Assembly: GCF_003336245.1 (NCBI RefSeq)
Contig: NZ_QPHM01000001.1
Location: 372,001-436,000, forward strand
Origin: Haloplanus salinus
Lineage (GTDB): Archaea > Halobacteriota > Halobacteria > Halobacteriales > Haloferacaceae
DNA: 64,000 bases
Reading direction: 5' to 3'
This document shows, piece by piece, positions 1-64,000 of this stretch. The notes under the pieces were generated by a model. It saw only the letters and a list, made by a program, of their open reading frames with translations. It did no database searches and was not told where the DNA came from. Both the position numbers and the translations under genes were made by a program. Each line of letters begins with the position of its first letter. Positions within the stretch are counted from its first letter, which is position 1.

Positions 1-142
1 TGCCGACGATCCGGCACGTCGCCTCCCCGATCCTGAAGACGGTGACGTCGAAGTCCGCTTCGAGGGTGTCCCGGAGTCCGGACAACGACTCACACGGCAC
101 GACGATCTGCGTGCTGTCTCGCAACCGTTCGGGACTCGGCAT
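1..142 (-). CDS. Small conserved haloarchaeal protein, N-terminal part only
   Basis: The first 47 codons of a minus-strand gene are present and the rest lies beyond the left edge. The translation starts MPSPERLRDSTQIVVPCESL and continues with an acidic Leu-rich stretch ending near CRIVG. It looks like a small cytoplasmic haloarchaeal protein family that I recall as VNG_1110C-like, but that match is from memory. It diverges from the GTPase gene at 267, so the gap between them holds promoters for both. No enzymatic motif is visible and no function is proposed. Confidence 0.6.
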   Translation of the reverse strand, partial: MPSPERLRDSTQIVVPCESLSGLRDTLEADFDVTVFRIGEATCRIVG

Positions 143-266
143 CGGTATGCTACAGTCCCAGCACCGCGGTATAACCGTGTCGAAAGTCTATCACTTGCTC
201 GGGCGGGCGATCGCCCGGCTGGCCGAAAGGACAGGTTTTTCGACGCCGCCGGCCGAGAACCGGGTG

Positions 267-1379
267 ATGGGTCTTGAGGAGGAGATCGAGGACCTCCGCG
301 AGGAGATCGCCAACACGCCGTACAACAAGTCGACCGAACAGCATATCGGCCGGCTGAAGGCGAAACTCGCGGAGAAAAAGGAGAAGCTCGAACGCCAGTC
401 CTCCTCGGGCGGCGGGCACGGCTACGCCGTCGAGAAGACGGGCGACGCTACCGTCGGCCTCGTCGGGTTCCCCAGTGTCGGCAAGTCGACGCTACTCAAC
501 GCCCTCACCAACGCGGAGAGCGAGGTCGGCGAGTACGAGTTCACGACCCTCGACGTGAACCCGGGGATGCTCAAACACAACGGCGCGAACATCCAGATGC
601 TCGACGTGCCGGGGCTGATCGAGGGGGCCGCTGGCGGCCGCGGCGGCGGGCAGGAGGTGTTGTCGGTCGTTCGGACGACCGACCTCGTGGTCTTCATGCT
701 CTCCGTCTTCGAGATTCAACAGTACGACCGCCTCCGCGAGGAACTGTACGCCAACAAGGTTCGGCTCGATACGTCGCCCCCGAACCTCTCCATCTCGAAG
801 ACCGGCAAGGGCGGCCTGCGCGTGACGAAAAGCGACGACGTGGGCCTCGACGAGGGAACGATCAAGAGCGTTCTGCGCGAACACGGCTACGTCAACGCCG
901 ACGTGACGATCCGCGGCGACTGCGGCATCGACGAACTCATCGACGGCATCCAGGACAACCGGGTCTACCTCCCGTCCATCGTCGCGGTCAACAAGGCCGA
1001 CCTGATCGACAGGGACTACCTCCCGACGGTGGAGGAACACCTCCGCGACCACGGCCTCGACCCCGAGGAGGTGGTGTTCATCAGCGCCGAGGAGGAACGC
1101 GGCCTCGACGCCCTCAAGGAGCAAATCTGGGACGCGCTCGGGATGATTCGCGTCTACATGGACAAGCCGGGGCGCGGCGTCGACTACGAGGAACCGCTCG
1201 TCCTGCGCGAGGGCGAAAACACCGTCGACGACGCGCTCCGGAAACTCGGCGGCTCCCTCGACGAACGCTTCCGCTTCGCCCGCGTCACCGGGCCGAGCGC
1301 GAAACACGACGAACAACAGGTCGGACGTAGCCACGGACTTCAGGACGAGGACGTGATGCGCGTCGTCGCCAGACGATAG
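267..1379 (+). CDS. drg: DRG-family GTP-binding protein (370 aa)
   Basis: Developmentally-regulated GTP-binding protein of the Obg/DRG class, a cytoplasmic GTPase linked to ribosomes and translation. Residues 1-45 are a charged helical region. The G1 P-loop GFPSVGKST is at about 67-75, the G3 motif DVPGLIEGAAGGRGGG starts at about 113, and the G4 NKAD lies near 245. The C-terminal ~75 residues, from about IRVYMDKPG, form a TGS domain. The frame stays open upstream to 42, but the extra N-terminus is not DRG-like; the ATG at 267 gives the usual family length of about 365-370 aa. The next gene starts at the stop codon. Confidence 0.95.
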   Translation: MGLEEEIEDLREEIANTPYNKSTEQHIGRLKAKLAEKKEKLERQSSSGGGHGYAVEKTGDATVGLVGFPSVGKSTLLNALTNAESEVGEYEFTTLDVNPGMLKHNGANIQMLDVPGLIEGAAGGRGGGQEVLSVVRTTDLVVFMLSVFEIQQYDRLREELYANKVRLDTSPPNLSISKTGKGGLRVTKSDDVGLDEGTIKSVLREHGYVNADVTIRGDCGIDELIDGIQDNRVYLPSIVAVNKADLIDRDYLPTVEEHLRDHGLDPEEVVFISAEEERGLDALKEQIWDALGMIRVYMDKPGRGVDYEEPLVLREGENTVDDALRKLGGSLDERFRFARVTGPSAKHDEQQVGRSHGLQDEDVMRVVARR

Positions 1380-1819
1380 TGCCCGCACGCTCAGTCACCC
1401 GTCTCGCCGTCGTCCTCGCGCTCCTCGCCGTTCCGTGGTCGGTCCAGACCTTCGTGGGCGCCCGACCCCCGGGGTTCGTCTTCGCGTGGGGGCTGCTCAA
1501 CTTCGACCCGCTCTCGGTCACTTTCCTCTGGGATTTCCTCTTTCGGTACACGATGGGGCTGCCCGACTACATCCTCGCGTGGCCGCTCTCGGTGGCCTGT
1601 TACTGCGTCGCGCTCGCGAGCGCCGCCGTCGGCTACCTGTTCGATCGGGAGGACCCGCGCGTGACCGCCGGCCTCCTCGCGGCCGCCGGCGTCGCGCAAC
1701 TGACGCTCGCACAGGAGTTTTCGTTCCAGCCCGGCCGGGCCGGATGGCCGCTCGGCACGGCGGCGTGTTGGCTCGTCGCGTGGTGGGTGTACCGGGGACG
1801 CGACGCCCCCGCCGACTAA
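1379..1819 (+). CDS. Small multi-pass membrane protein (146 aa)
   Basis: GTG start overlapping by one base the TAG stop of the DRG gene, so translational coupling is likely. The protein has four hydrophobic segments: a signal-anchor-like N-terminus after MPARSVTRL, then segments around FVFAWGLL, YILAWPLSVACYC and VTAGLLAAAGVAQLTLA, and ends with a short WWVYRGRD tail. It resembles the haloarchaea-restricted membrane family I remember as TIGR04206. The role is unknown; the pairing with a translation-associated GTPase may be only positional. Confidence 0.75.
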   Translation: MPARSVTRLAVVLALLAVPWSVQTFVGARPPGFVFAWGLLNFDPLSVTFLWDFLFRYTMGLPDYILAWPLSVACYCVALASAAVGYLFDREDPRVTAGLLAAAGVAQLTLAQEFSFQPGRAGWPLGTAACWLVAWWVYRGRDAPAD

Positions 1820-1880
1820 CTAGTGGAACAGTAATATCAATTATCTATAACGGTAAGTACGCGTATGGAGGGGATGTTCG

Positions 1881-2240
1881 ATGGGAGCCGACGTCGACGA
1901 CCTGATCGAACGACTCGGGGAACTCGATCCGGACGAGCGTCGGGAGCTCTCGAGTCGGATACGGGCCGACTGGGCTCGACGCGTCGACGACGCCCGACGG
2001 GCGTACCTCGAACGACTCGAGGAGGAGCCGCTAGTCGGCGGGGGTGGGATGGGCTTCCAACCGGTCCCCGGCGAGGAAAAAGAGTGGATCGAGTACTGCC
2101 GTGAGCATCCGAACGATCCGCTCCGTCCGGCAGGCTCACCACCAGCCGTCGGTGACCGGCTCGACGATTTCCTCGAGGGTCGGGGTACCGCCCGCATCCC
2201 AAAAAAGGGGGACTTCTCGACGTCGAGATGGGGGCGTCTG
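1881..2240 (+). pseudogene. Possible hypothetical or decayed ORF, 5' portion only looks coding
   Basis: From the ATG at 1881 about 75 residues look like a typical acidic, helical haloarchaeal protein (MGADVDDLIERLGELDPDER..., later GEEKEWIEYCREHPNDP). An A/T-rich TATA-like stretch lies about 30-40 bases upstream (atctataac). After roughly residue 105 the composition turns Arg/Pro-rich and non-haloarchaeal, and the frame runs open to 3122, straight through the glyoxalase-like gene in another frame. This suggests the original stop was lost by a frameshift, or that the 3' half is not translated as read. The end given is approximate. Function unknown. Confidence 0.35.
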
Positions 2241-2427
2241 GCGGGGGGTCCGATCCGCCGCGTTCGTCGAGGGGGACCCGAGCCCGCAACCGAGCCGGGG
2301 TACCGAATCGCCCGTAGGTCTCACGCGGCCGCCGGGTCCCGACCCGTTCCCCGCGAACCGGCGGTAGACGACCCGGTGAACCGCCGGTTGCGGTACGTTT
2401 TTCGGCGTCGCTGCCGTCCGGTCGCGC

Positions 2428-3213
2428 ATGAACGGGACGCTCGATCACGTCATGATGCGGGTCGCCGACCTCGACGACTCGCTCTCGTGGTACCGATCGC
2501 ATCTCGACTACGAGGAGAAGGACCGCTGGGAGGCGGACACGTTCACCATCGTCTACCTCGGTCCGGAGGACATGCACGAGGAGGGCGCGATGCTCGAACT
2601 CACCCACAACCACGACGGCGCTCCCGAGGAGATGGGCGACGCGTGGGGCCACATCGCCGTCCGTGTCGAAGACGTCTACGACGCCTACGAGGAACTGATG
2701 GCCGAGGGCGTCGAGGACTACCGCGACCCCGACTCCTGTGGCGGGCGGTACGCGTTCGTCACGGACCCCGACGGCCACGAGGTGGAACTCGTCCGGCGCG
2801 ACCACGGCGCGCGCTGGAGCCTCGATCACACCATGATCCGCGTCGAGGACGCCGACGAGGCGCTCGGCTTCTGGACCCGGAAGTTCGAACACGTTCCGGC
2901 CGGACGTTGGGAGGCCGACACCTTCGCGAACTACTTCACCGAACCCCGAAACGCCCCCGAGGAGGCGATGTCCGTCGAACTCACCTACAACTACGACGGC
3001 CGGCGCTACGACTTGGGCGACGCGTGGGGCCACCTCTGTGTCCGCGTCGACGACCTGCACGAAGACTGGGCGCGACTGATGGAACGCGGGGCCGACGACT
3101 ACCGCGACCCCGCCTCCTGTGACGACGCCTACGCGTTCACGAAGGACCAGGACGGCCACGAGATCGAACTCATCGAACGCGAGGGGTTGGAACCGCCCCT
3201 GTTCCCCGAGTGA
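2428..3213 (+). CDS. VOC-superfamily (glyoxalase-like) protein with two fused domains (261 aa)
   Basis: Two tandem vicinal-oxygen-chelate modules, each about 125 residues. The first begins LDHVMMRVADLDDSLSWY with the C-terminal strand DPDGHEVELV; the second begins LDHTMIRVEDADEALGFW and ends QDGHEIELIE. Each half keeps the His after LDH and the Glu in HEVEL/HEIEL expected of a metal site. Fold and metal-dependent chemistry such as glyoxalase I or dioxygenase are known for the family; the substrate cannot be read from sequence. The internal duplication means one polypeptide could form a complete VOC barrel pair. It is monocistronic between an untidy ORF and the aMBF1 gene. Confidence 0.88.
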   Translation: MNGTLDHVMMRVADLDDSLSWYRSHLDYEEKDRWEADTFTIVYLGPEDMHEEGAMLELTHNHDGAPEEMGDAWGHIAVRVEDVYDAYEELMAEGVEDYRDPDSCGGRYAFVTDPDGHEVELVRRDHGARWSLDHTMIRVEDADEALGFWTRKFEHVPAGRWEADTFANYFTEPRNAPEEAMSVELTYNYDGRRYDLGDAWGHLCVRVDDLHEDWARLMERGADDYRDPASCDDAYAFTKDQDGHEIELIEREGLEPPLFPE

Positions 3214-3402
3214 TCACTTCCCGACGCGAACCACCCGTTTTCCCATCGTCGCCCGAGAAGGGCCCGCGGAAGGCGTCGGGTCCCCCGTGGGCCGCTCGGC
3301 GAACTGCCGGGCTCGCGCGCTGCGTCGTTCGACGCGGGCGTGCAGACGGCTTGCCCTTCCCGTGGACCGGACGTTGAAATAGGTCGGCCGGGTAGACGAC
3401 GT

Positions 3403-3927
3403 ATGACCAAATACTCGACCGGCTCGGACCGTGGCGGCGGCGACGGCGACGCGTGCGAACTCTGCGGGCGCGAGACGGCGGCCCTCGAACGGGCGAACGT
3501 CGCGGGCGCAAGCCTCCTCGTCTGTTCGGGCTGCGCGCCCCACGGCGACTCCGGCGACCGGGACCGTTCCGGCGGCGAGTCGTCCGGCTCTCGGACCGAC
3601 GCCGACGAGCCCAACCGTCGCAAACGCGCCGCCCGGAACACGGCCCGCATCTACGACGCCTCGCGGGGGAACACGAAACGGTGGGAGCAGGAGGGGACCG
3701 ACTACGAGGAGGACCGGCTCCCCTATCTCGTCTCGGGGTACGGCGATCAGGTCGAGGCCGCCCGACAGGACGCGGGCCTCACCGTCGAGGAACTCGCGGC
3801 CGAGTTGGACGCCGACGAGGACGACGTGCTCGCGCTCGAACAGGGCCGGGCCACCCGCGCCGGCGTCGGCGGGTCGCTCGTCCGGGCCGTCGAGAAACGG
3901 CTCGGCGTCGACCTCGTGGACGAGTAG
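3403..3927 (+). CDS. mbf1: Archaeal multiprotein-bridging factor aMBF1 (174 aa)
   Basis: Transcription-associated HTH protein of the archaeal MBF1 family. The N-terminus has a zinc ribbon (CELCG at about 14-18 and CSGC near 46), then a low-complexity Gly/Ser/Asp linker, a conserved central segment (RIYDASRGNTKRWEQEG), and a Cro/C1-type HTH at the C-terminus (ARQDAGLTVEELAAELDADE...ALEQGR). In archaea MBF1 has been linked to ribosomes and stress response. The ATG at 3403 sits shortly after an A/T-rich box (acgttgaaataggtc) and starts the zinc-ribbon domain correctly; an upstream ATG at 3340 would add non-homologous residues. Confidence 0.93.
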   Translation: MTKYSTGSDRGGGDGDACELCGRETAALERANVAGASLLVCSGCAPHGDSGDRDRSGGESSGSRTDADEPNRRKRAARNTARIYDASRGNTKRWEQEGTDYEEDRLPYLVSGYGDQVEAARQDAGLTVEELAAELDADEDDVLALEQGRATRAGVGGSLVRAVEKRLGVDLVDE

Positions 3928-3963
3928 GGAGCTTTTACACGCCCGCGGTCGGACTGACGGGAT

Positions 3964-5169
3964 ATGCAGACGCGCGCGCCAGCCGAACCGGACGTACGGG
4001 AGTTCGAGGCGACCGTCGAGCGCGTGGAGCGTGACTCCACGGACGGCGTCGCCGTCGTCCTCGACCACACCTACTTCTACGCCGAGAGCGGCGGCCAGCC
4101 GGCGGACCGTGGCACGCTCGCCGGCGTGCCCGTGACAGACGTACAGGCCGAGAGCGGTGTCGTCGTCCATTACCTCGACGGCGATCCGGGTCTCGGCGGC
4201 GGCGACGACGCCGTCGGCGTGATCGACGACGACGTCCGCACCTACTGCGCCCGCGCTCACACCGCGAGCCACTTGCTCTACGGCGCCGGCCGGCGCCTGC
4301 TGGACGACCTGGGCTACGGCGGGTTCGGCATCGACGCCGAGAAGGTCCGCGTCGACTTCGCCACGTCGACCGACATCGACGACGGCGTGCTGGTCGAGCT
4401 CGAACGCCTGACCAACCGGGCGGTGTGGGACTCCCGCCCCGTCTCGTGGGGCGAGGTGCCAGTCGACGAGGCACGCGCCCGCGACGACGTGGCGTTCAAC
4501 ACGAAGACCGAGGAGGGCGTGATGGACGACGCCGACACCGTCCGCCTCGTCGACATCGAGGGCTGGGACGTGGCAGCCTGTGGCGGGACGCACGTCTCGA
4601 ACACCCTGGAGGTCGGGCCGGTCGAGGTACTCGATCGTTCGAACCCCGGCGAGGGGCTGACGCGCGTCGAGTTCGCGGTCGGCCCGTCGGCAATCGATCG
4701 GCGGGCGTCGGTCCGACGCGCCGCCATCGACGCCGCTCGTGACCTCGGGACGAGCGTCGATGCCCTCGACGACGCGGTGGCGGACCTGCGGGCGGAGCGC
4801 GACGAACTCGACCGCGAGGCGCGCGAATACAAGGCCGACGTGCTCGGCGCGCGCCTCGGCGCCCTCCCCACGACGGAGCGGGACGGGGCGGTCTGGCGGG
4901 TCGGCACCGTCGCGGACTTCGGCCCGAACGAGGTGGGCGAGGCGGCCAAGGAACGCGTCGACGACGGCGACGCGGACGTGGTCGCCGCCGTCGGCGAGGG
5001 GGTGGCGCCGTACGTCGTCGTCGCGACGACCGGCGACGTCGACGCCGGTGCCCTCGTGGCCGACCTGACCGACGAGTTCGGCGGCGGGGGCGGCGGCGGG
5101 CCGACGTTCGCACAGGGCGGCGGCCTCGACGCTACACCCGAGACGGTCGTCGCGGCCCTGCGCGACTAG
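3964..5169 (+). CDS. alaX: Alanyl-tRNA editing protein AlaX, long form with DHHA1 domain (401 aa)
   Basis: Trans-editing hydrolase that removes mischarged Ser or Gly from tRNA-Ala. The N-terminal half matches the AlaRS editing region, with ESGGQPADRG near 40, the zinc motif HTASH near residue 100 and the partner CGGTH near 210. The second half has a coiled-coil linker (LRAERDELDREAREYKAD) and a DHHA1-like domain ending in a Gly-rich strand (GGGGGGGPTFAQGGGLD). The length fits the AlaX-L type. Its stop overlaps the convergent secreted-protein gene by 4 bases (CTAG). No AlaRS catalytic domain is present, so this is a free-standing editing factor. Confidence 0.93.
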   Translation: MQTRAPAEPDVREFEATVERVERDSTDGVAVVLDHTYFYAESGGQPADRGTLAGVPVTDVQAESGVVVHYLDGDPGLGGGDDAVGVIDDDVRTYCARAHTASHLLYGAGRRLLDDLGYGGFGIDAEKVRVDFATSTDIDDGVLVELERLTNRAVWDSRPVSWGEVPVDEARARDDVAFNTKTEEGVMDDADTVRLVDIEGWDVAACGGTHVSNTLEVGPVEVLDRSNPGEGLTRVEFAVGPSAIDRRASVRRAAIDAARDLGTSVDALDDAVADLRAERDELDREAREYKADVLGARLGALPTTERDGAVWRVGTVADFGPNEVGEAAKERVDDGDADVVAAVGEGVAPYVVVATTGDVDAGALVADLTDEFGGGGGGGPTFAQGGGLDATPETVVAALRD

Positions 5170-6398
5170 CGGCGCGCGAACCGGGCGGCGACGAGGAGGA
5201 TCGCGAGGAGGGCGAGGAGCGGGGTGAAGCCGGGGCTGCTGTCGCTCGTCGCCGTTGCGGTCGGTTCGCCCGTCGGCGACGCCGTCGGCGTCGCGTCGGC
5301 GGTATCCGTTCCGCCGTCGGCGCTGATCGCCTCGACGCTCACGTCGTTCGACCGGACGCCGTCTTTCGTCGCGGAGAGCGTGTGGTCGCCGGGGTCGTCG
5401 ATCGGCACCCTAATCTCGCCTTCGCCGTCGGTGGTGCCCACCCGTTCGCCGTCGAGGGAGACCGTCGCGGCGCTCGCCGGCTCGCCGTACGCGTTGGTCG
5501 CGGTGAGGACGACCCGCTCGCCGGCGACCATCCGTTCGTTGGCGGATTCGAGCGTGATCGACGGGGTCCGCGAGATGCCGACGGAGACGTTGGTCGCCGT
5601 CTCGCCGACGGTCAGGTCGCGCTCGACGGCCCGGTAGCCGTCGCGGGTCACGCGCAGGGTCGTCTCGGTGTTGACCGGGGCGGTCACGCTGACGTTCCCG
5701 CTGCGGCCCGTCCGCTCGGTCGCCACGTCGGTGACGGTGACCGTCGCGTTCGGGACGGCCCGTGCCGGATCGAAGTGGGGATCGGCCACCCGGATACCGA
5801 CGGTCACCGACCCGCGTCGAAGCGCGACGCGGTTCGTGATGTCGCCGTCGATTTCGAGCGGCTTCGTCCGCGTGTAGTAGCCGGGTTTACTGACGGTGAC
5901 CGTGTAACTCCCCGCTTGGAGGACGTCGGATTGGAAGACGCCGTTCGGACCGGTCCGCCCCGTCGCCACGTCCAGTCCGCCGCGTTCGATCAGCACTCGC
6001 GCGTCGGCGACGGACCCGTCGTCGTCGCTCACTTCGAGGCGGGCCGTACTCTTCCGGAACACGCTCACCTCGACTTCACGCTCGGCCGCCGAATCGATGA
6101 CGTAGGGGTCGTTCCGGACGTATCGCGGGTGGGTCACGCCGACCGTCACCTCGGCGCCCGCGGGCACGTCGACGAACGCCTTGCCGTTTCCGGCCGTCGT
6201 CGCCGTCGTCGATCCGCCGTCCCACTCCACGTCGAGGTCGGCGTCCGCGATGGCGTTGCCCGCACGGTCACGCACGGCGACGGTGACGGTTACCGTCTCG
6301 CCGCCCGACTGCGCGACGGCGGTGCCGGTGCCGGCGCCGGCGCCGGCGACGAGGGACAACGCGAGAAGCGCGCACAGCGCTACGGGAACCCGTGACAT
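5166..6398 (-). CDS. Secreted surface protein with Ig-like/carboxypeptidase-regulatory repeats and PGF-CTERM-type tail (410 aa)
   Basis: The start at 6398 gives a Sec signal peptide (MSRVPVALCALLALSLVAG, cleavage near TAVAQSGG). The body is a string of beta-sandwich repeats of the carboxypeptidase-regulatory/PEGA kind: VTVAVRDRAGNAIADADL, ARLEVSDDDGSVADARVL, VPNATVTVTD and TATNAYGEPASAATV. A low-complexity Thr/Pro/Ser linker follows (TPTASPTGEPTATATSDSS), then SPGF, a hydrophobic segment and RR at the extreme C-terminus. That is the layout of archaeosortase-processed PGF-CTERM proteins. I infer an exported, lipid-anchored cell-surface protein; the ligand is unknown. Confidence 0.85.
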   Translation of the reverse strand: MSRVPVALCALLALSLVAGAGAGTGTAVAQSGGETVTVTVAVRDRAGNAIADADLDVEWDGGSTTATTAGNGKAFVDVPAGAEVTVGVTHPRYVRNDPYVIDSAAEREVEVSVFRKSTARLEVSDDDGSVADARVLIERGGLDVATGRTGPNGVFQSDVLQAGSYTVTVSKPGYYTRTKPLEIDGDITNRVALRRGSVTVGIRVADPHFDPARAVPNATVTVTDVATERTGRSGNVSVTAPVNTETTLRVTRDGYRAVERDLTVGETATNVSVGISRTPSITLESANERMVAGERVVLTATNAYGEPASAATVSLDGERVGTTDGEGEIRVPIDDPGDHTLSATKDGVRSNDVSVEAISADGGTDTADATPTASPTGEPTATATSDSSPGFTPLLALLAILLVAARFARR

Positions 6399-6531
6399 GA
6401 GCGGGGGTACGACGGCGACTGCTAAAATACCCCGTGGAGAGCCGAGGCGGTGCCGACGTGGACGGCTCCCGTCGTCTACCTCGGTCCGTCGAATCGAAGC
6501 TGGCTTGACTCGCCCGGCCGTAGGAAGCCCC

Positions 6532-7062
6532 GTGAGCACGAGTCCCGATTACGGCGCGGTGGTTTACGACCTCGACGGGACGCTCGTCCGACTCGCGGTC
6601 GACTGGGACGCCGCCACCAGCGACGCGACGGCGGCGTTCGCCGAGGCGGGCGTCGACGTCGCCGACGCCGACCTCTGGTCGCTGTTCGAGACGGCACCGG
6701 GGCACGGCCTCGCGGACGACGTGGAGTCGATCCTCGCGAGCCACGAACGTCGAGGCGCCGAGCGGGCGGCCCGCCTTCCCCACGCCGACCGCGTTCCGGA
6801 GTGGGGGGTTCCGGTCGGCGTCTGTTCGCTCAACGCCGAGTCGGCGTGTCGGCTGGCGCTCGACCGACACAACCTGCTGGACCACGTCGACGCCGTCGTC
6901 GGTCGGGATTCGGTAGCGACGCACAAACCCGACCCCGAACCCCTGTTGACGACCATCGACCGCCTCGGCGCCGAGCCGTCGTCCGCACTGTTCGTCGGCG
7001 ACTCCGAGCGCGACGCCGTGACCGCGGAGCGGGCGGGCGTCGCGTTCGAGTGGGTCGAGTAG
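6532..7062 (+). CDS. HAD-superfamily hydrolase (176 aa)
   Basis: Haloacid-dehalogenase-like phosphatase, cytoplasmic. Motif I is DLDGTLV near residue 12, motif II lies in VGVCSLNAES, the Lys motif is in THKPDPEPL, and motif IV is GDSERDAVTAERAG. The length suits a small phosphatase with a helical cap between motifs I and II, of the phosphoglycolate-phosphatase type. GTG at 6532 is the best start because the DxDGT motif normally falls within the first 15-20 residues; the frame is open much further upstream but reads antisense to the secreted-protein gene. The substrate is not identifiable. Confidence 0.88.
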   Translation: MSTSPDYGAVVYDLDGTLVRLAVDWDAATSDATAAFAEAGVDVADADLWSLFETAPGHGLADDVESILASHERRGAERAARLPHADRVPEWGVPVGVCSLNAESACRLALDRHNLLDHVDAVVGRDSVATHKPDPEPLLTTIDRLGAEPSSALFVGDSERDAVTAERAGVAFEWVE

Positions 7063-7064
7063 CG

Positions 7065-7395
7065 TCAACACTCCCGCTGACGGAACTCCACGGCCGCGTC
7101 GTGGGTGGCCCGTACGATCAACCGCCGGTGGTAACAGTCGGCCGGCGTCCACGCCGTCGACGAGGACGTGTTCGGTCGGAAAGACCCGGTACTCGCTCTC
7201 GTAGACGACGGCCGGTTCGGAGAGGAGGCCGCCGGTCGACCGGACGACCGTCCGGACGCGAACCTCGCGGTCGAGTTCGTTCGCCCACTCGATGGAGCCG
7301 TAGCCGGTGTCGGTCGCTTCGAGGCCGGCGTAGGTGCCGAGGCTCCCGGCGAGGACGCCACCGACCGCCGCGAGCGCCGTCCGTCGTGTCGGCAT
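7065..7395 (-). pseudogene. TAT/secreted small protein, disrupted by a frameshift
   Basis: The N-terminal ~85 codons read MPTRRTALAAVGGVLAGSLG (a twin-arginine-like export signal), then IEWANELDREVRVR and YRVFPTEHVLVDGVDAG in the frame starting at 7395. The end of the protein (DCYHRRLIVRATHDAAVEFRQREC, stop at 7065-7067) is in another frame. The two halves join sensibly if one base is removed near 7140-7146, giving GVDAADCYHRR. The gene therefore carries a +1 frameshift, either real or a sequencing error. Function unknown; a small exported haloarchaeal beta-rich protein is the best description. Confidence 0.7.
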
Positions 7396-7471
7396 TCGCC
7401 CGGGCGGCGTGTCTCGCCGCTCATGACGCTGTCCGTGTCACGCCGTCGCTCGCCGCCGGCCGACCCACGCA

Positions 7472-7480
7472 CTTTTTATC
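7472..7480 (+). promoter_or_regulatory. TATA box for the RNase J transcript
   Basis: The run ctttttatc fits a haloarchaeal TATA element. Transcription would start roughly 25 bases downstream, around 7500-7505, leaving an untranslated leader of about 150 nt before the RNase J start codon. That is long for haloarchaea, which often use leaderless mRNAs. Confidence 0.5.
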
Positions 7481-7504
7481 ACCCGGGCGTGTAGGCCTTT
7501 GTAC

Positions 7505-7635
7505 CAACGACCCGCGGGCAAATGCGGCCGATGGCCGCATGCGGGGACCAGCGACCGACGTGCTGTAAGACGCCGGGGCCGGTGGCCCCCAGAGACGGGA
7601 TTTGCGTGAGCACCCGTGCCACAGTTGTGGCGTTT
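7505..7635 (+). ncRNA. Hairpin-rich structured leader or small RNA upstream of RNase J
   Basis: Four consecutive hairpins can be drawn. The first is 7522-7529 with 7533-7540 (ATGCGGCC/GGCCGCAT, loop GAT), extended by an outer stem 7511-7515 with 7541-7545. The second is 7575-7580 with 7584-7589 (GGGGCC/GGCCCC). The third is 7595-7599 with 7613-7617, enclosing an ATT bulge, a 3-bp stem and a GTGA (GNRA) loop. The fourth is 7618-7622 with 7627-7631 (GCCAC/GTGGC). No RNase P, SRP or tRNA consensus was recognised. It may be a structured 5' UTR that regulates RNase J, or a separate small RNA. Confidence 0.5.
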
Positions 7636-7652
7636 CAATGCTCGGATAAACC

Positions 7653-9005
7653 ATGGAAATCGAAATCGCAACAATCGGCGGCTACGAGGAAGTCGGGCGG
7701 CAGATGACCGCCGTCCGCGCCGGTAACGACGTCGTCATCTTCGATATGGGTCTGAACCTGTCGCAGGTGCTGATCCACGACAACGTCGAAACCGAACAGA
7801 TGCACAGTCTCGACCTGATCGACATGGGCGCCATCCCCGACGACCGGGTGATGAGTGACCTGGAAGGCGACGTCCAAGCTATCGTCCCGACCCACGGTCA
7901 CCTCGACCACATCGGCGCCATCTCGAAACTCGCCCACCGCTACGACGCCCCCGTCGTCGCGACGCCGTTTACCATCGAACTGGTGAAACAGCAGGTCCAG
8001 GGCGAGGACAAGTTCAACGTCGGCAACGACCTCGTGAAGATGGAGGCGGGGTCGACCATGTCCATCGGCGACTCCGGCAACGTCGAACTCGAGTTCGTCA
8101 ACGTGACCCACTCGATCATCGACGCGATCAATCCCGTCATCCACACGCCGGAGGGCGCCGTCGTCTACGGACTCGACAAGCGGATGGACCACACGCCGGT
8201 CATCGGCGACCCCATCGACATGGAGCGCTTCCGCGAGATCGGCCGCGAGGGCGCGGGCGTCCTCGCGTACATCGAGGACTGTACCAACGCGGGCCGGAAG
8301 GGCCGCACCCCCAGCGAGTCCGTCGCGCGCAAGCACCTGCGCGACGTGATGTACTCCGTCGAGGACTACGACGGCGGCATCGTCGCCACCACGTTCAGTT
8401 CCCACATCGCCCGCGTCACGAGCCTCGTCGAGTTCGCGGAGGATATCGGCCGCCAGCCCGTGCTGCTCGGGCGTTCGATGGAGAAGTATTCGGGGACCGC
8501 CGAACGCCTCGATTTCGTCGACTTCCCCGACGACCTGGGGATGTACGGCCACCGCAAGTCCGTCGACCGGACGTTCAAGCGGATCATGAAGGAGGGGAAG
8601 GAGAACTACCTGCCCATCGTCACGGGCCACCAGGGCGAACCGCGCGCGATGCTGACGCGGATGGGTCGCGGCGAGACGCCGTACGAACTGGAGAACGGCG
8701 ACAAGGTGCTGTTCTCGGCCCGCGTCATTCCGGAGCCGACGAACGAGGGCCAGCGCTACCAGTCCGAACGCCTCCTCCGGATGCAGGGCGCGCGCATCTA
8801 CGACGACATCCACGTCTCCGGCCACCTGCGCGAGGAGGGCCACTACGAGATGCTGGACGCTTTGCAGCCCCAGCACGTCATCCCGGCCCACCAGGACCTC
8901 GAAGGGTTCGCGCCCTACGTCGACCTGTGTGAGAGCCAGGGCTACGCGCTCGGCCGTGACCTCCACGTCACGCGCAACGGCAACATGATCCAGCTGGTGG
9001 AATGA
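7653..9005 (+). CDS. rnj: Ribonuclease J, archaeal beta-CASP exonuclease (450 aa)
   Basis: 5'-3' exoribonuclease of the metallo-beta-lactamase/beta-CASP family, acting in mRNA turnover and rRNA maturation. The metal motif HGHLDHIGA is near residue 80. Later motifs include [38 protein letters not shown] and the final [11 protein letters not shown] and VIPAHQD. The length is typical of haloarchaeal RNase J, which lacks the C-terminal domain of many bacterial forms. GGPP synthase follows with a 4-base ATGA overlap, a conserved haloarchaeal pairing with isoprenoid genes. The long structured leader suggests post-transcriptional control. Confidence 0.95.
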
Positions 9006-10048
9006 CGACCGATTCGACGGAAGAGCGGGTGCTCGCTGCGGTTCGTGAGCGCCGCGAGCGGGTCAACGCGGCCATCGACGAGGACCTCCCTCTCGTGGCG
9101 CCGGAACGGCTCTGGGAGGCGTCGCGCTACCTGCTGAAGGCGGGTGGCAAGCGTCTCCGACCGACCGTCTCCCTGCTGACCGCCGAGGCCATCGCGGACG
9201 TGCCGCCGCTCTCCGTCGACTACCGACAGTTCCCCGCCCTCGACGGCGGCGAGGTTGACGTGATGGCCGGGGCGCTGAGCCTCGAGGTCATCCAGTCGTT
9301 CACCCTCATTCACGACGACATCATGGACGACGACGCGCTCCGTCGCGGGGTGCCCGCCGTCCACAAGGCCTACGACGTGGACACGGCCATCCTCGCCGGC
9401 GACACGCTCTATTCGACCGCCTTCGAGATGATGGCGGATACGGGCGCCGCGCCCGAGAACGGCCTGGAGGCGATGCGGATGCTCGCGGAGACCTGCACCC
9501 GCATCTGTGAGGGCCAGGCCCTCGACGTGGAGTTCGAGCGGCGACGTGACGTCCTCCCCGACGAGTATCTGGAGATGGTCGAGTCAAAGACCGCCGTCCT
9601 CTACGGCGACGCGGCGGCGACGCCCGCGGTCCTCCTCGACGCCGACGACGCGGTGGTCGACGCGCTCTACGCCTACGGCATCAACTCCGGCTCGGCGTTT
9701 CAGATTCAGGACGACGTGCTCGACCTGACCGTTCCGTCGGCGAAACTGGGCAAACAGCGCGGCTCGGACCTCGTCGGGAACAAAGAGACGCTCATCACGC
9801 TCCACGCCCGTCAGCAGGGCGTCGACGTGGACGGCCTCGTCGACGCCGACGACGCCGAGTCGCTGACCGACGCCGACGTCGAAGACGCCGTGGCGACGCT
9901 GAACGAGGTGGGCAGCATCGAATACGCCCGGGAGAAGGCGTACTCGCTCGTCGACGAGAGCAAGCGAAACCTCGAAGCCCTCCCCGACAACGAGGCCCGG
10001 TCGTTACTCGCCGCCATCGCGGAGTATCTCATCTCACGGGGCTACTGA
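9002..10048 (+). CDS. idsA: Geranylgeranyl/farnesyl diphosphate synthase (348 aa)
   Basis: Trans-prenyltransferase that condenses isopentenyl diphosphate with allylic diphosphates to make the C20 chain of archaeal ether lipids. The first Asp-rich motif is DDIMDDD at about 103-109, preceded by [10 protein letters not shown]; the second is DDVLD near 238. SFTLIHDD and [12 protein letters not shown] fit the family. The start ATG overlaps the RNase J stop (ATGA), so the two are co-translated. Chain-length specificity cannot be fixed from motifs alone; GGPP is expected for a haloarchaeon. Confidence 0.95.
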
Positions 10049-10063
10049 GTCCCGGCCACCTTC

Positions 10064-11017
10064 TCACCCGACGAGTACGTACGCTACCGTGTACGCCAGC
10101 CACGCGACGGTAATCGCGCTCAGGCCGGTCAGTGCCGCCCCGAGCCAGTCGAGGGGTTCGACCGTCGGTCCATGGGGGTCGCCAACGAGGTGGACCCGCG
10201 GGAAGAGTCCGAGGAGGCCGACGCCGAGCACCGAGAACACGAACGGATAGGAGAGGTCGAGCGTCGGCGCGGGGATGAGGAGGACGCTGGCGGCGTAGCC
10301 CGCGCCGAGCGTCGCCCGGGGGCTGACGGCTGCCGTCGGCCGCAGGCCGGTAGCGAGGCAGACGACGGCCACCGCGGCCCACACCGTCGCGAGTTCGACG
10401 CCGAACGCGGCGAGTAGGTGGAGCGTGGGGTCGGCCGCGAGCGCGACCCGGTCGGTTACGAGCGCCGCGTCGACGGGATAGAGCATCGCCGGCGGTTCGC
10501 CGGTGAAGAGGTCGCCGAACGGGTGAGTGCCGAGACCGACGACGGCGGCCCCGAGGACCTGTAGCGGCGTCAGGGCGGCGTACCGGCCGGCGACCGTGCC
10601 GACGACGGCGGCCCCGAGGACGAACGCGAGCGTCACCAGCGCCGCGAGCGCCCCGCCGCCGACGCCGACCACCGCGACCAAGGCGAGGCCGAGGGTGACC
10701 GAGAGCGCTCGGGCCGACCGGGCGTCGGCGGCGTGGAGGGCGGCCAGAAGCGCCACCGGGGGGGCGAGGACGAGCGAGTGGGTGACCGCGCGGTGGACGA
10801 CGTTCCCGGTGGACCAGAACGCGCCGGCGACGGCGAGAGCGTCGCCCCCGGCGGCGCCCGCGATGCCGACGAGGGCGTACAGCATGTCCACGTCGGGGAG
10901 GGCGGCGAACGCGCCGGCGACGACGCCGAGCGCGAGCGCTCGCTCCGCGGTCCGGCCGCGAGCGACGGCGACGCCGCCGACGAGGGCGAACGCGAGCGTG
11001 GCGTGGCCGACGAACAT
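10064..11017 (-). CDS. Membrane-bound YdjM/DUF457-type putative metal-dependent hydrolase (317 aa)
   Basis: Polytopic membrane protein with about eight hydrophobic helices. It starts MFVGHATLAFALVGG, typical of the YdjM (DUF457) family, and keeps the polar residues usually cited as the metal site: LPDVDMLYAL near 40, HRAVTHSLVL near 75 and GLGTHPFGDLFTGE near 163. The family is called a metal-dependent hydrolase by homology only; no reaction is established. It is convergent with GGPP synthase and is followed upstream on the same strand by the MscS gene. Confidence 0.82.
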   Translation of the reverse strand: MFVGHATLAFALVGGVAVARGRTAERALALGVVAGAFAALPDVDMLYALVGIAGAAGGDALAVAGAFWSTGNVVHRAVTHSLVLAPPVALLAALHAADARSARALSVTLGLALVAVVGVGGGALAALVTLAFVLGAAVVGTVAGRYAALTPLQVLGAAVVGLGTHPFGDLFTGEPPAMLYPVDAALVTDRVALAADPTLHLLAAFGVELATVWAAVAVVCLATGLRPTAAVSPRATLGAGYAASVLLIPAPTLDLSYPFVFSVLGVGLLGLFPRVHLVGDPHGPTVEPLDWLGAALTGLSAITVAWLAYTVAYVLVG

Positions 11018-11118
11018 GGATTACGTTCTCGTGGAGAGAACATAAATGACGTGGGCGGCGTGGCGACGGGCGTCACGTCGGTCGGACGTAGCGAATCGCC
11101 GTCGTGACGACGGGGCGG

Positions 11119-11667
11119 CTACGCCTCGTCGCCGAGCTTGGTCCACCGGGCTTCGATGTCGGCGTTCCCGCGAACGACGGTGTCGTCGTCGACGGCGAAA
11201 CGGGTCTTTCGGAGTTCGATGGATCGGACGACGCCTTCCATGTCACCGACGCGGACGGTGTCGCCGGCCTCGAAGTCCGGGTCGCGGAGGAGGTAGACGC
11301 CGGCGACGGCGTCGGCGATCATGTCGCTCGTCGCGTAGGAGACGCCGAGGGCGACGAAGCCGGCGGCGGTGCCGAGCGACGCCGCGATACCTTCCAGGCC
11401 GACCACCGAGAGCGTCGAGAGCCCGACGCCGAACCAGAGGAAGACGGCGACGACGGTGGTGAGAAACTGGCGGTAGACGGGAGACTCCCCGCCCATCGTC
11501 CGCTCGAGAGTCGTCTCCAACACCGCGAGGACGAGTTTGACGAGGATCGCCGCCAACGCCAGGAAGACGATGCCGACGACGAGGGTCGGGACGGCCTCGA
11601 CGAGGCGGCGGACGAACTCGTCGAGCGCTCGCACGAGGACGTTCGACTGCAGTACGGCGCCGCGCAT
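11119..11667 (-). CDS. MscS-family mechanosensitive channel, short form (182 aa)
   Basis: Small-conductance mechanosensitive ion channel homologue. Residues 15-60 and 65-85 are two membrane helices, and a third pore-type helix lies around GLEGIAASLGTAAGFVALGVSYATSDMIADAVAGV. The start of the beta domain follows (FEAGDTVRVGDMEGVVRSIELRKTRF). It ends soon after the beta domain and lacks most of the C-terminal alpha/beta vestibule of E. coli MscS, so it is a compact variant. The expected role is release of osmolytes on hypo-osmotic shock. Confidence 0.87.
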   Translation of the reverse strand: MRGAVLQSNVLVRALDEFVRRLVEAVPTLVVGIVFLALAAILVKLVLAVLETTLERTMGGESPVYRQFLTTVVAVFLWFGVGLSTLSVVGLEGIAASLGTAAGFVALGVSYATSDMIADAVAGVYLLRDPDFEAGDTVRVGDMEGVVRSIELRKTRFAVDDDTVVRGNADIEARWTKLGDEA

Positions 11668-11698
11668 ACCGTCCGAGGCGGGCGCCCGACAGTAAAGG

Positions 11699-12034
11699 TT
11701 ACGCGCCGACCGCTCGCTCGACGACTTCGTACTCGTCGCCGTCGACGCCGATGACGGCCCACTCGTAGTCGAGGTCGAGTCCGGCCAACCGATCGCTGAG
11801 GTCCCCTGCGGCGTCCATCCACGTCACGAAACAGCGAAGCCGATAGTCAGTCGTCCCACCGTCCGCCCGGAGTTCGGGGGGCGAGGATGCCTCGTCGGCG
11901 TCGAGTGCAGTCACGTGAACGGTTCGCCACTTGCGTTCGGCCCTGAGATCGACCCCGTCGCCGTCGACGGAGTATCCGAGGCGGCGGAACACGTTCCGCG
12001 CCTCTTCGACAGGTGGCATGGTAACAGGGGCCAT
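11699..12034 (-). CDS. Small acidic haloarchaeal protein (111 aa), function unknown
   Basis: Soluble acidic protein beginning MAPVTMPPVEEARNVFRRLG, with predicted alternating strands (WRTVHVTALDADE, YRLRCFVTWMD, YEWAVIGVDGDEYEVV). It resembles a family annotated in haloarchaea as DUF7116, which I recall but could not check. No catalytic motif is visible. It lies upstream of the MscS gene on the same strand with a 31-base gap. Confidence 0.75.
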   Translation of the reverse strand: MAPVTMPPVEEARNVFRRLGYSVDGDGVDLRAERKWRTVHVTALDADEASSPPELRADGGTTDYRLRCFVTWMDAAGDLSDRLAGLDLDYEWAVIGVDGDEYEVVERAVGA

Positions 12035-12093
12035 GTAGGCGCTGATACGACGGCTCGGGTGATAAGTGTTACCACGATGATGGATGGTGCCGG

Positions 12094-12804
12094 TTACAGC
12101 GTCGGCGCCCCGGTCGTCGCGTCCGGTCCGCCGGGTCGGTGATCGCCGCCGATCACCTCGAACGCCGCCAGAATCGACGTGACGTTGGCGCTCACCCGGG
12201 ACATCGAGGCGGGCTGTTCCTCCGCGACAGCGGATGCGTTCTCGCTTCCGTCGGCCGTCGTCCGGCCGACATCGGCCACTTCTTCGACCGTCGCCGACAG
12301 GTCCGTCATCTCCGTCGAGACGGGGTCGAGCATCTCGCGCTGTTCGTCCGCGTCGCCGGTGATCTCCCGGATCGCCTCGCTCACCTCCTTCGCCCCGTCG
12401 GCGCCGGCGTTCGCCTCCTCGCTCTCGCCGTCCGCGTCCAGCCGAACGCTCGACTCCCCCTCCGCAGCCCGTGACATCGTGGCGCCGTCGGCGTCGGCCT
12501 TCGCATCCTCGGCCTCGGCTCTCGCACGCTCGACCTCCGCGTTCTTCTGCGCTAGGTTCGCGACCCCCTCGGTCTTCGCCCGGGCCTCCTGCAGTCGGTC
12601 CGCCGCCTCCTCGCGCGACGTCCCCGTGGAGTACCAGTGGGATATCAGCGCCACGGCGAGGACGTTTCGGTGTCGGCTACGCCACGACCCGTCGGGGGTC
12701 GACTGCCCGTCGGGAGTGTACCGGACGAACTCCCGGGGGGTTCCCGCGCCGCCGTTCGAGACGCCGGTTGCCCCGGTCCCGGCTTCGGATGCGGTCTCGC
12801 CCAT
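12094..12804 (-). pseudogene. Decayed methyl-accepting transducer fragment
   Basis: The frame is open for 236 codons, but only the middle resembles the coiled coil after the HAMP region of haloarchaeal transducers (ATMSRAAEGESSVRLDADGE, EVSEAIREITGDADEQREML, STEMTDLSATVEEVADVG). The N-terminus lacks a recognisable sensor or membrane helix, and the highly conserved signalling hairpin tip is absent; the frame instead stops soon after SRVSANVTSILAAFEVIGG. I read it as a truncated, drifting remnant of an Htr-type chemotaxis or phototaxis receptor. It could still be expressed as a short coiled-coil protein. Confidence 0.6.
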
Positions 12805-12878
12805 CCGTTACCGGGCCGTCAACGATCGGAGGACAACACCCTCCCCGGCCAGTGTCAGGCGTGATACTCCACTGGCGG

Positions 12879-13244
12879 CTACGTCCGGAAGGATTCGCCA
12901 CAGCCGCACTCGGAGACGACGTTCGGGTTCTCGACGTGGAACCCCTCCGCTTGGAGGCCGGATTCGTAATCGAGCACCGAGCCGCCGATGTAGTCGGCGC
13001 TCGCGGGGTCGACGAACACGCGCAGTTCGTGACGCTCGACGACGGTGTCGTCCTCCTCCGGTTCGTCGTCGAAGCGCATGCCGTAGGAGAGGCCGGCACA
13101 CCCACCCTGCTGGACGAACAGGCGGAGCCCGCCCACGTCGGCATCCATCCCCTCGCGTTCCATCAGCGCGACCGCTTCCGAGGCGGCCTCAGGGGTCACC
13201 TCTACCACCCGGTCGCTCGTTCCTTCGACTGATTCGGTACTCAT
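12879..13244 (-). CDS. HesB/IscA/ErpA-family iron-sulfur carrier (121 aa)
   Basis: A-type Fe-S cluster carrier that hands clusters to apo-proteins. The three family cysteines are present: QQGGCAGLSYG near residue 47 and ECGCGESF at the C-terminus. The start at 13244 gives a short acidic lead (MSTESVEGTSDRVVEVTPEA) ahead of the conserved core; the open frame further upstream is antisense to hisD. It is transcribed in the same direction as hisD but about 100 bases away. The client proteins are unknown. Confidence 0.93.
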   Translation of the reverse strand: MSTESVEGTSDRVVEVTPEAASEAVALMEREGMDADVGGLRLFVQQGGCAGLSYGMRFDDEPEEDDTVVERHELRVFVDPASADYIGGSVLDYESGLQAEGFHVENPNVVSECGCGESFRT

Positions 13245-13348
13245 GGACGGGGATACATCGTGGAGCCTGTTAACCCTGACGGGGCGACGTAACCGGTCGT
13301 CGTTACGTCCGACGACGGTCCCGGGTGACGGCGCCTCCGGCCCGCGGG

Positions 13349-14617
13349 CTACTCGAACCGTCGGCGCACGCTCTCGGCGTGGCCGGTCAGCCCCTCCGCT
13401 TCCGCGAGCGTCGTGATCGTTCCCGACAGGTCGTCGAGTGCGTCGCGGTCGAGGCGCTGGACGGTCGTCGATCGGAGGAACGTCTCCACCGACAGCCCGC
13501 CGAACCGCCTGGCGCCGCCGCCGGTCGGGAGGACGTGGTTCGTGCCGGAGGCGTAGTCGCCGGCGGCGACGGGGGTGTACGGGCCGAGGAAGACGCTCCC
13601 GGCGCTGTCGATCCGGTCCAGTAGCGCCTCGTCGTCCTCGGCCTGGATCGACAGGTGTTCGGCGGCGTACTCCTCGGCGAAGAGGACGGCCTCCGACATC
13701 GACCGCGCGAGGAAGACGCCGCTCGCGTCGTTCGAAAGCGCCGCCTCGACCGTCTCCCGGCGGTCGCACTCGGGTAGTCGCTCGGCGAGTTCGTCGACGA
13801 CCGCCGCGGCGAGGTCGGCGTCGGCCGTCACCGCGACGACCGAGGCGTGGTCGTCGTGTTCGGCCTGTGCGAGGAGGTCGGCGGCGACGAAGGCCGGATC
13901 GGCGGTGTCGTCCGCCAGTACGAGTACCTCGCTCGGCCCGGCGAGGAAGTCGATCTCCACGTCGCCCCGGACTTCGGCCTTGGCCGCCGTCACCCAGCGG
14001 TTACCGGGGCCGACGATCTTCTCGACGGCCGTCACCGTCTCCGTCCCGTAGGCCATCGCCGCGACGGCCTGTGCGCCGCCGACGCTGTAGACGGCGTCCG
14101 CGCCCGCCTCGTGGATCGCGGCCAGCGTCGCGGGGTTCAGCTCCTCGGCCGGCGGCGTCGTCGCCACGACGTGGTCGACGCCGGCGACCGTCGCGGGGAC
14201 GATTCCCATGATCGCGCTGGAGGGGTAGGCCGCGGCACCGCCGGGGACGTAGACGCCGACGCGGGGGAGTGGCCGGAACCGACGGCCGAGCTCCCGGCCG
14301 CCGAAGTCGTCGCGCCAGTCCGCCGGCACCTGTCGTTCGTGGAACTCGCGAACGTTGTCGACGGCGGTTCTGATCGCGGCCAACAGGTCGTCGTCGACGG
14401 CCTCGTGGGCGCGCTCGGCCGCGTCCGTCACGTCGAGATTGCCGACTTCGACGCCGTCGAACTCGCTCGAAAACGCCCGGACGGCCACGTCGCCCTCGTC
14501 GCGGACGCGGTCGACGATGTCGCACACGTCGTCGCGGACGGCGTCGACGCCCGCGTCGCGCTCGAACAGCGCCCGCCGGTCGGCGGGACCGAGCGCCTCG
14601 ATGTCGCGTACTTCCAT
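13349..14617 (-). CDS. hisD: Histidinol dehydrogenase (422 aa)
   Basis: NAD+-dependent four-electron oxidation of L-histidinol to L-histidine, the last step of histidine biosynthesis. The family signature is clear: VGVYVPGGAAAYPSSAIMG near 118, a KIVGPGNRWVTAAK block, DFLAGPSEVLVLAD, the zinc/base region LAQAEHDDHA (about 250-260) and AEHLSIQ. The length matches the family. Other his genes are not in the window, as expected for dispersed haloarchaeal his genes. Confidence 0.97.
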   Translation of the reverse strand: MEVRDIEALGPADRRALFERDAGVDAVRDDVCDIVDRVRDEGDVAVRAFSSEFDGVEVGNLDVTDAAERAHEAVDDDLLAAIRTAVDNVREFHERQVPADWRDDFGGRELGRRFRPLPRVGVYVPGGAAAYPSSAIMGIVPATVAGVDHVVATTPPAEELNPATLAAIHEAGADAVYSVGGAQAVAAMAYGTETVTAVEKIVGPGNRWVTAAKAEVRGDVEIDFLAGPSEVLVLADDTADPAFVAADLLAQAEHDDHASVVAVTADADLAAAVVDELAERLPECDRRETVEAALSNDASGVFLARSMSEAVLFAEEYAAEHLSIQAEDDEALLDRIDSAGSVFLGPYTPVAAGDYASGTNHVLPTGGGARRFGGLSVETFLRSTTVQRLDRDALDDLSGTITTLAEAEGLTGHAESVRRRFE

Positions 14618-14725
14618 ACCGTCGATACTGTCGGCGGGCGAAAAGGGGTTCCGGTCCGGGGTGCCGAGCCAGTCACGCCGGAGCCGGTCGACGGCGTGTC
14701 GTCGAACCGTCCCCGCTCCGGACGA

Positions 14726-14974
14726 TCAGTCGGGGCGTTTGTACCCGTGGCCGGCGACGAACGCCACGGCGTTCAGGCAGACGAGGGCGACGAAAGTCAG
14801 GCGGTGTGTCGTGACTACCCCGGCCGCGAGTAGCGGAGGGCAGGTGAACGGCAACAGCGTCGCCACCCAGAAAGCGACGAAGCGAACGGGGCGAGCCGCG
14901 AGTTCGGCGACCCGCTGGAGGGCCGGAAGCGATTCGACCGCGGTGCGTGCGAGGGACGTGGATCGGACGGACAT
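14726..14974 (-). CDS. Small membrane protein, two hydrophobic segments (82 aa)
   Basis: With the start at 14974 (MSVRSTSLARTAVESL) the protein has an amphipathic N-terminal helix and two or three hydrophobic stretches (FVAFWVATLLPFTCPPLLAAG and LTFVALVCLNAVAFVAG), ending in a short GYKRPD tail. An upstream in-frame ATG at 14998 is possible. No family recognised. Confidence 0.6.
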   Translation of the reverse strand: MSVRSTSLARTAVESLPALQRVAELAARPVRFVAFWVATLLPFTCPPLLAAGVVTTHRLTFVALVCLNAVAFVAGHGYKRPD

Positions 14975-15272
14975 GGTGACTGGCTCCACTCGGTCCATAT
15001 CCCTCCGCCGTCATAGAGGGGGGAAATCGTTGATCCGTCTTCACGACGTTTCGCTCGGTTACGCGACCGTTCCGCTCCGTTCGGAACGTTTTATCACGCC
15101 ACGTAACGATTTGAAAGAGTTTATCGACCGTTCAGAACCGTCGACTGCCGTCCCCGGCGCCACGCACCGTGCTTCGGGGGAGTGTAACCGGAAGCGGTCA
15201 CGTTCTCCTCCGTCCGTGAATTATATCAGTTTCTCGACAATGGTTTACGCCGCGAACCGGTAGCATCGGCCG
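14975..15272. promoter_or_regulatory. 298-bp intergenic region upstream of the MOT1-type transporter
   Basis: No gene is seen. It holds a 7-bp inverted repeat, CGTTCCG (15068-15074) and CGGAACG (15082-15088), immediately before a TATA-like gttttatc. A second TATA-like gagtttatc lies about 30 bases on, and an A/T-rich tgaattatatcag is near 15216, some 55 bases before the start codon. One of these should drive the transporter gene; the inverted repeat is a candidate operator. Confidence 0.35.
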
Positions 15273-16370
15273 ATGCGAACCTCGTTGGCCGGGTGGACCG
15301 ACGCGCGTTTCGACGTGGCGTGGGGCGAGGTGACGGGGGCGGTGGGCGACACCGTGACCGTCCTCCCCATCGTCGTCGCCGTCGCGGCGCTGACCGACCT
15401 CTCCCTCCCGCACCTCCTCGCCGGCTTCGCCGTCTTTCAGGTGGTCTGGGGGCTTCGGTACGGCCATCCGATGTCCGTCGAGCCGATGAAGGCGCTCGCG
15501 GCGCTGGTCATCGCCGGCGGCCTCTCGACCGGCGAGTACGTCGCCGCCGGGTTGCTCGCGGGCGGCGTCCTCCTCGCCGTCGGGCGGGCTGGCGCACTGG
15601 CACGGCTCGCCCCCTACGTCGGCGAACCCGTCGTCCGCGGCATCCAGGTCGGCGTCGCGCTGATCCTGCTCCGGACCGGCGTGACGACCGGACTGGAAGC
15701 GCCGTCGCTCGCGGCGCTCGCCGTCGTCGTCGCCCTCGGCACCGTCGTGACCGGTCACCGCGAGGTGGCGGCGCTCGCCGTCCTCGGTCTCGGCGCGGCG
15801 CTCGCCCTCGACGCCGCCGGACCGATCACGCCCCGTCTTCCCGACCTGCGTCTCCTCGGCCCCGCCTCGCTCTCCCTCTCGCGGAACGCCGTCGGTGCCA
15901 CGGTCGGTCAACTGGCGATGACCGTCGGCAACGCCGCCGTCGCCACCTCCCTGCTGGTCGAAGAGTACTTCGACGCCGACGCGTCGCCGGACGACCTCTC
16001 GACCAGCATGGGCATAATGAATCTGTTCGCCATCCCCTTCGGCGCGATGCCCATGTGCCACGGGAGCGGCGGCGTCGCCGGCAAGTACGCCTTCGGCGCC
16101 CGAACCGCGACTTCCAACCTGCTCCTCGGCGGCCTCTATCTCCTCCTCGCCGTCGTCGCCGTCGACGCCGTCGCGGCGTTCCCGATGGCCGTCCTCGGCG
16201 TCGTCCTCGTCCTCGTGGCCATAGAACTCGGTCGCTCCGGCCTCGACACCGAGGACCCGTGGCTGACCGGGACCGTCGGCGTCACTGCCCTCCTCGTCGA
16301 CGTCGGCGTCGCCTTCGGCGTCGGTATCGTCGGCTACCACGCCCTGAAACGGGTGCGGAGCGCGGACTAG
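15273..16370 (+). CDS. MOT1-type molybdate/sulfate transporter (365 aa)
   Basis: Polytopic membrane carrier of the putative sulfate/molybdate family (MFS_MOT1-like). About ten hydrophobic helices are visible. The two family signatures are present: a first block around AGFAVFQVVWGLRYGHPMSVEPMKA and a second around FGAMPMCHGSGGVAGKYAFGAR. The substrate is inferred from the MOT1 family, where plant members carry molybdate at high affinity; sulfate or another oxyanion remains possible. It stands alone, convergent with ggt (4-base CTAG overlap), with a long upstream region that may carry control elements. Confidence 0.82.
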   Translation: MRTSLAGWTDARFDVAWGEVTGAVGDTVTVLPIVVAVAALTDLSLPHLLAGFAVFQVVWGLRYGHPMSVEPMKALAALVIAGGLSTGEYVAAGLLAGGVLLAVGRAGALARLAPYVGEPVVRGIQVGVALILLRTGVTTGLEAPSLAALAVVVALGTVVTGHREVAALAVLGLGAALALDAAGPITPRLPDLRLLGPASLSLSRNAVGATVGQLAMTVGNAAVATSLLVEEYFDADASPDDLSTSMGIMNLFAIPFGAMPMCHGSGGVAGKYAFGARTATSNLLLGGLYLLLAVVAVDAVAAFPMAVLGVVLVLVAIELGRSGLDTEDPWLTGTVGVTALLVDVGVAFGVGIVGYHALKRVRSAD

Positions 16371-17986
16371 AACCCCGTTGCAGTTCCGTCCTTCCGTGGC
16401 TCCGTCGCCCCGGATATCACGTCGCCGTCGAGCCGCGTGATCTGGCCGCCGCCGAAGTCACCGGGCGGCCGGACGACCACCTCGTGACCCCGGCGGGCGA
16501 GTTTCGGTAAGAGCCCGTCGGGGAACCGGTCCTCGACGGCGAGGCTCCCGTCCTCGCGGTAGCGCCAGCGCGGCGCGTCCAGCGCCGCCTGAAGCGGCAT
16601 GCCGTAGTCGAGCAGGTTCGACAGCACCTGCAGGTGTCCCTGGGGCTGCATGTAGCCGCCCATGACCCCGAAAGCCGCCCAGTCGTCGTCGCCGAGACGG
16701 CACAGTCCCGGGATGAGCGTGTGGAACGGGCGCTTGCCGGGTTCGATCCGGTTCGGGTGGTCGGGGTCGAGCGAGAACGAACTCCCGCGGTTCTGGAGCG
16801 TGATGCCCGTCCCCGGCACCACCACGCCGCTCCCGAAGTTCCCGAAGATGGAGTTGATGAAGGAGACGACGTTGCCCGCCTCGTCCGCGACGGTCAGGAG
16901 GACGGTGTCGCCGTCACCGGGTGCCCCCGGCCCGCCGATCGACACCGAGCCGGCGCGCTCGCCGACCGTCGCCGCCCGCTCCGCCGCGTAGGCGTTCGAC
17001 CCCAGCGCCGGCACGTCCTCGAACTCGGGGTCGGTGATGTAGTGGTGGCCGTCGTGGAAGGCGCGCTTCAGCGATTCCGCGAAGTAGTGGACCCGCTCCG
17101 CGGAGTCGTAGTCGTACCCCCCGGCGTCGAGTTCCTCGGCGATATTCAGCGCCTCCAGGGCTACCAGCCCCTGGTTGTTCGGCGGGAGTTCGTACACCTC
17201 GGCGCCGCGATAGGTGGTCGAGACGGGGTCGACGTACTCCGGCTCGAAGCCGGCGAGGTCGTCGGCCGCGAGCAGTCCGCCCCGGTCACGTACCGTTTCG
17301 GCGATGCGATCGGCCAGCGCCCCCTCGTAGAAGGCGTCGGCGCCCGCCGTCGCGATCGTATCGAGGGTCTCCCCGAGGTCGGGGAGCGTCACCACCTCGC
17401 CGGGTTCGGGCGACCGGCCGTCGAGCAGGTACTCCTCGCGGGCGCCCTCCTCGGTGAACAGCGCCTCCCCGGTCGCCCACATGTCCGCGATCACCTCGCT
17501 GACCGGAAAGCCCTCCCGTGCGTACTCGACCGCGGGGTCGAGCGCGGCCGCGAGCGACCGGGTCCCGTGGTCCTCGACGAGCCGTTCCCACCCCCGTGCG
17601 GTCCCGGGAACGGTCACCGCGAGCGGCCCGGCGCCTGGCATCGACGCCGCCGTCGGATCGACGCCCGACCGCTCGGCCACCCGCTCGCGAACCGTCCCGA
17701 TCGTCGCCTCGGCGGGCGCGCCGCCACAGCTCCGAAACGCGCCCACGTCGCCGTCGGCGGTGCGATAGAGGGCGAAGGCGTCGCCCCCGATGCCGGTACT
17801 CATGGGTTCGACGACGTTCAGGACGGCCGCCGTCGTCACCGCCGCGTCGAAGGCGTTGCCGCCCTCGCGGAGCGCCGCCACGCCCGCCTGCGTCGCGAGC
17901 GGCTGGCTCGTCGCCACCATACCGTTCCGCGCGTACGCCGTCGACCGCCGCGAGTCGAAGCGGTCGAGGTCCGGGTTCGGGTCCAT
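16367..17986 (-). CDS. ggt: Gamma-glutamyltransferase (539 aa)
   Basis: Ntn-hydrolase that cleaves or transfers gamma-glutamyl groups; the precursor is normally self-cleaved into two subunits. The large-subunit region begins MVATSQPLATQAGVAALREGGNAFDAAV and contains STGIGGDAF. The predicted processing site precedes Thr in GDGDTVLLTVADEAGN, and the small subunit has NSIFGNFGSGVVVPGTG and GKRPFHTLIPG. The start at 17986 is chosen because the frame beyond it is A/T-rich promoter sequence. Haloarchaea make gamma-glutamylcysteine rather than glutathione, so that thiol is a plausible substrate (inference). No signal peptide is seen, so the protein is probably cytoplasmic. Confidence 0.93.
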   Translation of the reverse strand: MDPNPDLDRFDSRRSTAYARNGMVATSQPLATQAGVAALREGGNAFDAAVTTAAVLNVVEPMSTGIGGDAFALYRTADGDVGAFRSCGGAPAEATIGTVRERVAERSGVDPTAASMPGAGPLAVTVPGTARGWERLVEDHGTRSLAAALDPAVEYAREGFPVSEVIADMWATGEALFTEEGAREEYLLDGRSPEPGEVVTLPDLGETLDTIATAGADAFYEGALADRIAETVRDRGGLLAADDLAGFEPEYVDPVSTTYRGAEVYELPPNNQGLVALEALNIAEELDAGGYDYDSAERVHYFAESLKRAFHDGHHYITDPEFEDVPALGSNAYAAERAATVGERAGSVSIGGPGAPGDGDTVLLTVADEAGNVVSFINSIFGNFGSGVVVPGTGITLQNRGSSFSLDPDHPNRIEPGKRPFHTLIPGLCRLGDDDWAAFGVMGGYMQPQGHLQVLSNLLDYGMPLQAALDAPRWRYREDGSLAVEDRFPDGLLPKLARRGHEVVVRPPGDFGGGQITRLDGDVISGATEPRKDGTATGF

Positions 17987-18200
17987 ACTCCACACAACCC
18001 GACAACTACACAAAGTCGTTGGGTATCGGGTCAATCTAACCGTAAATACCGAGTAGAATATCAAATATAACACAACATTTGTGCTTAGATGAGGTCGTAA
18101 GAGTCGTTTTACTGTCAGATTTGGCCCTGATCAAAACGTTCGGTCACCGATGGCCGTGGCTCTCGCCCGGCGAACGCGTCCCTCGAAGAAGTCGGCGCGG

Positions 18201-18485
18201 TTAGTCGATGTGGCCTTCGCGGCGCAGTTGGTCGGCGTCCTGTCCCGAGTACCGCCACTCGATGTTTGCCTTCTCGTCCTGCCAGGACCACGGTTCGACG
18301 AGGACCACGTCGCCCTCGTTGATCCACGTGCGGTATTTCATGCGGCCGGGGATGCGGCCCATTCGCTCCTCGCCGTCCTCACAGCGGACGCGGACGTGGT
18401 TCCCACCGTTGTGCTGGGTTACGACCGCGAACAGTTCGTCGTCGTCGGGCATTCGGAGGTTCCGGCGCCCGGTTTCTTCGCTCAT
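18201..18485 (-). CDS. eif1a: Translation initiation factor aIF1A (94 aa)
   Basis: OB-fold initiation factor that occupies the ribosomal A site during start-codon selection. The family core is complete: [48 protein letters not shown] and the C-terminal [15 protein letters not shown]. The start at 18485 lies about 25 bases from a TATA-like element on the minus strand (gattacttatcc), so the mRNA is probably leaderless. Confidence 0.97.
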
Positions 18486-18617
18486 ATTTGGACTAGGTGG
18501 TCCACACGGATAAGTAATCGGAGATGGCCGGTAACGCTCCGCACGGCACCGGCCGGGCCGCCGGGCGTCCTGCCGGCGCCCCCGAACCTTTTACTCCGCC
18601 GGTCGAACGGATGCCCG

Positions 18618-19634
18618 ATGCGTGCCGCAGCGTTCACCGACCTGATCGGACCGGACGGCGTCGACGTGATCGACCTTGACCGCCCCGACCCCGGCCCGGG
18701 TGAGGCCGTCGTCGACGTCCAGGCCTGCTCGATCAACCACCACGACCTCTGGATTCTGGAGGGGGCGTCCGCGATGGTCGACCCAACCGACCTGCCTTTC
18801 GTCAGCGGCCTCGACGTCACGGGGGTCGTCGACGACGTCGGCGAGGGCGTCACCGGCGTCGCCCCCGGCGACCGGGTCCTCCTCTGTCCGAACGAGACGT
18901 GCGGCACCTGCCGGTTCTGCCGTGAAGGCCCGGAGACCCTCTGTGAATCCTACTCGCTGTACCACGGCGGCCTCGCGGAGGAAGCCTGCGTCGCGGCCGA
19001 CCGACTGGTTTCCCTCCCCGATGACGTGGACGCGACGACGGCCGCGGCGCTCCCGACGGCGTATCTCACCGCCTCCCACATGCTCCGCCGGGCGGGGGTC
19101 GAACCCGGCGACCTCCTCTTCGTCCCCGGCGCGACCGGCGGCGTCGGCGTCGCAACGATTCAACTCGCGGCCCTCCGTGGCGTCCGCACTATCGGCACCT
19201 CGTCGTCGGCGTCGAAACTCGACGCCGTCGCCGACCTCGGCGCCGATCACACGATCCAAGGGACGGATCCCGACGCCCTCCGGGAGGCCGTCACCGACAT
19301 CGGCACGCCGGACGCCGTCGTCAACCACCTCGGCGGCGACTACACCGGCCTCGGTCTCGACGTCATGCGCCGCGGCGGACGGATGGTCGTCTGTGGGCGC
19401 ACCGCCGGGCCGACCTCCGAGATCGACATCGCCGACCTGTTCCGGGGGCACAAGTGCGTGATCGGGAGCACGATGGGGACCCAGACCGACCTCGAACGGC
19501 TGGTCGACCTCGTCGCCGCGGGCGATCTCGACCCCCGAGTCGATCGGACGTTCCCGCTCTCGGAGACGGCGGCGGCGTTCGAACGGATGGCGGACCGGGA
19601 GACGCTCGGGAAACTCGTCGTGACGATGGACTAG
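18618..19634 (+). CDS. Zinc-binding alcohol dehydrogenase/quinone oxidoreductase (338 aa)
   Basis: Medium-chain dehydrogenase/reductase. The N-terminal GroES-like domain has the structural-zinc cysteine set in CGTCRFCREGPETLC, and NHHDLWILEG near 50. The Rossmann domain carries VPGATGGVGVATIQLAALRG near 170. The catalytic-zinc Cys common in ADHs is not obvious at the NHHD position, so a quinone-oxidoreductase-like activity is as likely as an alcohol dehydrogenase. The ATG at 18618 gives the normal start MRAAAFTD. It is convergent with the K+ channel gene (CTAG overlap). Confidence 0.88.
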   Translation: MRAAAFTDLIGPDGVDVIDLDRPDPGPGEAVVDVQACSINHHDLWILEGASAMVDPTDLPFVSGLDVTGVVDDVGEGVTGVAPGDRVLLCPNETCGTCRFCREGPETLCESYSLYHGGLAEEACVAADRLVSLPDDVDATTAAALPTAYLTASHMLRRAGVEPGDLLFVPGATGGVGVATIQLAALRGVRTIGTSSSASKLDAVADLGADHTIQGTDPDALREAVTDIGTPDAVVNHLGGDYTGLGLDVMRRGGRMVVCGRTAGPTSEIDIADLFRGHKCVIGSTMGTQTDLERLVDLVAAGDLDPRVDRTFPLSETAAAFERMADRETLGKLVVTMD

Positions 19635-21265
19635 CCCAGCGTCTCCATGAATCGGTTCGCCCCCTCGTCGGTACCGGCGATGACGAGTTCGTCGCCCTCC
19701 TCGATGCGGAAGTCCGCCCCGAGGTCGGTGATCATCTCGCCGTCGCGGTCGACGCCGACGACGGTACAGCCCGTCCGCGCCCGCACGTCCGCCCCGCCGA
19801 GCGTTCGACCGACGAGTCCCGGCGCGTGCGTGCGGAGCACCTCCACCTGCTTGTCGAGCGACATGACCTCCTCGTCTTCGAGGATGGTGGAGGCGAGCAT
19901 CCGGCCGCTGACCGTCGCCAACGAGAGAACGTAGTCCGCGCCCGCGCGATACATCTTCTGGACGTTCTCGGTTTTCTCCGCCCGCGCGATCAGCTCGATG
20001 TCGGGGTTCAGATCCCGAACGACGAGGATGGCGAACTCGGTCAAGGTGTCGTCCGGAATGGCGAGAATGACGGTTCGTGCGTCCTCGACCTCCGCCCGCG
20101 AGAGTGCGTCGGGATCGGTCGCGTCGCCGGTCATGTCCACCCCGGGGCCGTCGACCAGGTCTAGCACCGTGGTGGAGACGTCGGCCGTCGAGAGCGCCGC
20201 GGAGACGGTGGTGCCGACCTCGCCGTGGCCGACGACGACGGTCCGCCCCCGACGGAACCGACGTACGTCAGACATCGTCAGCTCCTTGAGCCGCTCCAGC
20301 TGTGCTTCCCGGCCCGTGACCAGCAGGACGGTGCCGTTGTCGAGCGTGGCGTCCGGCGAGGGCGGACTCTCGAACTGGCCCCGGAACCACGCGCCGACGA
20401 TGTTCACGCCGGCGCGCTCGCGCATCCCGCTCTCCGCGATGGTCCGCCCGACGAGGTCGCTGTTGCGCTGGATCGGCAGTTCGGCGATCTCGAAGTCCTC
20501 GCCGACTTCGACGGCGTCGCCCAGTTCGGTCGAAATGCCGGCCGTCACCTTCGACGCCAGTCCCTCGCCGAGGAGCGCCCGCGGCGAGAGCACGTCGTCG
20601 GCGCCGGCGAGGCGGTGGTACCGCTCGCGGGACGGGTCGTCGACGACGCTCACCGTCCGCACGTCCTCGGCGACTTCCTTCGCGGTGAGGACCGTGCTCG
20701 TGTTGACGGGATCGGAGCCGTCGGCGACGAGACAGCGGGCGGCGGGGAGGCGTGCGGCTTCCAATCCGTCGACCGACTCCGGGTCGGCGTGAATGACGTC
20801 GTACCCCTGCTCGTACCGGTCCTTCGCCCGGTCACGGTCCGGTTCGAGGACGAGGTGGTCGACGCCCACGGAGTCGAGTTCGTCGACCAGCGTCTCGCCC
20901 CGCGGCGTCAGCGTACAGACGACGACGTGGTCCTCGAGATCCGCCGCCGCCGCCGTCGGCACCGTCGTCGAGATGGCCTCCTCGAACAGCGGGAAGACGA
21001 GCACCGGGAGCGCGAGGAAGATGAGGACGACGCCCGTCAGATCCATCAGGATGACGAGGACGTTCATCTCGGGGGTCGTCCACGGGGCGTCGGAGCCGAA
21101 GCCGGTCGTGGTGAACGTCTCCACGACGACCTGGAGCGAGTGGAGGAAGCTGATCGGCGAGCCCTCGAAGACGCTCATCCCGGCGTCGTACACCGCCGCG
21201 TAGCCGAACATCACGCCGACGAGGACGACGACGTACTGCGACGTTCGTCGCTGCCAGGTGTCCAT
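19631..21265 (-). CDS. Potassium channel with two RCK (TrkA-N/TrkA-C) modules (544 aa)
   Basis: Two membrane helices (about 10-30 and 65-90) flank a pore loop with the filter-like sequence TTTGFGSD at about 52-59. They are followed by an RCK Rossmann domain (HVVVCTLTPRGETLVDEL), a TrkA-C module, a second Rossmann domain (TVVVGHGEVGTTVSAAL) and a second TrkA-C ending GDELVIAGTDEGANRF. This is a ligand-gated K+ channel architecture with a tandem RCK in one chain. GFG in place of the usual GYG is a tolerated filter variant. High cytoplasmic K+ in haloarchaea makes this gene important for ion balance. Confidence 0.9.
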   Translation of the reverse strand: MDTWQRRTSQYVVVLVGVMFGYAAVYDAGMSVFEGSPISFLHSLQVVVETFTTTGFGSDAPWTTPEMNVLVILMDLTGVVLIFLALPVLVFPLFEEAISTTVPTAAAADLEDHVVVCTLTPRGETLVDELDSVGVDHLVLEPDRDRAKDRYEQGYDVIHADPESVDGLEAARLPAARCLVADGSDPVNTSTVLTAKEVAEDVRTVSVVDDPSRERYHRLAGADDVLSPRALLGEGLASKVTAGISTELGDAVEVGEDFEIAELPIQRNSDLVGRTIAESGMRERAGVNIVGAWFRGQFESPPSPDATLDNGTVLLVTGREAQLERLKELTMSDVRRFRRGRTVVVGHGEVGTTVSAALSTADVSTTVLDLVDGPGVDMTGDATDPDALSRAEVEDARTVILAIPDDTLTEFAILVVRDLNPDIELIARAEKTENVQKMYRAGADYVLSLATVSGRMLASTILEDEEVMSLDKQVEVLRTHAPGLVGRTLGGADVRARTGCTVVGVDRDGEMITDLGADFRIEEGDELVIAGTDEGANRFMETLG

Positions 21266-21268
21266 ACC

Positions 21269-22582
21269 TCACTCTGTGCGGTCGGTCGAATAAACCGTCC
21301 GTTCCGGGCCGGCCGTGCCGTCGGCGACGCGCCGCCGGAGCACCATCACCACGCCGACGCCAGCGGTGACCGATGCGCCGGCGACGGCGAACGCTCGGCC
21401 GTATCCCGACGCGGCGAGCCACCCACCGCCGACGCTCCCCACGCCGCTCGCAAGCGTCGAGAGCGCGCCGTAGACGCCGAGCGCCTCGCCGCGGACGATG
21501 GGTGGTGACAGGCGCGTCACGAGCGTGACCGCCGAGATGGCGATGACCGCCCAGGTGACGCCGACGAGGACGAACAGCGGGAGCGTAGCCGCGAGCACGC
21601 CACCCGTCGCAACGATGGCGGGAAACGTCACGGCCCGGACGGCGAGACTCCCCGCGTGAACCAGCGTCACCTCGTATCGCTCGACCAGTTCCCCGGCGCT
21701 CCCGAAGGAGGCGGCGGCGCCGACGTTGAGCGCGAGATAGAGGCCGAAGACGGCGTCGTCGCCGAAGCCGACGCCCGCGAGGTAGGCCGGCAACGGGGCG
21801 AAGAAAGCGCCGAAGCCAGCGAAGACGAGGACGACGGCGGCGAAGTAGAGCGCGAGGCTCGGCGTGAACCGGCGGACGAACCGGCGCGGGTGGAGGCCAC
21901 GGAAGTCCATCCGAGTCGGCGTAAACGGGAAGCCGGCGCCCCGGACGCCGAACCGGGTGGCGCCGCGGAGCGCTCGCCTGAGCCGTCGCGGTGCCGGCCC
22001 CGCCCTCGGGCCAGGATCGACCGGAAGCGCCCGCGCCGTGAGGAGCCAGCCGGCGGCCGCGCTGGTGCCACAGACGAGACAGACGGCCCGAAGCGCGGTC
22101 CGGGCGTCCAGCCCCACCAGCCGCTCGCCGCCGACGAGGACGCAGACCCCGACGAGAAGGCCGAGCGCCCAGCCGACGCCCTGCCACTCGTTGAGGCGGG
22201 TGATCCGGTCGCTCCACGCGGATTCCTGTGCACCGACGACGGCGAGTAGCGTGACGACGGGCGTCGCCGCGGCGAAGGCGAACCAGATCCCGGCGTTGGC
22301 GGCGACGACGACGGGGATGGATTCGACGCCGGCGACGACGGCCAGCCCGCCGGCCACGACGGCGATGGCACCGAGGACGTACCCTCGTCGGTGACCGGTG
22401 CGGTCGGCGAGGCGGCCGACGACGAGCGCACCGGGCGCCGCCGCCGCCGCCGCTGCGGCCGCGAGCACCCCGAGGACCACTGGACCGCCACCGAGTTCGA
22501 CCACGTACAGCGGGACGACGAGCGACGCGCCGCCGAGACCGATCGAAGCGAGTCCCCAGCCGTAGAGCCAGCGGTCGGACAC
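21269..22582 (-). CDS. MFS transporter (437 aa)
   Basis: Major-facilitator permease with about 12 hydrophobic helices split by a basic cytoplasmic loop near residues 195-245 (RRLRRALRGATRFGVRGAG...RRFVRRF). The family loop motif appears as GRLADRTGHRRGYVLG near 57. It starts 3 bases upstream of the K+ channel's promoter region, on the same strand. The substrate cannot be assigned; drug or metabolite efflux is usual for this type. Confidence 0.85.
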   Translation of the reverse strand: MSDRWLYGWGLASIGLGGASLVVPLYVVELGGGPVVLGVLAAAAAAAAAPGALVVGRLADRTGHRRGYVLGAIAVVAGGLAVVAGVESIPVVVAANAGIWFAFAAATPVVTLLAVVGAQESAWSDRITRLNEWQGVGWALGLLVGVCVLVGGERLVGLDARTALRAVCLVCGTSAAAGWLLTARALPVDPGPRAGPAPRRLRRALRGATRFGVRGAGFPFTPTRMDFRGLHPRRFVRRFTPSLALYFAAVVLVFAGFGAFFAPLPAYLAGVGFGDDAVFGLYLALNVGAAASFGSAGELVERYEVTLVHAGSLAVRAVTFPAIVATGGVLAATLPLFVLVGVTWAVIAISAVTLVTRLSPPIVRGEALGVYGALSTLASGVGSVGGGWLAASGYGRAFAVAGASVTAGVGVVMVLRRRVADGTAGPERTVYSTDRTE

Positions 22583-22715
22583 GCCGTACGTCTCTCGGCC
22601 GCGGTACTTATCTCATTGCCCCGGCGCGGCCGTCGTCCCGGCGGCGCCGTCTCGCCGTTCGCGGGTCTCGTCGGCCATCGAAGCGATTAAGCCCGGACTG
22701 ACCGAATCCCCGTTC

Positions 22716-22976
22716 ATGCAACAGCTCATCGTCAGGGGCGACCCCGGCATCCGCAAGGACGCCGTCATCGACTACGACGGCGAGGAGCAGGTCTGTTTCT
22801 CGATTCAGCGCCAGGGCGACTACCACGGTCCCGACGAGGTGCAGCTCTGGTGTACCATCGGCACGCCCGACGAGCGGGAGGCCTTCGAGAAGCGCCAGTA
22901 CGTCCCCCACTGGCTCGACGTGGAGTCCGTCGACGCCGACGCGCTCGACGTGATCGCCCCGCGCGGCCGACAGTAG
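22716..22976 (+). CDS. HAH_0734-type small haloarchaeal protein (86 aa)
   Basis: Short soluble protein MQQLIVRGDPGIRKDAVIDY with a conserved centre (GPDEVQLWCTIGT, YVPHWLDVESVDAD). I recognise it as the haloarchaea-restricted HAH_0734 family; its function is unknown. It is monocistronic, with no motif suggesting an enzyme. The small size, high charge and strong family conservation suggest a binding or structural role (inference only). Confidence 0.85.
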   Translation: MQQLIVRGDPGIRKDAVIDYDGEEQVCFSIQRQGDYHGPDEVQLWCTIGTPDEREAFEKRQYVPHWLDVESVDADALDVIAPRGRQ

Positions 22977-23060
22977 TTCGTACGCGTTGTGATAGGTCGC
23001 GACCGGTGATCCGCCGGGTCGTCCGGGCCGACCACCGGTAACCGGTTACGATAACCCGTA

Positions 23061-25385
23061 TCACGCGACGCCGAGTTCGTCCTCGTCGACCCGGTAGATG
23101 GTTACCGCTTCGTTCCGAAAGACGGGCGTGAGTCCCTCGACGCCCGCGAACGTCACCGACCCGTAGCGGGCGCGCTCGGCCGGGCCGACCCACACGTACT
23201 CGACCCCGTAGCGGTCGAGTACCGCGACGGTCCGCTCGGGCGACCCGGTGTAGGCGTCGTCCACGTCGCGCACCCGCCCGAGATACGGCGCCGACCCCCG
23301 GTACCCGATTTCGTGTCCCCACCCGGCGACGGTGGGGACGCCGGTGAGGCTCGCGGCCGGGCTGGAGTCCCAGCTGTACATCCCCGGCGGCGCGGGGTAG
23401 TCGCCGTTCGGCCCCGGATACCGCCCCGTCGCGGGCGCCGAGAGGAGCGTCGGCCGGCCGGACAGGCCGTCGACGTAGGCGATGGCCGGCGCCTCGTCGG
23501 GGTGGTCGCGCTCGACGAACCGTGTGGCGTCGAGCGTCGGGTCCGTGGACGCGTCGAAATGTGCCGAGAGCGCCAACCCCGCGTACGGCACCGTCGCGAC
23601 GACGACGGCGACGGCGAGGGTCGCCCGGAGCCAGCGCGACCGGGTCCCGGGGAGCGACGGCGCGTCGGCGCCGCCGGCCCACCGGACGAACGCCGGGAGG
23701 GCGGCACCCGCGGCCGTTCCCCACAGCACCCACACCTGCATATACGTCTTGAAGACGGTATTCATCCGGAGGGGGCCGGCCTGCTCTTTCACGTAGACGA
23801 GTTCGACGATGGCGACGAGGCCCGCGCCGGCGACGATCAGAACCGTCTCGAATCCGACCGGCCGATCCGTCCGGCAGGCGACCCAGCCGAAGACGAGAAG
23901 CGGCCCGACGACGACGGCGACGGGGAGGGCCGCCGTCGCCGCGAGCAGCCCGAGAGCGGCGACGCCGACCAGCAGCGGGAGGCTCCGGTCGACCGACAGC
24001 CGATCCAGCAGGTAGGCGTAGAAGGTGACGACGAAGGCCCCGTGAACGAGCAGGAGACCGGGGAGGCTCGTTCGCTCCGCGGCGGCGAGGAAGGCCACCT
24101 CCCGGCCGGCGCCGGCGCCGAGCAGGAACGGGACGGCGAGGGCGCCGCCGAGGACGCCCGCGACGCCCGCGACGCCGAGGGCGCCGACGAGGTGGCCGAA
24201 CTCGTCGAGGAGCGGGCCGTCGTCCCGGCGCCGTCGCCACGCGGCGACCCGTTCCGAGAGCATCGACCAGGGGTCCGCGGGACCGAGCGCGACGGCGAGA
24301 AAGAGGAGGCCGAACAGCGAGGGCATGCTCCAAGTGTCGATCACGGTCTGTAGCCCGGCGAGCAAGGGGACGACGACGAACGCGAGCAGCCGACGGCGTC
24401 GCAGGTCACGCGACGGCGTCCGGTAGAGCGCGAACGCGAGGGCGGCACCCAGGAGGAGGAAGGGCGTCCCCATCATGTGTGCGTGGAGGTCGCCGTTCAG
24501 CCACGCGAACAGCGGGAACTCGTTGATCGTACCCGGGACGACGCGGCTGGCAGTCCAGTAGGAGAAGGCGTCGACGCCTCCCAGAACGCCCTCGGTCGAG
24601 TATCGCGACCGGGCGGCGACGGCGGCGGCCACGTCACGCTGGAGCGACGGGGGGAGCGCCGCGACGACGAGACGGCTGACCGTGACGAGGTTGCTCGCAG
24701 CGCCGACGAAGAAGGCGGCAGCGAGGGCGGCGGGGCGCCACGCGTCGGCACGCCCCCGAGCGATCGCCCCGGCCAGCCCGTAGGCGGCCGTCACCAACGT
24801 CGCGTAGAAGCCCGCGAGCGAGAGGTTGTACGCGAAGCGCGTCGGCGTCGCGGTGAGATCCGCGAGGAGCGCGGTCAGGAGGTGGCCGCCGTAGTAGTAG
24901 GCGACGGGGTCGTTCGCGAACCACACGTCCTCGGGGGGGAGGACCGTCGCCCGCTCCAGAGCCTGCAGCAGGCCGAAATCGAGGAACTTCTCGCCGCCGA
25001 TGGGATAGACTGCGGGGTCGACGGCGCGGACGGCGACGAGGAAGAGGAACGCGGCGAGAAAGACGACGCTGGCCTCCGCGTTCCGACGGGTCGGCCGGAC
25101 GCCGTCCGCGAGTTCGAGGCGACGTTCGCGGAGCGCATCGCCGTCGAGGCCGGTGAGCGCGGCGAGGCCGATCAAGACGGCGAGGGCGGCGGCGAGGGTG
25201 ACGGGACCGAAGGTGAGGTGGCCGACCCAGTAGCCGACGGTGCCGACGACGACGAGCGCCGTCGGGAGGGCGAAGCCGACGCCGCGGCCGGGGAGCGTCG
25301 AGCAGAGGCGTGCCGCGACGGGACGCCCGAGACCGGCGAGGACGCCGTAGGCGACGAGCCACCGGACGACGAGACCGTACTCCAT
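23061..25385 (-). CDS. DUF2298/YYY-family membrane protein, glycan-related (774 aa)
   Basis: Very large polytopic membrane protein with about 18 hydrophobic segments and the namesake Tyr triplet in FANDPVAYYYGGHLLTALLAD near residue 155. Other conserved blocks are WLNGDLHAHMMGTPF, VKEQAGPLRMNTVFKTYMQVW and a C-terminal soluble stretch GPNGDYPAPPGMYSWDSSP with GYRGSAPYLGR. The family resembles lipid-linked-sugar glycosyltransferases in fold, but its reaction is unproven. The start at 25385 is the in-frame Met next to the divergent promoter. The divergent glycosyltransferase and GtrA genes suggest surface-glycan synthesis. Confidence 0.87.
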   Translation of the reverse strand: MEYGLVVRWLVAYGVLAGLGRPVAARLCSTLPGRGVGFALPTALVVVGTVGYWVGHLTFGPVTLAAALAVLIGLAALTGLDGDALRERRLELADGVRPTRRNAEASVVFLAAFLFLVAVRAVDPAVYPIGGEKFLDFGLLQALERATVLPPEDVWFANDPVAYYYGGHLLTALLADLTATPTRFAYNLSLAGFYATLVTAAYGLAGAIARGRADAWRPAALAAAFFVGAASNLVTVSRLVVAALPPSLQRDVAAAVAARSRYSTEGVLGGVDAFSYWTASRVVPGTINEFPLFAWLNGDLHAHMMGTPFLLLGAALAFALYRTPSRDLRRRRLLAFVVVPLLAGLQTVIDTWSMPSLFGLLFLAVALGPADPWSMLSERVAAWRRRRDDGPLLDEFGHLVGALGVAGVAGVLGGALAVPFLLGAGAGREVAFLAAAERTSLPGLLLVHGAFVVTFYAYLLDRLSVDRSLPLLVGVAALGLLAATAALPVAVVVGPLLVFGWVACRTDRPVGFETVLIVAGAGLVAIVELVYVKEQAGPLRMNTVFKTYMQVWVLWGTAAGAALPAFVRWAGGADAPSLPGTRSRWLRATLAVAVVVATVPYAGLALSAHFDASTDPTLDATRFVERDHPDEAPAIAYVDGLSGRPTLLSAPATGRYPGPNGDYPAPPGMYSWDSSPAASLTGVPTVAGWGHEIGYRGSAPYLGRVRDVDDAYTGSPERTVAVLDRYGVEYVWVGPAERARYGSVTFAGVEGLTPVFRNEAVTIYRVDEDELGVA

Positions 25386-25469
25386 CGATCCCACGACCGC
25401 CCAGCGTCGATAAACCGTTTGTGATCCGAAGTCGGTCGGTTTTTTACCGAGGTGGTGAAAGTGGCTCGC

Positions 25470-26246
25470 ATGAGCCGTTCTGTGGGGGTCGTGATCCCCG
25501 CGTACCATCCGGACGTCGATCGCCTCGGGGCGTACGTCCGTGCCCTCCAGAACGCCGTCGATCCCGAGGCGATCCGGGTCGAACTCGATGCCGCCGAGCC
25601 GTCGGTCCGGGATCGAATCGCCGACCTCCCGGTGACGCTCCACGAAGCGTCGAGCCGTCGGGGCAAGGGGGCGGCCATCACCGCCGGGTTCGAGGCGCTG
25701 TCGGCCGAGGTGGACGTCCTCGCGTTCGCGGACGCCGACGGGAGCACGCCTGCCCCCTCCATCGCGGACGTGATCCGCCCGGTCGTCGCCGGCGACGCCG
25801 ACGTGGCCGCGGGGTCGCGCCGCCACCCCGAGGCGACCGTGGAGTCCCACCAGACGGTCGCCCGCCGACATCTCGGCGACGGGTTCGCGTGGCTGGCCCG
25901 TCGTCTCCTCGACGTCCACCTCTACGACTACCAGTGTGGCGCGAAGGCGCTCACGAGCGACGCGTGGGACCGAGTTCGCCCACACCTCCACGAACCCGGC
26001 TTCGCGTGGGACATCGAACTCCTCGCCGTCGCGGACGCCGTCGGCTGTCGCATCGTCGAGACGCCCGTCGTCTGGGAGGACCGCCCCGAATCGACCGTCT
26101 CGCCCGTGCGGACGACCCTTCGGCTCGCCCGGGGGGTCGTGGTCTCCAGACACCGCGCGAAGCTCCTTCGAAACGACCGGCTCCACTCGCTTCTCGACCG
26201 CCCGCGGGACTCGACGCCCGCCCTCGTCGAGCGGGATCACCGATGA
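25470..26246 (+). CDS. Family-2 glycosyltransferase, dolichol-phosphate-sugar synthase type (258 aa)
   Basis: GT-A fold glycosyltransferase, lacking membrane helices. VGVVIPAYHPDVDRLGAYV opens the nucleotide-binding domain, SSRRGKGAAITAGFEA is the substrate loop, and the metal-binding ADADGST is at about 90-96. HLYDYQCGAKAL and EPGFAWDIELLAVAD follow, with a final acceptor-site region WEDRPEST. The pattern matches polyprenyl-phosphate mannose or glucose synthases. It is preceded by a TATA-like gttttttacc and shares a 4-base ATGA overlap with gtrA. The sugar is not determinable. Confidence 0.9.
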   Translation: MSRSVGVVIPAYHPDVDRLGAYVRALQNAVDPEAIRVELDAAEPSVRDRIADLPVTLHEASSRRGKGAAITAGFEALSAEVDVLAFADADGSTPAPSIADVIRPVVAGDADVAAGSRRHPEATVESHQTVARRHLGDGFAWLARRLLDVHLYDYQCGAKALTSDAWDRVRPHLHEPGFAWDIELLAVADAVGCRIVETPVVWEDRPESTVSPVRTTLRLARGVVVSRHRAKLLRNDRLHSLLDRPRDSTPALVERDHR

Positions 26247-26701
26247 GCGGCGGGCTTGGGAAACTGGAGGAACTCTACTCCGGGATTCGGTTCGGTCAGT
26301 TCGTCTCGGTCGGCGCCGTCGGCGCGACGGCAGAGACCATCGTCGTCGCCGTCCTCACCGCCGGCTACGGCGTCCTACCGCAGTTGGCGAAGGCCGTCGG
26401 CGCCGAGGTGTCCATCAGCCTGATGTTCCTCATCAACGACCGGTGGACGTTCTCGGAGGCGGGCGCCGCGGGGTGGCTCCCGCGGCTCCGGCGTTATCTC
26501 AAGTCGCATCTGGTCCGGACCGGGGGCCTCGTCGTCGGCTTCGCCGTTCTGACGGCGCTGACCTCGTGGACCGACGTGACGCTCGTCGTCGCCGGCGCGG
26601 ACCTCTGGCCGACCGTCGCGAACGCCATCGGCATCGGCTGCGGGATGATGCTGAACTACCTCACCGAGGGACTGTTCACGTGGCGGGTCGGCGCGGAGTG
26701 A
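26243..26701 (+). CDS. GtrA-family membrane protein (152 aa)
   Basis: Four-helix membrane protein of the GtrA family, thought to help move polyprenyl-linked sugars across the membrane. It starts MSGGLGKLEELYSGIRFGQFVSVGAVGATAE, has the conserved INDRWTFSEAG after the second helix, and ends NYLTEGLFTWRVG. The start ATG lies inside the glycosyltransferase stop (ATGA), so the two are co-translated. With its partner it would supply lipid-linked sugar to the outer face for S-layer or lipid glycosylation. Confidence 0.9.
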   Translation: MSGGLGKLEELYSGIRFGQFVSVGAVGATAETIVVAVLTAGYGVLPQLAKAVGAEVSISLMFLINDRWTFSEAGAAGWLPRLRRYLKSHLVRTGGLVVGFAVLTALTSWTDVTLVVAGADLWPTVANAIGIGCGMMLNYLTEGLFTWRVGAE

Positions 26702-26807
26702 GACGACGGGGCGGCCCGTCACCGATGGCGACGCCATCGATCGATTACGGTCGGCGGCCGGTACGCGAATCACAACTCTTAATGCCGCGACCGGATTCGA
26801 TTCTGGT

Positions 26808-26882
26808 AGCGGGATGGGATAGCCAGGAGATTCCGCCGGGCTCATAACCCGGAGATCGGTAGTTCAAATCTACCTCCCGCTA
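26808..26882 (+). tRNA. Initiator tRNA-Met (CAT)
   Basis: Acceptor stem AGCGGGA/TCCCGCT, D-arm with GGGATAGCC, anticodon stem CCGGG/CCCGG with loop CTCATAA, anticodon CAT at 26843-26845, T-loop GTTCAAATC, and discriminator A at 26882. Base pair A1:U72 and the three consecutive G:C pairs of the anticodon stem mark it as the initiator rather than the elongator. There is no intron, and CCA is not encoded. Confidence 0.95.
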
Positions 26883-26883
26883 T

Positions 26884-26940
26884 TTTCGAGCGGACACCGT
26901 GAACGAGGAACGGAGTGGCGAGTGAACCGTCCGCTCGAAA
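26884..26940. repeat. Long hairpin directly after the initiator tRNA
   Basis: Perfect 12-bp inverted repeat TTTCGAGCGGAC (26884-26895) and GTCCGCTCGAAA (26929-26940) around a 33-base loop. It begins 2 bases after the tRNA and could act in transcription termination or 3' processing. A related hairpin follows at once. Confidence 0.65.
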
Positions 26941-26949
26941 TGGCCCGTA

Positions 26950-27030
26950 GATTTGAACGAGAGAACGGCGAGTGAACCGAGCCGTTCGCGTGGTTCGAAT
27001 CTCCCGGTGTTTTCGGGCGAACGACGCGAC
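26950..27030. repeat. Second hairpin plus tRNA-tail-like sequence
   Basis: AGATTTGAAC (about 26951-26960) and GTTCGAATCT (about 26993-27002) are near-perfect inverted copies enclosing GAACGGC/GCCGTTC. The right arm reads like a T-loop followed by cccggtgttttcgggcgaac, resembling the tRNA 3' end and its flank at 26861-26895. Both this loop and the previous one hold the word gcgagtgaacc. From about 27030 to 27158 I see only gc-rich spacer. Confidence 0.5.
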
Positions 27031-27158
27031 CGACGAGCGGAGCGACGAGCCAGCCGGCGACCGCGGTTACGAGGCCACGGGCGGGGACGGTCGTGCGTGT
27101 CGGTCGATCCGTGACGGACGACGGCAGTGCCCACCGGCCGCGGGGCGCCGTCCTCGCC

Positions 27159-27581
27159 TCAAAACTCGAAGTTCGACGTGGGCGACGGCCCCTCGCTCCC
27201 GTCGTCGATGCCGCCCGTCTCGACGAACGCGTAGTCGTCGTCGGTCAGATACACGTCGCCGTCGGCGACGGACACGTCGACGGGTTCGAGCGTAGCGCCC
27301 TCGCAGGGGCCGAACGTGCAGTAGCCGGTGTCGGCCTCGAAGTACGCGCCGTGGTTCGCACAGACGAGTTCACCGTCGCGCATCGGCGCGCCCGATCCCT
27401 TGTCGAGGCGCACGTCGAGCAGGTGGCGACAGTAGTTCAACCAGCCGGCCACGCCGTCGTCCGTACGGACGAGCACCGCCTCTCGCGGGTCGTCGTCGCC
27501 GTTCCGGAGGGTGACGAGATACGTCGTGTCGGCGGGGACGGCGTCGAGCGACGCGATCCGTCGATCCGAGTCGGGAGCCAT
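27159..27581 (-). CDS. Rieske-type [2Fe-2S] domain protein (140 aa)
   Basis: Soluble ferredoxin-like Rieske protein. The cluster ligands are visible as the C-x-H pair in NYCRHLLDV near 58-60 and the C-x2-H pair in CANHGAYF near 79-82, with the closing loop CTFGPCEGATLEPVDV after it. The start at 27581 is used because the longer open frame reads through the neighbouring aminotransferase gene. There is no signal or membrane anchor, so it is not the bc-complex Rieske; a role as an electron carrier for an oxygenase or reductase is possible. Confidence 0.85.
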   Translation of the reverse strand: MAPDSDRRIASLDAVPADTTYLVTLRNGDDDPREAVLVRTDDGVAGWLNYCRHLLDVRLDKGSGAPMRDGELVCANHGAYFEADTGYCTFGPCEGATLEPVDVSVADGDVYLTDDDYAFVETGGIDDGSEGPSPTSNFEF

Positions 27582-27624
27582 CGACCCTCCGTATTGGCGG
27601 GCGAGACATATACCCCGCGCTCCG

Positions 27625-28503
27625 CTACGCGTCGGCGTCGACGAACCGCGCGTCGTACAGGTGCGCGAGGAGGCGAGTGACCGGGCCGTCACCCACGGAC
27701 ACGCCGTCGATACGGTCGACGGGACGGACGCCGGCGGTCGGTTCGGCGACGAAGGCCTCGTCGGCGGCCCGGAAATCGGCCGGGGCGTACGCCCCGATGA
27801 CGACCGGCAACCCCTCGGCGTCGGCGAGGTCACGGACGAGTTCCCGCGTCGCCGTACGGGGCGCGTAATCGTCGAGCGCCGGCAGGCGGAGCGCGTCGTC
27901 GGCGACGAAGGCCGGGTCGCTCGCCGTCCCGCCGACGACGTGACCGTCGTCGAGGATCAGCGCCTCGTCGGCGGGGTCGTCGTCGGGCGGCGCCGCCCGT
28001 CGGAGTTCGGCTCCCGCGCGAACCGCGTCGAGGCGGTTGTGCGTCGCCGGGGCGGCGGGCACGGCGGCCGGCCGGATGGCGCGGGCGCGGACGGTCTGGA
28101 GGCCGATGGGGTCGCGGTCGACGGCGAGCGGGGCGAGCGTCACGACGACCGTCGGGTCGGGGACGGCCGGGGGGCGGAGACGGGCGGCGCCGGGGAGCGT
28201 GGACGTCGTCCTCGAACTGCGCCCGCGCGTGACAGTCAGCCGGACCAGCGCGTCGTCGTGGTCGTTCGCGGCGACCGTCTCGTCGACGCGCGCCCGGAGG
28301 TCGGGGGCGCTCGGAACGGCGCCGAAATCGAGCGCGGCGCACGCGTCGCGCAAGCGGTCGGCGTGGGCCGACCACGCGACGGGGGTCCCGCCGGCGACGC
28401 GGAGGGGTTCGGTGATCGCGTCGCCGAAGGCTACCCCGCGGTCGGCCACCGGTAGCGTCGCGTCCGCGGCGTCGACGAGCGTGCCGTCGACGTGGAACTC
28501 CAT
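27625..28503 (-). CDS. Class-IV aminotransferase/PabC-like protein lacking the catalytic lysine (292 aa)
   Basis: Fold-type IV PLP family by layout: MEFHVDGTLV start, DRGVAFGDAITEPLRV, WSAHADRLRDACAALDF, VRLTVTRGRS and a C-terminal DEAFVAEPTAGVRPV. The position of the Schiff-base lysine (K-x-x-N-R-L in PabC) is Ala153 in PATHNRLDAV, and the usual E-G-x-x-S-N signature reads GGTASD, with Gly191 for Glu. These changes should abolish normal 4-amino-4-deoxychorismate lyase or aminotransferase chemistry. No pabA/pabB neighbour exists. The start overlaps the HhH gene's stop (28503). Confidence 0.8.
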   Translation of the reverse strand: MEFHVDGTLVDAADATLPVADRGVAFGDAITEPLRVAGGTPVAWSAHADRLRDACAALDFGAVPSAPDLRARVDETVAANDHDDALVRLTVTRGRSSRTTSTLPGAARLRPPAVPDPTVVVTLAPLAVDRDPIGLQTVRARAIRPAAVPAAPATHNRLDAVRAGAELRRAAPPDDDPADEALILDDGHVVGGTASDPAFVADDALRLPALDDYAPRTATRELVRDLADAEGLPVVIGAYAPADFRAADEAFVAEPTAGVRPVDRIDGVSVGDGPVTRLLAHLYDARFVDADA

Positions 28504-29024
28504 TACCGGTCCTGCGCGCGCTCGACCCAGCGGCCGACTCGCGTCTCGGAGAGGTCGATGGCGTCGGCGAGTTCGACTGCGTCGGCGGCCGCGAGGTCCG
28601 CGACGGAGTGGACGCCCACATTCGCCAGCCGCTCGGCGTATGCGGGGCCGATACCCTTGATCACCTCGACCGATTCGGGGTCGGCGTCGGCCGTCGGCTC
28701 CCCTTCCGCGTCCTCGATATCGACGGTCGCCCCGTGTTCGCCGGTCGCTTCCCCGTCGGATTCGGCGGTGACCGTGTCGAGTTCCGTCCCGACGCCGCCG
28801 GGTTCGACGGCCTCGGCGGGCTCCGCCGCCTCGCCCGTCCCGTCGACGAGCGACTCCGTCGACGCCGCGGCGTCCGTGCCGGCGGCGGCCTCGTCGGTGC
28901 CCTTGACCGCCGCCTCCGTCTCGGTGCTTGCCTCGCGTTCCACGCTGACGGTCGTCTCTCGCCGGTCGTCGTCCGACGACTCCCCCTGTCCGAGCAACGA
29001 CAGGAGCGTGTCCAAGATTCCCAT
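28503..29024 (-). CDS. Helix-hairpin-helix protein with acidic low-complexity linker (173 aa)
   Basis: Short amphipathic N-terminus (MGILDTLLSLLGQ), then about 90 residues of Glu/Ala/Thr/Asp-rich disordered linker, then a C-terminal HhH-type domain: VEVIKGIGPAYAERLANVGVHSVADLAAADAVELADAIDLSETRVGRWVERA. The HhH fold often binds DNA or protein nonspecifically. The start at 29024 avoids the weaker upstream Met. Its stop overlaps the start of the PabC-like gene by one base, so the pair is probably an operon. Confidence 0.85.
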   Translation of the reverse strand: MGILDTLLSLLGQGESSDDDRRETTVSVEREASTETEAAVKGTDEAAAGTDAAASTESLVDGTGEAAEPAEAVEPGGVGTELDTVTAESDGEATGEHGATVDIEDAEGEPTADADPESVEVIKGIGPAYAERLANVGVHSVADLAAADAVELADAIDLSETRVGRWVERAQDR

Positions 29025-29088
29025 TACTGACAAATAGAACGCCCCGGTACTTAAAAACCTTCGAGGCGTCGAAGCGGCTCCCGGTGGG

Positions 29089-29913
29089 CTATCCGAGGTT
29101 GGATCGGAGGGCGTCGTTCATCGCCTCGACGGGGGCGTCGTGGCCGGTCCAGCGTTCGAACGCGGCGACGCCTTGGAAGAGGAGCATCCAGGCGCCGTCG
29201 ACGGTGGTGGCCCCCGCGGCAGCGGCGTCCCGAAGAAGCCGGGTCTCGACGGGCGTGTACACCGCGTCGAGGACGGCCAGGTCGCCGTGGAGCAGGGTCG
29301 CGGGAACGGGCGTCTCGTCGCTCTCCATGCCGACGCTCGTCGCGTTGACGAGCACGTCGGCGGCCGGCACGCGCTCCGCGAGGGTGTCGAGACCGCCCGC
29401 CGTCACGGTCGCGTCGGCGTCGGCGCGCACGTCGGCCGCGAGCGACTCCGCCCGCTCGACCGTGCGGTTGGCGACGTGGACCTGGCTAGCGGCGTCGGCG
29501 AGCGTGACGGCGACGGCGCGTGCGGCGCCGCCGGCGCCGACGACGACGGCGTCCGTTCCCGACAGCGTGACGCCGTGGTGGTCGAACGCGCGCCGGACGC
29601 CCGCGGCGTCGGTGTTGTAGCCCCGGGGCGGCGAGGTGGCGAAATCGACGGTGTTGACCGCGCCGATGCGCGCCGCGAGGGGATCCGGGTCGACGACGTC
29701 GAGGACGTCCTGCTTGAACGGAATGGTGACGTTGAGGCCGTCGATGCCGAGGGCGGCCGCCCCATCGATGGCCGCCCCGGCGTCGTCCGGGCCGGGTTCG
29801 AAGGTGACGTATCTCGCGTCCATCCCGAGTTCGCGGTAGGCCGCCTCGTGCATCGGCGGCGAGAGCGAGTGACCGACCGGGTTGCCGATCAGCCCGAAGA
29901 CGTGCATCGTCAT
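29089..29913 (-). CDS. aroE: Shikimate dehydrogenase (274 aa)
   Basis: NADP-dependent reduction of 3-dehydroshikimate to shikimate. Substrate residues lie in [17 protein letters not shown] and the catalytic Lys in [14 protein letters not shown] near 68. NTD appears in [12 protein letters not shown], the nucleotide loop is [13 protein letters not shown] near 123, and [28 protein letters not shown] and [10 protein letters not shown] follow. Met3 (start at 29907) is an equally good start. Monocistronic. Confidence 0.97.
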
Positions 29914-30174
29914 CGGCGAGCGGTTGTGCAGGGAGGGTCAAAAGCCCCCCTGTCGGGACGGGGTGCCCGGCGACCGTCGCTGCCGTCGCCACCGTTCTAC
30001 CCCCCGAAAGGCACGATATCGGGCAGGAGCGTGTCTGTGCTGCACCGTCTCCGGGTTCGTCGCTATTTCGACATTTCGGCGGTGACGACGCTTCTCGGGA
30101 GCGATATCGCCGAGAACGGCGACAACTTGTGTTTTATTACGCGGGGCCGTGGTAGCCGTAGGCACGCACTACGC
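29914..30174. promoter_or_regulatory. Divergent promoter region of aroE and the cation exchanger
   Basis: No gene is seen on this stretch. A near-perfect palindrome TTCTCG (30092-30097)/CGAGAA (30111-30116) enclosing GCGATATCGC lies some 15 bases before a TATA-like gttttatta (about 30131). It is positioned as an activator or repressor site for the exchanger transcript. Confidence 0.45.
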
Positions 30175-30243
30175 ATGATACAGACACAGACACCGGTCGT
30201 GACGGCCGACCTGCCCGGCACGGCTACCGGAGGAGCGCGATGA
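30175..30243 (+). CDS. 22-aa upstream ORF coupled to the cation exchanger
   Basis: ATG at 30175 encodes MIQTQTPVVTADLPGTATGG plus AR and ends TGA at 30241-30243, sharing 4 bases (ATGA) with the exchanger start. The ATG is about 44 bases after the TATA-like box, a plausible leaderless or short-leader start. The end of the ORF contains ggagg, a good Shine-Dalgarno for the exchanger. It may be a leader peptide for translational coupling, or only a chance ORF. Confidence 0.4.
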   Translation: MIQTQTPVVTADLPGTATGGAR

Positions 30244-31565
30244 GGCGGCAGGCGCTCACCGCGCTCGGGGGCGCGGCGGCGCTGACGCTCCCGTGGGTCG
30301 TCACCTATCTGAGCGGCATGACACACGGCCTCGCGACGGGGACGGTCGTCCTCGTGAGCGGACTGTCGGTGCTCGGCGCGTCGTTCCTGCTCGCGTGGGG
30401 CGCCGAGACGGCCGAGAAGGACGTGCCGCGGGCGTTCGCCATCGCGGTGCTGGCGGTGCTCGCCGTCGCCCCGGAGTACGCCGTCGACGCGCTGTACGCT
30501 TGGAACGCCGGCGTGCACGCGGGAACGGCACGCGGCGTCGAGGCGGGGAACCTCGCCGTCGCCAACATGACCGGCGCGAACCGCATCCTCATCGGTATCG
30601 GCTGGGCCGGTATCGCCCTCTTTACCGTCTACCGGGCCGGCTCGGGCGACGACCCGGCGGTGGCTCGCCGGGACGGCTTCCTCGCCGACGCGGTCACGCT
30701 CGACCGCGACATCGGCCTCGAAATCGTCTTCCTCTTTCTCGCGACGCTCTGGGCGTTCCTCGTGCCGCTCGGCGGCGGCATCGACGTCCTCGATATGGCC
30801 TTCCTCGTCGGCCTCTACGTCGCCTACATCGCCGTCGTGCTCAAAGGCGACGTCGACCCCGACGAAGCCCACGTCGGGGTGCCGGCCTACCTCCAGCGGT
30901 TCCCCAAACCCTACCGTGCGGCGACGGTCATCGGCCTCTTCGCCTACTCCGGCCTGCTGATCTTCACCGCGGTCGAGCCGTTCGCCCACGGGCTCGAACA
31001 GCTCGGCCAGAACGTCGGCGTCCCATCCTTCTTCATGATCCAGTGGATCGCGCCGCTGGCCTCGGAGTCTCCCGAGTTGATCGTCGTCGTCTACCTCGTG
31101 AACAAGGCGCGTTCGACCGCGGGGTTCAACGCGCTCATCTCCTCGAAACTCAACCAGTGGACGCTCCTGATCGGGACGCTCGTCGTCGTCTACTCCATCG
31201 CGCTCGGTCAGTACGGCGCGCTCCCGTTCGACCAGAAGCAGTCGGGCGAAATCTGGCTGACCGCCGCGCAGTCGTTCTTCGCCATCTCCCTCCTGATCAA
31301 CTTCGAGATTTCGGTCCGGGAGGCCATCGTCCTCCTCGTGCTCTTTCTCGCGCAGGTGCTCTCGGAGTTCCTGCTCATCCGGGGGCTCCTCGAACTCCCC
31401 ATCTCCGATTACCAGCTCCTGTTGGCGTTCGCCGGCGTGTATATTCTTCTCGGGACGGCGCTGTTCGTCGGCCGACGGAAGGCGCTTGGCAACATCGTCC
31501 GCGATTCGGCCGGGACGGTGAATGACGCGTTTTCGAGCAACGGCGAACCACAGGGGGCAGACTGA
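30240..31565 (+). CDS. Cation/Ca2+ exchanger of the CaCA superfamily (441 aa)
   Basis: Inner-membrane Na+(or H+)/Ca2+ antiporter. About eleven hydrophobic helices form two inverted alpha-repeats. The first repeat carries the acidic motif in VLAVAPEYAVDALYAWNAG followed by NMTGANRILIG; the second carries PLASESPELIVVVYLVNKARS and NALISSKLNQWTLLIG. The repeats carry GNLAVAN/SKLNQW-type substitutions compared with YrbG, so selectivity is open. It is immediately followed by a universal stress protein, which suggests stress- or calcium-responsive expression. Confidence 0.88.
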   Translation: MRRQALTALGGAAALTLPWVVTYLSGMTHGLATGTVVLVSGLSVLGASFLLAWGAETAEKDVPRAFAIAVLAVLAVAPEYAVDALYAWNAGVHAGTARGVEAGNLAVANMTGANRILIGIGWAGIALFTVYRAGSGDDPAVARRDGFLADAVTLDRDIGLEIVFLFLATLWAFLVPLGGGIDVLDMAFLVGLYVAYIAVVLKGDVDPDEAHVGVPAYLQRFPKPYRAATVIGLFAYSGLLIFTAVEPFAHGLEQLGQNVGVPSFFMIQWIAPLASESPELIVVVYLVNKARSTAGFNALISSKLNQWTLLIGTLVVVYSIALGQYGALPFDQKQSGEIWLTAAQSFFAISLLINFEISVREAIVLLVLFLAQVLSEFLLIRGLLELPISDYQLLLAFAGVYILLGTALFVGRRKALGNIVRDSAGTVNDAFSSNGEPQGAD

Positions 31566-31566
31566 G

Positions 31567-32400
31567 ATGTTCGATCGACTCCTGATCGCGACCGACGGCA
31601 GTGACTGCGCGCGCCGGGCGGCCAAGTACGGCATCGAACTCGCGGACGTGTACGGCGCCGACGTGCACGTCGTCTCGGTCTACCGCGGCGACGACGCGCA
31701 AGGACGGGCGGCCCTCGACGAAATCGCCGATTTGGCGGCCGACGCGGGCGTCGCCGTCGACACCGAACTGCTCTCCGGCAAACCGGCCAAATCCATCGTC
31801 GACTACGCGGATCAAACCGGTGCCGACCTCGTCGTCGTTGGGCGTCGTGGGCGGTCGGGCGTGCGGGAGCGACTGCTCGGCAGCATCACCGAACGCGTCC
31901 TACGTCGGAGCGGGCCGCCGGTGTTGACCGTGTCCGGGAGCGAGATGGACGCCGACACCGGCACCGCGTACGGCGACGTTCTCGTCACCACCGACGGGAG
32001 CGACCTCGCGGCGGAGGCGGGACCGTACGCTGCGGACCTCGCCGGCCGGTTCGACGCCATCCTTCACGTCCTGAACGCCGTCGACGTGCAGGCCGAGGCC
32101 GGCGTGTTCGACGCCGGCGGCGTGGATCGAGAGTACATCGAGCGGCTCGAAACCAAGGGCCACGAGGCAGTCGACGATCTGATCGCGGGGATCGACGCGA
32201 CGGACCTCGACGTCCGCGAGGCCGTCGTTCGAGGCTACGCCCCCGAGGTGATCGCCGAGTACGTCGCTGAGAACGGCGTCGATCTGGTCGTCATGTCCTC
32301 CGAAGGGCAGTCGAACCTCGCTGGGCAGCAGTTGGGAACCGTCGCGGGGCGTGTCCTCCGGACGGTCGACCGACCGGTGCTGGTCGTCACCGAGAACTGA
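31567..32400 (+). CDS. Universal stress protein with two UspA domains (277 aa)
   Basis: Tandem UspA protein. Domain 1 begins MFDRLLIATDGSDCARRAAKYG and has the ATP motif VVGRRGRSGVRERLLGSITERVL near 92-114; domain 2 begins YGDVLVTTDGSDLAAEAGPYA. The second copy ends in VMSSEGQSNLAGQQLGTVAGRVLRTVDRPVLVV, where the usual G-2x-G is changed to S-E-G-Q-S, suggesting one domain binds ATP better than the other. It is one base after the exchanger's stop and probably co-transcribed. Confidence 0.9.
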   Translation: MFDRLLIATDGSDCARRAAKYGIELADVYGADVHVVSVYRGDDAQGRAALDEIADLAADAGVAVDTELLSGKPAKSIVDYADQTGADLVVVGRRGRSGVRERLLGSITERVLRRSGPPVLTVSGSEMDADTGTAYGDVLVTTDGSDLAAEAGPYAADLAGRFDAILHVLNAVDVQAEAGVFDAGGVDREYIERLETKGHEAVDDLIAGIDATDLDVREAVVRGYAPEVIAEYVAENGVDLVVMSSEGQSNLAGQQLGTVAGRVLRTVDRPVLVVTEN

Positions 32401-32535
32401 CGCGGGGTGTCGTAACCCCGTCCCGGCGGTTCGCCGGACCGTCGCGGCGACTCACCGGAACGCGGCTCCCACGACCCGTTCGACCGCCGGCCCACGGATC
32501 GAGTTCGTTTTGAGGATCGACCCCGAGCGTTCGGT

Positions 32536-33894
32536 GTGATCGCACTCGTCGTTAGCCGCGCCGACAGCGCCTCCGAACACATCGGGGAGCAGTTGCTCGC
32601 CGTCGGGGACTGGACCGAACACCACGACGACAGCCGGCCCGACGCCGACGGCGGCGGGGCGTACTACCGGACCGACGGCTTCTCGCTCCGGACCTTCGAC
32701 GCCCTGCACATCCACCTGGAGCGTCCCGACGCCGCTTTCGACGACCCCGATCTTCTGATCGTCGTCTCCCGCCACTCGGGCGAGACGGGGGCGCTCCTGA
32801 CCGCCCACTTCACGGGCAACGTCGGCGACGCGAAGTACGGCGGCGAGGCGGGGCGGTTCGCCCGTGCCTGTCCGAACGCCGCGAGCGAGGCCGTCGCGGC
32901 GCTGGATCGATACGCGCCCGACGGGTACGAGGTGGGTACCGAATGCACCCACCACGGACCGACGGACGTGGGCGTCCCGTCGATGTTCGTCGAACTGGGG
33001 AGCGCCGAGGCGCAGTGGTCGGACCCGGCGGGTGCCGAGGCCGTCGCCAGGGCGGTCCTCGACCTGCGGGACGTCGCGCCGGACCGGGCCAAGCAGGTCG
33101 CGGGCTTTGGCGGCGGCCACTACGCCCCCCGGTTCGGGCGCGTCGTCCGCGAGACGGCGTGGGCCGTGGGGCACGTCGCCGCGGACTGGGGCTTGGAGTC
33201 GATGGGCAACCCGGCGACGAACCGCGACGTCCTCCGGCGGGCCGTCGAGGAGAGCGCGACGGAGTACGCCCTCGTCGACGGCGACCGCGAGGGACTGGCG
33301 GGCGTCCTCGACGACCTGGGGTATCGCGTCGTCACCGAGACGTGGCTCCGGGAGACGAGCGAGCATCCTCTCTCGCTCGTCAAGGCCGTCGAGACCCGAA
33401 TGGACGCCGTGAGCGAGGGGCTTCGGTTCGGTGAGGTGGTACCGGCGGTCGGGAGCGACGCTGCCGAGGCCATCCTCGTGACCGACCTCCCGGCCGGCCT
33501 CGTCGACGCCGCCCGCGGCGTCGACGCGACGGCGACGCGGGCCGCCGTCGCCGGCGTGTCGGTCGCCTTCGAGACGACGGAGGGGGGCACCCGCCCCAGC
33601 GGGCGGGTCGCCCTGCCGGCCTCGGAATCGGCCGCCGCGGCCGACGCACTGACCGAGGCGCTCGCGGCCGTCCTCCGCGAGTCCTACGACGAGGTGGCCA
33701 GACGGGACGGCGAGGTGGTCGCCCGCACCGGCGCGTTCGACCCGGCGGCCGCACGGGAGCGCGGCGTGCCGGAAGGCCCGGCGTTCGGTCGGCTCGCCGA
33801 CGGACAGGTAGTCGAGGTGGACGGCGAGCGGATCGACCCCGAGTCCGTGCGGACCGAACGGGTCGAACGGTTCCCCGCTGCGACGGCGGAGTAG
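32536..33894 (+). CDS. dtdA: D-aminoacyl-tRNA deacylase, DTD2/GEK1 type (452 aa)
   Basis: Hydrolyses D-aminoacyl-tRNAs, keeping D-amino acids out of protein. The archaeal core occupies about residues 1-260: LLIVVSRHSGETGALLTAHFTGN near 75, ECTHHGPTDVGVPSMFVELGS near 137 and KQVAGFGGGHYAPRFG near 195. The remaining ~190 residues, with CXXX-poor acidic sequence ending RVERFPAATAE, are the longer haloarchaeal C-terminal extension. GTG start at 32536. With AlaX it is the second tRNA-proofreading enzyme in the window. Confidence 0.93.
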   Translation: MIALVVSRADSASEHIGEQLLAVGDWTEHHDDSRPDADGGGAYYRTDGFSLRTFDALHIHLERPDAAFDDPDLLIVVSRHSGETGALLTAHFTGNVGDAKYGGEAGRFARACPNAASEAVAALDRYAPDGYEVGTECTHHGPTDVGVPSMFVELGSAEAQWSDPAGAEAVARAVLDLRDVAPDRAKQVAGFGGGHYAPRFGRVVRETAWAVGHVAADWGLESMGNPATNRDVLRRAVEESATEYALVDGDREGLAGVLDDLGYRVVTETWLRETSEHPLSLVKAVETRMDAVSEGLRFGEVVPAVGSDAAEAILVTDLPAGLVDAARGVDATATRAAVAGVSVAFETTEGGTRPSGRVALPASESAAAADALTEALAAVLRESYDEVARRDGEVVARTGAFDPAAARERGVPEGPAFGRLADGQVVEVDGERIDPESVRTERVERFPAATAE

Positions 33895-34022
33895 TAAGAT
33901 CGACGACCATTGTCTGACGGGCGCATGACGCACCGCGACGTTCGGTTCGACGGGGCGTCAGACACGCGCGTGACAACGGGCGGAAAGATAATGAGGCTGG
34001 TGTTAGAACGCGTGAGCATACC

Positions 34023-35180
34023 ATGGACTCCATCGTGGAGGATGCAATCGAGGATGCCGAGGAGCCGGGGGATGGGGCCGCGGCCGAGATGGACGCCACC
34101 CACGCACCCAGTACCGACGCGTCGCCGAACGGGGCGAATCGAACGGGCAAGATGACCGACGAGGAACTCCAGGGCGTACTGGAGGACCTCCAGACGGACA
34201 TCACGGTCGTCGGCTGCGGGGGCGCCGGCGGCAACACCGTCAACCGGATGGCCGAGGAGGGGATCAAGGGGGCCAACCTCGTCGCCGCCAACACGGACGT
34301 CCAGCATCTGGTGGACGTGGAGGCCGACACGAAGATCCTGATGGGCGAGGAGAAGACCGGCGGCCGGGGCGCCGGGTCGCTCCCGCAGGTCGGTGAGGAA
34401 GCGGCCATCGAGAGCCAGGAGGACATCTACGGCGCCATCGAGGGGTCGGACATGGTCTTCGTCACCGCCGGCCTCGGCGGGGGCACCGGCACCGGCTCCG
34501 CGCCCGTCGTCGCCGAGGCGGCCCGCGAGTCCGGCGCGCTCACCATCGCCATCGTGACGACGCCTTTCACCGCGGAGGGCGAGGTCCGTCGCACCAACGC
34601 CGAGGCCGGCCTCGAACGGCTTCGCGACGTGGCCGACACCGTCATCGTCGTGCCGAACGACCGCCTGCTCGATTCGGTGGGGAAACTCCCCGTCCGGCAG
34701 GCGTTCAAGGTGTCCGACGAGGTGCTGATGCGTTCGGTGAAAGGGATCACGGAACTGATCACCAAGCCCGGCCTGGTCAACCTCGACTTCGCCGACGTGA
34801 AGACGGTGATGGAGAAAGGCGGCGTCGCCATGATCGGCCTCGGCGAGAGCGACTCCGAGCAGAAGGCACAGGACTCGGTGCGCTCGGCCCTGCGGTCGCC
34901 CCTGCTCGACGTGGACATCTCCGGCGCCAACTCGGCGCTCGTCAACGTCACCGGTGGCACCGACATGGCCATCGAGGAGGCCGAAGGCGTCGTCGAGGAG
35001 ATTTACGACCGGATCGACCCCGACGCGCGCATCATCTGGGGTACCTCCATCGACGAGGAACTCGACGGAACGATGCGGACGATGATCGTCGTCACGGGCG
35101 TCGAGTCGCCACAGATCTACGGTCGCGGCGAGGACGTGCCGGCGCCCGAACCGGGCGACGACATCGACTACGTCGAGTAG
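34023..35180 (+). CDS. ftsZ1: Cell-division protein FtsZ1 (385 aa)
   Basis: Tubulin-like GTPase that forms the midcell ring; in haloarchaea FtsZ1 and FtsZ2 act together. A disordered acidic N-terminus of about 45 residues precedes the GTPase core: [17 protein letters not shown] near 60, AANTDVQHL, the GTP-binding signature [12 protein letters not shown] near 145, [11 protein letters not shown] and the T7 loop region [32 protein letters not shown] is the conserved C-terminal tail. The long N-terminal extension fits FtsZ1 rather than FtsZ2. Confidence 0.96.
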
Positions 35181-35281
35181 CCACGCTTCCGCCGACGACG
35201 TGGGATCCGTCTACGACCGCCCACGCCGAACCAAACGGGTTTTAACGCCCGGCGTGAAAGTGCCGGCAAGGTAGATTATCT

Positions 35282-35563
35282 ATGCAGATGCCACGCCGAT
35301 TCAACACGTACTGCCCGCACTGCAACGGGCACTTCGAGCACGAGGTCGAGAAAGTGCGTCGCGGTCGCGAGACGGGGATGAAGTGGATCGACCGCCAGCG
35401 CGCCCGCGCCAAGGCCACCATCGGCAACGCCGGGAAGTTCTCGAAGGTGCCCGGCGGCGACAAGCCCACGAAGAAGACCCACCTGAAGTACCGCTGCGCC
35501 GAGTGTGGCAAGGCCCACATGCGCGAGGGGTGGCGCGCCGGTCGTCTGGAGTTCCAGGAATGA
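35282..35563 (+). CDS. rpl44e: Large-subunit ribosomal protein eL42 (L44e) (93 aa)
   Basis: Zinc-ribbon ribosomal protein at the ribosomal E site. Zinc ligands are the CPHC pair near residue 11 and CAEC near residue 73. The basic middle ([20 protein letters not shown]) and [24 protein letters not shown] match the family. It is the first gene of the eL42-eS27-aIF2a-Nop10-PAC2 cluster, and the start is shared tightly with an A/T-rich box (gtagattatct). The next gene overlaps by 4 bases (ATGA). Confidence 0.97.
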
Positions 35564-35733
35564 CGGGGAGCTTCTTCGCCGTCGAGTGTGCGGACTGCGG
35601 CAACGAGCAGACGGTCTTCGGCAAGGCGTCGACGACGGTGAACTGCGCGGTCTGTGGCAGCACGCTCGCCCGCCCGACCGGCGGTCAGACGGCGTTCGAG
35701 GGCGAGGTCGTCGGCACCGTCGAGGCACGGTAA
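35560..35733 (+). CDS. rps27e: Small-subunit ribosomal protein eS27 (57 aa)
   Basis: C4 zinc-finger ribosomal protein: [20 protein letters not shown] with CADC near 10-13, and [14 protein letters not shown] near 29-32. The length is normal for haloarchaeal S27e. It overlaps the eL42 stop by 4 bases and is 3 bases before the aIF2-alpha start, so all three are co-translated. Confidence 0.96.
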
Positions 35734-35736
35734 GCG

Positions 35737-36537
35737 ATGAGATACAGTGGCTGGCCCGACCAGGGCGAACTCGTCGTCGGCAAGGTCGACGAGATAACCG
35801 ACTTCGGCGTGTTCGTCGACCTCGAGGAGTACGAGGACAAACGGGGCCTCGCACACATCAGCGAGGTCGCCAGCGGCTGGATCAAGAACGTCCGCGACCA
35901 CGTCCGCGAGGGACAGACGGTCGTCGCGAAGGTACTCGACGTCGACGAAGGATCCCAGCAGATCGACCTCTCGATCAAGGACGTCAACGAGCACCAGCGC
36001 AAGGAGAAGATCCAGGAGTGGAAAAACGAGCAGAAAGCCGACAACTGGATGGCCATCGCCTTCGGCGAGGACGTCTCCGACGAGCGCTACGAATCGGTGG
36101 CTAACGCCCTTCTCGCGGAGTTCGAGAGCCTCTACGACGCCTTCGAGTCCGCGGCCATCCACGGCGACGAAGCGCTGGACGGCGTCGACCTCGACGACGA
36201 CGACGTGGCGACGGTCGTCTCGACGGCCCGCGAGAACGTCTCGGTGCCTTACGTCGACGTCACGGGCTACGTCGACCTGGAGTGTCCGACCGGCGACGGC
36301 GTCGACCACATCAAGCAGGCGCTGCAGGCCGCGGAGGGCAACGGCGAGGTAGCCGACGAGGTCGAACTCTCGGTGTCGTACGTCGGCTCGCCGGAGTACC
36401 GCATCCAAGTGCGGGCGCCCGACTACAAGACCGCGGAGTCGGCGCTCGAAGCCAGCGCCGAGCGCGCGAGCGAGTCGATTTCGGCGGCCGGCGGCACGGG
36501 CCGCTACCACCGAGAGCGCGAAACCGACGACGAGTAA
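35737..36537 (+). CDS. eif2a: Translation initiation factor aIF2 subunit alpha (266 aa)
   Basis: Alpha subunit of the heterotrimeric factor that brings Met-tRNAi to the small subunit. The N-terminal S1/OB domain is [32 protein letters not shown], followed by [23 protein letters not shown], a helical middle domain, and the C-terminal alpha/beta domain that contacts aIF2-gamma ([17 protein letters not shown]-type sequence: [20 protein letters not shown]). Linked to eL42/eS27 upstream and Nop10 downstream. Confidence 0.97.
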
Positions 36538-36541
36538 CGCC

Positions 36542-36724
36542 GTGAAATCGGACATCCGGGTGTGTTCGGCGTGGCGCGACCGTCACGAGCGCCCCGTCTA
36601 CACGCTCGACGCGACGTGTCCCGACTGCGGCGCCGACGCGGTCAACAGCGCCCCGGCGCCGTTCGATCCGGCGGACCCGTACGGGAAGTACCGACGCGCT
36701 CTTAAGCGCCGCGAACGCGAGTAG
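36542..36724 (+). CDS. nop10: H/ACA RNP protein Nop10 (60 aa)
   Basis: Core protein of H/ACA pseudouridylation particles, clamping Cbf5. GTG start at 36542, 5 bases after the aIF2-alpha stop. The zinc motif is reduced to DATCPDCGADAVNSAP, with C24 and C27 near the centre; the archaeal N-terminal Cys pair reads as RVCSAW with only one Cys. The C-terminal basic helix DPYGKYRRALKRRERE is typical. Confidence 0.94.
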   Translation: MKSDIRVCSAWRDRHERPVYTLDATCPDCGADAVNSAPAPFDPADPYGKYRRALKRRERE

Positions 36725-36729
36725 GCGAT

Positions 36730-37488
36730 ATGGACGCCATCGAGATCGAGACGGTCGCGGAGCCGACGCTGTCGGATCCGGTGCTCATCGAGGGGCTTCC
36801 CGGCGTCGGCCACGTCGGGAAACTGGCCGCCGAGTACCTGCTGGAGGAGTTCGAGAGCGAACTCGTCCGGCGGGTGTACGCCGACGAGTTCCCGCCGCAG
36901 GTGAGTATCGACGAGGACGGCGTCGCCGAGTTGGTCTGTGCGGAGTTTCACGCCGTCGAGACGGACGGCCGCGACCTCCTCGTCCTCACCGGGGACCACC
37001 AAGCCGGGAGCAACGCCGGCCACTACCGCCTCACGGAGTCGTTTCTCGACGTCGCCGAGGGGACGGGCGTCGCGGACCTGTTCGCCCTCGGCGGGGTCCC
37101 GACCGGCGAACTCATCGAGGAGTACCACGTCCTCGGCGCGGTGACGGACGCCGGCCTGAAGCCCGACCTGGAGGCCGAGGGCGTCGAGTTCCGCGAGGAC
37201 GAGCCCGCGGGGGGAATCGTCGGCGTGAGCGGCCTGTTGCTCGGCATCGGGGGGCGACGCGGCCTCGACGCCACCTGCCTGATGGGCGAAACCAGCGGCT
37301 ATCTGGTCGATCCCAAGAGCGCCCGCGCGGTGCTCGAAGTGCTCGAAGGGATCCTCGACTTCGAACTCGACTACGAGTCGCTGGAGGACCGCGCCGAGGA
37401 GATGGAGGAAGTCGTCGGCAAGATTCAGGAGATGCAGAACCAGAGCGCACAGATGCCGACCGACGACGACCTACGGTACATCGGCTGA
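36730..37488 (+). CDS. PAC2-family proteasome-assembly-chaperone-like protein (252 aa)
   Basis: PAC2 family protein, related to eukaryotic proteasome-assembly chaperone 2. Conserved elements are LIEGLPGVGHVGKLAAEYLLEE near 19, VLTGDHQAGSNAGHYRL near 88, GGVPTGE, ISGLLLG-like GVSGLLLGIGGRRGLDATCLMGETSGYLVDPKSAR, and a C-terminal coiled coil (SLEDRAEEMEEVVGKIQEMQNQ). Its place after Nop10 is a conserved archaeal arrangement. The archaeal role is unproven. Confidence 0.92.
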   Translation: MDAIEIETVAEPTLSDPVLIEGLPGVGHVGKLAAEYLLEEFESELVRRVYADEFPPQVSIDEDGVAELVCAEFHAVETDGRDLLVLTGDHQAGSNAGHYRLTESFLDVAEGTGVADLFALGGVPTGELIEEYHVLGAVTDAGLKPDLEAEGVEFREDEPAGGIVGVSGLLLGIGGRRGLDATCLMGETSGYLVDPKSARAVLEVLEGILDFELDYESLEDRAEEMEEVVGKIQEMQNQSAQMPTDDDLRYIG

Positions 37489-37540
37489 GGAGTCGGCCGC
37501 GGGCGAGAACTTCTTTACGACGCGCCGCCAACGGGGAGTC

Positions 37541-38134
37541 GTGCTACTGGAGTGGGTGCAACTGCTGCCGACGTGGGTGCTGGCTGGCGTCGGAATGGGC
37601 GCCGTGGCCGTCGTTCTCGTGGCCGGCATCTTCGTCGTCGGCGATCGCCTGTTCCCGGCCGCGCCGACCGATCGCGGGCCGCGGATCGACGGCACCGACC
37701 GGCGACGGGGCGAGATCCGAACCTACCTCGGCTCCATCGACGAACGGTACGTCGAGGACGCGGCCGTCGAGGGCCACATCATCGCCTTCTACCTTCCCGA
37801 GCGGGATGTGGCCATCACCTTCGACCCGCAGGCCTTCTTCGACATCGATCGCACGGACACGCACGCCATCCTCTGTGAACACGAGATGCCCGGTCACCAG
37901 TTGGGGCGTCGGCTTCCGTTCCGGACGCCGGACCGTGAACGGACGGGCCGCACGTCGACCCGGATCGGCGCAGCCTTCGACCGTCTCGGCCTGCCGCCGA
38001 CGGCCGACACCGACGAGGTGAAGACGGCTTACCGCAAGCGCGTCAAGCACGTCCATCCGGACCACGGCGGGGACAGCGAGTCGTTCAAGCGGCTCCAAGA
38101 CGCCTACGCGACGGCGAAGGAACACGCGAACTGA
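37541..38134 (+). CDS. Membrane-anchored J-domain protein (197 aa)
   Basis: N-terminal membrane helix (WVLAGVGMGAVAVVLVAGIFVVG), then a soluble middle of about 90 residues with no family match, then a short J domain at about 140-197 containing the HPD tripeptide in KHVHPDHGGDSESFKRLQDAY. J domains stimulate Hsp70 (DnaK) ATPase; the anchored form would direct DnaK to the membrane (inference). GTG start. Confidence 0.88.
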   Translation: MLLEWVQLLPTWVLAGVGMGAVAVVLVAGIFVVGDRLFPAAPTDRGPRIDGTDRRRGEIRTYLGSIDERYVEDAAVEGHIIAFYLPERDVAITFDPQAFFDIDRTDTHAILCEHEMPGHQLGRRLPFRTPDRERTGRTSTRIGAAFDRLGLPPTADTDEVKTAYRKRVKHVHPDHGGDSESFKRLQDAYATAKEHAN

Positions 38135-38137
38135 GCG

Positions 38138-38863
38138 GTGCCGCCCGACTGCACCCTCCACGGCCGGACGGCGTTTCTCCCCGGTGCCTCGACGCTCGTC
38201 GTCGCCGACCTCCACGCCGGGTGGGGCGCGGCGACCAACGCCGGCATCCTGCTGAACGAGCGCCGCGACCTGCTAGATCGGCTGACTGCGACGATGGCGG
38301 CGACGGACCCGGAGACGGTGGTGTTCGCGGGCGACCTCTCGCATCGGTTCGGGGCGCCGAACGAGCGAACGGCCGGGACAATCCGCGCGCTCGCGGGCGC
38401 CGTCCGCGCGGCCGGGGCACGCCCCATCGCCGTCGCGGGCAACCACGATGCGGGCCTCGGGAGCGTCTGGCCCGGACCGGTTCACGACGCCCACCGCCTC
38501 GCCGACGACACCCTCGTCTGCCACGGCCACGAGGATCCGGACGAACGCGCCGAGCGGTACGTCTGTGGCCATCTCCACCCGGCGATCGAGATCGAGGGGC
38601 GCAAGCGCGACTGCTTCCTGTACGATCCGGCGGGATACCGCGGTCGGCCGACGCTGGTCCTGCCCGCGTTCTCGACGTTCGCGGCCGGACTCCGGATCGA
38701 GCGCCGCAAGGCCGTCGACTCCCCGCTGGTGCCCGATCTGGACGCCGTTCGTCCCGGCGTCGTCGACGACGCCCCGCGTTCCGAGACGGGGGGCTCGGGG
38801 AGCGGGGACGCGGAGACGCTCTGGTTCCCGCCACTCGCCGACCTGCGGCCGCACCTCCGTTAG
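38138..38863 (+). CDS. Calcineurin-like metallophosphoesterase (241 aa)
   Basis: Two-metal phosphoesterase of the archaeal YmdB/MJ-type group. Motifs in order: VVADLHAGWG (D-x-H) near 22, VVFAGDLSHRFG near 62, AVAGNHDAG near 98, CHGHED near 128 and CGHLHPAIEI near 142. The substrate is unknown. GTG start at 38138, three bases after the J-domain gene's stop, so the two are probably one operon. In other archaea this phosphoesterase sits near Lhr helicase genes; that partner is absent here. Confidence 0.9.
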   Translation: MPPDCTLHGRTAFLPGASTLVVADLHAGWGAATNAGILLNERRDLLDRLTATMAATDPETVVFAGDLSHRFGAPNERTAGTIRALAGAVRAAGARPIAVAGNHDAGLGSVWPGPVHDAHRLADDTLVCHGHEDPDERAERYVCGHLHPAIEIEGRKRDCFLYDPAGYRGRPTLVLPAFSTFAAGLRIERRKAVDSPLVPDLDAVRPGVVDDAPRSETGGSGSGDAETLWFPPLADLRPHLR

Positions 38864-38956
38864 GATTTACTCCGCGGAGCGTGACGACCGAGATATGCAC
38901 CGACGGGTAGCGGATCGATGCGGCCGGCGGCAGCCAGTCGCCGGGGGTGACTGACC

Positions 38957-40051
38957 GTGGACTACGACGACGGCGAGTTCGTCCGGGTCCTCGACGAGGA
39001 CGGCCGCGTCGTCGACGCGGGCACGATGCCCGACCTCTCCGACGAGACGCTCGTCGGCATGTACCGGGACATGCGTCTGACCCGCCACTTCGACCGGCGG
39101 GCGATCAACGTCCAGCGACAGGGCCGGATCGGCACCTTCGCCTCCGCCGCGGGGCAGGAGGGCGCACAGGTCGGCTCGACGTACGCGCTGGCGGACGACG
39201 ACTGGATCCTCTACCAGTACCGGGAACACGGCGCCGTCGTCGTCAGGGGCTTAGACGCCGGCTACCTCGAATACTGGATGGGTCACGAGTCGGGCAACGC
39301 CAGCCTCGCTGACAAGCACGTCTTCCCGCTCAACATCGCCATCGCGGACCATCTCCCCCACGCCGTCGGAATGTCGTGGGCGTCGAAACTGAAGGGTGAC
39401 GACCGGGCAGCCGTCGTCCACTTCGGCGACGGCGCGACCAGCGAGGGTGACTTCCACGAGGCGATGAACTTTGCGGGCGTCTTCGATACGCCCACCGTCT
39501 TCTTCTGTAACAACAACGGCTGGGCCATCTCACATCCGGTCGAGAACCAGACGGCGAGCGACACCATCGCGGTGAAAGCCGACGCCTACGGCGTGCCGGG
39601 CGTCCGCGTCGACGGCATGGATCCCCTCGCCTGCTACGCGGTGACGGCGGAGGCGGTCGAGCGGGCGCGAAATCCGGCCGACGGCGAGACGCGCCCGACG
39701 CTGATCGAGGCGGTGACCTACCGCTTCGGCGCCCACACCACCGCGGACGACCCGACGGTCTACCGCGACGACGAGGAGGTCGAGGCGTGGAAGGAGCGGG
39801 ACCCGCTGGCGCGGTTCGAGGCGTTCCTCCGCCGGACCGACCGACTGGACGACGAGTTGGACGCCGACATTCAGGCCGGGGTCGAGGACCACGTCGCGTC
39901 GCTCATCGACGAGTCGACCGAGTTCGAGGCCGACCCCGAGTCGATGTTCGACGACGCCTACGCGGAGTTGCCGCCGGCGTTACGGCGCCAGCGCGAGGGG
40001 TTCCTGTCGATGCTGGATCGGTACGGCGACGAGGCGTTCCTGCGGGAGTGA
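38957..40051 (+). CDS. Thiamine-pyrophosphate dehydrogenase E1 component, alpha subunit (364 aa)
   Basis: 2-oxoacid dehydrogenase (pyruvate or branched-chain) E1-alpha. The TPP/Mg motif GDGATSEGDFHEAMNFAGVFDTP is near 155, closing with NNNGWAIS near 190; YREHGAVVVRGL near 95 and YRFGAHTTADDPTVYR near 255 match substrate and phosphorylation-loop regions of the family. GTG start at 38957. The beta subunit, E2 and E3 genes that normally follow are absent: the next gene is on the other strand. It is an orphan E1-alpha whose partner must be elsewhere, or it acts differently. Confidence 0.9.
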   Translation: MDYDDGEFVRVLDEDGRVVDAGTMPDLSDETLVGMYRDMRLTRHFDRRAINVQRQGRIGTFASAAGQEGAQVGSTYALADDDWILYQYREHGAVVVRGLDAGYLEYWMGHESGNASLADKHVFPLNIAIADHLPHAVGMSWASKLKGDDRAAVVHFGDGATSEGDFHEAMNFAGVFDTPTVFFCNNNGWAISHPVENQTASDTIAVKADAYGVPGVRVDGMDPLACYAVTAEAVERARNPADGETRPTLIEAVTYRFGAHTTADDPTVYRDDEEVEAWKERDPLARFEAFLRRTDRLDDELDADIQAGVEDHVASLIDESTEFEADPESMFDDAYAELPPALRRQREGFLSMLDRYGDEAFLRE

Positions 40052-40057
40052 CGGCGG

Positions 40058-40741
40058 TCAGCGGTCGGCCCGGTCGTCGCCGGCCTCGTCGGCCGACGAC
40101 GGGGTCGACACCGCATCGTCGTCGGTCGTCCGAGGCGTCTCCGACGCCTCGCCGTCGGCGAGGCGGCGCTCGATCCGTTCGAACGCCTCGCGGGTGGCGC
40201 GCACCTCCTCGACGAGTTCGGTCAACTGCGCGGCGCTGGCGGGGGCGTCGCCGTCGCTCGCGTCCTCCTCACCGCGCTCCGACCGTCGGCGCTGGAGTTC
40301 GGTGATGCGGTCACGGACGGCCGGGGCGTCCGGAATCCCGTCGAAGGAAATCTCCGCGCCGCTGCTGCCGGCGGTGCTGACGGAGATGGAGCCGTAGTCG
40401 AACTGTTTGCCCCAGAAGCTACGGTTGTACTCCGTGTTCTGGATGCGGTCCAGGTCCACCGTCTCGATGTTGGTCGAGAAGATACCCGACTTGACGTACA
40501 GCGACTCGGTGGTGACGACGTAGTCCGTGTTCTGGATGCGGAGATAGGCGAAGGGGACCCCCAGCAGGATCAGGAATCCGATCAACACCACGGTCAGGAG
40601 GAGGCCGCTGAGGATGGTACCGTACAGCGTCTCGAACGCCGGGCGGCCCATCCAGACGACCGCCTCGCCGGGGTCGAGCGAGAGCCATTCGGGTGGCTCG
40701 TCGGCGCCGACGTCCGGCTTCACAGTCGCGGCGTCGCTCAT
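40058..40741 (-). CDS. Bacterial-PH-domain (bPH2/DUF304-like) membrane protein (227 aa)
   Basis: A short N-terminal soluble part (WLSLDPGEAVVWMGRP) is followed by one or two membrane helices (LSGLLLTVVLIGFLILLGVPFAYLRI), then a PH-like beta domain (YVVTTESLYVKSGIFSTNIETVDLDRIQNTEYNRSFWGKQFDYGSISVSTAGS). The C-terminus is a charged coiled coil (LTELVEEVRATREAFERIERRL) with an acidic tail. It overlaps the neighbouring paralogue by 4 bases (40738-40741), so the two are made together, probably as a complex. Confidence 0.88.
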   Translation of the reverse strand: MSDAATVKPDVGADEPPEWLSLDPGEAVVWMGRPAFETLYGTILSGLLLTVVLIGFLILLGVPFAYLRIQNTDYVVTTESLYVKSGIFSTNIETVDLDRIQNTEYNRSFWGKQFDYGSISVSTAGSSGAEISFDGIPDAPAVRDRITELQRRRSERGEEDASDGDAPASAAQLTELVEEVRATREAFERIERRLADGEASETPRTTDDDAVSTPSSADEAGDDRADR

Positions 40742-41376
40742 CGGTCGCTCACCGCACGTTCGACGCGGGCCGCCGACTCGCGGAGGGCCCGGAAGTCGGC
40801 GAGCAGCGTGTCGGCGGTCGATTCGTCGATCGGCGTCGTCGCCGCGGCACCGACGCCGTGACTCCGGGAGGTGTCGATCAGCCGCTGCATCTCCGCCCGA
40901 ACGGGGTCGGGGTCGTCCAGATCGGTCAACCGGAGGTCGACGCCGTCGGAGCCGGCGGTGCTGATCGAGAGGGTGCCGTAGTCGAACAGGCTCCCCCAGA
41001 CGTCCTTGTTCAGGCTCGTCCGCTGTACGGTCGACAGGTCGATCCGGGAGACCCGCGTCGAGAGGACGCCCGACTTCCGGTAGCAGTTCCGGTCGGTCAG
41101 GACGTACGCGACGTTCGTCGTCCGGAGGTAGGCCCACGCGACGGCGACGACGGCCGGGACGGCGAGTAGGAGGGCCGCTCCCACGAGCGCGACGCCCGGA
41201 AACGCACGGACGGGGGCGAGGGCGGCGCGCGGGCCGATCGAGACGGCGGCCGCGAGGAGGGCGATCCAGAGCGTTGCGACGGCGGCCGTCGGCAGGATGC
41301 GCCGGACGCGGGGCGCACCCTGCCAGACGACCGTCTCGTCGGCGTCGACGGAGAGCCAGTCGGGGCGGGAGTCCAT
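40738..41376 (-). CDS. PH-domain membrane protein, paralogue of the downstream gene (212 aa)
   Basis: Same layout as its neighbour: WLSVDADETVVWQGAPR, two membrane helices (about 28-85), then YVLTDRNCYRKSGVLSTRVSRIDLSTVQRTSLNKDVWGSLFDYGTLSISTAGSDG and a helical C-terminus. The match between the two PH parts (DYGxxSxSTAGS) shows recent duplication. Paired bPH2 membrane proteins in bacteria are linked to export or envelope roles; the archaeal function is unknown. It is transcribed away from the palindrome island that lies just upstream. Confidence 0.87.
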   Translation of the reverse strand: MDSRPDWLSVDADETVVWQGAPRVRRILPTAAVATLWIALLAAAVSIGPRAALAPVRAFPGVALVGAALLLAVPAVVAVAWAYLRTTNVAYVLTDRNCYRKSGVLSTRVSRIDLSTVQRTSLNKDVWGSLFDYGTLSISTAGSDGVDLRLTDLDDPDPVRAEMQRLIDTSRSHGVGAAATTPIDESTADTLLADFRALRESAARVERAVSDR

Positions 41377-41966
41377 ACCGTCGCTTCTCGCGTGGGGAGC
41401 CTAAAAGTGGGGCGTCGGCGAGCAGTAGTCTTGAGATAAGCCAGTGAGACTGGGACCACCTCGAAAGCCCCGACTCGCTGGGGTCGGGGGTCTCGCTGTC
41501 GTCCGAAAATCTTCGATTTTTGGGATGACGAGAGAGCAAAGCTCTCTCGAATCACGGTCCTCGGCCTCCGGCCTTCGGTCCTTGCGTCGGCCGCCTTCCT
41601 CCAGCAGCGAGGGAGCGAAGCTCCCTCGAGCAATCGGGCGGCTGCGCCGCCCGATGACGAGTCGCCCCTTTCAGTCCCACCCGGTTGCGGCCGGTTGGCC
41701 AGCCGACGCGGGTGGGACTGAAAGGGGCCGGCGTCTCGGCGTCTCCGCTAGCGAAGCGAGTGGATGGCAGGAAAGGCGAGCGGAGCGAGTCTTTCCGCGA
41801 ACCCGGACGTTCAGGAGAGCGAAGCTCTCGTGAGCCAACCAGAACCCAGAGGGTTCTGGGGACGCCGGGGGCTTTCGAGGTGTCTTCAACAACAGTGCAC
41901 TAATCTAAACAGTACCGGCGAGCGATCCAAACCCTCAACATACATGCCGACCACACGCGCTATCGA
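41377..41966. other. 590-bp gene-free region containing the palindrome island
   Basis: No gene is supported. The left part, up to about 41456, has the PH-gene promoter and a small CCAGT/ACTGG repeat. The centre is the hairpin island (separate entry). The right part, about 41883-41966, has an A/T-rich tract (gcactaatctaaac) that may serve the exonuclease gene. Short ORFs here are Arg/Ser-rich and not haloarchaeal in composition. Confidence 0.6.
41457..41882. repeat. 426-bp island of nested inverted repeats with 15-bp terminal inverted repeats
   Basis: Terminal arms CACCTCGAAAGCCCC (41457-41471) and its exact complement (41868-41882). Inside, left to right: gccccgac/ggggtcgg; GAAAATC-TTC-GATTTT (41505-41520); AGAGAGC-AAA-GCTCTCT (about 41532-41548); GAGGGAGC-GAA-GCTCCCTC (about 41610-41628); ATCGGGCGGC-TGC-GCCGCCCGAT (about 41633-41655); a 20-bp pair at 41664-41683/41709-41728 (CCCCTTTCAGTCCCACCC core); GGAAAG/CTTTCC (41770-41796); GAGAGC-GAA-GCTCTC; AGAACCC-AGA-GGGTTCT. 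No ORF is credible in it. It resembles a non-autonomous (MITE-like) element or a long structured RNA. Confidence 0.7.
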
Positions 41967-42632
41967 ATGCGCTACGCTCGCGACGACCCGGGGAACGACC
42001 GGATCGCGACCCTCGACATCGAGACGACGGCGACGGACCCGGCGGACGGCGAACTCGTCTCCGTCGGGGTCGGGATCCACGACCGCGCCGATCCGCTGAC
42101 CGAGGCGACTTACGGGACGTTCCACCGAGCGGACGGCGAGGCGTCGCTCGTCGACCGGGCGATGACGCGTCTCGCCGCGGCCGACGCCGACACCCTCGTC
42201 ACCTACAACGGACGCGGATTCGACCTGCCGTTCGTCGAGGGACGGCTCGACCGACTCGGCGCCGACGTCGACCTGCCGATCATCGCGTCGCCGCCGGACC
42301 ATCTCGACCTCTTTCGCGACCGGAAGCGCCGCGCCGACGAGACGGGGGCGGCGTGGCCGACCCTGGAGGCGTGTCTGGAGTCGTACGGTCACGCGCCGCC
42401 GAAGACGGTCTGGCGGGGTGCCCCGCTCACGAACGGGCGGTTCGGCGAGGAACTCGGCCCGGCGTACCTGCGGACGCTCGGCACCGAGACGGGGGCGCGG
42501 TTTCGGGCGTCGCTCACCGAGGTGGTGGATCACTACCTGCTCGGCGACCTGGAGGCGACGCTCGCGCTCTACTACGCGGACCTCGGCGAGTCCGTCGCGG
42601 GGACGTATCTCGGAACCGAGCGGCGATTTTAG
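41967..42632 (+). CDS. RNase H-like 3'-5' exonuclease domain protein (221 aa)
   Basis: DnaQ/RNase H-fold exonuclease of the YprB/ribonuclease H-like type. Exo I is ATLDIETTATDPADGELV near 14-20, Exo II is VTYNGRGFDLPFVEGRLDRLG near 80, and the final acidic motif is HYLLGDLEATLALYY near 188. The length suits a single nuclease domain, with no polymerase. The ATG at 41967 gives a short lead into Exo I. It ends convergent with the FAD-oxidase gene (4-base overlap). DNA or RNA substrate unknown. Confidence 0.87.
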   Translation: MRYARDDPGNDRIATLDIETTATDPADGELVSVGVGIHDRADPLTEATYGTFHRADGEASLVDRAMTRLAAADADTLVTYNGRGFDLPFVEGRLDRLGADVDLPIIASPPDHLDLFRDRKRRADETGAAWPTLEACLESYGHAPPKTVWRGAPLTNGRFGEELGPAYLRTLGTETGARFRASLTEVVDHYLLGDLEATLALYYADLGESVAGTYLGTERRF

Positions 42633-43909
42633 TCGAGGTCCGCGACGACGGCCTCGGCGGCCTCCCGTCCGCTTCGCATCGCCCCCTGGATCGACGACCA
42701 CGTGGTGTAGTCGCCGGCGAGGTAGACGGGGCCGTTCGGGTCGCGGATGTCGGGCAGGTCGTCGTGGACGCCCGGCGGCTGGGCGAACTGTGCGAACTCG
42801 ATGCGCTCGGTGTGGACGGCTTCGAGCCCGCCGAACAGGCGTTCGGGATACCACGCCGCAAGCGCGTCGCGGACCGATTCGAGGAGGTCGGCCTCGTCGG
42901 CGTCGAGTGCGTCGCCTCCTAGGAAAGTGGCCGCGAGGAACGTCCGGTCGTCGGGGGCGTACGAGGGGGCGACCGAGGACAGCGGGACGACGATATTGGG
43001 GCTGTCGCTCGCCGCGTTGAGGTGAATCTTCCGCTTGTCGTCGAGCGGCGTGTCGTCGGGGAGGGCACAGTAGAGCGTCGTCGAAGGACGGCCGGTCGTC
43101 GGAATCGTGGCCACGCCGGTCAGGCGACGGGCGGTCCGGGGATCGGTGGCGACGACGGCGGCGTCGGCGTCGACCGTTCGTGTCTCCGTCTCGACGGTCG
43201 TCCCGTCACCGTCGGGGGTGACGGCGGCGACGGGGGCGCCGAGGTGGATCGTCGCCCCGGCGCCGCGTGCGTGGTCGGCCAACTGCGCCGGGACGGCCGC
43301 CATCCCCTCGGCTGGGAGGGCGATCTTCCCCTCGCTCATCGACTTGAAGGTGTACTCGAACACCCGCTTGGAGGTCGAGAGCGAGCGGTCGAGGGTGATG
43401 CCGCCGTAGAAGGGGGCGACGAAGTTGTCGACGTAGTCGGTCGAGAAGCCCCAGTCGCGGAGGTAGTCGTCGATGGGGGCGTCGTCGCTGTCGAAGATTT
43501 CAGCCTCGTCGCGGCCGCCGACGTGTTGGCGGAGCGCGAGCGTCCGGAGTTTGTCCGTCGTCGTCACCTCGCGGTTGAAGATGGAGTCGGTGAGCGAGAA
43601 GGGATCCCGAAGGGGGTCCGAGAGGACCGACCGCTCGCCGGGACGGGCGATGACCGCACCGGGGGAGAACGCCCCCAAGTCGAGGGCCGAGAGGTCGAGT
43701 TCCCGCCGGACGGCGGGGTAGGCGGTGAAGAGGACCTGAAAGCCGCGGTCGATGGTGAACCCGTCCTCGTGACCGGTCCGAACCCGGCCGCCCACGTCGT
43801 CACGGCGCTCGAACACGGTCACGCTCGCGCCCGCGTCGGCGAGGTGACGGGCGGCGACGAGGCCCGCCAACCCGGCGCCGACGACGGCGACCGACGGTGA
43901 ATCGTCCAT
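42629..43909 (-). CDS. FAD-dependent amine-oxidase/phytoene-desaturase-like oxidoreductase (426 aa)
   Basis: NAD(P)/FAD-dependent oxidoreductase of the protoporphyrinogen-oxidase/crtI-like group. The dinucleotide motif is VAVVGAGLAGLVAARHL near residue 8, with ERRDDVGGRVRT after it, a middle YVDNFVAPFYGGITLDRSLST, and the C-terminal FAD loop VYLAGDYTTWSSIQGAMRSGREAAEAV. No membrane helix. The start at 43909 begins the GxGxxG fold; the longer frame overlaps the upstream divergent gene. The substrate is unknown: carotenoid or porphyrin-type chemistry is possible. Confidence 0.9.
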   Translation of the reverse strand: MDDSPSVAVVGAGLAGLVAARHLADAGASVTVFERRDDVGGRVRTGHEDGFTIDRGFQVLFTAYPAVRRELDLSALDLGAFSPGAVIARPGERSVLSDPLRDPFSLTDSIFNREVTTTDKLRTLALRQHVGGRDEAEIFDSDDAPIDDYLRDWGFSTDYVDNFVAPFYGGITLDRSLSTSKRVFEYTFKSMSEGKIALPAEGMAAVPAQLADHARGAGATIHLGAPVAAVTPDGDGTTVETETRTVDADAAVVATDPRTARRLTGVATIPTTGRPSTTLYCALPDDTPLDDKRKIHLNAASDSPNIVVPLSSVAPSYAPDDRTFLAATFLGGDALDADEADLLESVRDALAAWYPERLFGGLEAVHTERIEFAQFAQPPGVHDDLPDIRDPNGPVYLAGDYTTWSSIQGAMRSGREAAEAVVADLD

Positions 43910-43991
43910 GTCGGTCGATCGGGGGGCCGAGACAAAGAACTCACGGACCGAATACGGACAGGGATTTGCGCCTCCGGACCGAGAGGGCGGT

Positions 43992-45161
43992 ATGGACATC
44001 TCCGACGCCTTCGTCGGCCTCGACTGCACCGCGACCGGCGACCGATACGCGCCCGATCACGCCGGGCGGAGCGACGCCGACGCACCGCTCGACCCCGTCT
44101 ACGATCTCGACGCCGTGGACGCCGACGCCCTGCCGGCGCGCCCGGCCTCGATGTGGGACTACGACGCCCTCCTGCCCGTCCCCGCCGACCGCGCCGTCTC
44201 GGCGGGCGAGGGTGGAACGCCGTTGCTCGACGCGTCCGGCCTCGCGGCCGACCTCGACGTCGGGAGCGTGTGGCTGAAAGACGAGGGCCGGAACCCGACG
44301 GGGACCGTCCTCGACCGGGGGCTGTCGGTCGCGGTGACGATGGCGCACGCGGGCGACGCCGACCTGCTGGCGCTCGCAGCGCCCGGAAACGCCGGGCAGT
44401 CAGCGGCGGCCTACGCCGGCCGGATCGAGACGGACCTGTACGCTTACCTCCCCTCACGCGCGCCGTTCCCGAACAAGGCGATGGTGAACGTCCACGGCGC
44501 CGACATGCGGGTGATCGGCGGGCGCTACCCCGACGCGCTGGACGCCCTCGAATCGGAGCTGGTGCGCGAGTGGTACTCCCTCCAGGAGTTCACGACGCCG
44601 TACCGCCACGACGGGGCGAAGACGCTGGCCTACGAAGTCGCCGCCGCGCGGGACTGGGCGGTTCCGGACGCCGTCGTCGTCGCCGTCGGCACCGGCGAGA
44701 CGCTCGTCGGCGTCGCACGCGGGTTCCGTGACCTCGAAGCGCTGGGGGTGACCGACCGCGTGCCGCGGTGTTACGCCGTCCAACCCGAGGGGTGTGCGCC
44801 GGTCGTCGACGCACACGAGTCCGGGACGGACGTGACGCCGGTCGAGTACCCCGACACCATCTGCGGCGAGTTGGAGGTGCCCGCGCCGGCGGGCGGAGCG
44901 ATGGCGCTGGACGCCGTCGAGTCGACGGGTGGCGGCGCGGTCGCGGTGGCGGACGAAGACGTCTTGGAGAGCGCGGTGACGCTCACCCAGCGACTCGGGA
45001 CGGAGGTGGGCGCGACGGGCGGCGCGGCCGCCGCGGGCGCGTGGGCGCTCGCCGAACGCGGCGACGTCGGGTCGGACGACGCCGTCCTCGTCGTCAACGC
45101 CGACGCGGGCGTGAAGACGGCCGACGTACTCCGCAGTCATCTGATGGGACAGGGCGTCTGA
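43992..45161 (+). CDS. Threonine-synthase-like PLP protein without the catalytic lysine (389 aa)
   Basis: Fold-type II PLP family, threonine synthase/cysteate-synthase-like. EGGTPLLDA precedes KDEGRNPTGTVLDRGLSVAV near 96-114; APGNAGQSAAAYAGR near 135, AVGTGETLVGVARGF near 236, YAVQPEGCAPV and GATGGAAAAGAW complete the fold. The PLP lysine normally sits in NPTGSFKDRG; here that position is Leu107 (TVLDRG). Without it, ordinary elimination/replacement chemistry is not expected. It could be a regulator, a different enzyme, or a family variant. Confidence 0.8.
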   Translation: MDISDAFVGLDCTATGDRYAPDHAGRSDADAPLDPVYDLDAVDADALPARPASMWDYDALLPVPADRAVSAGEGGTPLLDASGLAADLDVGSVWLKDEGRNPTGTVLDRGLSVAVTMAHAGDADLLALAAPGNAGQSAAAYAGRIETDLYAYLPSRAPFPNKAMVNVHGADMRVIGGRYPDALDALESELVREWYSLQEFTTPYRHDGAKTLAYEVAAARDWAVPDAVVVAVGTGETLVGVARGFRDLEALGVTDRVPRCYAVQPEGCAPVVDAHESGTDVTPVEYPDTICGELEVPAPAGGAMALDAVESTGGGAVAVADEDVLESAVTLTQRLGTEVGATGGAAAAGAWALAERGDVGSDDAVLVVNADAGVKTADVLRSHLMGQGV

Positions 45162-45174
45162 GGCGCCGGCGACA

Positions 45175-45220
45175 CCGAATTTGTCACAACAGGTTTATAG
45201 ATTAGACGCATCAAATTCGG
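45175..45220 (+). promoter_or_regulatory. Candidate autoregulatory operator of the DtxR gene
   Basis: Perfect 9-bp inverted repeat CCGAATTTG (45175-45183)/CAAATTCGG (45212-45220) around a TATA-like gtttatag (about 45193-45200). Placement across the promoter, just before the regulator's ATG at 45229, is what a metal-dependent repressor operator should look like. It is sequence-level evidence only. Confidence 0.6.
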
Positions 45221-45228
45221 GTAGAGCG

Positions 45229-45906
45229 ATGTTGAGCGACGCCATGGAGGATTACCTCAAGGCGGTCTATCGGCTGCAGTCCGACGGTGGCGCGCCGGTG
45301 TCCACCTCCGCGATCGCCGACGAAGTGGGGAAGACGGCGCCGACGGTGACGAGCATGGTGCAGAAGCTCGCCGACCGGGGGTTACTGAAGCGCGAGAAAT
45401 ACAAGGGGGTCGAACTCACCCCCGAGGGGGAGACGGTGGCGCTCGAGGTGCTCCGGCACCATCGCCTGTTGGAGGCGTATCTCGCCGAACGTCTCGACTA
45501 CTCGTGGACGGACGTTCACGAGGAGGCGGACGCCCTCGAACACCACATCTCGGAGGAGTTCGAGCGGCGGGTGGCGGAGGCGCTCGGCGACCCGGAGGTG
45601 GACCCACACGGCGACCCGATTCCGGGCGCCGACCTGCGGCCGCTGGAGAACGACGAGACGACGCCGCTGAGCGACCACGACACGGGCGACCGGGTGGTCG
45701 TGAGTCGGGTGCGTGACCGCGACGAGGACGAACTCGCCTACCTCGACGACGCGGGCGTCCGGCCGGGGACGGAGCTCGTCGTCGTCGACGTGGCGCCGTT
45801 CGGGATGGTCACCGTCCGCACCGGTGACGGGGAGCAGAGCCTGCCCGAGTCGGTGGCGCGGACCATTCGGGTGCGGACGACCGGGGCGGAGGTGAGCGGC
45901 GCGTGA
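45229..45906 (+). CDS. DtxR/MntR-family metal-dependent repressor (225 aa)
   Basis: Iron- or manganese-sensing repressor. The HTH is LKAVYRLQSDGGAPVSTSAIADEVGKTAPTVTSMVQKLADRGLL (about 9-52), followed by the dimerization/metal domain (EVLRHHRLLEAYLAERLDYSW...EEADALEHHISEEFERRV) and a C-terminal SH3/FeoA-like domain (ISRVRDRDEDELAYLDDAG...GTELVVVDVAPFGMVTV). The conserved metal-ligand segment HHRLLE and EEADALEHHIS is intact. It is the first gene of an operon with a GDT1-type transporter (GTGA overlap) and sits behind a TATA-flanking inverted repeat. Confidence 0.93.
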   Translation: MLSDAMEDYLKAVYRLQSDGGAPVSTSAIADEVGKTAPTVTSMVQKLADRGLLKREKYKGVELTPEGETVALEVLRHHRLLEAYLAERLDYSWTDVHEEADALEHHISEEFERRVAEALGDPEVDPHGDPIPGADLRPLENDETTPLSDHDTGDRVVVSRVRDRDEDELAYLDDAGVRPGTELVVVDVAPFGMVTVRTGDGEQSLPESVARTIRVRTTGAEVSGA

Positions 45907-46613
45907 CCGGCTGGCTCGAAATCCTCACCGTCGCCTTCGTCGCCCAACTGGTCGTCCTCCCCGGCGAGAAAGTGCAGTTCATCATCGCGGGGCTGTCGAC
46001 GCGGTACAACCCGCTGGTGGTCGTGGGTGCCGCGAGCACCGCCTTCGCGGGGTGGACGGCGCTCGAAATCCTGTTCGGCGAGGCGCTCCAGCGGGCGCTC
46101 CCCCCCGTCGTCCTCGACGGGTTCACCGCCGCGCTCTTCGCCGTCTTCGCCGCCCTGCTCTACCGCTCGGCGCCCTCGGGTGGCGAGCCGGAACGGGTCG
46201 ATCCGGCGGCGACCGACGGTGGCGTCGCCGCACTCGCTGACGACTTCGAACCCACGGTGTTCGGCCGGGAGATACCGCAGGTGTTCGACGGGTTCGTGCC
46301 CATCTTCACGATGATGGCGGTGGGCGAGTTCGGCGACAAGACCCAGCTGGTAACCATCGGTCTCGCCGCACAGTACGGCGCCCACCCCGCCATCTGGGCG
46401 GGCGAGATGCTCGCTATCGTCCCCGTGAGCCTGGCGAACGCCTTCTTCTTTCATCGGTTCGCCCACAGACTCGACCTGCGGAAGGCCCACTTCTTCTCGG
46501 CCGGCCTCTTCGCTTTCTTCGCGGGCGACACCGTACTGAGCGTCGTCACCGGGTTCTCCGTCTGGGAGACGGTCGTCGGCGCGGTGTCGACGGCCGTGTT
46601 GGGCCTGCTCTGA
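45903..46613 (+). CDS. TMEM165/GDT1-family metal/H+ antiporter (236 aa)
   Basis: Six-helix membrane protein of the UPF0016/GDT1 family, known to move Mn2+ or Ca2+. The C-terminal repeat keeps the signature VGEFGDKTQLVTIGLAAQYG near 142. The N-terminal repeat has a degenerate version, LVVLPGEKVQFIIAGLSTRYN, in which the E-x-G-D-K-T signature has become L-P-G-E-K-V. GTG start overlapping the DtxR stop by 4 bases. Pairing with a DtxR regulator suggests Mn2+ export under metal control (inference from families and context). Confidence 0.88.
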   Translation: MTGWLEILTVAFVAQLVVLPGEKVQFIIAGLSTRYNPLVVVGAASTAFAGWTALEILFGEALQRALPPVVLDGFTAALFAVFAALLYRSAPSGGEPERVDPAATDGGVAALADDFEPTVFGREIPQVFDGFVPIFTMMAVGEFGDKTQLVTIGLAAQYGAHPAIWAGEMLAIVPVSLANAFFFHRFAHRLDLRKAHFFSAGLFAFFAGDTVLSVVTGFSVWETVVGAVSTAVLGLL

Positions 46614-46665
46614 CCGCTTCGGACGCTTCGGAACCGTTATTTTTCACCGGCGGCGACGGTCGTCC

Positions 46666-47358
46666 GTGCCGAACCCCCTCCCGTCGCTCCTCGCGGGCGT
46701 CGTCTTCGGCCTCGCGCTCGCCGCCCCACCGGGACCGATGAACGCCGTCATCGCCGAGGAGTCCGTCAGCAACGGCTGGCTCGCCGGCGCCCGCACCGGT
46801 CTGGGTGCGATGACCGCCGACGCCGTCTTCTTCGTCGGGTCGCTGTTCGGCGTCGTCGCTTTCGTCGAGCGGTTTCCGACCGTCCGCGCCGCGATGGTCG
46901 GCGTCGGCGGCGCCCTGATGTGCTATTTCGCCTACGGCGCCGCGAGGGACGCGACCGGCGGCGTGGAGACCGTCCCGTCCGGCGACGGCGCGGCCCGGCA
47001 GGCGGCCACCGGCTTCCGCAAGGCGTTCGTCCTCGCGCTCACCAACCCCTACCAGATCCTCTTCTGGCTCACCATCGGCGTCGGCCTGCTCGAACCGGGC
47101 GAGCTCGACGTGCTCGCGTACACGCCGTACGTGGGCGCGGACCTCGCCGGCCTGCTGGTGGTTCGGACGGGGAGCCCGGCGCTCATCGTCGGCTTCTTCC
47201 TCGGCATCGCGCTGTGGATCACGGGGTTCCCGGCGGCGCTCCGAGCGGCCCAGCGCCGCGTCGCCGCGTTCGCACCCGTCGTCGCCGGCGCGAGCGCGCT
47301 CGTCCTCGCCGGCTTCGGCGTCGTCTTCCTCGTCGACGCCGTCCGGACGCTCCTCTGA
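46666..47358 (+). CDS. LysE-family exporter (230 aa)
   Basis: Six-helix LysE/RhtB-type amino-acid or metabolite exporter. The N-terminal family signature is ALAAPPGPMNAVIAEESVSNGWLAGARTGLGAMTADAVFF near 17-55, and a later ALTNPYQILFWLTIGVGLL lies near 123. GTG start, 52 bases after the GDT1-type gene with no clear separate promoter (an A/T-rich tatttttcac is nearby). The substrate is unknown. Confidence 0.88.
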   Translation: MPNPLPSLLAGVVFGLALAAPPGPMNAVIAEESVSNGWLAGARTGLGAMTADAVFFVGSLFGVVAFVERFPTVRAAMVGVGGALMCYFAYGAARDATGGVETVPSGDGAARQAATGFRKAFVLALTNPYQILFWLTIGVGLLEPGELDVLAYTPYVGADLAGLLVVRTGSPALIVGFFLGIALWITGFPAALRAAQRRVAAFAPVVAGASALVLAGFGVVFLVDAVRTLL

Positions 47359-47398
47359 TCGGCCAAGCGTTTTGCCCCCGCGCACCCGACCGTTCGGC

Positions 47399-48568
47399 AT
47401 GGACCCGGACTTCACTCCCCTCGACGCCGCTCTCGGCGACGACGCCGACGGCTACCTCCTCGACGCCGACGGCACCGACTCCACCCAGCGCTACCTCTCG
47501 GGCTTCGACGCGCCCGACCCGTTCGTCACCTGTTATACGCCCGACGGGATCCACCTCCTCGTCTCGGGGCTGGAGTACGGCCGCGCGAGGAAGGCGGCCC
47601 GCGCGGATACGGTGACTCGCCTCTCGGCGGACGACTACCGCGAGCGAGTGAACGAGTTGGGGCGCGCGACGGGTCGGGGTGCCGTCGTCGCGGACTTCCT
47701 CGCCGACCACGGCGTGGACCGGGTGGCGGTGCCCGGCCGCTTCCCACTCGGCACCGCCGACGGCCTCCGGGAGTCCGGCGTAGCCGTCCGCGTCGACGAG
47801 TCGGACGCCATCGCGGAGATTCGGGCCGTGAAGACGGCCGAGGAGGTCGAACACGTCCGCCGCGCACAGCGGGCGAACGAGCGGGCGATGGCGGCCGCCG
47901 AGTCGCTGCTCGAGTCGGCGTCGGTCGTCGACGGCGTCCTCCATCGCGACGGCGACCCGCTGACGAGCGAGGCGGTCAGGCGGGAGATCGAACTGACGCT
48001 CGTCCGCGAGGGCTGTGCGCTGGACGAGAGCATCGTGGCCTGTGGCGCCGACGCCGCCGACCCCCACGACCGAGGGTCGGGTCCGCTGCGCGCCGACGAA
48101 CCGGTCGTCGTCGACATCTTCCCGCGCGACACGGAGACGCGGTACCACGCCGACATGACGCGGACGTTCGTGAAGGGGACGCCGACGGAGACGCTGCGGG
48201 AGTGGTTCGACCTGACCGACGAGGCCCGAAAAGCCGCGCTCGACGCCGTCGGACCCGGGGTCACGGGCGGAGCGGTCCACGACGCGGCCTGTGACGTGTA
48301 CGAGGACGCGGGCCTGCCGACGCTCCGGAGCGACCCGGACGCCGAGACGGGCTTCATCCACAGCACTGGCCACGGCGTCGGCCTCGACGTCCACGAACTC
48401 CCGCGGATCGCGCCGGACGGCTCCGAACTCGAACCGGGGAACGTGATCACCATCGAACCCGGCCTCTACGACCCCGACGTGGGTGGCGTCCGCATCGAGG
48501 ACCTCGTCGTGGTCACCGAGGACGGGTACGAGAACCTGACGGAGTACCCGGTCGAGCTGGTGCTGTAA
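47399..48568 (+). CDS. Xaa-Pro peptidase, M24 family (389 aa)
   Basis: Metallopeptidase with creatinase/prolidase fold. An N-terminal creatinase-like domain (about 1-150) precedes the catalytic domain. Metal ligands fall in VVVDIFPRDTETRYHADMTRTFVKG (two Asp), STGHGVGLDVHELPRI (His), VITIEPGLYDPDVGGVRIEDLVVVTEDG (two Glu). Cytoplasmic, no signal peptide. The start at 47399 is the Met following a short gap after the LysE gene. Xaa-Pro dipeptidase or aminopeptidase activity fits peptide recycling. Confidence 0.92.
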   Translation: MDPDFTPLDAALGDDADGYLLDADGTDSTQRYLSGFDAPDPFVTCYTPDGIHLLVSGLEYGRARKAARADTVTRLSADDYRERVNELGRATGRGAVVADFLADHGVDRVAVPGRFPLGTADGLRESGVAVRVDESDAIAEIRAVKTAEEVEHVRRAQRANERAMAAAESLLESASVVDGVLHRDGDPLTSEAVRREIELTLVREGCALDESIVACGADAADPHDRGSGPLRADEPVVVDIFPRDTETRYHADMTRTFVKGTPTETLREWFDLTDEARKAALDAVGPGVTGGAVHDAACDVYEDAGLPTLRSDPDAETGFIHSTGHGVGLDVHELPRIAPDGSELEPGNVITIEPGLYDPDVGGVRIEDLVVVTEDGYENLTEYPVELVL

Positions 48569-48612
48569 GGTCGGATCGCAAGGCACTTCGTTGCCGTCGG
48601 CGCATCGTCGGT

Positions 48613-49782
48613 GTGAACTGGCGGTATCGCCACACGGTCCTCGGCCTCTGTACGTTCGCGTTCGCGTCGACGATGCTGGCTCGGCTGGTTATCAGCCCGG
48701 TCGTGCCCGACGTGACCGACGGCTTCGGCGTCTCCACCGGCGCCGTCGGCCTCGCGCTCTCGGGGATGTGGGCCGCCTACGCGCTGACGCAGTTCCCCTC
48801 CGGCATCCTCGGCGACCGCTTCGGCGAGCGGCGGGTGATCCTCGCGGCGGTGGGGATCACCGCCGTCGCCAGCCTCCTGCTCGCTCTCTCGCCGACTTTC
48901 GCCGTCTTCGCCGTGCTGACCGTCGCGCTCGGCGCCGGCGCGGGCCTCCACTACAGCGTCGCCACGACCCTCCTCACCAAGGAGTTCGACGACATCGGCC
49001 GTGCCATCGGCGTCCACGTCGCCGGCGGGCCGCTGGCGGGGCTGATCGCCCCCGTCGTCGCCACCGCAGTCGCGACGCGGTACGACTGGCGGGCGGGCAT
49101 CGCCGTCGGCGCCGCCGTCGCCGTCCCCGTCTTCGTCACCTTCGCGTGGCGGATCGACCCGACGCCACCCGAGCGCCCGGAGGAGTCGATGCGGGACCGG
49201 ATGGCGGTCAAGCCACTGCTCGCACTGCTCTCGCGCCCGCCCATCGCCTTCACGACGCTCGTGGCTTTCCTCGGCGCGTTCTGCTGGCAGGCGACCGCCT
49301 CCTTTCTCCCCACCTTCCTCGTCGCCTTCCGTGGCCTGCCGGAGACGAGTGCCGGTCTCCTCTTTTCGGCATACTTCGTCGTCAACGGCCTCTCACAGCC
49401 GACGATCGGGTGGGTGTCGGACCGGATCGGCCGCGACGGCGCCGCCGCCGCGACGATGGGGCTGGGCGTCGTCGGCTACGCCATTCTCGTCGCCGGGCCG
49501 CGGATCGCGCTCCTGCCCGCCGTCGTCTGCGTCGGCGCCGCGATGACGTGGGGGGCGCCGCTCCAGTCGCGCTACTTCGACACGTTCGAGGCCGACGAGC
49601 GCGGCGCCGCGTTCGGCCTCGTCCGCACCGCGTACATGATCCTCGGCGCCTCCGGGAGCGTCGTGGTCGGCGTCCTCTCCGACCTGGCGGGGTGGGCGGC
49701 CGCGTACGGGTTGCTCGTTGGCGTGACGGGGGTGGGGCTGGCGCTCTTGCTCGGGAATCGCGCGCTTCGGCTGGGGCTGTAG
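48613..49782 (+). CDS. MFS transporter (389 aa)
   Basis: Twelve-helix major-facilitator permease of the nitrate/oxalate-like layout. The loop motif is GILGDRFGERRVILAAVG near 64, the family repeat is at GWVSDRIGRDGAAAATMG near 265, and an early VVPDVTDGFGVSTGAVGLALSGMWAAYALTQFPSG matches helix 2. GTG start at 48613. No substrate cue; adjacent genes are unrelated. Confidence 0.86.
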   Translation: MNWRYRHTVLGLCTFAFASTMLARLVISPVVPDVTDGFGVSTGAVGLALSGMWAAYALTQFPSGILGDRFGERRVILAAVGITAVASLLLALSPTFAVFAVLTVALGAGAGLHYSVATTLLTKEFDDIGRAIGVHVAGGPLAGLIAPVVATAVATRYDWRAGIAVGAAVAVPVFVTFAWRIDPTPPERPEESMRDRMAVKPLLALLSRPPIAFTTLVAFLGAFCWQATASFLPTFLVAFRGLPETSAGLLFSAYFVVNGLSQPTIGWVSDRIGRDGAAAATMGLGVVGYAILVAGPRIALLPAVVCVGAAMTWGAPLQSRYFDTFEADERGAAFGLVRTAYMILGASGSVVVGVLSDLAGWAAAYGLLVGVTGVGLALLLGNRALRLGL

Positions 49783-49880
49783 TCGACCGGGTGACGCGAC
49801 GCCACGCGAGGCGGCGCGCTACAGTACTCCGCACGAAGCGCACCGAACCCCTTTTGCACGGAGAGGGGAAAGCCACGCGC

Positions 49881-50615
49881 ATGGATATGCTGGTGGTCGG
49901 CGCGGGCGAGATGGGGCGGTGGATCGCCCGCACTGTCGACCGGCCGGTCGCGGTCACGGACGTCGACCCCGCGGTCGCGGAGCGGGCCGCCGGGACCATC
50001 GATGGCGTTCGGGCAGTGCCCGCGGACACGGACGAGACGTTCGCCGTCGTCTGTCTCGCCGTGCCGATTTCGGTCGTCGACGAGGCGGTCGACCGCTACG
50101 CCGAGAACGCCGGCCGCGCGATGTGTGACGTCTCGGGCGTGATGACGGGACCGGTGGAGGCGATGCGGGCGACCCTTCCCGACCGGGAGCGGGTGTCCCT
50201 CCACCCGCTGTTCGCCGCGACGAACGCCCCCGGCAACGTCGCCGTCGTCGCCGACGCGCCCGGGCCGGCGACGGACGCGCTCCGTGCGGACCTGACCGTC
50301 GCGGGCAACCACCTCTTCGAGACGACCGCCGCCGAACACGACACGGCGATGGAGACGGTGCAGGCCGCCGCCCACACCGCCATCCTCGCGTACGCGCTCG
50401 CCGCTGCCGACGTCCGCGAGGAGTTCGCCACGCCCGTCTCGGCGACGCTCGACGACCTCGTGGCGGCGGTGACGGGCGGGACGCCGCGGGTGTACCGCGA
50501 GATTCAGGAGACGTTCGCGGGCGCGGAGCGGATCGCCGAGGCCGCCCGACGGATCGCCGACGCCGAGGGCGAGGCGTTCGACGACTGTTACCGCGAGGCG
50601 AGGCCCGACCGATGA
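49881..50615 (+). CDS. tyrA: Prephenate dehydrogenase-like protein (244 aa)
   Basis: NAD-dependent oxidative decarboxylation of prephenate to 4-hydroxyphenylpyruvate, in tyrosine synthesis. MLVVGAGEMGRWIARTV opens the Rossmann fold; the middle has VCLAVPISVVDEAVDRY, MCDVSGVMTGPVEAM and SLHPLFAATNAPGN near 113. The C-terminal domain is helical and ends KPDR-like. The length is that of the haloarchaeal form. The next gene overlaps by 4 bases (ATGA). The aroE, aroK and aroQ genes elsewhere in the window are part of the same pathway. Confidence 0.9.
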   Translation: MDMLVVGAGEMGRWIARTVDRPVAVTDVDPAVAERAAGTIDGVRAVPADTDETFAVVCLAVPISVVDEAVDRYAENAGRAMCDVSGVMTGPVEAMRATLPDRERVSLHPLFAATNAPGNVAVVADAPGPATDALRADLTVAGNHLFETTAAEHDTAMETVQAAAHTAILAYALAAADVREEFATPVSATLDDLVAAVTGGTPRVYREIQETFAGAERIAEAARRIADAEGEAFDDCYREARPDR

Positions 50616-52003
50616 TCGACCGCGAAGCCGTCCGCTCGAACGCCAAGTACCTGCGACGGGTCCGCCCCATCGACCCCGACGAGATTTCCGAGTACGTCGA
50701 AGGGGAACCGCATCCGGCGGTCGTGCGTCGCGTCCTTCGGGAGGCGGCGTACGATCTCGGTCTGTTCGAGCGCGCGGACGGCACCTTCGTCCCGGTCGGG
50801 ACGACGCCCGTCTCGGCGCCGGGCTGGGCACCCGAGGCGTTCCCCGGCCGATACGCACACGCGCTTGAGGATCTACTGGCCGAGCGCGACGGCGCGAACT
50901 GGCACCGCGGCGACTCCGGTGACCGACTGCGCGAGGTGATCCGCCGGTTGAAGGCCGACTACTACGCGCAAGCCCCCGTCGAGTACGACGAAGAGGTGGC
51001 GCTCGGGTACGCCGTCTACCACCTCCCGGACTACTACGCCGCCGTCGGCTACGTCCTCGACGACCTGGTCGAGCGGTCGTGCCTGCCCCGTCGCCTCCGG
51101 GTCCTCGATATCGGCGCCGGCGTCGGCGGGCCGGCGCTCGGTCTTCACGACTACCTGCCCGACGACGCGGTGGTCGACTACCACGCGGTCGAACCGAGCG
51201 CCGCCGCCGACGTGCTCGACGCCCTGCTGGACGAGACGCGGCGGAACTTCCGACCGACGATCCACCGCGAACGCGCCGAGGCGTTCGGCTTCGACGGCCC
51301 GTACGACCTCGTCGTCTGTGCGAACGTGTTGAGCGAACTCGACGACCCGGTCGCAGTCGTCGGGGACGCCCTCGACGCCCTCGCCGACGACGGGACGCTC
51401 GCCGCCATCGCGCCCGCGGACCTCGAAACCAGCACGGGCCTCCGGTCGGTCGAGCGGGCGGTCGCCGACGGCCGGGACGTGACCGTCTACGGCCCGACCC
51501 TCCGGCTGTGGCCGGGGCTGGCCCCCGAGGACCGCGGGTGGTCGTTCGACGAGCGCCCCCGGATCGACGCGCCGAGCTTTCAGCGGCGCCTCGACGACGC
51601 CGGCGGCGAACCCGGAACCTTCCGCAACGAGACGGTGAAGTTCTCCTACTCGCTCCTGCGGACCGACGGGACACGGCGGGTGGACGTGCGCGCCGACCGG
51701 TCGCGACACGCCCGAATGGCCGACATGGACGCTCACGTCACGGACCGGATCGACCTGCTGGCGGTGAAGCTGAGCCGGAACCTCGCCGACGACGGCAACC
51801 CGCTGTTCAAGATCGGCGACGGGAGCGAACGACTCGAACACTACGCGGTGGTGACCCGCGAGTCGGGGCTGAACCGCGACCTCCTGCGTGCGGACTACGG
51901 CGCCGTGCTCCGGTTCGAGAACGTCCTCGCGCTCTGGAACGACGACGAGGGGGCGTACAACCTCGTCGTCGACGACGAGGCGGTCGTCGACGTGATCGGG
52001 TGA
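50612..52003 (+). CDS. Rsm22-like SAM-dependent methyltransferase (463 aa)
   Basis: Class-I methyltransferase related to mitochondrial Rsm22 of the small ribosomal subunit. The N-terminal ~140 residues are helical; motif I is VLDIGAGVGGPALGLHDYL near 165; motif II region is VVDYHAVEPSAAA; motif IV is YDLVVCANVLSELDDPV near 230. The C-terminal ~150 residues are an unrecognised domain ending FENVLALWNDDEGAYNLVVDD. I infer rRNA or ribosome-linked methylation from the family. Co-translated with tyrA (ATGA overlap). Confidence 0.85.
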   Translation: MIDREAVRSNAKYLRRVRPIDPDEISEYVEGEPHPAVVRRVLREAAYDLGLFERADGTFVPVGTTPVSAPGWAPEAFPGRYAHALEDLLAERDGANWHRGDSGDRLREVIRRLKADYYAQAPVEYDEEVALGYAVYHLPDYYAAVGYVLDDLVERSCLPRRLRVLDIGAGVGGPALGLHDYLPDDAVVDYHAVEPSAAADVLDALLDETRRNFRPTIHRERAEAFGFDGPYDLVVCANVLSELDDPVAVVGDALDALADDGTLAAIAPADLETSTGLRSVERAVADGRDVTVYGPTLRLWPGLAPEDRGWSFDERPRIDAPSFQRRLDDAGGEPGTFRNETVKFSYSLLRTDGTRRVDVRADRSRHARMADMDAHVTDRIDLLAVKLSRNLADDGNPLFKIGDGSERLEHYAVVTRESGLNRDLLRADYGAVLRFENVLALWNDDEGAYNLVVDDEAVVDVIG

Positions 52004-52049
52004 ACGATCGAAGCGGTGCGCCTTTCTCGCCGGGCGCCCGAGGGGTGGC

Positions 52050-52838
52050 ATGGACGAGCCACACGTGCTCCTGACGAACGACGACGGTATCGACGCCGTC
52101 GGCTTCCGGGCGCTTCACGATGCCCTCTCTCGGTTCGCCGACGTAACCGCTGTCGCGCCGAACGGCGACAAGAGCGCCGTCGGCCGCGCGATGTCCCGTG
52201 AGGTACAGGTCGAAACCCACGACCTCGGATACGCCATCCACGGGACGCCGGCGGACTGCGTCGTCGTCGGTCTCGAAGCCCTGTGTCCCGACGTGGACTT
52301 GGTGGTCGCCGGCTGTAACCGTGGAGCGAACCTCGGGGCGTACGTCCTCGGTCGCTCCGGCACCGTCAGCGCCGCCGTCGAGGCCGCCTTCTTCGACGTG
52401 CCCGCCATCGCCGTCTCGCTGTACGTCCCCGGCGCGGACGGGGAGTGGCAGGAAAAGGCAAACGACCCGCTCGACTACCGCAACGCCACCGCGGCGACGA
52501 CGTATCTCGTCGATCACGCCCTCGGCGCCGGCGTGTTCGAGCAGGCCGAGTATCTGAACGTCAACGCCCCCATCCACCACGCGGACGACGACCCGGCACC
52601 CATCGAGATCACCGAGCCGTCGACGCTGTACGACATGCGGGCCGACCGCGACGGCGAACGGATCAGCCTCACCGACAACGTCTGGGCGCGGATGCGCGAC
52701 GGCGACATCCCCGACCCACAGGGCACCGACCGCCGGGCCGTCGTCGAGGGACGGGTCAGCGTCTCGCCGCTCACGGCCCCCCACTCCACCCAGCACCACG
52801 AAGCCCTCGACGCGCTGGCGGAGACGTATCTGACCTGA
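52050..52838 (+). CDS. surE: 5'/3'-nucleotidase SurE (262 aa)
   Basis: Metal-dependent nucleoside monophosphatase. The SurE signature is VLLTNDDGIDAVGFRAL near 6, then VTAVAPNGDKSAVGRAMS, GTPADCVVVGLEAL near 66 and DLVVAGCNRGANLGAYVLGRSGTVSAAVEA near 82, with the metal ligands in TNDD, the Ser and the Asn of CNRG. The C-terminus is normal. Cytoplasmic. No operon partner except the upstream methyltransferase, separated by about 46 bases. Confidence 0.94.
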   Translation: MDEPHVLLTNDDGIDAVGFRALHDALSRFADVTAVAPNGDKSAVGRAMSREVQVETHDLGYAIHGTPADCVVVGLEALCPDVDLVVAGCNRGANLGAYVLGRSGTVSAAVEAAFFDVPAIAVSLYVPGADGEWQEKANDPLDYRNATAATTYLVDHALGAGVFEQAEYLNVNAPIHHADDDPAPIEITEPSTLYDMRADRDGERISLTDNVWARMRDGDIPDPQGTDRRAVVEGRVSVSPLTAPHSTQHHEALDALAETYLT

Positions 52839-53000
52839 ACGGCTCGGAACACGCCGACGGCGGGAACCGACGCCGAGACGGATCGTCGTCACCGTTACCG
52901 GTGGTTCACCGGACCGACGTGGCGGACGCCGGCAACGACCGGGACGAGTCGCCGCGACGACCACCAACCACTATGTCAGGCGGCGGGCTATCCGTTTTCA

Positions 53001-53681
53001 ATGGATCAGACGTTCGTCGACCTGTTGTCGGGGAATCTCGACCACGCCGCGGCGTTCGACGACCGGTTCGACGGCCTGCAGGCAGCACAGCATCCACACA
53101 CCGTTACGGTCTGTTGCTCCGACTCGCGGGTCTTACAGGACCACATGTGGGGAAACGAGGATCCCGGTCGGATATTCACCTGTGGCAACATCGGCAACCG
53201 CGTCGTCCAGCGGACCGACGAGGGCGACGTCGTCTCCGGCGACGTCCTCTACCCGCTTGCCCACACGGGGACGGAGACGGCCGTGGTCGTCGGCCACACG
53301 GGTTGTGGGGCCGTCACCGCGACGTACGACGCCCTGACCGGTGAGGTAGCCGACCTGCCGGGCATCGAGGGCTGTCTCGACCTGCTGAAGCCCCTCCTCG
53401 AACCCGGCGTCGAGGCACTCCCGGACGGCCTGAGCCGGCCCGAGTCGATCAACCGACTCGTCGAGTACAACGTCGACCGGCAGGTCGGGACGCTCGTCGG
53501 GAGCGACGACGTGCCGCCCGAGGTGGAGGTAGTCGGCGCCGTCTACGACTTTCAGGACGTCTACGGCGGCGACCGGGGCGAGGTGCACGTCGTCAACGTG
53601 GACGGCGAGCGTGCCGTCGCCGACCTGCGGTCGGCGTATCCGGCGATCCAGGACCGAATCCGCCGGCTCTGGACGTACTGA
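53001..53681 (+). CDS. Beta-class carbonic anhydrase (226 aa)
   Basis: Zinc enzyme interconverting CO2 and bicarbonate. The ligand set is seen as VTVCCSDSRVLQDHMWG (Cys, Asp, Arg) near 37 and VVVGHTGCGAVTATYDAL (His, Cys) near 92; the middle GDVLYPLAHTGTETAVVVGH fits the beta-class core. The C-terminus (EVHVVNVDGERAV) is a little different from plant forms. A gap of about 160 bases upstream, with an A/T-rich tccgttttcaatgg just before the ATG, provides the promoter. Confidence 0.93.
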   Translation: MDQTFVDLLSGNLDHAAAFDDRFDGLQAAQHPHTVTVCCSDSRVLQDHMWGNEDPGRIFTCGNIGNRVVQRTDEGDVVSGDVLYPLAHTGTETAVVVGHTGCGAVTATYDALTGEVADLPGIEGCLDLLKPLLEPGVEALPDGLSRPESINRLVEYNVDRQVGTLVGSDDVPPEVEVVGAVYDFQDVYGGDRGEVHVVNVDGERAVADLRSAYPAIQDRIRRLWTY

Positions 53682-53726
53682 TACTGCCGGCTGTGACTCG
53701 ACCGAGATAGCCGACAGGACGAGCCG

Positions 53727-54113
53727 TTACTTGGCGGCCCGCTTGAGGAACGTGAGCGCCGCACCCAGCAGCGTCACGTTCTGGAGAAAGGAAGTGAGTT
53801 CCTCGTCGCGCGAGTCCTCGTCGACGGCCCAGAAGTCGTGCATGACGGGCGTGACACCGACGAAGAACGTCGCGATGCTGGCCGCGGAGAGCTTGGGGAG
53901 CTTCCAGAGGGCGATGCCGAGGCTGCCGCCGAGGAGGAGGCCGCTCGACGCCGGCACGAGTGTTTCAGGGGACGGCACCCCTTTGTACTCCGCGTAGTCG
54001 ATTCGGCCGTCGAGGTTGGTCAAATTTCGGAGCGCAAGGACCGCGAGCCCGCTCGCGAAGAGGAGGCGGCCGAGCAGGGGCGGCGGACCGTCGTTCGTGG
54101 AATCGTTTGCCAT
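53727..54113 (-). CDS. DoxX-family membrane protein (128 aa)
   Basis: Four-helix membrane protein of the DoxX family: LLFASGLAVLALRNLTNLDGRIDYAEYKGVPSPETLVPASSGLLLGGSLGIAL and ASIATFFVGVTPVMHDFWAVD, with a final helix ending TFLKRAAK. The start at 54113 (MANDSTNDGPPP) is preferred over the frame-open upstream Met. DoxX relatives are linked to redox or quinone functions; the role here is unknown. Transcribed away from the toxin-antitoxin cassette. Confidence 0.82.
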   Translation of the reverse strand: MANDSTNDGPPPLLGRLLFASGLAVLALRNLTNLDGRIDYAEYKGVPSPETLVPASSGLLLGGSLGIALWKLPKLSAASIATFFVGVTPVMHDFWAVDEDSRDEELTSFLQNVTLLGAALTFLKRAAK

Positions 54114-54187
54114 CGGTCCAAGGAAGCTTGCGAGCGGCTTAATCCTCACACATTCCGAAGCGCCTGCCGCTTCCGGCCCGCCGCACG

Positions 54188-54219
54188 CTACCGACTCTCC
54201 CGTTGCTCGACCTTGTTCA
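54188..54219. repeat. Left copy of the 32-bp direct repeat (aroQ tail copy)
   Basis: Exact duplicate of the sequence at 54922-54953, which is the last 32 bases of aroQ on the minus strand, including its stop codon. It lies at the distal side of the toxin-antitoxin cassette, 734 bp from the genuine copy. On the minus strand it would encode NKVEQRESR-stop without the rest of aroQ. It looks like an attachment-site or duplication scar. Confidence 0.85.
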
Positions 54220-54285
54220 GGTAGTCAGCCGGTGTAACAGAGACAGCACATATTGCCGCTATCTGGTGAACGTTCCGGTGTTACC

Positions 54286-54678
54286 CTATTCCATCAACTC
54301 GGTTGGAGAGGTGGCACCGTTCTCCAGTAGTTCACCATCGAACGTGACCAGCGTGGCGTCGATATCCTCGGCGAGAGCGAGAAGAACGCAGTCGAGTGTG
54401 TACAGTAACGTATCTTGCTGCAGACTATACGCCGAAATCTGGTCGCTGATTTCCGGCGCGTAGATATCGACACCTCCGTAGATATCCGCCAGTACCTCTT
54501 TGACTCGTTCCTGTTCCACGCGCTTCTTTTTCGTCAACACCGACCGAACTTCCATGAGATTGAGAATCGACGTGCAGAAATCGTGATTCTCGTTCAGCAG
54601 TTCAGTCGCTACGTCACCGCGACCCGGTTCGTCGGTGATGCTAGCGATGAAAACGTTCGTATCGACGAATACTTTCAT
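54286..54678 (-). CDS. PIN-domain ribonuclease toxin, VapC-like (130 aa)
   Basis: PIN nuclease with the four acidic residues in place: Asp6 in VFVDTNVFI, Glu43 in NLMEVRS, Asp96 in TLDCVLL and Asp114 in VTFDGELL. Such toxins cleave tRNA or mRNA when freed from the antitoxin. The gene overlaps the upstream antitoxin by 4 bases (ATGA). The interval is lower in GC than its neighbours and is bounded by a 32-bp direct repeat, suggesting transfer as a small cassette. Confidence 0.9.
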   Translation of the reverse strand: MKVFVDTNVFIASITDEPGRGDVATELLNENHDFCTSILNLMEVRSVLTKKKRVEQERVKEVLADIYGGVDIYAPEISDQISAYSLQQDTLLYTLDCVLLALAEDIDATLVTFDGELLENGATSPTELME

Positions 54679-54827
54679 CGACGTTCTCGCGCTTCGCGTA
54701 CCGCCTCCACGGAGTCGATGTCGACATCAGCCAGTCGTCCCGACAGCAGGTCGCCGAGTTTGACTGCCGACTTGTCGTCCTCGTCGGTCGGCTTCGACCA
54801 ATCCGGCGGCGTTGCGTAACTTCCCAT
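54675..54827 (-). CDS. Short antitoxin partner of the PIN toxin (50 aa)
   Basis: Read from the minus strand: MGSYATPPDWSKPTDEDDKS...RLADVDIDSVEAVREARERR. Its stop overlaps the toxin's start (ATGA) as in VapBC pairs, and the small acidic/helical protein ends in a charged helix suited to binding PIN toxins. No AbrB, MazE or RHH DNA-binding motif is seen, so it may neutralise by protein contact only, or represent an unnamed antitoxin type. It is short enough to escape automatic annotation. Confidence 0.75.
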   Translation of the reverse strand: MGSYATPPDWSKPTDEDDKSAVKLGDLLSGRLADVDIDSVEAVREARERR

Positions 54828-54921
54828 ACGTCTGGATAGAGGCGGTAATAATAAATCAATTTGGCCGGTCGCGCTCTCTGGCCGATTCGATAGCGAGGCG
54901 AATGTCCGTGAGGGTGGTGTC

Positions 54922-54953
54922 CTACCGACTCTCCCGTTGCTCGACCTTGTTCA
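54922..54953. repeat. Right copy of the 32-bp direct repeat (inside aroQ 3' end)
   Basis: Identical over 32 bases to 54188-54219. The copy begins exactly at the stop codon of aroQ and runs back through codons for NKVEQRESR. An integration that uses the 3' end of a host gene and restores it would leave exactly this arrangement. Confidence 0.85.
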
Positions 54954-55206
54954 ACTCGATCAGCAGCCGGAAAATCGCCTTCACCAGGTTCGCGTCCACG
55001 TCGAACGTCTCGGCGTTCTCGCCCGCCCGCTCCATCACGCGGGCTTCCTGCGATTCGTCGGTCGTCGGCAAGCCCTGGTCCGCCTTGACCTGCGCGACGG
55101 TGCCCGCGACGTAAGTGCGGCGGGCGATGAGTTCGACCAGTTCGCGGTCGATCTCTTCGATCTCCTCCCGGAGTTCGTCCAGTGACATCTCCTCCGTCCC
55201 GCTCAT
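54922..55206 (-). CDS. aroQ: Chorismate mutase, AroQ type (94 aa)
   Basis: All-helical AroQ mutase converting chorismate to prephenate. The start at 55206 gives MSGTEEMSLDELREEIEEIDRELVELIARRTYVAGTVAQVKADQGLPTTDESQEARVMERAGENAE..., which carries the two Arg, Lys and Glu active-site positions of the family (R in IARRTYVAG, K in QVKADQG). It overlaps the shikimate kinase stop by 4 bases. The last nine codons and stop are duplicated at 54188-54219. Confidence 0.92.
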   Translation of the reverse strand: MSGTEEMSLDELREEIEEIDRELVELIARRTYVAGTVAQVKADQGLPTTDESQEARVMERAGENAETFDVDANLVKAIFRLLIELNKVEQRESR

Positions 55207-56075
55207 TCGATCACCCGTGCGCCGTCCGTTCGTGTCGTCGTTAGCCATGTGTCTCCCTCCCGTTGGGTCCAGTGGTCGCGTACGCGCTCCAGTTCGTCCC
55301 GGTCGCCGACGGCGACGACGCTCGGGCCGGTGCCCGAGAGCGACACGCCCTCGGCGTGTGGCATCGCCTCGACGGCGGGGTCGGTCGGAAAGCCGAGCGC
55401 CGCCGAGAAGGCGAGTCCGTTGACCGTCATCGCTTCGGCGTAGCGGCCGTCGAGCGCCAGGTCGGCGACGAGGTCGGCCATCGGCGCTACCCGCTCACAG
55501 CGCGCCACGTCGGCGTCGGCGCTGAGCGCCCGTTCCGCGGGCGTCCAGACGAGGGCGTCCCAGTCCACCGGCTCGCGGGCCAGCAGATCGTCCGCCGTGT
55601 TGTCGGTGACGGTGACCCCGCCGAGCATACTGGCGCTCGCGTCGTCGAACGCGCCGGTGACCGTGACGCCGGCGTCACGGGCGGCGGCGACGCCGATGCG
55701 ACAGGCCGCCTCGCGGTCGAGTACCGCGTCCGCTCCGTCGCCGACTGGCACGTCGAGCGCCGAGAGCGTCGCCAACACCGTCGCGTTCGCGGCGGCGCTC
55801 GAACTCTTCAGCCCCGCGGCCATCGGCACGTCGCTCTCGGTGCGGACGTGGCCGCCGTGGCCGTCGCCGAACCGATCGACGACGCGTTCGACACAGCGGC
55901 GGATGAGCCGCGTGTCGCCGTCCGGCGCGCCGGCGATCGCACCCTCGACGACCCCGGAGTCGTCGAGTTCGACCCATGCAGTCGTCTCCGCGTCGAGGGC
56001 GAAGGCCGATCCGACGCCCGTCGCGAGGGCGTTCAGGACCGTACCCGCACCGAGTGCGACGGCCTCGCCGTACAT
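55203..56075 (-). CDS. aroK: Archaeal-type shikimate kinase, GHMP family (290 aa)
   Basis: ATP-dependent phosphorylation of shikimate by the archaeal GHMP-kinase enzyme, unrelated to bacterial AroK. The GHMP ATP loop is VPMAAGLKSSSAAANATV near 85; the other motif is SLSGTGPSVVAVGD near 252, with an AGDARDAGV-type region ARDAGVTVTGAFDDASASML between. MYGEAVALGAGTVLNALATGVGSAFALD opens the fold. aroQ follows with a 4-base overlap, forming a small aromatic-amino-acid operon. Confidence 0.95.
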   Translation of the reverse strand: MYGEAVALGAGTVLNALATGVGSAFALDAETTAWVELDDSGVVEGAIAGAPDGDTRLIRRCVERVVDRFGDGHGGHVRTESDVPMAAGLKSSSAAANATVLATLSALDVPVGDGADAVLDREAACRIGVAAARDAGVTVTGAFDDASASMLGGVTVTDNTADDLLAREPVDWDALVWTPAERALSADADVARCERVAPMADLVADLALDGRYAEAMTVNGLAFSAALGFPTDPAVEAMPHAEGVSLSGTGPSVVAVGDRDELERVRDHWTQREGDTWLTTTRTDGARVIE

Positions 56076-56113
56076 ATCGAACCCCGCGCGGAGCGGACAG
56101 TTATGCCTGCCGG

Positions 56114-56605
56114 TTAGCGGACGAACCGCGAGCCGAGAGCGCCGGCGCCGGCGCCGGTAGCCGTCGTAACGGCACCCCCCAGCAGGAGCGGGCCGAGGGC
56201 GACCCGGAGCGAGTAGACCTGCGCGGTGCCGCGACCGGAGAGCGCCGAGAGGCCGAGCAGTCCGAGCCCCGCTAAACAGAAGAAGCCGACGAGGGCGCCG
56301 CCAGCGACGACGCCCGCCGCCGCAGTCGGGTCGGCGAATCGGGAACCCGAGAGCAGGCCAACCACCGCGGCGAGGACGGGCGCGACGGCGAGTACCGTCA
56401 CCGTGGTCTGGAAGACCGAGAGCGCGAGGAAGACGGGGCCGAACGTCTCGGGAGCGGCGCCGGACGCGGCGGTGACGAACTGGGTCCGCGCCCAGTCGCC
56501 GGCGACGAACCCGAGGACGCCGAGGGCGGCGCCTACGAGGGCGAAGGTGGCGACGATCAGGCTAGCCTGTCGGCGAGCCGACGGGAGCGCGCTTGGCCCG
56601 GACAC
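56114..56605 (-). CDS. Four-helix membrane protein (163 aa), function unknown
   Basis: Four hydrophobic helices: about 14-34, 55-85, 93-118 and 132-155. A Gly/Ala-rich sequence runs through them (VAGGALVGFFCLAGLGLLGLSALSG). No signature residue pattern recognised. It begins MSGPSALPSARRQASLIVATFALVG and ends SRFVR. It is on the same strand as the lipoprotein gene upstream of it, 1 base away, so the two may be co-transcribed. Confidence 0.7.
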   Translation of the reverse strand: MSGPSALPSARRQASLIVATFALVGAALGVLGFVAGDWARTQFVTAASGAAPETFGPVFLALSVFQTTVTVLAVAPVLAAVVGLLSGSRFADPTAAAGVVAGGALVGFFCLAGLGLLGLSALSGRGTAQVYSLRVALGPLLLGGAVTTATGAGAGALGSRFVR

Positions 56606-56606
56606 G

Positions 56607-57821
56607 CTACGGTCTCCACAGCCAGAGTCGGTCGAGGGGGTCGGTCCAGTCGACGCGTTCCTCCCACGCCACCTCGGAGGGGGCAGCGACGAGGACGAAG
56701 GGGCCAGCCTGGATCAGGTAGGCGTAGGTCACGTCGCCGTCGGCCCGATAGTAGACGCGCCGCCACCGGTCGCGGCCGAAGGAGTACGATCCCTCCTGGC
56801 TCACTGCCGTCCCGAGGAGCGTCTCCACCGCGTCGGCCGCGGCGTCGACGCCGTCGTAGTGCTGGACGAACAACGACGTGTAGGGGTAATCGAGGGGTGC
56901 GAGGGTCGAGGGCTGGTCGTCCTCGTCGGGGACCGCGTAACTCACGAGGTAAGCGAAGCCCGTCCGACCCGCCGTCTCGCTCGGGGCCTCGAACCGTAGC
57001 CGCTGGCGAGCGAGGAGTTCCCGCCCGGCGTTTTCGTCGTCGCCTGGGGCGTCGTCGAACGGGTCGCGCTCGATGTATCGCGGACCGGCGTAGGCGTAGC
57101 CCGAGTAGCCCGTGGAGTGGTGGACCTCGAAGAGTCCCGGGGCGGCCTCGTCGTCGTCGTCATCGTCGTCGTCCACCGTCCCGTCGTGGAGGCTCCGGTA
57201 GAGCGTGGCGTCGATCTGTCGATCCGAGAGGACCTGTCTGACGAACAGGTCGCTCCGGATGCCGCCGAGATAGTCGTGGAGGCGTTCGAGTTCCTCGTCG
57301 ACGCGGTCGAGGTCGCCACGGTCGGCGAAGCGGCGGGTCGTCGCGACGTGGCGGTCGACCTCCTCACGCATCTGGCCGGGAATGCCGAAGTGCCCGCCGA
57401 GTTCGGCCTCCGCGGTGGCGACCGCCCGATCCGTCGCACGGCGGACCAAGCCGAGGCTGTTGGCGTCGAAGTCGGCGGCGTCGCGGACGCGCTCGACGGT
57501 CGCCATGGCGTTGCCCAGCGTTCGCTGGTACGTGTGGATCGCGTCGTCGTACGACGTGGCGAACCACTCGATTTCGCCGTAGACGCGGGCCACCTCGGAC
57601 GCCAACCGGCGGTTCGGAACCGTCGGCTCGGTCCGTCGTACCGGTTCCGTCTCGTCGACGGCGGCCGACGCGGGCGCGGCGTCGGCGAAGGCGGCGTCGG
57701 TCGGCGTCGGGGCCGGCGTTCCGGTTTCGGGGTAGGCGACGTTCGAGTCGTCGGCCCCGAGACAGCCGGTCAGACCGAGCGCCGCCGCGGTCCCCAGCAG
57801 CGCCCGACGGGTCAGCTCCAT
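56607..57821 (-). CDS. TAT-exported lipoprotein (404 aa), function unknown
   Basis: Starts MELTRRALLGTAAALGLTGC, a twin-arginine signal followed at once by a lipobox cysteine, so the product should be a lipid-anchored protein outside the membrane. After a Thr/Pro-rich tether comes a helical region (EIEWFATSYDDAIHTYQRTLGNAMATVERVRDAADF), an Asp run of eight near 217, and a C-terminal beta-rich half with repeated Tyr/Trp motifs (WRRVYYRADGDVTYAYLIQAG). No domain recognised. It is divergent from endonuclease III. Confidence 0.8.
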   Translation of the reverse strand: MELTRRALLGTAAALGLTGCLGADDSNVAYPETGTPAPTPTDAAFADAAPASAAVDETEPVRRTEPTVPNRRLASEVARVYGEIEWFATSYDDAIHTYQRTLGNAMATVERVRDAADFDANSLGLVRRATDRAVATAEAELGGHFGIPGQMREEVDRHVATTRRFADRGDLDRVDEELERLHDYLGGIRSDLFVRQVLSDRQIDATLYRSLHDGTVDDDDDDDDEAAPGLFEVHHSTGYSGYAYAGPRYIERDPFDDAPGDDENAGRELLARQRLRFEAPSETAGRTGFAYLVSYAVPDEDDQPSTLAPLDYPYTSLFVQHYDGVDAAADAVETLLGTAVSQEGSYSFGRDRWRRVYYRADGDVTYAYLIQAGPFVLVAAPSEVAWEERVDWTDPLDRLWLWRP

Positions 57822-57928
57822 GGCCGCGTCAAAGATTGGGGGGGATAAATAACGTCCGGCCCAGGAATCAGCCGTGAGACCGGGAGCGGGTCGACAGACT
57901 CAACGGGGACCGCCCCCCACCGCGAGCC

Positions 57929-58615
57929 ATGGGCACGCCACTGGACTCGCGGGAGGCACAGGTCGAGGCGGTGCTGGATCGATTGTACGAGGAGTACCCC
58001 GACGCGACCATCTCGCTGAACTATTCGAACCGGCTGGAACTGCTGGTCGCCGTCGTCCTCTCCGCACAGTGTACGGACGAGCGGGTCAACGGCGTGACCG
58101 ACGCGCTGTTCGAGAAATACCGGACTGCAGCCGACTACGCCGCCGCCGACGAGGAGACGCTCGCGGAAGACATCTACGGGATCACGTTCCACAACAACAA
58201 GGCCGGGTATCTGAAGGCCATCGGCGAGTCGCTCGTCGCGGACCACGACGGGGCGGTTCCCGACACCATGAGCGAGCTGACCGATCTGAAAGGCGTCGGG
58301 CGCAAGACGGCGAACGTCGTCCTCCAACACGGTCACGACGTGGTGGAGGGCATCGTCGTCGACACGCACGTACAGCGGCTCTCGCGGCGGCTCGGCCTGA
58401 CGACCGAGGAGCGGCCGGAGCGGATCGAGGACGACCTGATGGACGTGGTGCCCGACGCGGACTGGCAGCAGCTCACCCACCTGCTCATCAGTCACGGGCG
58501 GGCGGTGTGTGACGCCCGCACCCCCGACTGTTCGGCGTGCGTGCTGGAGGACGTCTGTCCGTCCTCGAAACTGGACGCCGACGTCGACTTGGCGAGCGGG
58601 GAGGCGTGGGACTAA
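57929..58615 (+). CDS. nth: Endonuclease III (228 aa)
   Basis: Bifunctional DNA glycosylase/AP lyase for oxidised pyrimidines. The HhH motif is LKGVGRKTANVVLQHG near 113 with its catalytic Lys; the catalytic Asp is in VDTHVQRLSRRLG; the [4Fe-4S] set is C-x6-C-x2-C-x5-C in VCDARTPDCSACVLEDVC near 192-209. The start at 57929 gives the normal length. Convergent with the small membrane gene (CTAA overlap). Confidence 0.97.
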   Translation: MGTPLDSREAQVEAVLDRLYEEYPDATISLNYSNRLELLVAVVLSAQCTDERVNGVTDALFEKYRTAADYAAADEETLAEDIYGITFHNNKAGYLKAIGESLVADHDGAVPDTMSELTDLKGVGRKTANVVLQHGHDVVEGIVVDTHVQRLSRRLGLTTEERPERIEDDLMDVVPDADWQQLTHLLISHGRAVCDARTPDCSACVLEDVCPSSKLDADVDLASGEAWD

Positions 58616-59088
58616 ACGTGTAACTGGACGTACCGCACGATCCCGATCAGGTAGGCACCGATCCAGAAGAGCACATAGCCGAAGACGCCGATCCGCAGGC
58701 GGCCGCGCCACGCGCCCATGTTCTCGTGGAGGTCGTCCAAGTCCACGTCCTGGTCGGGGTCACGGTAGAGGTTCGCGGCGTATTTGGCCTGGAAGATGCG
58801 GACGATGCCGGTCAGGGCGAACGCGAGCATCGCGTAGGCTTGGAGGCCGAGGACGGCGTGAAGGACGGCGAGGCCACCGAACTGGTCCATCAGCCGTGGC
58901 GCCATCCAGCCCACGACGGGCACCGTCGTCAACACGAGACCGACGAGGATGAACTTCAGGTGCCGGAGGAGGATGTGCCACGTCACGGTCTCGCTATCGA
59001 TGACGATCCACGCCCCGTAGAGGTAAAACGGGAGGCTCGCCGTTACGGACAGCCCCGCGAGCGTCGCCGCCGTCGCCTCGCTCACCAT
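58612..59088 (-). CDS. Four-helix membrane protein linked to the respiratory cluster (158 aa)
   Basis: Hydrophobic helices near 10-28, 44-62, 74-98 and 130-150, with His residues at helix ends (TWHILLRHLKF, AVLHAVLGLQAY). The pattern fits haloarchaeal proteins that I recall as DUF7321, found next to cytochrome bc genes. It is transcribed away from the cluster. The His distribution hints at haem or quinone contact, but no b-type ligand pair is clear. Confidence 0.75.
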   Translation of the reverse strand: MVSEATAATLAGLSVTASLPFYLYGAWIVIDSETVTWHILLRHLKFILVGLVLTTVPVVGWMAPRLMDQFGGLAVLHAVLGLQAYAMLAFALTGIVRIFQAKYAANLYRDPDQDVDLDDLHENMGAWRGRLRIGVFGYVLFWIGAYLIGIVRYVQLHV

Positions 59089-59177
59089 CGTCGTCGTTTA
59101 GGATGGTGGCGTTAAAACGGACCCGACTTGCGGTCGCGGTCGGAAAGCGTATGCCACTGTGGACCCAACGTGGGTCG

Positions 59178-60038
59178 ATGGCTGATTCGTCACCGTCGTC
59201 GACCGACGGGACGGCCGAGACGGCGGCCACGCCCGACGACACAACGGCCGAGGCCGACGCTGTCGAGGCCCTCCGGAGCGAAGTCGAGGAGAAGTACGAC
59301 TTCGAGAACTTCGGTCCGAGCGACATGGCGCGGATGAGCGCCGAGGAGTGGGAAGCGGCGTTCGATCCGGATAGCTGGATCGTCGGCCCCGAACTGCTCG
59401 ATCGGGTGGAGCAGGACCTCAAGGGCCGCATCCAGAGCCGTGAGGTGTTCGCCGTCCTCGAGCGGTTCGAGGAGAACGGCGAGACGCGGCTGGTCGCCTA
59501 CTCCGACGAGGGGTACGCTATCGTCTCCCAGGACGGCAGCGTCGAGGGGCAGGGAACGGTGTTGCGGGACGTGAAACCGACCGTCGCGCTGTGTTCGATG
59601 GACACGTACGAAGTGCCGGACGCTCCCGACGACGTCTCCCTGCCAAGTCCCGCGGACGTGCCCGAGGGAACCGGCCAGTTGGGCAACAATCTCCTCCAGA
59701 TCATCGCGTTCGCGCAGATTCTGGCCGGGGTGGGGCTGGTCGGCATCTGGCTGTTCACGGACGCCATTCCGACACCCGGCGGCTACGTCGACCTCGTGGC
59801 GCCGATGATCGCGCTGATTTTCGTCGGCATCGGCCTCTTCCTGTTCATGGTGGTCGCCAACGCCCGCCTCTCCGATCGGTTCCGAGCCGAGGAGTTCCGC
59901 GACCGGTTACGAGCCACCGGCGTCGAGGACGGCGACCGGCCCGACTTCCTGCCGCCGTTGGGCGACGAGGCCGAGGCACTGGAGGCGGAGGGGGAGGGAG
60001 CGGCGAAAGCGGCCGATTCGAGCACCGACCGCGTGTGA
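59178..60038 (+). CDS. Membrane protein of the cytochrome bc cluster, DUF7319-like (286 aa)
   Basis: About 160 residues of soluble acidic sequence (YDFENFGPSDMARMSAEEWEAAF...RVEQDLKGRIQSREVFAVLERFEENGETRLVAYSDEGYAIVSQDGS) lead to two membrane helices (LLQIIAFAQILAGVGLVGIWLF and LVAPMIALIFVGIGLFLFMVV) and a cytoplasmic charged tail. I recall this family as DUF7319 beside haloarchaeal bc complexes. The start at 59178 follows a long unrelated frame. It is likely an accessory subunit or assembly factor. Confidence 0.75.
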   Translation: MADSSPSSTDGTAETAATPDDTTAEADAVEALRSEVEEKYDFENFGPSDMARMSAEEWEAAFDPDSWIVGPELLDRVEQDLKGRIQSREVFAVLERFEENGETRLVAYSDEGYAIVSQDGSVEGQGTVLRDVKPTVALCSMDTYEVPDAPDDVSLPSPADVPEGTGQLGNNLLQIIAFAQILAGVGLVGIWLFTDAIPTPGGYVDLVAPMIALIFVGIGLFLFMVVANARLSDRFRAEEFRDRLRATGVEDGDRPDFLPPLGDEAEALEAEGEGAAKAADSSTDRV

Positions 60039-60094
60039 GGTTGCCGGTGGGGAGTCGGTGGGTTTAAGCGCATTCCAGCCTCAGTTTTGACCGT

Positions 60095-60721
60095 ATGAAG
60101 AGGCGGGACTTTCTGAGAGTGGCCGGAGGATCCGCCGCCGCCGGGACGGCCGCGGCGACAGCCACCCCGGCCGCCGCACAGGCGTCGTTCGGCGGGTGGA
60201 TGAGCGGCGTCGATAACTACAGCGAGGTGGTCGACGCGACCGGCCAAAGCGAGGTGGCGATCACCGTCGGCGCCCAAGGCAACGGTGGGAACTTCGCGTT
60301 CGATCCGGCCGTCGTTCAGGTGGATCCGGGAACGAAGATCGTCTGGGAGTGGAACGGTGAGGGCGGTCAACACAACGTCGTCGCCGAGGAAGGCGGCGAG
60401 TTCGAGAGCGAACTCGTCGCCGAAGCTGGCTTCACCTTCGAGCAGACCCTCGAATCCGAGGGCGTCGTGAAGTACTTCTGCCAGCCCCACCGCGCGCTCG
60501 GCATGAAAGGCGTCGTCGTCGTCGGCGAGATGCCCGGCGGTGGCAGCGAGGGTGGCGGCGGCGGTGGCGGCGAGGTCGACCTCCACGAACTCGGCGTGCC
60601 GATCCAGGCCCACTGGGTCGGTTCCGCGACGATCCTCGGCATCATCGTCTCGCTGATATTCAGCTTCTACGTGCTGAAATACGGCGAGTCACCACACACC
60701 GGCACCGGGAGGGGAGAGTAA
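60095..60721 (+). CDS. Membrane-anchored halocyanin (208 aa)
   Basis: Blue copper protein. A TAT signal (KRRDFLRVAGGSAAAG) starts the chain; the cupredoxin domain carries the copper ligands His in GGQHNVV near 91, then Cys, His and Met in FCQPHRALGMKG near 128. A Gly/Ser linker and one C-terminal helix (IQAHWVGSATILGIIVSLIFSFYVL) anchor it to the membrane. It ends against the next gene at the same base pair of the operon. In this cluster it takes the place where a Rieske subunit is expected. Confidence 0.92.
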   Translation: MKRRDFLRVAGGSAAAGTAAATATPAAAQASFGGWMSGVDNYSEVVDATGQSEVAITVGAQGNGGNFAFDPAVVQVDPGTKIVWEWNGEGGQHNVVAEEGGEFESELVAEAGFTFEQTLESEGVVKYFCQPHRALGMKGVVVVGEMPGGGSEGGGGGGGEVDLHELGVPIQAHWVGSATILGIIVSLIFSFYVLKYGESPHTGTGRGE

Positions 60722-61108
60722 ATGTCATCCAGTGGAAGCACCTACGGCGATATTCACCGATACGAACCGGCCCGCGAGAGCACGGCTGCCGCCATCACGA
60801 TCGTCCTCCTGACGGTCGTGGAGGTGGTGTTCGTGTTCATGTTCGCCTACGGCCTCGTAAGCGGCTGGGGACTGAGCGAATACGGCAACATGTTCCTCGG
60901 CGGCATCCTCGCCGTGATCTTCGTCGACCTCGCGTTCATCCTCGCGCTGTACCGCAAGGAGTTCCTGCCGGACGTCGTCATCGTCAAGAAGCGGCGTCGG
61001 AAGTGGGAGGACCTCTACATTCGCGAGGAGGACGTCGACGGCAGCGCCCTCGGCGATGGGGCGTGGGACACAGTCAAACGCGCGATTTACCCGTACTACA
61101 AGCGATAA
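60722..61108 (+). CDS. Two-helix membrane subunit, DUF7318-like (128 aa)
   Basis: Two membrane helices (AAITIVLLTVVEVVFVFMFAYGLVSGWG and MFLGGILAVIFVDLAFILALY) and a basic C-terminal tail (VIVKKRRRKWEDLYIREED...AIYPYYKR). I recall it as DUF7318, a partner of haloarchaeal cytochrome b. Adjacent without gap to the halocyanin gene and 3 bases before cytochrome b, so it is clearly in the operon. Confidence 0.8.
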   Translation: MSSSGSTYGDIHRYEPARESTAAAITIVLLTVVEVVFVFMFAYGLVSGWGLSEYGNMFLGGILAVIFVDLAFILALYRKEFLPDVVIVKKRRRKWEDLYIREEDVDGSALGDGAWDTVKRAIYPYYKR

Positions 61109-61111
61109 GCA

Positions 61112-61906
61112 ATGAGCTTAGAAAAGAAAGACGAGATGGACCACAAAGGGTGGATGAAGCGGAAGGACCTGACCCCCGTGGAGACCACCTTCCTGACGGC
61201 ACTCATCTGGATGGACAAGCGGCTCCGGGTCGTCGACTACCTGGAACTGCTGGAAGACCTGTACTACAAGGTCAACATGCAGATGCCGAAAAGCCACACC
61301 GAACAGTACGATCTGGACAACAAGTTCTGGTACTGGTACCCGCTGTACGCGCTGGGGTCGTTCTCGACGCTGGCGTACATCGTCGCCGCCGTGAGCGGCG
61401 CCTTGCTGGGGTTCTACTACGCCCCCGCACAGACCGGCGACCCGAGTACGGCGTACAACTCGATCACGTTCATCATGACGGACCTCCAGTTCGGGTTCAT
61501 GCTGCGATCCATTCACCGGTGGTCGGCGCAGGTGATGGTCGCGGCCGTGTTCCTTCACATGCTCCGCGTCTACTTCACGGGCGCGTACAAGGAACCGCGC
61601 GAACTCAACTGGCTGCTGGGTATCGTCCTGATCAGCCTGACGATGGTGTTCGGGTACACGGGCTACCTGCTCCCGTGGGACCAGCTCGCCTTCTGGGCGG
61701 GACAGATCGGCGTCGAGATGTCGCTGTCCATCCCGCTGGCCGGCGAGTGGATCGCCCAACTCCTGTTCGGCGGCTTCACGCTGAGTCAGGCGACGCTCCA
61801 GCGCATGTACATCCTCCACGTGTTCCTACTTCCCTTCGTCGTGACGACGCTGATCGCCATCCACATCGGCATCGTCTGGGTGCAGGGCATCGCGGAACCC
61901 CACTAA
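61112..61906 (+). CDS. petB: Cytochrome b (b6-like) subunit (264 aa)
   Basis: Haem-bearing membrane subunit of the quinol-oxidising complex. The two haem-ligand pairs are His135/His149 (SIHRWSAQVMVAAVFLH) and His236/His251 (ILHVFLLPFVVTTLIAIH). The spacing is 14 and 15, the b6 pattern, not 14/14 as in bc1 cytochrome b. The protein holds about four helices and no Cys, so no c-type haem of the b6f kind. Split from the C-terminal half (next gene), as in b6f. It should shuttle electrons between quinol and the halocyanin. Confidence 0.95.
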   Translation: MSLEKKDEMDHKGWMKRKDLTPVETTFLTALIWMDKRLRVVDYLELLEDLYYKVNMQMPKSHTEQYDLDNKFWYWYPLYALGSFSTLAYIVAAVSGALLGFYYAPAQTGDPSTAYNSITFIMTDLQFGFMLRSIHRWSAQVMVAAVFLHMLRVYFTGAYKEPRELNWLLGIVLISLTMVFGYTGYLLPWDQLAFWAGQIGVEMSLSIPLAGEWIAQLLFGGFTLSQATLQRMYILHVFLLPFVVTTLIAIHIGIVWVQGIAEPH

Positions 61907-61910
61907 AATC

Positions 61911-62681
61911 ATGAGCGAAAACGACACCGACACGGACGAGACGCGCACCGACGGCGGGAGCCCGGGTATCGTCGCCCCGGACGACGAGACGCCGACGTGG
62001 CGCGAGCGCAAGGAACGGACGACGGGTCTCTCGCGGCTCACCTACGAGTACTTCGAGCGCGCCCGTCGCGAGGACCAGGACCTACGGACCGAATCCGACT
62101 ACGTCGAACGCGACGTGCTCGCGTTCCCGACGTGGCCCCACGAGACGGTTCGTAACCTCTCCATCGCGGCCTTCTTCACCGGGATGATCTTCTTCCTCTC
62201 GGCGACGATGCCGCCACACATCGGCGCGCCGGCCAACCCGAGTTCGACGCCGGCGATCATCCTGCCCGACTGGTATCTCTACTGGTCGTTCGGCCTGCTG
62301 AAGCTCGGTCCGCTGAATCCCGACCTCGCCATCCTCGGCGGGTCGAAGATCACCGCCGACCGCACGTACGGCGTGCTGGCGAACGTCGTCGTCGTCGGCT
62401 TCATCGCCATCGTCCCCTTCCTGAACAAGGGGTCGGCCCGACGCCCCGTCGAGCAGCCGTTCTGGTCGGCCATCGGCGTCGGCGGCATCGTCTTCGCGTT
62501 CACCATCAGCCTGCTCGCGGTCAAGAACCTGATGCCGATGAACGTCGACCTGCTGTTCGATCTGACCTTCCTCGTGCCCATCGTGGCGACGACCATCACC
62601 TACGCGGTGCTGAAGACGATGCGCGAGGGGTACATGTACGACCTCAACCGGCGGTACTACCGGCTCCGTCCGCCGAAGTAG
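61911..62681 (+). CDS. petD: Cytochrome b subunit IV-like protein (256 aa)
   Basis: C-terminal half of the split cytochrome b, here with a 65-residue acidic N-terminal extension before the membrane part. Helices near 80-98, 125-145, 170-190 and 195-220 carry the quinol-site motif as PDWYLYW (compare PEWY), followed by FGLLKLGPLNPDLAILGGS. The C-terminal tail MREGYMYDLNRRYYRL is basic. Overlaps closely with the preceding cytochrome b gene (4 bases apart). Confidence 0.92.
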   Translation: MSENDTDTDETRTDGGSPGIVAPDDETPTWRERKERTTGLSRLTYEYFERARREDQDLRTESDYVERDVLAFPTWPHETVRNLSIAAFFTGMIFFLSATMPPHIGAPANPSSTPAIILPDWYLYWSFGLLKLGPLNPDLAILGGSKITADRTYGVLANVVVVGFIAIVPFLNKGSARRPVEQPFWSAIGVGGIVFAFTISLLAVKNLMPMNVDLLFDLTFLVPIVATTITYAVLKTMREGYMYDLNRRYYRLRPPK

Positions 62682-62687
62682 TCCGCC

Positions 62688-63071
62688 ATGCCTCCTTCAG
62701 ACGACCACGGCGCCGACGCGCAGGGCAGCGTCCGCGACGCCGACGGCCGGCGGGACGTGGTCGTCCCGATGCGCCTCTACAAGACGATCACGGTCTTCTC
62801 GACGCTCATCGCGATCGTAAGCGTGGTCTTTGGGTTCGTCCTCCTCGACGCGGCGACCATCCGGCTCAGCCTCCTGCGGCGCGTGATCGTCGGCCTCTTC
62901 GGAGCGGTGGGTGTCGTCCCGCCGGAAGCCGTCCTCAGTGCCGTCCTCGCCGTCCTCGGTCTCGGTACGATCGGCCTCGGAGCCGGCGTCTACGTCCTCG
63001 GGACGCGGTTTCGTGCCCACGGAATGGGAAACCCTCAAGAGGACGCCGACGAATCTGCAGGTAATGGCTGA
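62688..63071 (+). CDS. Two-helix membrane protein, DUF7315-like (127 aa)
   Basis: An acidic soluble N-terminus (about 1-25) and two helices (LYKTITVFSTLIAIVSVVFGFVLLDAATIRL and VLSAVLAVLGLGTIGLGAGVYVLG). I recall this type as DUF7315 from haloarchaeal bc clusters. It overlaps the next gene by 8 bases, so translation is coupled. Likely a small structural subunit. Confidence 0.72.
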   Translation: MPPSDDHGADAQGSVRDADGRRDVVVPMRLYKTITVFSTLIAIVSVVFGFVLLDAATIRLSLLRRVIVGLFGAVGVVPPEAVLSAVLAVLGLGTIGLGAGVYVLGTRFRAHGMGNPQEDADESAGNG

Positions 63072-63342
63072 CGAATTCATCAAAGGGCTCGGCATCCTTA
63101 CCGGCGCCGGCCTCGGCTGGCTCGTGCTCGCGGGGTGGTACCGGACGCCGGGGTTCGAGAGCACACGGCAACTCGTGAGTCCGGTGTCTCCGGACCCGGC
63201 GAGCGCCGACCTGTTCAACCTGCTGGCCATCGGGCTGATGGACACGCTGCTGTGGTTCGCGATCCTCGGCCCGTTCGCGTTCTGGGTCGTCCTGCCCGCG
63301 GTCCGGCAGGCGCGGAAGGCGATGGACGAGCGGCAGGCATAG
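63064..63342 (+). CDS. Two-helix membrane protein, DUF7314-like (92 aa)
   Basis: Helix 1 is IKGLGILTGAGLGWLVLAGW; helix 2 is FNLLAIGLMDTLLWFAILGPFAFWVVL; the C-terminus is short and basic (RQARKAMDERQA). ATG at 63064 lies within the end of the preceding gene. Recalled as DUF7314. It is the last gene of the cytochrome operon; the following gene is on the other strand. Confidence 0.72.
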   Translation: MADEFIKGLGILTGAGLGWLVLAGWYRTPGFESTRQLVSPVSPDPASADLFNLLAIGLMDTLLWFAILGPFAFWVVLPAVRQARKAMDERQA

Positions 63343-63453
63343 CGCGGTCAGCGGAGTCACGCGGGTCGGCGTGGATTTTCGCGGGTGCGGCCGTGTCGTG
63401 ACCGGACGAGAAGACGGGTGAGCGAGTCGTCGTGGCGATTCTACGGGGTCACC

Positions 63454-63894
63454 TCAGACGACGGCGTTCCAGAGCGGTTCGATGAAGACGAACAGGCTCT
63501 GATAGCCGGCGTACAGCAGGGCGAGCAGCGACGCCGCGACGGCGCCTTTCGGCCGCTCGAACGTCATGTCGTTACGGGCCTCGACCTGTCGGGATTCGAA
63601 CTCGAAGAAGTCGGTGAGAAGCAGGCCGATGGCCAGCACCGACATGACCATGCCGCCGTGTGGCTCGATCACTAGGAAGACAAACGACGCGACCACCAGC
63701 GCGATCATCGTCAGCGAGTGCGGGAGGTACCGGCTCAGCTCATCGGCGCCGTCGTCGACCATGCGCTGGTGAACGGAGTGGGCGCGGATTCGCGTGAGCA
63801 TGTTCGCCACCACCAGCGCCAACACGACGTGTGCGATGTACGGCTCGAGCGCGTCGAGAGCGCCGACCGGGACGACGAACTGTAGCGGTTGCAT
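63454..63894 (-). CDS. Four-helix membrane protein, DUF7313-like (146 aa)
   Basis: Helices near 17-35 (IAHVVLALVVANMLT), 60-80 (MIALVVASFVFLVIEPHGG), 83-95 and 118-138, and a conserved end AASLLALLYAGYQSLFVFIEPLWNAVV. It closely resembles what I recall as the DUF7313 family of haloarchaea, commonly encoded beside the bc complex. Transcribed toward the operon, so convergent with it. Function unknown. Confidence 0.78.
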   Translation of the reverse strand: MQPLQFVVPVGALDALEPYIAHVVLALVVANMLTRIRAHSVHQRMVDDGADELSRYLPHSLTMIALVVASFVFLVIEPHGGMVMSVLAIGLLLTDFFEFESRQVEARNDMTFERPKGAVAASLLALLYAGYQSLFVFIEPLWNAVV

Positions 63895-63918
63895 ACTCCG
63901 AGTTCGAGCGCAGACTCA

Positions 63919-64000
63919 TTAGAAGTTTTCCGTTCGGGTTGGCGCCACTACGTCGAGCGATCCGGCGCGGTCGATCCGAACGGCCGATCCGCGGTCGACG
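63919..64000 (-). CDS. C-terminal end of a minus-strand protein, NfeD-like tail (truncated)
   Basis: The last 27 codons before the right edge read VDRGSAVRIDRAGSLDVVAPTRTENF-stop on the minus strand (TAA at 63919-63921). The G-S-A-V-R-I-D...L-D-V-V-A-P pattern resembles the beta-barrel tail of NfeD proteins, but the piece is too short to be sure. The rest of the gene is outside the window. It lies upstream of the DUF7313-like gene on the same strand. Confidence 0.4.
   Translation of the reverse strand, partial: VDRGSAVRIDRAGSLDVVAPTRTENF

Follow-up and report, generated by a model that had tools for sequence, protein, structure and literature searches.

A nested hairpin island in Haloplanus salinus is very probably the interior of a 492-bp MITE enlarged by small double-hairpin modules

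The nested hairpin island at positions 41457-41882 of the window, a 64,000-nucleotide stretch of the Haloplanus salinus genome, is very probably the interior of a MITE of 492 bp (41424-41915) whose scaffold carries, and has been enlarged by, separate small double-hairpin modules. An initial annotation, made from the sequence alone, had offered a non-autonomous transposon derivative as one of its readings, which is now borne out by dispersed copies, by ends of the IS6 type, by target duplications of 8 bp and by an empty site at the syntenic position. The hairpins, moreover, are separate inserted modules, a feature that it missed. An odd palindromic island can thereby be read as insertions stacked on one another, and a class of inserts comes to light that are very short, widespread among haloarchaea and marked by empty sites precise to the base.

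The extent of the element was read from its copies. The annotation had taken two 15-bp arms to be the termini of the island. These arms, at 41457-41471 (+ strand, CACCTCGAAAGCCCC) and 41868-41882 (- strand, GGGGCTTTCGAGGTG), are exact complements as claimed (15 nt, 100%), but they are internal, and the element reaches 33 nt further on each side. When copies were read side by side, their likeness ran past the arms as far as termini that follow the pattern GG[TC]A[CG]TGTT.AGAT.AG. The outer terminal repeats occupy 41424-41456 (+ strand, AGTAGTCTTGAGATAAGCC..., with the IS6-type end GGTAGTGTT.AGATAAG) and 41883-41915 (- strand, ...CTAATCTAAACAGTAC, also an IS6-type end); they have diverged and are of the archaeal IS6 type. 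An 8-bp target-site duplication, CGGCGAGC, flanks the MITE at 41416-41423 and 41916-41923. Across 34 MITE copies from this genome and its congeners, 15 had a duplication matching at 8/8 positions at the expected offset, against a mean of 0.57 copies (maximum 4) when right flanks were exchanged among copies in 500 trials; a clear duplication is absent in about half of the copies.

Searches for copies elsewhere in the genome and in other haloarchaea, both of which had been suggested as checks alongside that for target duplications, were likewise positive. About seven related places were found on the main chromosome, some of them partial, together with short partial matches, and 22 of 40 genomes, H. 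salinus counted, contained matches among its relatives. Many haloarchaeal genera have the core motif CCCCTTTCAGTCCCRCCCG (at least 120 stretches, L051-L170), often singly beside an IS6-type end and often as an inverted pair; neither the core motif nor the element matched viral contigs or phage records. The gene pair around the element was found in congeners without it: at this empty site the nearest congener (L252) reads GGGGCGTCGTCCGCGGCGATCC, where the window reads GGGGCGTCGGCGAGC, the MITE and then CGGCGAGCGATCC, and the gene pair with a short spacer is also present in L253, L254 and L255. Copies, ends, target duplications and empty sites of the MITE are matters of direct observation. Two of the copies in the same genome (L042, L043) have identical cores and similar right flanks (CGCTCGCCG), hinting at a target preference or recent movement.

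In its ends, its 8-bp duplication and its length the element agrees with the archaeal IS6 group. The ends GGTAGTGTTCAGATAAG / GGTACTGTTCAGATTAG are common to the MITE copies and to IS6-type transposase loci in the genus (L185, L193), and the element combines terminal repeats matching an IS6-type insertion sequence with an 8-bp target-site duplication and with dispersed copies of a length, 492 bp, that is too short for a transposase. We propose that the MITE inserted between two genes, making the 8-bp duplication, and that an archaeal IS6 (ISH14/15-like) transposase, recognising the outer terminal repeats, most likely moved it in trans; the palindromic scaffold would then have been enlarged by separate 51-66-bp double-hairpin modules. 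A protein search found four archaeal IS6 proteins in the genome. The one IS6-type copy with a matching end (contig C3, L049/L202) has three stops, and the intact IS6-type copies have different ends. Since the matching copy is decayed and the intact copies end differently, the MITE may now be immobile, and its present-day mobilisation in this genome appears doubtful.

Within the element lies the core hairpin (41664-41728), a 20-bp stem, GCCCCTTTCAGTCCCACCCG / CGGGTGGGACTGAAAGGGGC (41664-41683/41709-41728), that is 100% complementary over its 20 nt. This is the largest pair of the island, as had been stated, but its loop is of 25 nt, not 3 nt. In one congener (L219) a further palindromic insert, whose ends are GATAGTGTTTATTGTAA, interrupts the core hairpin. 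Scaffold copies free of modules exist, their core measuring about 252 bp, and most of the small hairpins are therefore additions. The window has four double-hairpin modules (alpha, delta, eta and beta), discrete and roughly 50-66 bp long, each at a fixed site relative to the module-free scaffold; module boundaries other than those of alpha derive from paralogue comparison. Module alpha, here a slightly decayed copy at 41499-41554 (+ strand), lies between G41498 and C41555, and its empty site reads CTCGCTG^CGCTCC in L211 and CTCGCTG^CGC in L221. These copies belong to one locus in three species (L040, L211, L221), with the element inverted relative to its flanks in the second, and alpha is present there in L040 only, inserted between G and C with a length of exactly 66 bp. 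At the same locus beta is found in L040 and not in L211, and eta in L211 and not in L040. Delta (41606-41658, + strand) lies in CCAGC^GAGTCGCC, a site that is module-free in L213, L214, L223 and L227. Eta (41742-41799, + strand) is double-hairpin-like with imperfect stems, in CTCGGCG^AACCCGG; it is also present in L041 and is absent from L213 and L227. Beta (41810-41864, + strand) follows CCCGGACG, and the unoccupied site, CCCGGACG^ACGCAAG or similar, is seen in L044, L213 and L215. The window copy is without the right scaffold adjoining beta (about 50 nt, ACGCAAG...GAGACG), and the borders of beta may form a 4-bp GACG repeat. Other MITE copies add the sites epsilon (GGGGG^CCTCGCTG) and zeta (GCGTC^GGCCGCC).

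The modules also occur outside the MITE. In the tnpA gene of IS200/IS605 elements, alpha is a 54-bp insert in Haloferax larsenii, Natrinema versiforme and a third genome; filled copies (L172, L204, L279) differ from empty ones (L291, L292), which read ATACTGTCG^CTCCA, by 54 bp at G^C. The reading frame of the H. larsenii tnpA (L172, 1846-2298) stays open through the 54-bp insert; that frame contains a TGA in the Natrinema copy. Alpha is found again in the loop of an IS605 end hairpin, GCCTCGGGG^CTTGACCCCGAGG, filled in L280 and L284 and empty in L172 and L204-L206. Filled and empty alpha sites are thus available in three unrelated contexts (MITE, IS605 end hairpin and tnpA), and in each the insertion is exactly at G^C, with no target duplication. 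In Haloferax mediterranei, H. larsenii and Natrononativus, double hairpins of the beta type lie in an IS6 transposase gene region, of which H. alexandrinus has empty relatives. In all, 74 distinct perfect double hairpins were counted in 1.3 Mb of fetched DNA, picked partly for similarity to the island, against 0.33 in Markov sequences of equal size.

It could be argued that the spread of the modules is wholly passive, with IS605, IS6 and MITE copies as their carriers and homologous recombination as the means of exchange. Many alpha copies do sit inside other mobile elements, the tnpA insertion site is common to three genomes, as expected if it is carried by the insertion sequence, and the difference between L040 and L211 at the same locus could stem from recombination with another MITE copy. 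However, the three contexts with a precise G^C insertion are unrelated in sequence, so that at least three independent insertion events would still be needed, and we regard purely passive spread as unlikely. Hitch-hiking inside other elements nevertheless very likely contributes to the spread of the modules, which would be mobile in their own right rather than merely carried along.

The distribution of alpha was examined with a pattern that specified only its anchors and set no pairing inside the stem tips. It was present in 185 of 293 Halobacteriales genomes, for which a reversed control pattern gave 0 among the matches listed. A sample of the phylum comprised 43 Halobacteriales, 32 of them with alpha, and 204 genomes from outside that order, all without it. 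The flanking G and C were built into this pattern; when fetched loci were scanned without a flank requirement, 41 of 44 alpha copies had G..C. A right flank other than C accounted for 40 matches versus 264 with G..C in 117 genomes, some of the 40 being read-through of a C-flanked copy.

The stem tips of alpha covary. Among the matches listed, 125 distinct alpha modules were collected, and 1689 of their 1730 tip pairs (97.6%) were Watson-Crick, with 219 of 250 hairpins perfect and 66 distinct 5' arms; arms swapped among hairpins of equal length, again from the matches listed, were 81.6% Watson-Crick, and 84.0% at most. In the same set of listed matches C precedes the loop in 231 of 250 hairpins, and the commonest loops are TTC, GGA, GAA and TCC; the tips vary, and no loop sequence is conserved. 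For beta, an anchor-only search in the fetched loci gave mostly chance matches and was set aside, so that the covariation figures concern alpha alone.

These data also bear on the proposal that the modules are immobile and that each palindrome forms on the spot within the MITE, through template switching during replication. Tips that differ among copies, and 3-nt loops in both orientations (GAA/TTC, GGA/TCC), would be expected of such a process. It would account for upkeep of the tips but not for the origin of the anchors, which are identical at unrelated sites in 185 genomes, and the inserts are cleanly absent at the empty sites in all three contexts. Given these empty sites, in-place template switching is largely refuted for alpha, and as a general account we hold it to be highly improbable.

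The initial annotation had also raised a folded RNA, and the island does fold far better than shuffled sequences. The plus strand of the island has a predicted RNA folding energy of -271.6 kcal/mol versus -196.5 +/- 6.2 for shuffled sequences (z -12.2), the minus strand gives z -12.3, and folding of the whole 492-bp element as single-stranded DNA gives z -10.5, so the claim of organised structure beyond composition held on either strand (z about -12). The count of at least eight hairpins with 3-base loops held in part: six are perfect, with a stem of at least 6 bp and a 3-nt loop, and eight are reached only if imperfect hairpins and those with shorter stems, GGCC(TCC)GGCC for example, are counted too. 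We found no coding function, the ORFs across the island being mechanical only, in agreement with the earlier judgement that nothing coding is credible. A structured non-coding RNA gene with its fold under selection would be in keeping with the very low folding energy and with the strong covariation of the module stems. Against this, both strands fold equally well, the number and positions of hairpins vary between copies of one element, the stem tips are variable without a conserved loop sequence, and the target duplications and empty sites are marks of a transposon. All Rfam families fell below threshold in the island at both gathering and relaxed settings, and the sub-threshold matches were of hairpin type and look generic. 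An RNA gene is accordingly a very remote prospect, and a folded-RNA role for the island is neither shown nor needed. The sole Rfam match at the gathering threshold within the window is a tRNA. ARAGORN reported a doubtful tRNA at 57675-57760 of the window, with an unreadable two-base anticodon, which Rfam does not confirm. The further suggestion of a chromosome-organising or insulator site, to which only the intergenic position lends itself, is close to untenable with copies that are dispersed, variable and target-duplicated and an element that congeners lack between the same two genes.

How the modules of the MITE move can be proposed from where they lie. Precise insertion at G^C without target duplication, together with frequent residence in palindromes, suggests a hairpin-dependent single-strand route, in which the modules would move as hairpin-shaped single strands by way of a putative enzyme. 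The stems may stay paired because pairing is needed for movement, or because template switching from arm to arm restores it. Comparison of alpha copy number with Y1 and IS6 transposase counts yielded no partner enzyme: the correlation with Y1 transposases was weak (rho 0.24) and there was none with IS6 hits, which were counted with PF13610 and are low because that model misses many archaeal IS6 proteins. At the thresholds used, fifteen alpha-bearing genomes lacked Y1 and IS6 hits alike, and 28 of 73 had no Y1 hit at E 1e-10. We tentatively put forward, as a possibility that falls somewhat short of an even chance, that haloarchaea carry independently moving double-hairpin modules of ~50-66 bp that insert at G^C without target duplication, preferentially in the palindromes of mobile elements, with anchors fixed and tips free to vary if self-complementary, as a prokaryotic counterpart of mitochondrial double-hairpin elements and with a mobilising enzyme for which shape counts more than sequence. 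The modules offer a clear example, from nature and in mobile DNA, of base pairing that persists as the sequence changes, and the movement of double-hairpin or SMR-type repeats becomes testable in genetically tractable archaea.

Several known systems resemble the element or its modules. Archaeal IS6-family MITEs of 227 and 336 bp are on record (PMC7986276, PMC6807381), as is MITEHarch3 in ISfinder; they are alike in being non-coding, with IS6-type terminal repeats, an 8-bp duplication and a haloarchaeal host, whereas the window scaffold has the conserved CCCCTTTCAGTCCC core hairpin and the double-hairpin modules (MITEHarch3 was compared by description only). The PATEs of Haloquadratum are palindromic and non-autonomous, some only 52 bp long, and have no terminal inverted repeats or target duplications (PMC3119063); the window element is likewise haloarchaeal, palindromic and non-autonomous, but identity with PATEs was dropped on account of its terminal inverted repeats and target duplications. 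REP/REPIN and CGTC/GTAG-tagged repeats are short mobile palindromes (PMC3733652, PMC3116915), from which the modules differ in their hypervariable tips and pan-haloarchaeal anchors; for alpha, no obligatory Y1 (RAYT-type) partner was seen at the thresholds used. The open literature, with subscription papers mostly outside its coverage, held no description of such modules in haloarchaea beyond the Haloquadratum study. That study describes SMR-A, of about 110 bp, with terminal inverted repeats, no target duplication and near-terminal IS605-type palindromes (PMC3119063). By description, alpha likewise lacks a target duplication and lies in IS605-type end palindromes, but it inserts in other contexts as well and does not match SMR-A in length, being 54 and 66 bp at measured empty sites, about half of ~110 bp. 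The mitochondrial double-hairpin elements of the fungus Allomyces, as summarised in the part of PMC2800124 that cites Paquin 2000, are short, consist of two hairpins, lie in genes and spacers and are thought to be mobile, with no flanking duplication. By that summary the modules share the anatomy of two adjacent hairpins and insertion without target duplication, their own mobility being suggested by the empty sites, and differ in being archaeal, with fixed anchors and insertion at G^C.
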